Positions 1 through 22,461 of a stretch of DNA of 22,461 nt are shown in pieces. Within the stretch, counting starts at the first letter, position 1; each line of letters starts with the position of its first letter. The notes below the pieces were generated by a model. It made no database searches. It had not been told where the DNA came from and saw nothing but the letters and a program-made list of their open reading frames with translations. Origin of the DNA: a virus; IMG/VR virus record IMGVR_UViG_3300043399_001340, positions 1 to 22,461 of that record. The stretch is one strand, 5' to 3'. The position numbers and the translations under genes were made by a program.

Positions 1-954
1 GGAAGTATTTACGACAGCGCCCGCGGCGGTGAGCAGTTGGAAAGTCAAACCCTCGACGTTGTAGACGTAGTACGTTGTGCCAGCGGTAATGCCCGTCGGC
101 AGTGCGCCCGTGGTGCTGAACTTAATTGCTGCACCTTCTGTGTATCCTACAGTCGAGGTGACAACTGCCGGAGAGGCAATCGTAATCGTGGCTGTTCCCC
201 CCAGGCTGTTCAACAACACGCCTCGAGAAGTCAACCCACTGGTAGCATCCCAGTAGTACAGACCTCCCCCACGGGGGCTGAAAAGAAGGTCCTCCCCGTA
301 ATTGACCTGGTTCCACAAGCGCAATGTGGTCAGAGAAACACTTCCAAATCCCCAGGACCCTGTTCCCCAGGAGCCTCCGCCCCAGCCTCCCAAAGGAACA
401 GCATTAGCCGGGCCTACGTTGACTTGATACGCGGCAGAAACAGAGGATCCCCCATAACTGCCCGCTGCAAGCGCTGACGCCGTAGTAATGCTGTATGCGT
501 TGGCGTTGATGAGGGTGATCTGATACTCATTGTTGAGCACTGCCGCGTACGTGCCTGTGGCTCCGCTGAACGTCACAAAATCCCCATTCACGCAGCCATG
601 ACTCGGGGCTGTCACGGTCACAGTGGTGGTGCCATTTGCCGTGAAAGGATCGGTGCCCAGAGTCGTGGTGGCGCGAATCGGGGTGACGTCGTTGTAAAAA
701 CCCCCGCGTTCAATGTAGAACTTCAGGTTTGTTCCGACGCCCAGCAGATTCAGGCCGCCCAACGTGATCCAGTTCCACAGGGAACGACAAACGCCTTCAT
801 AGGTGTAGCCAGAAATACGCTGCCAGCCCCCAATGCTTTCAGGAGTGCCCTGACGAAAACGAATCTTATTGCACTCATACCATCCGCCTTCGGTGGTATA
901 TCGAGTGTTTTCCCGGTTCACCCCAGGCTTGAACAAGATCTTTTGTAGTGGCAT
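1..954 (-). CDS. Tail nozzle-like (T7 gp12 / P22 gp10-type) structural protein, 3' end cut off
   Basis: The frame is open from ATG at 954 through the left edge: 318 residues are visible and the C-terminus is missing. The N-terminus (residues 9-44, KPGVNRENTRYTTEGGWYE then NKIRFRQGTPESIGGW) matches a conserved opening I associate with tail nozzle or tail-tip proteins of short-tailed environmental phages. Such proteins are beta-propeller-like and extend the tail below the adaptor ring. Two beta-rich modules look inserted: residues about 104-177 (TVTVTAPSHG, GDFVTFSGATGTY) and from about 253 to the edge (KFSTTGALPTGITAGTTYYV). Between them lies a Trp-Gly stretch at 189-205. The start follows the endolysin stop by 2 bases, with only a weak GGA ribosome site. 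The nozzle assignment rests on family resemblance; a tail-spike base is an alternative. Confidence 0.72.
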   Translation of the reverse strand, partial: MPLQKILFKPGVNRENTRYTTEGGWYECNKIRFRQGTPESIGGWQRISGYTYEGVCRSLWNWITLGGLNLLGVGTNLKFYIERGGFYNDVTPIRATTTLGTDPFTANGTTTVTVTAPSHGCVNGDFVTFSGATGTYAAVLNNEYQITLINANAYSITTASALAAGSYGGSSVSAAYQVNVGPANAVPLGGWGGGSWGTGSWGFGSVSLTTLRLWNQVNYGEDLLFSPRGGGLYYWDATSGLTSRGVLLNSLGGTATITIASPAVVTSTVGYTEGAAIKFSTTGALPTGITAGTTYYVYNVEGLTFQLLTAAGAVVNTS

Positions 955-956
955 CT

Positions 957-1400
957 TCAGTCCATCAACAGGCATTCAGCCTGACGGCGTTTGAGCAGGC
1001 CGGGCAGCACCTTGCCGCCACCACGGGTCCACAGCATCAATTGCTCTTTAGCCCCGTCCCAGTCCTGAGCATTGATTTTCCTACGCAGCGTGCTCGTTTG
1101 CAACCGGCCCACCCCCAGGTTGTAGGCGAAATCGACGATGGCGTTGAACCGCCGCTCATTTGTGGCCAGGCCAGGGCAAAGCCGCATGACTCCCGGGGCG
1201 TAGGTGTGCTCCAGCTCATGCATGAGCAGTGCCCGGGCTGTCGGTTCATCGACAGGTGCATCCGCCAGTGTCACTTTTCTGCCATTCGCATAGTAGGTAC
1301 TTCCATACCCAATTGTCGGAATTCCGGCAGGGCAGAGGTACGGCTTTGTCCGGAATCCTTCAAACCGGCGGCACAGCTCGGCGGCCAATTCGAGGTTCAT
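957..1400 (-). CDS. GH24 (T4-type) lysozyme, endolysin
   Basis: A 147-residue muramidase that would cut peptidoglycan at lysis. The active-site block is intact in spacing: Glu14 in RRFEGF, then position 23, then Thr29 in IPTIGYGST, matching T4 lysozyme E11-D20-T26 (E-x8-D-x5-T). Here position 23 is Cys (YLCPAGIP) instead of Asp. The later AFNAIVDFAYN-type helix is present as RRFNAIVDFAYNLGVG, followed by the usual C-terminal W-x-R-GG-x3-PGL-x-RR segment. I chose the start MNLELAAELC at 1400 because it overlaps the HNH stop as ATGA and has GGAAG 6 bases upstream. A longer frame to 1436 would add 12 residues inside the HNH gene. No signal peptide or SAR segment is evident, so release should depend on the upstream holin. 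Confidence 0.93.
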   Translation of the reverse strand: MNLELAAELCRRFEGFRTKPYLCPAGIPTIGYGSTYYANGRKVTLADAPVDEPTARALLMHELEHTYAPGVMRLCPGLATNERRFNAIVDFAYNLGVGRLQTSTLRRKINAQDWDGAKEQLMLWTRGGGKVLPGLLKRRQAECLLMD

Positions 1401-1894
1401 ACGTGCTTCCACGTAACGCCCGTTCGAGCGCCCCAAATTACAGATTTAGCCACTCCGTAGTGCTTGGCCAAGTTTTGTAAAGACTTTGCCGAGCTGCGAA
1501 TAGCGAGCACGTCTTCAGCTTTCAACTTGGCACGGGGATTATTTTCACCAGCGCGGTCGTTAAACCGACCTTTAGCGGCGCAGTCTGCCATGTTGATTTT
1601 TGGATTGCCTATAAAGAGGTGGGCAGGGTTTACGCATTTGCGGTTGTCGCATTTGTGGCAAAGATGTTGGACGGAACCAATAAGCGGGCCGTTTGTCAGC
1701 TCCCACGCCATGCGGTGCGCGCGCTGCATGATGTACCGGCCTGTGCCATCGTTGCGTGGAACACCAAAATTGCCGTATCCCCGGGTGTCCAGCGACGCTT
1801 GCCATTCCCAGCATGCGTTTGGATCGCCCTTCGCAACCTTTGACCAAAACCTGTCCGCCAGTGTTCCTCGGACATAATTGAATGCTCTACCCAT
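1397..1894 (-). CDS. HNH homing-type endonuclease (HNH_3 family)
   Basis: A 165-residue free-standing HNH nuclease. The ββα-metal region is clear: AHRMAWELTNGPL (residues 59-71), then VQHLCHKCDNRKCVNPAHLF (75-94) with catalytic-type His78, Cys79/Cys82/Cys87 and the Asn-Pro-x-His of the N-H half, then NMADCAAKGR. The C-terminus (residues 119-165) has the NPRAKLKAEDVLAIR...LAKHYGVAKSVIW pattern, a helix-turn-helix DNA-binding unit usual in phage HNH endonucleases. The ATG at 1894 shares bases with the holin stop (TGATG), and its own stop overlaps the endolysin start (ATGA), so it is coupled on both sides. A GTG three bases earlier could also serve. Role is inferred as homing; it sits between holin and endolysin without disrupting either. 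Confidence 0.9.
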   Translation of the reverse strand: MGRAFNYVRGTLADRFWSKVAKGDPNACWEWQASLDTRGYGNFGVPRNDGTGRYIMQRAHRMAWELTNGPLIGSVQHLCHKCDNRKCVNPAHLFIGNPKINMADCAAKGRFNDRAGENNPRAKLKAEDVLAIRSSAKSLQNLAKHYGVAKSVIWGARTGVTWKHV

Positions 1895-2388
1895 CACAGA
1901 CCCCGTTTAGCCAAGCTGCGGTCGATCATCCAATAATTAACCACGCCTGTCAACAGCGCCATGTCGTCAGAAGTCCAATTTTTAATCAGCGCTTCAGCAA
2001 AAGGCACGTTGTTCTGGTAGGCCAAAATAACGAAGCATGCTTTCACTGCGCCGTACATTACCAGCAAGTAGTAAGTCATCACGGGTCGCACTGACGCACT
2101 AAGCGCGGCAACTTTTCCGCCCGCTGCTTTGACCATCTCCGACTGCTGCTGGATAGCTGCGTTGAAGGCATCCATGACCCCTACATCCACGGCAGCGTCG
2201 CGCTGCGCACCGATCTCAGCCAGCTTCTGTTGCCCGCGCAACTGCTCCAATTCACACTGACGGCTGAACATTTTCAGCTCGTGTTCACGCTCATTCTTCT
2301 TGTCAAAAAACTTGAGCACCTCCGGGGCCAGACGGAAGATACCGCCAAAGACCCCGCCCAGAATACCGCCACCAAGTAGTTCAAGCAT
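1894..2388 (-). CDS. Holin, 3-TM (GTA_holin_3TM-like) candidate
   Basis: A 164-residue protein with three hydrophobic parts. The glycine-rich N-terminus (residues 3-28, GGGILGGVFGGIFRL then APEVLKFF) is amphipathic or membrane-active. A strong membrane segment covers about 100-124 (RPVMTYYLLVMYGAVKACFV), and a weaker one covers about 141-160. Between them is a charged helical, probably coiled-coil stretch (about 29-95). This layout matches the holin family of three TMs found in phages and gene-transfer agents. The position, one gene upstream of a GH24 endolysin that has no export signal, supports a holin. GGAG lies 8 bases before the ATG. The functional call is inference from topology and neighbourhood. 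Confidence 0.75.
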   Translation of the reverse strand: MLELLGGGILGGVFGGIFRLAPEVLKFFDKKNEREHELKMFSRQCELEQLRGQQKLAEIGAQRDAAVDVGVMDAFNAAIQQQSEMVKAAGGKVAALSASVRPVMTYYLLVMYGAVKACFVILAYQNNVPFAEALIKNWTSDDMALLTGVVNYWMIDRSLAKRGL

Positions 2389-2403
2389 GTGTGTCTCCGG
2401 GCT

Positions 2404-4494
2404 TTACATGAAAAACAGCAAAAAGTTACCGGCACTTCCGGCTAGAAAATTCCAGCCGGTGTTATTGCCCGCATTTGTTGAATCTGTTGCATTCCACGTC
2501 GCACCGCCAGTAGCAGCGGAGTCTTGAATAGACAGATAGCTCACGTTCACGGTGCCGCTGGCCTTGGACAATGTTGCCCTTGTTCCAGCAGAAGAACTGT
2601 TGATAGTCAGCAGATTTCCAGACGTACCGCTTGCGGTAAAGTTGCTAACAGTTGTTGTCGTACTTGCTGGGAACGTAATGGTTGTTGCGCCCGTGGAGCT
2701 GTAAGTATTGGTGATGTTACTGAACGTGTTTGCGCCAGTGAGCGTCAAAGTTCCCGCGCCGCCTTGATTGAGCACCACCGACCCGTAGTTAACGCCGCCG
2801 CCGGCAAAGGTTTTTGCAGACGCCCCGCTCATGCTTATGGTGCCGCTTCCAGTAATGGAAAGCCCCGAAGTCGGTACGTTCCATGCTAACGTGCCAGTTG
2901 CTGGAATCGTCCACAGACTAGTACCGAACGCAAATGTGCGAGAAATGGTCCCCAAGGCGCCTACACCGCCGACGGTGCTTGCGGCCAGCGTGACGTTAAA
3001 GTTATTGGAATTGAACGTGCCGCTGTATAGAGAAAGCGGGTAAAAACTAGCGCCCGTAAATGTTATGGCAAGGGCGTCTTGCAGCGTCACCGACGTGGCT
3101 GATTTGTTAAAGCGCAGTGGGACGCCAAACGATCTGCCAGACGACGTTAGGGTTGCAGCAGTCCGACCCCGAAAAAATACCGGTGAAGTACCTGTTAAGG
3201 TTACCCCAGAGCCGTTTGACCAGTTGCCGTAGACGTACATTCCGCTTGGATTAAGCGTCATTGCACTGGTTCGTGCCGACAGGTTTATAGTCCCAAAATT
3301 CCAATTAGTCCCGGTCCCCGCATTAACGGTTCCAGCGGCGCCAGAATTGTTAAATACAAGGGTATCCTGCGCTAATGGGAAATTGGCTAATGCGGGGGTG
3401 CCTCCGCTCGTCGTTGCCCACCCAACTGCGGAGATATCTTGAGTACCCGCAAGGTTCCAATAGACAGTCTTTGCCGCAGCAAAAGTGATATTGGTGTTCC
3501 CGCCGCAGTTGCCAAGGTTAGTGCCTGACCGACTACTGTTTAGGGTGATGTCTTCAAAGTCAATGTTGGCAATCGTAGACCATGTAGTCACAGACAGAGT
3601 AGCCACCGTCCCGGGGGTATCGGACTGCAAAAAATTCCGGTTGATGATAGACCCCCCGGAACATACCAACGTGCCGATGGTCGTGGTTGTGCCGCCACCA
3701 AAACGGGTATTTTGCATTGCGACACCACTATTGGTGGCAATGTTTACCGTACTAAATGTATTGTTGCCCCCCACAATACCAGATTCGTTGGTAGTGTTGT
3801 TTAACGTAATACTGTTATATGTATACCCCGAAGACCGGAGGTATCCAAAACGGAGCACAATTGAAGACGTGCCAGCGGTAACAGTCGTGTTTGGGCCGAC
3901 GGTAAAACTGTCAAAAATTGCTGCTGCTGAGCCTTGTTGACCACCTACTGTGAGGGTCGACGCATTAAAAATAAGCGACTTTGTGCCGGACCCACCTGCG
4001 TTGAAGAACGGCGCAGTAACAGCGTAGTTAGCGCCGGTATTGAAGGTGCCTGCTGTTACTTGCAAAGTACCTGTGTCATTCCCGGCGTTGCGAAGTACAA
4101 AATCTCCTCCCAACGTAACAGTGCCGCCCGGCGCATTTATGTTAATTGTTCCAGAGCTGGTAGAAGCCCCTTCACCTGCCAATGTGAGAGTTCCTGTGCC
4201 CGTAATGGTCACGGTGCCCATAGTGAACCCGGACATAGTTGAGGCGAGAATGAAACTGCCGGCAACAGTCAAAGATGTGGCTGCCATAGTCCCCGTATAC
4301 CCTGTGCAGGTAACAGACTTGGCCGTGCCTGAAGAAATTGTGACAGTACCCCCGCCAGAACTAGCGTTAAAAAAGACATCATCGGCTGTAGTGGGGACTG
4401 ACGCGCCTCCTGCGCCGCCGGACGTTGCTGACCAGTTGGTTGTAGAGGAGGCGTTCCACGTTCCTGTGCCGCCGACCCAGTATCTGTTTGCCAT
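2404..4494 (-). CDS. Large beta-rich fibre-like virion protein
   Basis: A 696-residue protein made almost wholly of short T/S/G/N/V-rich segments, as in right-handed beta-helix or autotransporter-like fibres. The N-terminus (ANRYWVGGTGTWN, then TNWSATSGG, then SVPTTADDVFFN) is a module common in phage tail and environmental adhesin-like proteins. A diverged second copy occurs at residues about 345-390 (YWNLAGTQDISAVGW, then TTSGGTPALANFPLAQDTLVF). The rest repeats motifs of the type GTLTLTGANTFSN and TVTITGTGTLTL. GAGG lies about 6-8 bases before the ATG. It is the third consecutive fibre-like gene and is followed directly by the holin gene. Likely a host-binding fibre or spike; no enzymatic motif was seen. 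No signal peptide. Confidence 0.75.
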   Translation of the reverse strand: MANRYWVGGTGTWNASSTTNWSATSGGAGGASVPTTADDVFFNASSGGGTVTISSGTAKSVTCTGYTGTMAATSLTVAGSFILASTMSGFTMGTVTITGTGTLTLAGEGASTSSGTININAPGGTVTLGGDFVLRNAGNDTGTLQVTAGTFNTGANYAVTAPFFNAGGSGTKSLIFNASTLTVGGQQGSAAAIFDSFTVGPNTTVTAGTSSIVLRFGYLRSSGYTYNSITLNNTTNESGIVGGNNTFSTVNIATNSGVAMQNTRFGGGTTTTIGTLVCSGGSIINRNFLQSDTPGTVATLSVTTWSTIANIDFEDITLNSSRSGTNLGNCGGNTNITFAAAKTVYWNLAGTQDISAVGWATTSGGTPALANFPLAQDTLVFNNSGAAGTVNAGTGTNWNFGTINLSARTSAMTLNPSGMYVYGNWSNGSGVTLTGTSPVFFRGRTAATLTSSGRSFGVPLRFNKSATSVTLQDALAITFTGASFYPLSLYSGTFNSNNFNVTLAASTVGGVGALGTISRTFAFGTSLWTIPATGTLAWNVPTSGLSITGSGTISMSGASAKTFAGGGVNYGSVVLNQGGAGTLTLTGANTFSNITNTYSSTGATTITFPASTTTTVSNFTASGTSGNLLTINSSSAGTRATLSKASGTVNVSYLSIQDSAATGGATWNATDSTNAGNNTGWNFLAGSAGNFLLFFM

Positions 4495-4506
4495 GTTGTA
4501 CCTCGA

Positions 4507-4695
4507 TTAGGCGGGCTCGCCACCATCAAAAGCTGTGGGAGTTTCCGCAGGGGCCACAAGTTCCAGCCAATTATTTAGCCGCTCCAACTTCATGGCCTCA
4601 ATTTCTTCGGGAGGTGGCAAAGGCTCATCATCTGGAAACCAAAGGGCGTCCTCAAATTTGCCGTATTCCGTGTCAAATTCAAACACAATTTCCAT
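4507..4695 (-). CDS. Small acidic protein between fibre genes, unknown function
   Basis: A 62-residue acidic protein. The opening MEIVFEFDTEYGKFEDALWF is followed by a PDDEPLPPPEEIEAMKLERL segment and a short helix (LNNWLELV). I have seen small proteins of this layout beside tail-fibre genes, but I cannot name a characterised family. The ribosome site is excellent: TAAGGAG ends the upstream fibre gene, with the ATG 5 bases later, so the two are likely translationally coupled. The size, acidity and position between two fibre genes would fit a fibre-assembly helper or a short fibre-associated subunit, which is conjecture. Confidence 0.7.
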   Translation of the reverse strand: MEIVFEFDTEYGKFEDALWFPDDEPLPPPEEIEAMKLERLNNWLELVAPAETPTAFDGGEPA

Positions 4696-4704
4696 AGCTG
4701 CTCC

Positions 4705-6384
4705 TTATGCCTGTGTGGCCACCGCAATTACATCCCAGCGGGTGTTGGCGGCGTTGTAGATGCAGCCAACGTATGTCATCTTACCTGCGGTTGTAGCCGT
4801 TGGAAGTGTGACACCGATCGCGGTAAACGTAGCATTCCAGCTCAAAGTCTGTGAACCACCATTGTCCAAAATGCGGAAGATCAACTTGGTGCCATCCACA
4901 GGGGTGCCGGTGGGAGCGTTGACGGTGAGCGTGGCAGCCTGCGCAGTTACACAGTACTGGTCAAACGACGCGACGTCGGGAGTGATCGAAGCCGTGGACG
5001 TGGTGCTGGAGACCCGGGGGTCAATCCGTTTGTTGGTCAGCGTGGCCGTGCCGTTGGTTGTGGCGACTCCGTTAGTGGCGTTGGCCGTGTTACCCAGCGC
5101 AGTTGCGACCCCAGTGCCAAGACCTGACACGCCCGTACTGATCGGCAGCCCCGTAGCGTTTGTGAGCGTACCGGAGGACGGAGTACCGAGCGCACCGCCG
5201 TTGACCACGAAAGCGCCTGCGCTACCGGTATTCACACCGAGGGCAGTAACAACACCAGAACCCGTTGTAACCGTACTGGGGGCCACGCCTGCGCCACCCC
5301 CTACCACGAGAGAGCTTGCAGCAAGGGCGCTCGAACTGGCCAAAGTGCCCGTTGCCGAGTAGTACAAAACGCCGCCAGAAGTACCAGAAGTCAAGCCCGT
5401 ACCACCGTTGGCGACAGCCAAAGTGCCTGCCAGTGTAATGGTCCCGCTGGTGGTAATTGGGCCGCCGGAAGTAGTAAGGCCGGTGGTGCCGCCCGAAACA
5501 GCGACACTTGAGACACTACCACCGCCTGTACCCGCGCCAATAGCGGTACGAAACGAAGCCGCATCAAGCGCGCTGACCGTGTTATCTGCGTTGAAGCGGG
5601 GGAACGTGATCGCGCTGGGGTTGGACAGTGTGAAGAGGTTGCCACCAACGGTCGTTGCCCCAAGGTTTGTCCTTGCAGTGGCTGCAGTGGTGGCTCCGGT
5701 GCCGCCGTTTGCGACAGCCACCGTACCCGTCACGTTGGAGGCCGTGCCAGTCGTATTCTGGTTCAGGGTCGGAACATCCGCAGCTTGGATCGCGGACATG
5801 ACCACATCAGTGCCGTTACCGCGTAGGTAATAACCCGACGTAGTGGCCCCAGCCAGCGCATCCATGGCATCTTGGCGGGTGGTCTGACCCGTACCGCCGT
5901 TGGCGATGGCCAAAGTGCCGGTCAAATTGGTGATGACGGACGACGCGATCTTTACAAAATCCGAGCCGTTCCAAGCAATATGGGCTTTTTCACCGCTGAT
6001 GATTGTGACCCCGGTGGTAGGGCCGACGCCAACGACTTTGACCGACTGCGACGTAGAAGTGGCATTGATGACAATGTACTGGCGACTCGAAGCGGGGACC
6101 GTGACCGTCAAAAGCGATGCGGGGTTACCCGTGCAATTGATGACGGCAAATTGGGCAGAACCTGTAGAGGCAGACCCCGCTTGCGCAATGTTGGTCGTGG
6201 CAGCGTTACCGTTTGTCAACGACAGCGTCACCGCGGTTTGGCTTCCGCTGATGGTTTGGGTGCCCGCAAGGGCAATGTCAAGGTACGCAGTGATACCTTT
6301 GTTGACGGTATCGCCCCACGTGCCGGAGAGTTCGCCTTGGACCGGCTCGGCCAGCCCCATGAGTGTTGAGTATGCGGTTGCCAT
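4705..6384 (-). CDS. Tail fibre protein with ANGGTG repeats
   Basis: A 559-residue fibre. The N-terminus MATAYSTLMGLAEPVQGELS and GTWGDTVNKGITAYLDIA is a standard virion-attachment opening in many phage fibres. The shaft carries the well-known repeats IANGGTGQTT, VANGGTGATTAATARTNLGA and VANGGTGLTSGT, and then GTPSSGTLTNATGLPIST followed by GVSGLGTGVATALG. The C-terminal part (from about 455: TNKRIDPRVSSTTSTASI to the end) is a small beta domain ending KMTYVGCIYNAANTRWDVIA, a common distal or capping domain. No chaperone or peptidase motif is visible. It starts 10 bases after the repeat-protein stop, with AGGGG as a modest ribosome site. Expected role: receptor contact. Confidence 0.88.
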   Translation of the reverse strand: MATAYSTLMGLAEPVQGELSGTWGDTVNKGITAYLDIALAGTQTISGSQTAVTLSLTNGNAATTNIAQAGSASTGSAQFAVINCTGNPASLLTVTVPASSRQYIVINATSTSQSVKVVGVGPTTGVTIISGEKAHIAWNGSDFVKIASSVITNLTGTLAIANGGTGQTTRQDAMDALAGATTSGYYLRGNGTDVVMSAIQAADVPTLNQNTTGTASNVTGTVAVANGGTGATTAATARTNLGATTVGGNLFTLSNPSAITFPRFNADNTVSALDAASFRTAIGAGTGGGSVSSVAVSGGTTGLTTSGGPITTSGTITLAGTLAVANGGTGLTSGTSGGVLYYSATGTLASSSALAASSLVVGGGAGVAPSTVTTGSGVVTALGVNTGSAGAFVVNGGALGTPSSGTLTNATGLPISTGVSGLGTGVATALGNTANATNGVATTNGTATLTNKRIDPRVSSTTSTASITPDVASFDQYCVTAQAATLTVNAPTGTPVDGTKLIFRILDNGGSQTLSWNATFTAIGVTLPTATTAGKMTYVGCIYNAANTRWDVIAVATQA

Positions 6385-6393
6385 CTATGACCC

Positions 6394-7542
6394 CTAATTT
6401 GTGTTTACAAGTTCCCAGTCCGGAGACTGTGCGTCGTTGACTCCGTTCCACCCAGCTGACTGCGCGTTGTTGATATTTTGCCAGTTCGCCGTCTGGGTGT
6501 CACCAATTTGGCCCCAATCCGGGTTTTGCGAATCATTTATGCCCTGCCAGCTGGCATTCTGCGCGTCGTCAATGGTCTCCCACAACCTGGCACCTATGAC
6601 GGTGTCCAATGCAACCGCGGCTTCTTGGATGGTCGACAGAAACTTGGCAAACGCGGCAGTTGTGTCCTGGACAGCAGCAATGTCCTCTACTGCAATACTC
6701 AGCGTGCCAAGGCTGCTCGTCGTATCCGCACCTGATGCCGCTTCAGAGACTGACGCATAAAAAACGGATACCGCTTCAGCCGCATCAGTGGCCGCCGCAG
6801 ATTCGGAAATATCCGCATATTGAGCGAACGCAGCTTCTGTTACATCCGAAGCGGTAGCTGTTTCGGAAAGGGAGATTTCTGCCGTAAGCCCCGCAGCAAC
6901 AACATCCGTGCCCGTAGCGGTCTCTGAAATTGAGACCGGGTATGTGGGGGTGGAGGAAACCGCATCGGCTCCAGTAGCCGCTTCTGAGACAGCAGACAGC
7001 AGTGAAACCAAAGACGAGACAGCATCAGCGCCCGTAGCGGAATCAGTGACGGCTGCCGCTGGCTTGAACAGCGCGGAAACGTCATCGGTGCCGGTGGCTG
7101 TTTCCGCCACCGCAGCGCCGAACGAACTTACAGCCGCAGTGGTATCCGTCCCCGTGGCTGTCTCCGCCACATTAGAAAGGGGATTAAAGATTGCTGAAAC
7201 TGAATCAGTCCCCGCCGCAGCTTCCGACACAGCGGAAGACGGGTTAAACAGCGCCTCGGTCGTATCCGCACCGGTAGCCGTGTCTGCAACGGCGGACTCC
7301 AACGTGCCAAGCGCGGAAACGTCATCCGCACCGGTAGCCGTGTCTGCAACGGCAGGATTTAAGCTGGCGAGTGTCTCGGTTGTATCAGTACCGGTGGCTG
7401 TTTCGTCAACAGCGGGGGCATAGGCTGCTTGCGCTTCAAGCGCGTCTGTTCCGGTCGCTGTCTCTGCAACATTGCGGTCATAAACCGAATCACCCCATCC
7501 GGCCTGACCCCATGATCCAGAACCCCAGCCGCCTTCGGCCAT
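6394..7542 (-). CDS. Repeat-built fibre-like protein (15 x 20-residue repeats plus 11-residue Trp repeats)
   Basis: A 382-residue protein with three visible parts. Residues 1-19 are Gly/Trp-rich (GGWGSGSWGQAGWG). Residues 20-319 are fifteen consecutive repeats of exactly 20 residues with core V-x-E-T-A-T-G-T-D (for example AVAETATGTDDVSALF). Residues 321-382 are five 11-residue repeats and a partial sixth with pattern W-x-x-I-x-D-x-Q-x-x-x (WQGINDSQNPD, WGQIGDTQTAN). Repeats 1-10 are tight; 11-15 have diverged. Similar ETATGTD repeats occur in phage tail-fibre-like proteins, and a stiff shaft or spacer is the likely role. It starts 9 bases downstream of the preceding stop (TAAGGCGG ribosome site). 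No enzyme domain is visible. Repeat number could vary between relatives. Confidence 0.8.
   Translation of the reverse strand: MAEGGWGSGSWGQAGWGDSVYDRNVAETATGTDALEAQAAYAPAVDETATGTDTTETLASLNPAVADTATGADDVSALGTLESAVADTATGADTTEALFNPSSAVSEAAAGTDSVSAIFNPLSNVAETATGTDTTAAVSSFGAAVAETATGTDDVSALFKPAAAVTDSATGADAVSSLVSLLSAVSEAATGADAVSSTPTYPVSISETATGTDVVAAGLTAEISLSETATASDVTEAAFAQYADISESAAATDAAEAVSVFYASVSEAASGADTTSSLGTLSIAVEDIAAVQDTTAAFAKFLSTIQEAAVALDTVIGARLWETIDDAQNASWQGINDSQNPDWGQIGDTQTANWQNINNAQSAGWNGVNDAQSPDWELVNTN
6397..6582 (-). repeat. 33-bp coding repeats (11-residue W-x-x-I/V-x-D-x-Q units)
   Basis: The 3' end of the repeat-fibre gene encodes units WETIDDAQNAS, WQGINDSQNPD, WGQIGDTQTAN, WQNINNAQSAG, WNGVNDAQSPD and the partial WELVNTN. 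The Trp, the Ile/Val at position 4 and the Gln at position 8 are kept in each full unit. The units are similar at protein level but not identical in DNA. Confidence 0.9.
6586..7485 (-). repeat. Fifteen tandem 60-bp coding repeats
   Basis: Exactly 900 bases encode fifteen 20-residue units with no length variation. Some neighbours remain nearly identical in DNA: positions 7264-7293 and 7324-7353 match over 30 bases at a spacing of exactly one unit. This indicates recent tandem duplication or gene conversion within the array. Confidence 0.93.
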
Positions 7543-7551
7543 GATTCCGCC

Positions 7552-8130
7552 TTAGCCAGCAAGGCTGAAGGTGTAAGTGACGTTCAGAATGTCGCCAGAC
7601 ACCACCGAGCGGTCGCCGGGAGCAGAGAAGTCTGCGGCCGAGAACAGCGTACCCGTCGTACCGCCCTTGGTGTTGTTGCTGGTCAGGAACGCACCGCCCA
7701 CAGTGGTGGAACCGTTGATCGTGAACACAGCCTTGCTGGCGGTGTTGGTCACAACAGACGGGTTGGCGTTGGTCGCAGCCGCAAACGTGGCAGTAGGGCG
7801 AGTCGATTCGCTATACGCGGTGACCTCGGTCCAACCCAGATGTGAAGACATTGTGTCGCCAGCAGCAGGGTTGTTGGACGAAGCAGCGCCATAGATGCCC
7901 AAATACCAGGTCGTGATCTGCGCAGTGCTGGTCAGGGCAACTCCAGCCATGTACTGCAGGCCGACGTTTACCACCAGGTTTTGGGACTCAACGGTCCACT
8001 TGAGGTTGCCCTCTTTGTCAAAACACTCGACAAGATAACGACCAGTGGCTTTGGCCTGATCACCAGAGCCGGTGTTCGCAATGAGACCACTCGCGGCGGA
8101 ATCTGCGGCTTTTGCTAGTTCTAAAGACAT
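7552..8130 (-). CDS. Putative virion structural protein, beta-rich
   Basis: A 192-residue protein. Residues about 28-60 (TGRYLVECFDKEGNLKW, then ESQNLVVNVGLQYMAGV) form a compact opening also seen in uncharacterised phage structural proteins. The rest is beta-type sequence rich in T, S, N and A, with WYLGIYG and GWTEVTAYSESTRPT. I recognise the general type but cannot give a specific role. A very strong AAGGAG lies 6 bases before the ATG, after the longest intergenic gap in the left half (8131-8224). It is the first gene of the fibre block, so a fibre-base or tail-associated role is possible. No catalytic motif or membrane segment. Confidence 0.72.
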   Translation of the reverse strand: MSLELAKAADSAASGLIANTGSGDQAKATGRYLVECFDKEGNLKWTVESQNLVVNVGLQYMAGVALTSTAQITTWYLGIYGAASSNNPAAGDTMSSHLGWTEVTAYSESTRPTATFAAATNANPSVVTNTASKAVFTINGSTTVGGAFLTSNNTKGGTTGTLFSAADFSAPGDRSVVSGDILNVTYTFSLAG

Positions 8131-8224
8131 GACGGCTCCTTGGATTGGGGGCTACGGCGTATACCTGGGCACTATACCGTAAGGCCTGGATGAAGAAAAG
8201 AAGAAAACGACACCTTTGCCTTCC
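8131..8224 (-). other. Intergenic spacer, possible weak promoter
   Basis: A 94-base gap in a genome where genes usually touch. On the minus strand it contains a pyrimidine run (GTTTTCTTCTTTTCTTC), then TATAGT and TATACG within 20 bases of each other, then the strong AAGGAG of the following gene. A TATAGT -10 box is plausible, but no good -35 lies 16-18 bases upstream. I see no hairpin terminator here. Confidence 0.25.
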
Positions 8225-8641
8225 TCAGGTCACACGAATCAAGGCCGATTCAGGATCGTTGGGAGGCAACAGAATTTGGAACTGCTGGCTCAGCATGGTC
8301 TGATCAAGGCCAAAGTTAAGCACCGCAACCGACTTGTTTGCCTTGGTGAAGTTGTAGATCAGCGCCCCACGAGTGGTGAACGTCGCGGCGTTCCATGTCG
8401 GCGTATCAAAAGAGACGTAGGCAATTCCCTGCTGAAGATTGACCGTGACGTTGAGCAAAACCTCGCCACCGGCGGTGTAGCCTATCCCCGATACCTCGTC
8501 TGAAGTGCTGTACTGGGTCGTAGCAGGAGAAAGATCGGCGGCAGAGGTGTACAGCGCGATCTTCATTACGTCCGCGCTGAAGTCGTGGACGCCCAGGAGA
8601 AGCTGCTCTTTGAAACTGTTGGTCAGGCCTGCTGTGATCAT
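8225..8641 (-). CDS. Putative minor structural protein, widespread phage family
   Basis: A 138-residue protein with the recognisable opening NSFKEQLLLGVHDF...DVMKIALYTS, then DEVSGIGYTAGGEVL, then AYVSFDTPTWNAATFTTRGA and LIYNFTKANKSVAVLNFG. This order is found in many phage structural modules, usually near fibre or connector genes. I know no experimentally fixed function. It looks like a single beta domain with no signal or membrane segment. GAGG precedes the ATG by about 9 bases, partly formed by the last codons of the upstream adaptor gene, whose stop lies 3 bases away. Probably a tail- or head-associated minor protein. Confidence 0.75.
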   Translation of the reverse strand: MITAGLTNSFKEQLLLGVHDFSADVMKIALYTSAADLSPATTQYSTSDEVSGIGYTAGGEVLLNVTVNLQQGIAYVSFDTPTWNAATFTTRGALIYNFTKANKSVAVLNFGLDQTMLSQQFQILLPPNDPESALIRVT

Positions 8642-8644
8642 GGG

Positions 8645-9490
8645 TTACCTCACTGGCAGTTTGACCTGGCCATCCAGGTAGGCATCGCCACGTTGCTTGC
8701 CATCGCCCAGGTTCTTGAGCAGGCCAAGCGCTTCCTTGAATTTCGTGTCGTAGAGCGCCATCATGTCCGGCTCCCCCTTCATGTAGGTATACGCCTCGAC
8801 CAAGGCACCATACAAAAGGGCGCTGTCAAAGTTGTCCCCCAGCCAAGAGGTCTGTGCAGTGACAATCGACTCGGGATAGTAATAGAAATGCAGCTCGGCC
8901 TTGTAGTCCGCGTCGGGCGTCGGACCAACAATGAACGTCAGTTCGTCCATGTTTGTGCTGCTGGGCCCAAACAGAGCGTAGTACTTCGGAGTGCCCCGAT
9001 ACGATGGATTGGAGTACACCTCGCGCATGTAGTTGACGTCGCGATTGAGGAGGTAGACGTAATCGCCCTGGAACGCCACATCGCCTGACACAGGGCTCGT
9101 GTTGGCAAGCGTCAGCGTCACCGTGGTTCCCACGATGGCTTCGACCTGAGCGCCAGTGGCAATCCCGGTACCCGACACATACATGCCCACAACAATGTTG
9201 GTCGCACTGCCGACCACAATATCAAACTCGCCCGTCAATCCTGTGCCGGAAGTTACGGGAGCAAGATAAACGGCTAGGGAATATGCCGACAGGAAGTCCC
9301 CGGGGGCGCTGAGGTACTTGTTGCCTGCCGTCAGCGTGCCTGTCACGTTTTTGCGCAGATTGGCAATCTGCACCGTGTTATAGATGCGCTGTTCCGCCTG
9401 CTTCACGAACGTCGGTATTTCCAGCGCAAAAGCCGGATCCTGGTTGTCCGTGTAGGAGATGATCGCCGCTTCCAGTTCGGTGTAGTTCAT
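8645..9490 (-). CDS. Adaptor-like (T7 gp11/P22 gp4-type) connector protein with inserted beta domain
   Basis: A 281-residue protein. Residues 1-47 are helical (MNYTELEAAIISYTDNQ, PTFVKQAEQRIYN), followed by a beta segment LTAGNKYLSAPGDFLSAYSL, then FIVGPTPDADYKAELHFYYY and C-terminal helices (SALLYGALVEAYTYMKGEPD, then FKEALGLLKNL). This is the layout of phage adaptor proteins that form the ring under the portal. Residues about 77-142 interrupt it with a separate beta module (GMYVSGTGIATGAQVEAIVG then TTVTLT). The ATG overlaps the upstream stop as ATGA and has GAGG 6 bases ahead. The family call is from pattern memory; another head-completion protein is the main alternative. Confidence 0.75.
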   Translation of the reverse strand: MNYTELEAAIISYTDNQDPAFALEIPTFVKQAEQRIYNTVQIANLRKNVTGTLTAGNKYLSAPGDFLSAYSLAVYLAPVTSGTGLTGEFDIVVGSATNIVVGMYVSGTGIATGAQVEAIVGTTVTLTLANTSPVSGDVAFQGDYVYLLNRDVNYMREVYSNPSYRGTPKYYALFGPSSTNMDELTFIVGPTPDADYKAELHFYYYPESIVTAQTSWLGDNFDSALLYGALVEAYTYMKGEPDMMALYDTKFKEALGLLKNLGDGKQRGDAYLDGQVKLPVR

Positions 9491-9822
9491 GTGATCCTCG
9501 TCGTCACCGTTCCGAGCGCTGTTCCTGCAACCAGAGGCTTTGCGGGCGGCATCGGCATCATGCCGATACTAGCAAAGGATGTGTCTGCTGTGAAGCCGAC
9601 ATAGATAGTCACTGCCATCCGGGCCTCAGGACGAGGCTGATACAGTGCCTGGGGCTCGTTGATTGTGCGTTTGGGCTCGAGCTGCGGATGCTTGGGCTCG
9701 TAGCACTCTGTGCAGACCTTGAAGCCCTTCCAATCCTTGATGAGCTGCAGCAGCTTAAAGCGCTGCCCACACTGGTCGCACAGCGCAATCGCAAACTTGC
9801 CTGATGCGTATCCTGCAGCCAT
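9487..9822 (-). CDS. Small zinc-ribbon protein of the connector region
   Basis: A 111-residue protein with two CxxC pairs: Cys15/Cys18 (LCDQCGQRF) and Cys37/Cys40 (KVCTECYEPKHPQLEP), suiting a bound zinc ion. The second half (from about residue 69) is hydrophobic and beta-like (MAVTIYVGFTADTSFASIGM). Similar CxxC proteins sit between connector genes in many environmental phages, but their job is unknown to me. It may be a structural zinc-bearing head-tail component. Start and stop overlap neighbours by 1 and 4 bases (TGATG and ATGA), so it is translationally coupled on both sides; no strong ribosome site is seen. Confidence 0.72.
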   Translation of the reverse strand: MAAGYASGKFAIALCDQCGQRFKLLQLIKDWKGFKVCTECYEPKHPQLEPKRTINEPQALYQPRPEARMAVTIYVGFTADTSFASIGMMPMPPAKPLVAGTALGTVTTRIT

Positions 9823-10502
9823 CAGTAGTTCTCGCGATAGGTCGGAACAGCGAAGTAGCTCGAACGCTCACGATCCTCTGCCGCAGCCCGGGCAAACTCT
9901 TCCTCATAGAACTGCTTGAGCATGGGAATGCGATCGGGGGCCTTTTTGATGGCCAGGTAATAGGCCAGGCCCGCAATCAAGCAGGGCAGGAAGCGGAATG
10001 AGATGTCCGCGGTGTTCATGAACGACCCAGTTTCCTCGATCCGGCGAATGGCGTAGTACCGGAAGGTGTACGTCTGCGTGGCATCGGGCGACGGATACAA
10101 GAACAACTTGGTTGGGACCGTACGCTGCACGAAGTACTGCGCCGGGCGGGACTGCGTGTTCTTGTTGGGAATGTGCAGGTACTCGGCACTGCCAATCCGG
10201 TCGATTGTGATGTCCTGCTGGTTTGAGGTGCCCGCATTCGTGCGAATGACCGCAGACAAAGCGTCTACCGTATCCGATGGCAGGTCATACTCGTGTACCC
10301 CCGCCGTGAGCAAAACCTCGCGCTGCTCAATGGTCCACAGGTTGAGCCCTCGGTTGGCCCACTCCGCAAACATCAAGTTGAGCGAACGCTGCGCCGTTCT
10401 GGCGTCGTAGCCATCCCGCACCTGGACGCCACAGCGCTCGTACGCTTCGAGGATGATCTCGTCGAAGTCCAGATTGAATGACGCAACGCCAGAAGTGGTC
10501 AT
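9822..10502 (-). CDS. Head-tail adaptor-like protein (T7 gp11/P22 gp4-type)
   Basis: A 226-residue protein. Residues 11-60 (LDFDEIILEAYERCGVQV, then TAQRSLNLMFAEWANRGLNLW) are helical, followed by the typical EVLLTAGVHEYDLPSDTVDA strand region. Next come PTKLFLYPSPDATQTYTFRY and a C-terminal helical domain (RFLPCLIAGLAYYLAIKKAP, then LKQFYEEEFARAAAEDRERS). These features match phage tail-tubular or adaptor proteins that attach the tail to the portal. The ribosome site is weak: only TAAG from the previous stop lies near the ATG, so expression may rely on coupling. It is the first of two adaptor-like genes separated by the zinc-ribbon gene. Confidence 0.8.
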   Translation of the reverse strand: MTTSGVASFNLDFDEIILEAYERCGVQVRDGYDARTAQRSLNLMFAEWANRGLNLWTIEQREVLLTAGVHEYDLPSDTVDALSAVIRTNAGTSNQQDITIDRIGSAEYLHIPNKNTQSRPAQYFVQRTVPTKLFLYPSPDATQTYTFRYYAIRRIEETGSFMNTADISFRFLPCLIAGLAYYLAIKKAPDRIPMLKQFYEEEFARAAAEDRERSSYFAVPTYRENY

Positions 10503-10505
10503 GGC

Positions 10506-10919
10506 TTAGTAGATCCGAGCAACACGAGCGCGAGCTGCACCCACGCCACGAACACTGACCTTATCGCCAGCAACCGACTTCTTTACGGGCTCGCTCAGGG
10601 TCTTGCCCTGGGGACCTGCTGTATCAGGGCCGGAAGCGCCAATCTGGCCCTTCTTGGGCACGTTTTTCATGGCCATGCCGCCTTCAGCAAAGCCTTTTTT
10701 GGCAATGCCCTCGCCACGAGTGGCCAGGCCACCTTTTGCGTAGCCCTTGGTTGCGCAACCTTTTTTCATTTCACCACCGCCTTTCCTGAATTTCATGCCC
10801 TTGCTGGACTCACTGTAGTCCTTTGCAACCGACATGGGAATACCCACCTTTTTGGCAAACGCAGGATTGTGCGCCGCCGCGTCCATCAACTTCTTTTGCT
10901 TCTTAGTTACCGCTGGCAT
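10506..10919 (-). CDS. Basic glycine-rich virion-associated protein (candidate)
   Basis: A 137-residue basic protein. The first 40 residues (KKQKKLMDAAAHNPAFAKKV then GIPMSVAKDYSESSKG) resemble the short DUF3008-like phage family. The middle has two copies of a Lys/Gly motif: TKGYAKGGLA (58-67) and KKGFAEGGMA (75-84). The last 14 residues (RGVGAARARVARIY) resemble the tail of the 61-residue protein encoded at 11809-11994. The net positive charge and low complexity could suit DNA or membrane contact inside a virion, which is inference. The start lies 17 bases inside the upstream gene, with AGAGGA at usable spacing. Confidence 0.72.
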   Translation of the reverse strand: MPAVTKKQKKLMDAAAHNPAFAKKVGIPMSVAKDYSESSKGMKFRKGGGEMKKGCATKGYAKGGLATRGEGIAKKGFAEGGMAMKNVPKKGQIGASGPDTAGPQGKTLSEPVKKSVAGDKVSVRGVGAARARVARIY

Positions 10920-11151
10920 TGTGCTGTCCTCTCATGGCGTCGATTTTTCGCTCAATCCGGTCAAACCGCTCCATCAGCTGCTGCATATCCGCCCGGAATT
11001 CAGTACGCGTGATGTGGTCACGTGCAACCTCTTCCCGAGTCCTATTCAGCAAGATGCTGATGCGTTGAAGTTCAGCAAATTTCTCTTTCACAATGAACCC
11101 CAAAAGCGCCACAATGGCCGTGAGGATCACGTTCCAAACCATCATTTCCAT
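10903..11151 (-). CDS. Small single-TM coiled-coil protein
   Basis: About 82 residues. A hydrophobic N-terminal segment (WNVILTAIVALLGFIV) is followed by a charged helix with heptad-like spacing (KEKFAELQRISILLNRTREE, then MQQLMERFDRIERKIDAMRG). Small proteins with this layout are frequent in phage structural regions and remain uncharacterised. A spanin or holin role is conceivable but not supported by position, as the lysis cassette is 8 kb away. Start choice is uncertain: ATG at 11151 overlaps the endonuclease stop (TGATG), with GTG at 11154 and further ATGs nearby. The 3' end overlaps the next gene by 17 bases. Confidence 0.72.
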   Translation of the reverse strand: MEMMVWNVILTAIVALLGFIVKEKFAELQRISILLNRTREEVARDHITRTEFRADMQQLMERFDRIERKIDAMRGQHNASGN

Positions 11152-11564
11152 CACACAGCCCCATGTTCTTCTTTATATTTGTCCCATGCCGGATGCCTTA
11201 TGGAGGCGTATAAATACTGCGCTGCGAATTCCAACAGCATTGGATCATCACGGAAGTGCCCCAGTCCTCGGTTGCAATGATTGCATAAAAGGCCTCGAAT
11301 AAGGCCTGTTGTATGATCATGATCCACTACTAAGGGCTCGTGTGCTCCACAAATAACACACTGCTGGATGCTAGATTTCATTTCCAGCAAGTCAGCGTCG
11401 GAAATGACTTCCCGAAATTTTCCTCGATTGATGGGGTTTCTGTAAGACGCACGGCATTTTCGACACCAACTATCCAGCCCATTCCGCTTTTTGTTGTGCG
11501 GAGGGAAGAATTCAGTGGTGGCGGGCTTTTCAGTCTTGCACCGCGTACAGGTCAACACTTCCAT
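11151..11564 (-). CDS. Endonuclease VII-type HNH nuclease
   Basis: A 137-residue protein with two zinc-binding pairs at Cys6/Cys9 and Cys34/Cys37. A recombination endonuclease VII core follows: Cys69/Cys72 (CVICGAHEP), VVDHDHTTGLIRGLLCNHCN (79-98, catalytic-type Asp81-His82-Asp83-His84 and Cys94/Cys97) and the following LGHFRDDP. T4 endonuclease VII resolves branched DNA; small relatives like this one are often free-standing homing-type nucleases. It starts within the last 13 bases of the upstream gene, and its stop overlaps the next start (TGATG). The sequence looks more AT-rich than its neighbours, consistent with later insertion. Resolvase versus homing cannot be decided here. Confidence 0.88.
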   Translation of the reverse strand: MEVLTCTRCKTEKPATTEFFPPHNKKRNGLDSWCRKCRASYRNPINRGKFREVISDADLLEMKSSIQQCVICGAHEPLVVDHDHTTGLIRGLLCNHCNRGLGHFRDDPMLLEFAAQYLYASIRHPAWDKYKEEHGAV

Positions 11565-11806
11565 GCTCGCCTGGCCTTATTCAATCGGCTATCCGGATCT
11601 TTGGCAGCCTCCGGAAACATTTTGGCCTGCCCCGCCGAGCGAGCGCAATACGACTTTTTACGAGCCGCATCCTTCTTCGTCTTGGGGCTGGGAGCCGGAG
11701 GCTTCAGGTTCATGCCCTGGGCCTTGGCCGAAGCCCTGCCCTTGGCATTCAGACCCCCTTTGGGATCTTTGCCTTCCTTACGCTGCCAAGCAGGAGACTT
11801 CGCCAT
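11552..11806 (-). CDS. Small basic protein, DUF6321-like
   Basis: An 84-residue basic protein: AKSPAWQRKEGKDPKGGLNA, then KGRASAKAQGMNLKPPAPSP, then KKDAARKKSYCARSAGQAKM. The block SPAWQRKEGK-PKGGLNAKGR is a hallmark I associate with phage proteins listed as DUF6321, of unknown function. I chose ATG at 11806 rather than an earlier Met because it lies 2 bases after the previous stop (TGATCATG). This suggests coupling, as no strong ribosome site is visible. Its 3' end overlaps the endonuclease gene by 13 bases. High Lys/Arg content suggests nucleic-acid contact, but that is only inference. Confidence 0.78.
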   Translation of the reverse strand: MAKSPAWQRKEGKDPKGGLNAKGRASAKAQGMNLKPPAPSPKTKKDAARKKSYCARSAGQAKMFPEAAKDPDSRLNKARRAWKC

Positions 11807-11808
11807 GA

Positions 11809-11994
11809 TCAGTACATCTTGCACTGTTTATTGCGAGCAACGCCCACGCCACGAGGAGCCACAGAAGCCGAAGGCTTTTGGTAGTTCTTGCGAGGAGTCT
11901 GCTCCGGACCGCCCTTGGACATGTCCTGCTTGTTGGCACCGGGCTGCACTTCGCCCTGGTACTGGTCAATCGCCATTTTTGCTGCGCGTCCCAT
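11809..11994 (-). CDS. Small basic protein with RGVG C-terminal motif
   Basis: A 61-residue protein starting MGRAAKMAIDQYQGEVQPGA and ending APRGVGVARNKQCKMY. The start at 11994 is set by TAAGGAG: the upstream stop TAA is part of the ribosome site, with the ATG 6 bases on. A longer frame reaching 12066 would run through the preceding gene and lacks that signal. The final 14 residues parallel those of the 137-residue protein at 10506-10919. No domain is recognised. A small capsid- or DNA-associated protein is possible. Its stop lies 2 bases before the next ATG. Confidence 0.72.
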   Translation of the reverse strand: MGRAAKMAIDQYQGEVQPGANKQDMSKGGPEQTPRKNYQKPSASVAPRGVGVARNKQCKMY

Positions 11995-12004
11995 AGTGGA
12001 CTCC

Positions 12005-12298
12005 TTAGCCGTAGATGAACGTGACCGAAGTGACGTTCGTGAGAGTGAGGTACGGATCTGCTTCAAATAGCACGCCGTCCGAAGGCAGCAGTGCGTACAT
12101 GTAGCCCGTGGCAGTGTTAGCCGGGGTGTCGAACTTCAGTAATTCAGCACCGCCCGTACCACCGTCCTTAAAGGACACCGAGCCAGGGGCATTCCCCAGC
12201 AAAGCGTAGACCGATTTGATGCGAGCACGAGGGGTACCAATGCCTGTGGCACCTGTACCCGTCATCGTTTTCGCTTTTACGTCATATTGAAAGCCCAT
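12005..12298 (-). CDS. Putative small structural protein
   Basis: A 97-residue protein of beta-type composition, with MGFQYDVKAKTMTGTGATGI then RARIKSVYALLGNAPGSVSF, and a C-terminus ending TNVTSVTFIYG. No catalytic motif, signal peptide or membrane segment is seen. The AGGAGG ribosome site (minus strand of 12302-12307) is followed by ATG 3-4 bases later. It lies immediately after the 139-residue structural candidate and before small basic genes, in the head-completion region. A head decoration or joining protein is plausible; I cannot name a family. Confidence 0.72.
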   Translation of the reverse strand: MGFQYDVKAKTMTGTGATGIGTPRARIKSVYALLGNAPGSVSFKDGGTGGAELLKFDTPANTATGYMYALLPSDGVLFEADPYLTLTNVTSVTFIYG

Positions 12299-12310
12299 GA
12301 TGGCCTCCTA

Positions 12311-12730
12311 TCAGACGGTGGCGCAGAGGTCAGACTCAACAGCGGACCAAGCGGCGGTGGGGTTGCCGTTACCAGCGTACTGGACAGCGGTGGTGGCAGC
12401 GATCACGACGCCGTTTGCACCACCGTTGACGGGCTGGCTGTTAGTACCGATCAGGGTATGGGCAGCACCGCCGTAGTTCAGGATGTAGCCACGCACGCCC
12501 ACGAAACGGGGATCGGCGTTGACGATGTTGAAGGGCTGGCCATCAGTAGTGAACACTTCGGGCAGGCGCAGGGTTACAGAAGCGGGGCCGCCGTCAGCTA
12601 CAGACAGGATCACGATCTGGTCGCCGGGCTGGATGTCCACGGTTGCGGGATCAGCAGCGGTGATGTAGCGGATGGGGTTGCCGAAGCCTGCCAGGGAGAA
12701 TACCGGGCCGGAGAAGGTGGTTTTAGCCAT
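12311..12730 (-). CDS. Putative head-associated structural protein
   Basis: A 139-residue protein, first gene after the terminator that follows the capsid gene. The N-terminus AKTTFSGPVFSLAGFGNPIR has the SGPV-x-S-x-x-GF opening typical of small structural proteins next to capsid genes. It continues with QPGDQIVILSVADGGPASVT, LRLPEVFTTDG and RGYILNYGGAAHTLIGTN, all beta-rich. GAGG lies 8 bases before the ATG. Candidate roles are head decoration or head completion, inferred only from position and composition. Confidence 0.72.
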   Translation of the reverse strand: MAKTTFSGPVFSLAGFGNPIRYITAADPATVDIQPGDQIVILSVADGGPASVTLRLPEVFTTDGQPFNIVNADPRFVGVRGYILNYGGAAHTLIGTNSQPVNGGANGVVIAATTAVQYAGNGNPTAAWSAVESDLCATV

Positions 12731-12799
12731 TTTAAGTCCTCACATGCGAGTGTTGGTGGTGCTCTGTCTGCATGTCGTCAGGCCGGGACCTGTCAGAAC

Positions 12800-12862
12800 A
12801 CCGGATAACCCCGGGATGGGGCCAATATACCCCAAAAGAAAAGGGGGCACAAGGCCCCCTTT
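12800..12862 (-). promoter_or_regulatory. Weak candidate promoter overlapping the terminator
   Basis: On the minus strand TATATT (5 of 6 to the -10 consensus) lies exactly 17 bases after TTGTGC, which itself sits in the terminator loop and stem. The -35 matches only 3 of 6, so this is tentative. It would let the small-protein and tail genes be expressed independently of terminator read-through. Confidence 0.2.
12829..12862 (-). terminator. Rho-independent terminator after the major capsid gene
   Basis: On the minus strand a 9-bp stem AAAGGGGGC / GCCCCCTTT with a 5-base loop (CTTGT) is followed by TTTTCTTTT. The stem occupies 12840-12862 and the T-rich tail about 12831-12841. It begins 20 bases after the capsid stop. 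It probably sets a high capsid-to-tail transcript ratio by partial termination. Confidence 0.9.
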
Positions 12863-12881
12863 CGTGATTTTCCTGGGCGGA

Positions 12882-13793
12882 TTAGGCGCCGGGAGAACCG
12901 TAGATGCCACGCGGGTCAGACCAGCCGAAGCTGTAACGCTCGCGGGCCTTGTAGCGCACGTTGCCGGTGTCGAAATCGCCTTCGAAGGCGGTTTTGATCG
13001 GCGAACGCTCGAACATCTTCAGACCGTTGGGGGCGTCGGTAATCAGGAACCAGGCGTCCGAGTCGGTCAGGTAATGGTTGACAGCGTAACCTTCGGGGAT
13101 CAGGCCCATGGACTTGATCGCGCTGATATCGTTGTCAGCCGTAGCGGTGCGCAGGGTGCTCTTCATCAGGCGCTCAGCAGTGAACTGCAGCTCCTTCGGA
13201 ACGATCATCTTGCGAGCGGTCAGAGCGACCTTCAGGCCACGTTCGTCAGTGAACGCTGCGATGTCGATGATGCCCTGTTCGAGAGAGGTCTCGTTCAGGT
13301 CAGCAGGGACCAGCGGACGGTTGGCGAAGTCGGGACCCATGGCGGTGGGGTGCTGTGTCGAGCACAGAGCCACACCGTCGCCACCGGCGTACTGGCCGCC
13401 AGTGAAGGCGTTGTTCAGCACGGAAGCGCCCTTGACCTGCTTGGTGTTAGCCATAGAACGGGCCAGGGCCTTGGTGTAGCGAGCCGACAGGCGGTCGTAG
13501 AGGTTGTCCTCAACGGCTTCTTCAGTCAGCGCGAACGCCATGGCGATGGTCTCGTGCGTATAGCGAGCGGTGTACGATTCAACAGCGTTGTCGTACGCCA
13601 CACCAGCACCTTCAGTCTTCACCGGAGCGGTACTGAAGCCGGTCAGCATGACCTCTTCTTCGAACGCACGGTCAGAGGTCTCGATAGCGAAGATCTCTTC
13701 GTGTTCGTTCTCGTAGCGCTTGTACTCCAAACCGAACAGTGCGTTCAGGCCTGGCTCCAGTTCTTTGACGAGTTGGGAACGGGTAATTGCCAT
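12882..13793 (-). CDS. Major capsid protein (Mu gpT-like, HK97-fold type)
   Basis: A 303-residue protein with the head-subunit layout: AITRSQLVKELEPGLNALFG at the N-terminus, an acidic ENEHEEIFAIETSDRAFEEE stretch, then the marked YTHETIAMAFALTEEAVEDN and LYDRLSARYTKALARSM block, which I associate with Mu gpT-like capsid subunits. ALCSTQHPTAMGPDFAN and the C-terminal RYKARERYSFGWSDPRGIYG are also typical. It has a strong AAGGAG site formed inside the end of the decoration gene, and a strong terminator follows at once. Both fit very high expression. No separate protease gene is visible in the window, so processing, if any, is unresolved. Confidence 0.9.
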   Translation of the reverse strand: MAITRSQLVKELEPGLNALFGLEYKRYENEHEEIFAIETSDRAFEEEVMLTGFSTAPVKTEGAGVAYDNAVESYTARYTHETIAMAFALTEEAVEDNLYDRLSARYTKALARSMANTKQVKGASVLNNAFTGGQYAGGDGVALCSTQHPTAMGPDFANRPLVPADLNETSLEQGIIDIAAFTDERGLKVALTARKMIVPKELQFTAERLMKSTLRTATADNDISAIKSMGLIPEGYAVNHYLTDSDAWFLITDAPNGLKMFERSPIKTAFEGDFDTGNVRYKARERYSFGWSDPRGIYGSPGA

Positions 13794-13795
13794 GG

Positions 13796-14383
13796 TTATG
13801 CTCCTTCAGAAGCAACGCCAACACTGCCGTATTGGTGCTGATTGAGTTTGACAACGACGATGGCATTGGCACCCAGGTCATTGCCGGGGGCTTGATACAA
13901 GCCAACGATTTTGAAGGTCAGGGCCTGGGTCTTGTCGATGGTCGCAGAGTCCAGGGTACCGGCGGAGATGCCGTTGACCGTGCTGCCGGTGGTACCAGCG
14001 GTGGGGTCAGCGTTCTTGCCGATATCAGCTTGGGCAATGACGCCATCAGCCTGAACCAGGAACAGTTGGCTGGGGTCGTCGATGACTTCGCAGTCGATCT
14101 GGCCAATTTCCACATTGATCGAACCAGGGTAGTAGTTCTTCCAAGTGGGCTTGTTGGCACGGGTGGGGTCGTTGTACTGGCAGCCGTTGAAGACGCCGGT
14201 GGGGGCGCCGTGGGTGGATGCGTCGTACTTGATGATGTAGCCGTCATAGACTACGACCAGGTCGCCCTGGAAAATTGCCCCGGGCTGGTTGTCGGCAATC
14301 TGGTAACCGTATTGCTTTTGAGCACCGGTTGCAGACAGGTTGCCAGACGGACGCAGACCAAAGGGCTTGTTGACGTTTGCCAT
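13796..14383 (-). CDS. Probable capsid decoration/cement protein
   Basis: A 195-residue protein with the opening ANVNKPFGLRPSGNLSATGA, followed by YQIADNQPGAIFQGDLVVVY and a beta-rich remainder (GSINVEIGQIDCEVIDD, PSQLFLVQADGVIAQADIG, AIVVVKLNQHQYG). This PFGLRP opening is common in small proteins encoded directly upstream of the major capsid gene. The AGGAG ribosome site lies 6-7 bases before the ATG, and the capsid start follows the stop by only 2 bases, so the two should be made together. The decoration role is inferred from size, composition and position. No signal peptide or enzymatic motif. Confidence 0.78.
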   Translation of the reverse strand: MANVNKPFGLRPSGNLSATGAQKQYGYQIADNQPGAIFQGDLVVVYDGYIIKYDASTHGAPTGVFNGCQYNDPTRANKPTWKNYYPGSINVEIGQIDCEVIDDPSQLFLVQADGVIAQADIGKNADPTAGTTGSTVNGISAGTLDSATIDKTQALTFKIVGLYQAPGNDLGANAIVVVKLNQHQYGSVGVASEGA

Positions 14384-14410
14384 TTGAATCTCCTAGAGGA
14401 TGGAAGGTTG

Positions 14411-14890
14411 TCAGCCTTGTGGCTGACGGAACGTGGTGCGCGAACTCCGCTCGGGAGTTTGGATTCGCATTGAAGAGTGTGCGTTCTCACGCATCATCTC
14501 GTTGTCCACTGCCTGCAACTGTTCCTGCGCCTTCTGGCGGAAGTAGGCATTACGCTCTTCCACAGTCTCTTTCGGAATCTTGGCCAGCAAGAGGCCGCCC
14601 ACAGAGATGACACCGGCATGCTTGCCGTCGTCCATCGTCGGCAGAAGCCCACGATACTCTTCAGGGACGCTTTCGGGACGAACAAGTTCGTAGCCCTCAC
14701 GCATCTTGCTGTACACGTTCTGATTGTCCAGATTGCCGTTGACTTCTGCACGAATCCAACGGTACTGGAAGCCTTCAGGGGCAGGAGGTGCATCCAGACG
14801 CGAAGGCGGACGCCACGGCTTGCGACGAACTTCTTTGTCCCGGCTTTCGGCGGAACGGCTGGCTCGGTCGATAGTGATTTTTTCGCTCAT
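14411..14890 (-). CDS. Conserved head-module protein, unknown function
   Basis: A 159-residue charged protein located between scaffold and decoration genes. Visible pieces are a basic N-terminus (RSAESRDKEVRRKPWRPPSR), the core FQYRWIRAEVNGNLDNQNVY, SKMREGYELVRPESVPEEYR and GVISVGGLLLAKIPKETVEE, and a helical RNAYFRQKAQEQLQAVDNEM. It resembles uncharacterised proteins regularly found in this slot in environmental phages. A scaffold partner or capsid-assembly factor is likely from position only. AAGGAG directly precedes the upstream TAA stop, with the ATG 6 bases after, so translation is probably coupled to the scaffold gene. Confidence 0.75.
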   Translation of the reverse strand: MSEKITIDRASRSAESRDKEVRRKPWRPPSRLDAPPAPEGFQYRWIRAEVNGNLDNQNVYSKMREGYELVRPESVPEEYRGLLPTMDDGKHAGVISVGGLLLAKIPKETVEERNAYFRQKAQEQLQAVDNEMMRENAHSSMRIQTPERSSRTTFRQPQG

Positions 14891-14893
14891 GAC

Positions 14894-15838
14894 TTACTCC
14901 TTCACGTACTTGGCATACTCTTCAAGAGGTACACCCAGCTTCTTTGCAATGGCAACCTGACTCGGCGAAAGCCGGACAGTTCGGCGCGCACTATTGATTC
15001 CGGAACTCCGGGAGGCAGGTGCAACAGCAGGCGCGACACGCTGTTGTCTGGTTGGTTGGTTGGACGATTGATCGCCCGCGAAGTGTTTCGGGAACTCCTC
15101 CCGAATTCTTCGATCCAGTTCAGTATAGTATTCGTCGGAATTGGGGTCAACACCTTCTCTTTCGATCAGGTCTTGATGGATACCCCAGGCTGCGTAGGTC
15201 ATCACGCGGTTCTGGCCAAACCATTCATTCTTGGCTGCCCAGTCCTCAGCGCGAGGATCAGGTGCCGCGGCTTTTGGCTGCTGGCGCTGCTGAACGGCCT
15301 GCTGTACAGGCTGCTCTTGCGCAGGACGCTGACGAGCCGCTTCCTGCTGCTGAAGCCACTGCGATACCTGACCCTTTTCCTGCAACAGAGTGGCCAGGCG
15401 CTCCTGAGCTTCTATTTCCGTGTTGAGATCGCCTTCTTCACGCGCCTTGGCAATGATCTGGCGCAGCTGTGTCTGTTGCGTCTCCAAGCGAACCTTGGCT
15501 TCGTTTAGGCGACTGTAATCGGTGTGCACCAGACGCTGCTGAAGCTCCTGCGCCTGCGACTGCAGGCCCTTGGCATATTCCAGGGCGGCCTGTTCGCGGC
15601 GCTCGGCTTCGCGCATTTTGGCAGTGAGCTTGGCGATGCGCTTTTGAACCGCATCATTGACGCTGCTGAGCTCATCAGCATGCTCCTGCTGGTCCGTACG
15701 GGCGGCAGGTTGTTCAGGGGCAGGCGCTGCCTGCTCTTCCTGTTTGTTTTCGGGCTCTTCGCCCAGCGAAACGGTTGTGGCCTTTTCGCCTTCGCCCAGA
15801 TCGAATTCGAGCTGGTCGTCATTCATCGCAGTTGCCAT
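14894..15838 (-). CDS. Probable head scaffolding protein
   Basis: A 314-residue, mostly alpha-helical protein. It has an acidic N-terminus (NDDQLEFDLGEGEKATTVSL), a long coiled coil from about residue 55 to 180 (KRIAKLTAKMREAERREQAA, QELQQRLVHTDYSRLNEAKV, QERLATLLQEKGQVSQWLQQ), a Gln/Pro/Ala linker and a helical DWAAKNEWFGQNRVMTYAAW region. It ends in a basic C-terminal segment with LSPSQVAIAKKLGVPLEEYA. Acidic plus coiled-coil plus basic C-terminal capsid-binding tail, sitting between portal and capsid, is the classic scaffold pattern. GAGG overlaps the GroES stop (TGAGG) and leads to the ATG. No protease motif is visible, so it is probably not fused to a maturation protease. Confidence 0.82.
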   Translation of the reverse strand: MATAMNDDQLEFDLGEGEKATTVSLGEEPENKQEEQAAPAPEQPAARTDQQEHADELSSVNDAVQKRIAKLTAKMREAERREQAALEYAKGLQSQAQELQQRLVHTDYSRLNEAKVRLETQQTQLRQIIAKAREEGDLNTEIEAQERLATLLQEKGQVSQWLQQQEAARQRPAQEQPVQQAVQQRQQPKAAAPDPRAEDWAAKNEWFGQNRVMTYAAWGIHQDLIEREGVDPNSDEYYTELDRRIREEFPKHFAGDQSSNQPTRQQRVAPAVAPASRSSGINSARRTVRLSPSQVAIAKKLGVPLEEYAKYVKE

Positions 15839-15846
15839 TGCTTACC

Positions 15847-16311
15847 TCACATGTGAAGGATGTCTTCGGGGTTCTGGATCGTTGCCAGCACTTCATCATC
15901 ATTGATGATCCGGATCTCGCCTCCGTCGATCGGCAGGCGGGCGCCTGCGTAACGGCCAAAGACAATCCAGTCACCTTTTTTGCACCACGGACCGGTGGGG
16001 AACTTGCCCTCATCGGCGTAGGCAAGAGGTCCAACAGACAGCACATAGCCGCATACCGTAGCCGCTTGCTCACGCGAGCGGGTCTGGTCTGCCAGCACAA
16101 TGCCACCTTTGGTCTTTTCTGCCCCGCGGTAGGGCAGGATGATGATGCGCCACCCGGTAGGGACGGGCATGCGATCAAGAACGCTTTGCTCGATCTTGGT
16201 GACATCGAGGCTGCCCTCTTTGTCATAAGCATCGTCAAGCTCAGGAACGTGCGCGGCTGCTTCCTCCGCCCACTTTCTCTCCAGTGCAGTCATCTCAGTT
16301 GTTTCCATCAT
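15847..16311 (-). CDS. groES: Phage GroES-type co-chaperonin
   Basis: A 154-residue protein whose residues about 50-150 match Cpn10/GroES: VPTGWRIIILPYRGAEKTKG, GIVLADQT, VCGYVLSVGPLAYADEG, WCKKGDWIVFGRYAGARLPI and INDDEVLATIQNPEDIL. The mobile loop (about 64-76) keeps the GGIVL motif that contacts GroEL. The extra N-terminus (1-49) is acidic and helical, absent from bacterial GroES (about 97 residues). Phage T4 gp31 is a precedent: it replaces GroES for capsid-protein folding. The position between portal and scaffold supports the same job. TAAGGAG from the upstream stop lies 5 bases from the first ATG; a second ATG follows immediately. Confidence 0.92.
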   Translation of the reverse strand: MMETTEMTALERKWAEEAAAHVPELDDAYDKEGSLDVTKIEQSVLDRMPVPTGWRIIILPYRGAEKTKGGIVLADQTRSREQAATVCGYVLSVGPLAYADEGKFPTGPWCKKGDWIVFGRYAGARLPIDGGEIRIINDDEVLATIQNPEDILHM

Positions 16312-16320
16312 AGGGACTCC

Positions 16321-16506
16321 TTATAGGTCTTGGTTTTTGTCAAGAAGGTTTTGGATTTCCATCTCAACAAACTTGTAGCCCTCAAGGCGTCCCATCAGGA
16401 ACCGATACTGCTCCATGTCCTTCACATTGCCGTTGGCCACGAATTCCTCCGTCTGGCGACGCAGGCCTCGAATGGCTACCAGCACTCTTTCAGCAAACTC
16501 AAGCAT
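16321..16506 (-). CDS. Small helical protein of the head module, unknown
   Basis: A 61-residue, mostly helical protein: MLEFAERVLVAIRGLRRQTE, then NVKDMEQYRFLMGRLEGYKF and a final EMEIQNLLDKNQDL. I recognise no named family, although short charged helical proteins of this kind recur upstream of phage head genes. GGAG lies 8 bases upstream of the ATG, after a 70-base spacer holding two inverted repeats. Its TAA stop forms the start of the TAAGGAG ribosome site of the GroES gene, so the two are likely coupled. No membrane segment. Confidence 0.68.
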   Translation of the reverse strand: MLEFAERVLVAIRGLRRQTEEFVANGNVKDMEQYRFLMGRLEGYKFVEMEIQNLLDKNQDL

Positions 16507-16523
16507 GGATTACTCCGATGAAG

Positions 16524-16546
16524 CAGACAGATAGGACCCCTGTCTG
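16524..16546. repeat. Inverted repeat CAGACAG/CTGTCTG
   Basis: Seven-base perfect arms separated by 9 bases in the spacer between the 47-codon gene and the small head gene. It lacks a T-tract on the minus strand, so it is not a typical intrinsic terminator. It could be an RNA hairpin affecting processing or translation. Confidence 0.6.
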
Positions 16547-16554
16547 AGGGCTGT

Positions 16555-16571
16555 GGGTGCATTATGCACCC
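16555..16571. repeat. 17-base perfect palindrome GGGTGCAT-T-ATGCACCC
   Basis: Two 8-base arms flank a single base, just 5 bases after the stop at 16577. As RNA it can form a 7-bp stem with a 3-base loop. As DNA it has the shape of a dimer-binding operator. No T-tract follows. Function unknown. Confidence 0.65.
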
Positions 16572-16576
16572 TTTGG

Positions 16577-16720
16577 TTACGTAATCAATACCTTGTTGAA
16601 CGCATCTTTGCGATAAACGTACGTTTTCTTAGGCTCGGGGGCTTTGGTTGCGGCCTTGACTGGCTTTTGAGATTGCTTGGAGGCGGGCGTTTTGGGCGGC
16701 CTGGCTGGCTTGCGTTGCAT
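16577..16720 (-). CDS. Hidden 47-residue basic protein overlapping the portal 3' end
   Basis: A short frame begins at ATG 16720 inside the portal gene (different frame), overlaps it by 92 bases, and extends 52 bases past the portal stop. The product is very basic: MQRKPARPPKTPASKQSQKP, then a Lys/Ala/Pro linker and the end KKTYVYRKDAFNKVLIT. The start has a textbook AAGGAG 6 bases upstream (minus strand of 16727-16732), which the portal gene itself does not require. The part beyond the portal stop still encodes a sensible Tyr-Val-Tyr/Arg-Lys-Asp end. I know no family for it; a DNA-binding or virion-associated peptide is conceivable. The same frame is open much further upstream, but that part looks like noise. 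Confidence 0.72.
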   Translation of the reverse strand: MQRKPARPPKTPASKQSQKPVKAATKAPEPKKTYVYRKDAFNKVLIT

Positions 16721-19043
16721 CTTTGGCTCCTTGTTGCTGCAGTTTCTGGGCATCCAGGGCCAACTTGGCCTGGTCGATTTGTTGATCGCCCTGGACCCGC
16801 ATGCCTTCGAGCTGGATGCGGGCTTTTTCGTTCTGGTCCTTGGCCTGGTCGGCGGCGGAGCGAGCCTGGATCTCCTGCTCCTTGACCTTGACCAGAGGAT
16901 CTTCCTGCGGACCCATGAGCTGCGATTGCAGTTCCTTGGCCTGTTGGTAGTACTCGACCGTCTTGAGCGCAATCATGGCCTCACGCTGCAGGGCAGACAC
17001 GAGCTTGTCGGGGTCGGTGCCGTACTGCTGGAACAGCTCGGCTTCGACCTGCTCTTCGGCCTTGAGGCGGATGTGCTCAAAGATGTGTTTTTGCACGTTG
17101 ACCGCGACCTGCGGCATGCTTGCCAGCATGGGCGACAGGCCAAACAGTATGTGCGACATGATGTGTGCATCGTGCTGCTGGCCAGCAAATGCCTTGAGCG
17201 GCGAGCCGTCCAGGGCCTGAGCGTTTTCGCTGGCAGGGTCCTTGGGCTTGTCGACGTTCTGCGTATTGAGAATCTGGTCGATGTCGCGCACCCCGATTGC
17301 CTCATACATGCGGCGATAGGCCTCGTACATGTTGTGCATCTGCGGGTTGCTCTGAGCGAGCTGCAGCTGTGTCTGCGCCATGGTGATGCGCTGGGCCACA
17401 GAGAAGATGTTGGGATCAGAGACCGGCAGCACATCGATGCGATCGTCAAAGTCCTTCTTCTTGATCGTGCGGCTCTCGCCGGGCACATCGTACGGATACT
17501 CGTCAGGCAGGCTCTCTGCAAAGCCCTCGGCCAGCAGCTTGAATTCGATGCGCTGAGCGTAGTGCAGGCGCTTGTGGATGGACGACATGACCTGGCCGCC
17601 CTTCTCGAGCAGCGCGATCGTGGTGCCCACGGCGGCGTTCTGATTGCTGTCGCCTACCTGCATGTCGGTGACGCTGGCCAGGCGGCGGCCTGCATCGGCG
17701 CAGAAACCGAGCAGCGCGAACAGCGTCTGGCTGGGCTCCTTATACGGCAGTGGCATGAGCGTCTGGGTGAGCTCCTGGCCCCCCGCGTCAATGTCACGGA
17801 ACTCGCCCGGCTGCAGCGGCACGTCATCGTTCATGATACGTGCGCCCTTGGCCTTGAAGCCAGCAGGCAGGTTCACGAGTGTGCCTGCGTCCAGCATCTG
17901 ACGCAAAGCAGAGGTGGCTGCCTGGCTCAGGCCGCCCACCAGGTGCAGGAAGCCTAGGCCATAGGCGCCCAGGCCCTGAACCAGCACGTAGTGCACGTAG
18001 TACTGCTTGCGGCGATAGAGCTCGTTGCCTTCCTTCCAGTTGCGACGCACGCCAACGGTGGCGCCAGAGGTGCGATCGATCGTGATGATGTAGGGCAGCT
18101 TGATGCCTGTGGCTTCGCCGTCGTCATCCTTGTGCTCAAAGCCCATAAGGTCATAGTCGACCTGGAACTCGAGCAGTTCCATCTCCTCGTCGTCCGCATT
18201 GGGCACGATCTTGGTGACGCGGTCGGTTTCCTTCTGGATGATGTTGTTGCCAACGTCAGCCGTGGAGCGCTCCTGGGCGTTGTCGAGGTACTGACCGCGC
18301 AGCACGGCCTTCTTGTACTCGTTGACGGTCATCGGCACGATGTGCGTGATACGAGGGCACTCGCTCATCACGCTGGAGCCGTTGTAGGGGATGTACAGGT
18401 TGTCGGGCAGGATCAGCTTGCTGACCATGCGGCCCTTGTCATAGTCGTAGTAGACCTTCTTGAACGCAGAGCCGCCGTAGCCGACGTAGAACAGGAGCTG
18501 GTCGAAATCGGGCGTGTACTCCTCCATCACCGTGGTGATCTGGTAGTTCATGAAGTCACGCACGCGATCGGCCTGCATCAGCTTCTCACGAGTTTCCTTG
18601 CCCAGCACCTGAGTGCGCACCGGGCCATCAGCGGGCAGCAGCTCCTTGAGCGCCTGGGCCTGGAACTGCACGATGGCTTCGGTGAGCAGCGGATGCGCTG
18701 CCGCGGCAGCGCCCTTGAAGGGCTTGGTGCGCTCATCGAACGTGAAGCCCAGGAGCTTGAGGCCCTTGCCGTACTGCTCTTCCCAGTCTTTGCGCGATGC
18801 CTGATCGGCTTCGAACAAAGGCAGCAGCTCTGAGCTGATTTGCTGGAGGACGCTGGGGTCCAGGACCTCTGCAAGGTTGCAATCGAAGGGGACCTCGTCC
18901 TCTTCTTTTCCCATCTCAACGGTCACGCCGCCTGTCTCGGGATCAAACTCAATTTCGATCTCTGGCAGATCCTCTGTTGCGATATCTTCGATATCGACAT
19001 CGGTATTGCCCGCAGGCAGGTCGTTGTTCTTTTCGATAGGCAT
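16629..19043 (-). CDS. Portal protein
   Basis: An 804-residue portal of the large podovirus type. The first 50 residues are acidic and probably disordered. The core has SELLPLFEADQASRKDWEEQ, KPFKGAAAAAHPLLTEAIVQ and FQAQALKELLPADGPVRTQV, then DFDQLLFYVGYGGSAFKKVY and LILPDNLYIPYNGSSVMSEC, then GFLHLVGGLSQAATSALRQM and NAAVGTTIALLEKGGQVMSS, all in portal-like order. The C-terminal 120 or so residues are a Gln/Ala/Lys-rich coiled coil (QIDQAKLALDAQKLQQQGAK). The dodecameric portal would form the head vertex for DNA entry and exit. TAAGGA from the upstream stop lies 6 bases ahead of the ATG. No terminase gene is present here; it should lie elsewhere or beyond the right edge. Confidence 0.92.
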   Translation of the reverse strand: MPIEKNNDLPAGNTDVDIEDIATEDLPEIEIEFDPETGGVTVEMGKEEDEVPFDCNLAEVLDPSVLQQISSELLPLFEADQASRKDWEEQYGKGLKLLGFTFDERTKPFKGAAAAAHPLLTEAIVQFQAQALKELLPADGPVRTQVLGKETREKLMQADRVRDFMNYQITTVMEEYTPDFDQLLFYVGYGGSAFKKVYYDYDKGRMVSKLILPDNLYIPYNGSSVMSECPRITHIVPMTVNEYKKAVLRGQYLDNAQERSTADVGNNIIQKETDRVTKIVPNADDEEMELLEFQVDYDLMGFEHKDDDGEATGIKLPYIITIDRTSGATVGVRRNWKEGNELYRRKQYYVHYVLVQGLGAYGLGFLHLVGGLSQAATSALRQMLDAGTLVNLPAGFKAKGARIMNDDVPLQPGEFRDIDAGGQELTQTLMPLPYKEPSQTLFALLGFCADAGRRLASVTDMQVGDSNQNAAVGTTIALLEKGGQVMSSIHKRLHYAQRIEFKLLAEGFAESLPDEYPYDVPGESRTIKKKDFDDRIDVLPVSDPNIFSVAQRITMAQTQLQLAQSNPQMHNMYEAYRRMYEAIGVRDIDQILNTQNVDKPKDPASENAQALDGSPLKAFAGQQHDAHIMSHILFGLSPMLASMPQVAVNVQKHIFEHIRLKAEEQVEAELFQQYGTDPDKLVSALQREAMIALKTVEYYQQAKELQSQLMGPQEDPLVKVKEQEIQARSAADQAKDQNEKARIQLEGMRVQGDQQIDQAKLALDAQKLQQQGAKDATQASQAAQNARLQAISKASQGRNQSPRA
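16727..16732 (-). promoter_or_regulatory. Ribosome binding site inside the portal gene
   Basis: AAGGAG on the minus strand, 6 bases upstream of the ATG at 16720. It decides the start of the hidden 47-codon gene, since no other start in that frame has a comparable signal. Confidence 0.75.
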
Positions 19044-19052
19044 GTCTGTTCC

Positions 19053-22000
19053 TTATTCGCTGAGACCTTGCTTCCACATATCGTACTCGCGGCCCCAATC
19101 CACCATGGTACCTTCTGTGTCGGCGCCTGTTGCGGATCGGCTGTACGAGTTGGGCTTGATGCGGCCCAGGCCCTCGGTTTCATCGATCTTATCCAACAGG
19201 TTGAAGACGTCCGCCTTGTTAGCAGGCTCGGAATTGAAGCGCCCACGAATCTGAGTCACGTCCCACGTTTCCGAGCCAGGTTTCTTGGCCGCTTCGACGG
19301 TGATTGTCGGCATTCCTTGCTTGTCGCGCAAGGAATACACGCGCACCAGGCCATCTTCGAATGCCAGCTTGCCACCATAGGGCAGCCCAGTGTAGCCGGT
19401 GCCGTAACTGTCGCCGCTGGAGTAGCCGCCGACAGAGTGCTTCATGAGCTTGCCCTCAAGCTCCGTGGCCACCGGATCGGTGATCTGCACCCAGTTGCCT
19501 TCAATGCCTGGCGTGACCGGCTTGGTGAACTGCTGGAGCACCGTTGGCGGGATTTTGGCCCCACGGTCCGCCATTTCAATCGCAGTGCGGTAGTCGCGGA
19601 TGGGCGCCAGGGCACGCGTGCCTTCGATCAGGGCTTCTGGGAAGCTCATGCTCTTGAGCTTGTCCACAGGCACCTGTTTGAGCGCATCCACGACATTTTC
19701 AGGGCGCAGCAGGTCCATATTCGGGCTGATGTCGTACATCACCTCGCCCGAGCGCAGTGCGTACTGCACGTTCGACGGCATTGCGGCCTCGTTATTGACC
19801 AGGCGTTGCAGCATGGAGGTGCTGGACGGATATTCCTCAAACTCTGCCCGTGTAAAGCGGTCCACGGACGGCGCATTCTGCGCTTCGGCGGGTACGCCCT
19901 CTGCTGCCATCTTGCTTTTGATGCCTTCGCGCAATTCGCGGCTGCTGGGGCCCAAAACATCTTCTGGAGCAAGGGCCGTGGCCCGCACGCCGGTCATTTC
20001 ATCGTACATCCGCTCGAGTTCCTGCTTGGCCTGCAGGTGCCCACGGGCCTGCGGGAACTTGGCGGCGTCCACCAGGTACGGAGGGATCTTGCTGAGGTCC
20101 CGACCGAACGGATCTATGGCGCGTTCGCGGATTGCGGTGCGCAGCGGGTCATCCGCCGTGCCGTAGACGGTCGTAAAGTACCGCGGAGCCTTGGCCTTGA
20201 TGAATTCAACGAGCTCGTCGGGCGCGGTCTGGTCCCTGGCGGCCACTTTGCGGTAATCCGCCATCAATTCATCGAATTTGGAGATCGGTAGGTGCTCAGA
20301 ACCAGGCGGCGTGACGTACAAAACCGTGCCGCCCTTGGGCTTGACCGCAAAATTGATCGGAGCAGGGGTGTCAAAGCCCGGAGTGAGGCTCTGACCGGCC
20401 AACATGCGCTCATTAAGTGCCGATCCAGTCAGTTTTCCAAGCATTTTGGCCGCCGAACCGACCACCGGAGCGACCTGGGTGGCCGTGCCAGCGTAAAAAC
20501 CCGCCTGCCCCGCCGATTTGATGCCCGCATAGTCCGGATGCATCACCGAAAAGCCCTGCTCATCGGGCGGTGTGCCCAAAAAACCACTCACCGCAGCATA
20601 TGTGCGGGGGTCAGGCAGCGTATTGACGTCCCGCATGGCCGCCAGGCGCCTTGCGGCCTCACCTTGGCGGGCAATTTTGGGGTTGAAAGTGGCCGGTCGG
20701 GTCAAATCTGCCTGTTCGCCGGTCTCCGGAGAGCCATCGGCACGCTTGACGGGCAGTTTGATGCGCACTTCGCGACCGTCACGACCAATGTAGGCGTCGC
20801 CCAACTCATTCATCGCGGCCCGCGGGTCCAAAGTGACCAGGTTTTTGAGCATCCGGCCCGAGACAGTGAGCGCTTTTTCGCCTTTGCCCATCTTTTCGTA
20901 CGCCTCGACGTTGCCCTTGCGGCCTTCGTTGTAGAAATCGTACTTGTCGGTAATCACTGTCTCGCCGGTGGGCGACTTTTCGTAGCTGAACCGGCCCAAG
21001 GTCTGACCAACAGGCTGGAAACCGGGCCCGATTTCCTCACCCCGCGGATAATCCTGATACTGCACCGTCCCCTTTTGGGGGCGCCCGGTCCGCTGAACGG
21101 CTTTGTCGACAGCCTGCTGCATGGCAGCGAGCTCTTCCTGGCTGAAATTACCCTCGGTAATCGGCTCGCGGTTGCCCAGCAGTGTTGAGCCAAAGGTGCG
21201 CACGTCCATCGGCACAATCGACCTCAGCATCTGGGCCGCCGTTGACACCTCACCCCCCTCTGCCAAAAAAGAAGGCGCTTCAGGGAGAGTATCTACAGGG
21301 GCAGCAGGGGTCACAGGAGCTGGGATAAATTTTCCCGTCCTCAGCCGCTCAAGCACCTGGCGGTTGTGCTCCAACGGATCTGATGCCGCCACCACAGGCA
21401 AAACAGGGGTCGCTGGTGCAGAAACCGCTGGTGCAGGTGGCCGGGTAAGGAAAGTTTTCCACCGCTGGAAAAACGAAGACAGCGAAGGGGCAGCGGCTGG
21501 CCGAATAGGAACGAACTGCCCCGACTGTAACCGAGCAAGAACCTGACGGTTATGCTCGTTTGCATCCACCGCACCGCCATCAGCATACATCGTCACCGGC
21601 TCCATGCTGGAGGCAAACGGCGCATCCATGGAACCGACCACCCCACCGCCCGCCAGCATCTGCGGCTGCACCGGCTGCTCCGTGGGAAACGGCGACTTGA
21701 TGCTGATATCGGAGAGACCAGCAAGGGCCGCGGGCCGCGTTCCAGACTCCGCCAGCCACTTCTCCGCAATGCTCGGCTCGTTGTCAATGTCCTTGGAACC
21801 CTTTTCCTCGTCCGTGTCCGAGAGCACCGACAGCGCCAGGGCCGCCTGGTAGCTCGGGCCCAACTCGGACAGCGCCGTCATCCCCGAACGCAGCGCCGGT
21901 TCCATCACCTTCTCGGCCTCCGTCTGAATCGGTGTTTCACGTGAAACAGCAGGCGCTTTGGGCGAGCCGACCTTGCCCTCCAGGCTGGCCATCACCTGAC

Positions 22001-22427
22001 TGACCGTCTTGCCCTGAAGATTCGGATTGGCCTTGATCGCCGCTTTGCCCAGCACACTCTCCATCGGAGCATTGGGGTCAGCAGACAGGAAAGACTTGGC
22101 GCCAGAGGGACCAAAGTAGTGCGCCGCATACACCTCCGAGGCGCTCGGATCGCGGCCCAAGGCACTCTTGAGCTGATTCTGGTTGCTGGCAATGATGTCC
22201 AGCCCCACCCGAATGTTCTCGTCCGGATCAAACTTCTTGCCCGGCTTGCCCCCGTACTGCTTCCACGTGCTGTCCGTCACCTGAAACAAACCACCCGCCG
22301 TCGACGTCTTCGCCTTGGCCGAAGTAGACAGAGCACTCTCCGCCCTGGCTATCTTGAGCGCCAACTCCGGGTCAACACCCTTGTCCTGCGCCGCTGCGCG
22401 AATCTTGTCGATGAGTTCTTGGGCCAT
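19053..22427 (-). CDS. Large SLT transglycosylase fusion, probable ejected virion protein
   Basis: A 1124-residue protein. Residues about 5-115 form an SLT domain with catalytic-type Glu30 (LKIARAESAL), AGGLFQVTDSTWKQYGG (44-60), a DPDENIRVGLDII helix and YAAHYFGPSGA (100-110). Residues about 160-400 are low complexity and hold a duplicated EHNRQVLARLQSGQFVP / EHNRQVLERLRTGKFIP segment (291-307 and 353-369). Three Gly-rich motifs are also there (LAGGGVV, YADGGAV, LAEGGEV). Residues about 630-672 are Ala/Gly-rich and partly hydrophobic. Residues about 975-1080 resemble a PcfJ-type domain: KHSVGGYSSG, VRVYSLRDKQGMPTITVEAA and VTQIRGRFN. The SLT part would open peptidoglycan during DNA entry, like T7 gp16. 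It lies directly upstream of the portal gene; a GAGG site lies 10 bases before the ATG. Confidence 0.85.
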   Translation of the reverse strand: MAQELIDKIRAAAQDKGVDPELALKIARAESALSTSAKAKTSTAGGLFQVTDSTWKQYGGKPGKKFDPDENIRVGLDIIASNQNQLKSALGRDPSASEVYAAHYFGPSGAKSFLSADPNAPMESVLGKAAIKANPNLQGKTVSQVMASLEGKVGSPKAPAVSRETPIQTEAEKVMEPALRSGMTALSELGPSYQAALALSVLSDTDEEKGSKDIDNEPSIAEKWLAESGTRPAALAGLSDISIKSPFPTEQPVQPQMLAGGGVVGSMDAPFASSMEPVTMYADGGAVDANEHNRQVLARLQSGQFVPIRPAAAPSLSSFFQRWKTFLTRPPAPAVSAPATPVLPVVAASDPLEHNRQVLERLRTGKFIPAPVTPAAPVDTLPEAPSFLAEGGEVSTAAQMLRSIVPMDVRTFGSTLLGNREPITEGNFSQEELAAMQQAVDKAVQRTGRPQKGTVQYQDYPRGEEIGPGFQPVGQTLGRFSYEKSPTGETVITDKYDFYNEGRKGNVEAYEKMGKGEKALTVSGRMLKNLVTLDPRAAMNELGDAYIGRDGREVRIKLPVKRADGSPETGEQADLTRPATFNPKIARQGEAARRLAAMRDVNTLPDPRTYAAVSGFLGTPPDEQGFSVMHPDYAGIKSAGQAGFYAGTATQVAPVVGSAAKMLGKLTGSALNERMLAGQSLTPGFDTPAPINFAVKPKGGTVLYVTPPGSEHLPISKFDELMADYRKVAARDQTAPDELVEFIKAKAPRYFTTVYGTADDPLRTAIRERAIDPFGRDLSKIPPYLVDAAKFPQARGHLQAKQELERMYDEMTGVRATALAPEDVLGPSSRELREGIKSKMAAEGVPAEAQNAPSVDRFTRAEFEEYPSSTSMLQRLVNNEAAMPSNVQYALRSGEVMYDISPNMDLLRPENVVDALKQVPVDKLKSMSFPEALIEGTRALAPIRDYRTAIEMADRGAKIPPTVLQQFTKPVTPGIEGNWVQITDPVATELEGKLMKHSVGGYSSGDSYGTGYTGLPYGGKLAFEDGLVRVYSLRDKQGMPTITVEAAKKPGSETWDVTQIRGRFNSEPANKADVFNLLDKIDETEGLGRIKPNSYSRSATGADTEGTMVDWGREYDMWKQGLSE

Positions 22428-22461
22428 GGTCCGTGGTCCTCGGTCAAAGAGGAAATGTGCC

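Follow-up and report, generated by a model that had tools for sequence, protein, structure and literature searches.

A lytic transglycosylase joined to a divergent PcfJ-like domain in the terL-portal slot of a viral genome: a candidate entry protein

Gene and domain organization

The window, i.e., the whole stretch of DNA that was analyzed, is a virus record of 22,461 bases. At positions 19053..22427 (-) lies a gene encoding a protein of 1124 residues, in which a lytic transglycosylase (SLT) domain is found together with a PcfJ-like C-terminus; these limits, already given by the initial annotation, are correct, the strand is minus, and the stop codon occupies 19053-19055. The SLT domain covers residues 9-95 (22143..22403 (-)) and includes Glu30 (22338..22340 (-)), its predicted catalytic acid. 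Three boxes of the GGxV type are found further along the protein, namely LAGGGVV (residues 258-264, 21636..21656 (-)), YADGGAV (residues 281-287, 21567..21587 (-)), and LAEGGEV (residues 388-394, 21246..21266 (-)). The linker also contains a near-duplicate, EHNRQVLARLQSGQFVP and EHNRQVLERLRTGKFIP, at residues 291-307 and 353-369 (21321-21557 (-)), which is present in the window protein and not in its relative L002.

The last part of the protein, residues 690-1124 (19056..20360 (-)), is a conserved C-terminal module, as indicated by its retention in the SLT-less relatives L003 and L007 and by an AlphaFold2 model. It starts near FAVKPKGG, continues with a helical part, and ends with the PcfJ-like core (residues 968-1084, 19176..19526 (-)), for which a GNAT-like fold is predicted. 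Four landmarks can be distinguished in this core: HSVGGY (residues 997-1002, 19422..19439 (-)), at the position of HCVGxY in the forms carrying a Cys; a 17-residue insertion, DSYGTGYTGLPYGGKLA (residues 1006-1022, 19362..19412 (-)), found after HSVGGY only in the clade carrying a Ser instead; PTITVE (residues 1040-1045, 19293..19310 (-)), at the position of PHxTxE in the phage Cys forms; and QIRGRFN (residues 1059-1065, 19233..19253 (-)), where predicted strand b4 ends.

Directly downstream, after a gap of 9 bases, is the gene for the portal protein (16629..19043 (-); phrog_1216, E=1.6e-40), and the window also encodes a GroES-like co-chaperonin (15847..16311 (-); Cpn10, E=3.3e-11) and the major capsid protein (12882..13793 (-); phrog_371, E=2.6e-23). 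A separate endolysin of the lysozyme type was found by Pfam scan at 957-1436.

The transglycosylase domain

The N-terminal SLT domain with Glu30 reported by the initial annotation is well supported, since residues 9-95 match PF01464 with E=1.4e-11 and 44.4 bits, against a cut-off of 21.3. The first 160 residues also match gp144 of phage phiKZ, whose structure has been solved (3bkh/9xps), with E=2.5e-16 over residues 11-155, and Glu30 is aligned with Glu115 (9xps numbering) of the 260-residue gp144 chain, which we take to be the catalytic residue of that enzyme. The two SLT domains are thus homologous; however, gp144 is an endolysin and has no PcfJ-like domain. A distant similarity (E=8.6e-9) links the SLT domain to phrog_342, an internal virion protein with an endolysin domain. 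Like these proteins of the T7 gp16 type, the window protein is large and begins with a wall enzyme of the kind used at entry, but it differs from them in gene position, in the remainder of the protein, and in its PcfJ module.

Homology of the C-terminus to PcfJ

The three motifs that the initial annotation had read in the C-terminus, EGKLMKHSVGGY (residues 991-1002), YSLRDKQGMPTITVEAA (residues 1031-1047), and QIRGRFN (residues 1059-1065), were all found exactly as given. When the last 160 residues are searched alone, the sole Pfam match is PcfJ (PF14284), with E=0.014 and 15.7 bits, and the curated cut-off of 25 bits is therefore not reached by the window protein. While this low single-sequence score, together with a Ser in place of the Cys, would be in keeping with a convergent or chance run of motifs, such an explanation is very improbable considering the profile comparisons. 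A profile of the Ser clade (n=6) aligned to an independently built profile of PcfJ from plasmids and Enterococcus phages gave an hhalign probability of 96.6 and a score of 68.4, whereas none of 60 column-shuffled profiles exceeded 17.2 and none of the SLT, portal, and TerL profiles exceeded 15.1. With only the window sequence as query, the score against PcfJ was 48.2, its own shuffled controls reaching at most 18.7. As E-values of one-on-one hhalign comparisons run optimistic, homology is argued here from the controls, and a match by chance was rejected because the shuffled profiles score far lower.

Two further observations speak against chance. Relatives with the same SLT-PcfJ architecture and a Cys (L011, L020, and L027) exceed the Pfam cut-off, with 28.0, 28.4, and 30.7 bits, respectively, and carry SLT with E of about 1e-11 to 1e-12; intermediates also form an unbroken series with EGxxMxH, YSLRD, TxE, and QxxG. 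These sequence comparisons show that the C-terminus is genuinely related to PcfJ, although divergent. With PF14284, known from conjugative plasmids of E. faecalis and from Herelleviridae such as Sw5, it shares a homologous core and the motif order EGxxMxH(C)VGxY, YSLRD-like, TxE, and QxxGxxN. It differs from that family in HS instead of HC, in the 17-residue insertion, in its score below the Pfam cut-off, and in that the core is joined to an SLT domain via the long linker and the helical N-terminal part of the module. The fusion of SLT to a PcfJ domain with Ser for Cys, as originally proposed, is thus borne out by hhalign and by its recurrence in relatives, and the structural match on which that proposal had been made to depend was found, as both profile and fold searches retrieve PcfJ-like proteins.

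Predicted fold of the PcfJ-like core

AlphaFold2 models were obtained for residues 690-1124 (20 sequences; pLDDT 89.0, pTM 0.79) and for the compact Cys-form core of the relative L009 (29 sequences; pLDDT 84.6, pTM 0.76). Among the Foldseek matches to the BFVD viral models are proteins named PcfJ-like, with E from 8e-10 to 4e-4; against the PDB, no match has an E below 0.001. Nevertheless, all of the top 50 PDB matches of the L009 core, which are not mutually independent and in which multi-subunit entries were judged by entry and not by chain, are acetyltransferases (or complexes containing one) or GNAT-fold L-PGS, including ESCO1/Eco2, HAT1, MYST enzymes, SpeG, and GNA1. The best of them has E 0.012, a probability of 0.99, and a TM of about 0.44. 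The PDB matches of the window model follow the same trend (ICL2, Eis2, ESCO1, NatD, SpeG, and MprF), with a few unrelated rows.

In the L009 model the elements of the core are ordered b1-a1-a2-b2-b3-b4-a3, which is the order of elements in GNATs. These enzymes bind the CoA pyrophosphate at the b4-a3 junction and have an acyl-CoA binding motif, Q/RxxGxG/A, after b4. The invariant QxxG of the PcfJ-like core is found at the predicted b4-a3 junction. Many Cys forms read QIKGKGN or QIKGKAN at this place, and the window protein QIRGRFN. No acetyltransferase family was matched in Pfam scans, and a sequence profile search of the PDB returned chance-level matches only. Judged from the models, the PcfJ core probably has a GNAT-like fold. 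More tentatively, and with somewhat more doubt than confidence, it can be hypothesized that the PcfJ-like domain is a divergent acyltransferase-like domain of the GNAT fold with a conserved His-Cys motif near its active site, which phages would deliver as cargo, which one lineage would have fused to a wall-cutting enzyme, and in which a sub-clade would have replaced the Cys.

The Ser-for-Cys clade

The PcfJ family is described in Pfam by an HCV motif. Its Cys is absent from the window protein, which reads HSVGGY, and all 7 distinct Ser-form sequences have Ser at this position. The Ser forms comprise L002, L003, L005, L007, and L098, and the Cys forms of the SLT-PcfJ lineage are L011/L012, L020-L025, and L026-L028, further Cys forms being found in other architectures. 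In the phage Cys forms, the P/S with which strand b3 starts is followed by a His in 56 of 58 distinct sequences, a frequency that is biased, like those of the other motifs, as relatives were collected from IMG/VR by conserved peptide patterns and forms without these patterns were missed. Both the Cys and this His are replaced in the Ser forms (7/7 sequences). Among PcfJ sequences from plasmids and Enterococcus phages, Cys is kept in all five examined and the strand-b3 His in one, so that of the two residues the Cys is the more widespread.

In a tree of 53 sequences, which is based on few columns (99) and has some long branches, the Ser forms make up one group with a support of 100/100, placed with Cys forms of the SLT lineage (L011, L020, and L026) at 95/82. 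Since the Ser clade nests beside these Cys forms, the change from Cys to Ser would most simply have happened once, inside a lineage already bearing the fusion. Considering that both the conserved Cys and the near-invariant His are missing, the chemistry of the PcfJ domain may have been altered or lost in this clade. Single-sequence searches of the C-terminus detected no member of the clade in the isolated-phage records searched, and residues 690-1124 have no match in PHROGs.

Domain architectures of the relatives

The combination of SLT and PcfJ can also be found in L002, L011/L012, L020/L021/L025, L027, and L118, the last of these being a full-length Ser form located between terL and portal on a contig assigned to the bin of an Armatimonadetes genome; the fusion is absent from cultured relatives. 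Residues 690-1124, from near FAVKPKGG, can be aligned across relatives, so that conservation extends beyond the PcfJ core. Among the complete members of the close portal group, the only ones devoid of SLT are L003 and L007/L008; these retain the C-terminal module, which in L003 and L007 is located in the terL-portal slot. Wall cutting is therefore not a constant partner of the PcfJ module. The middle of the SLT-PcfJ protein is, by comparison of its relatives, an exchangeable module.

Other domains can be found along these proteins. DUF6973 lies mid-protein in L011 (residues 386-482) and L118 (residues 456-551), where the window protein has another sequence. ART-PolyVal was matched in 3 of the 38 relatives scanned; in L078 it is located C-terminal to PcfJ (residues 1539-1698) in a protein of 1721 residues encoded between terL and portal. 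In L009, L010, L013, L014, and L015, the PcfJ core is followed by arrays resembling leucine-rich repeats, and neither terL nor portal was found nearby. A PADLOC search gave no match, and in the open-access papers found, PcfJ domains in phages are mentioned only incidentally.

The terL-portal slot

In all 30 contigs in which both terL and portal were detected, the PcfJ gene is located between the two, and the site of the SLT-PcfJ gene is this slot and not a tail or ejection cluster. Among phages whose head module is related, Planktothrix phage Pag-Yong1 and Roseobacter phage CRP-901 have nothing in the slot, Caulobacter phage KcrB has only a tRNA there, Pelagibacter phage HTVC023P a 201-residue protein, and 023Pt_psg01 two large proteins lacking Pfam domains. 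Its contents thus vary over L111, L119, L120, L121, L122, and L123 from nothing to a tRNA, a 201-residue protein, two large unknown proteins, PcfJ, or SLT-PcfJ. As the slot is empty or otherwise filled in related phages, it looks like a site for accessory cargo rather than for a core assembly protein, and a conserved and indispensable role in head assembly was rejected because relatives leave it empty.

The slot gene of the metagenome-assembled phage DSL-LC04 (OR003939; WJZ48068.1) has already been annotated as "PcfJ-like protein" (PMC10611076). It occupies the same position between terL and portal, next to a closely related head module (the portal proteins are 62% identical), and shares the GGxV boxes. 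However, in this protein of 825 residues no SLT is detected, and it is a Cys form.

Possible functions of the SLT-PcfJ protein

Large proteins encoded in the late region of phages have been described in which lysozyme domains are combined with ARTs and further effector domains, GNATs being found beside ARTs, and these polyvalent proteins are predicted to be injected (Iyer 2017, PMC5512222). The window protein would resemble them as a large multidomain protein of the late region with a wall enzyme and another predicted enzymatic domain; it differs in that PcfJ is not named among them (Iyer et al., 2017, PMC5512222) and in that its own injection and second activity are inferred. By this logic, and with ART-PolyVal domains matched in some relatives, it is plausible that a second activity would be delivered at entry. 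The SLT-PcfJ protein may thus be a late-expressed, packaged entry protein of the polyvalent style, with SLT acting on the wall and a GNAT-like effector or anchoring module, a reading for which we see evenly balanced chances of being right or wrong. Its gene, an exchangeable piece of cargo in the terminase-portal block, would be expressed late, and the product would be packaged with the virion. During infection, the N-terminal transglycosylase of the gp144 type would open the peptidoglycan, and the C-terminal module of 430 residues, with its divergent PcfJ-like and GNAT-like end, would enter together with it. There, the module might act on, or dock to, a target of the host or of the virion, by acyl transfer or by binding. 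The variation of the slot contents fits such a cargo. What counts against this reading is the weakness of the Foldseek E-values (best 0.012, with TM about 0.44), the lack of the fusion in cultured relatives, the retention of the module without SLT in L003 and L007, a site outside the tail or ejection cluster, and the fact that gp144, the closest solved SLT relative, is named an endolysin; the loss of Cys and His in the Ser clade also argues against a simple conserved catalysis.

A structural or anchoring role stays the main rival, because the second domain of the Ser clade may have changed or lost its chemistry. The PcfJ-like module would then bind the portal or another virion protein, loading or orienting the transglycosylase, and have no host activity of its own. 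While the constant adjacency to the portal gene, the persistence of the module where SLT is gone (L003 and L007), and the retention of other conserved residues in a clade that has neither the Cys of the family nor the His of the phage forms would be consistent with this, the portal and head module are still present in Pag-Yong1, CRP-901, and KcrB, whose slots have neither PcfJ nor SLT. Conjugative plasmids, moreover, encode PcfJ as a stand-alone protein, and phage PcfJ of the leucine-rich-repeat type is encoded away from portal genes, so that this role seems rather unlikely. Alternatively, the protein might remain unpackaged and act late in the infected cell, SLT aiding lysis or wall remodeling and PcfJ acting on host factors, as the location of the gene beside terL, the presence of PcfJ on plasmids, and the endolysin nature of gp144 could suggest. 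However, a role in lysis is made less likely by the endolysin that the window carries separately, and a protein of 1124 residues with a long linker and a partner module of 430 residues is unlike a usual endolysin; we regard this possibility as unlikely.

PcfJ, which has no assigned function, is common both in phages and on the plasmids of Enterococcus, the domain being found in many of the former and in hundreds of the latter. The hypothesis of a GNAT-like fold, together with the key residues (EGxxMxHC, PHxTxE, and QxxG) and a natural Cys-to-Ser clade, makes its function directly testable, and the terL-portal slot with its swappable contents is a place where further phage cargo proteins can be sought.

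GGxV boxes and other minor features

The box [FYML]A.GG.[VIA] is strongly enriched in PcfJ proteins of the terL-portal slot, with 69 copies in 59 PcfJ proteins from terL/portal contigs (47.7 kaa), at least one copy being present in 46 of the 59. The portal and TerL proteins of those contigs have no copy, nor do 13 further PcfJ proteins, and shuffled slot proteins contained one. The box is also found in one of the slot proteins of 023Pt_psg01, as it is in that of DSL-LC04. It is possible that it serves as a packaging or targeting tag. In the window, the SLT-PcfJ protein has three copies and the product of the open reading frame at 10506-10919 (-) has two. The latter and another neighboring small protein, encoded at 11809-12066 (-), have the C-terminal pattern RGVGxAR......Y in common. 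A protein of 382 residues with many repeats of the ETATGTD type, likely fiber-like, is encoded at 6394-7542 (-).
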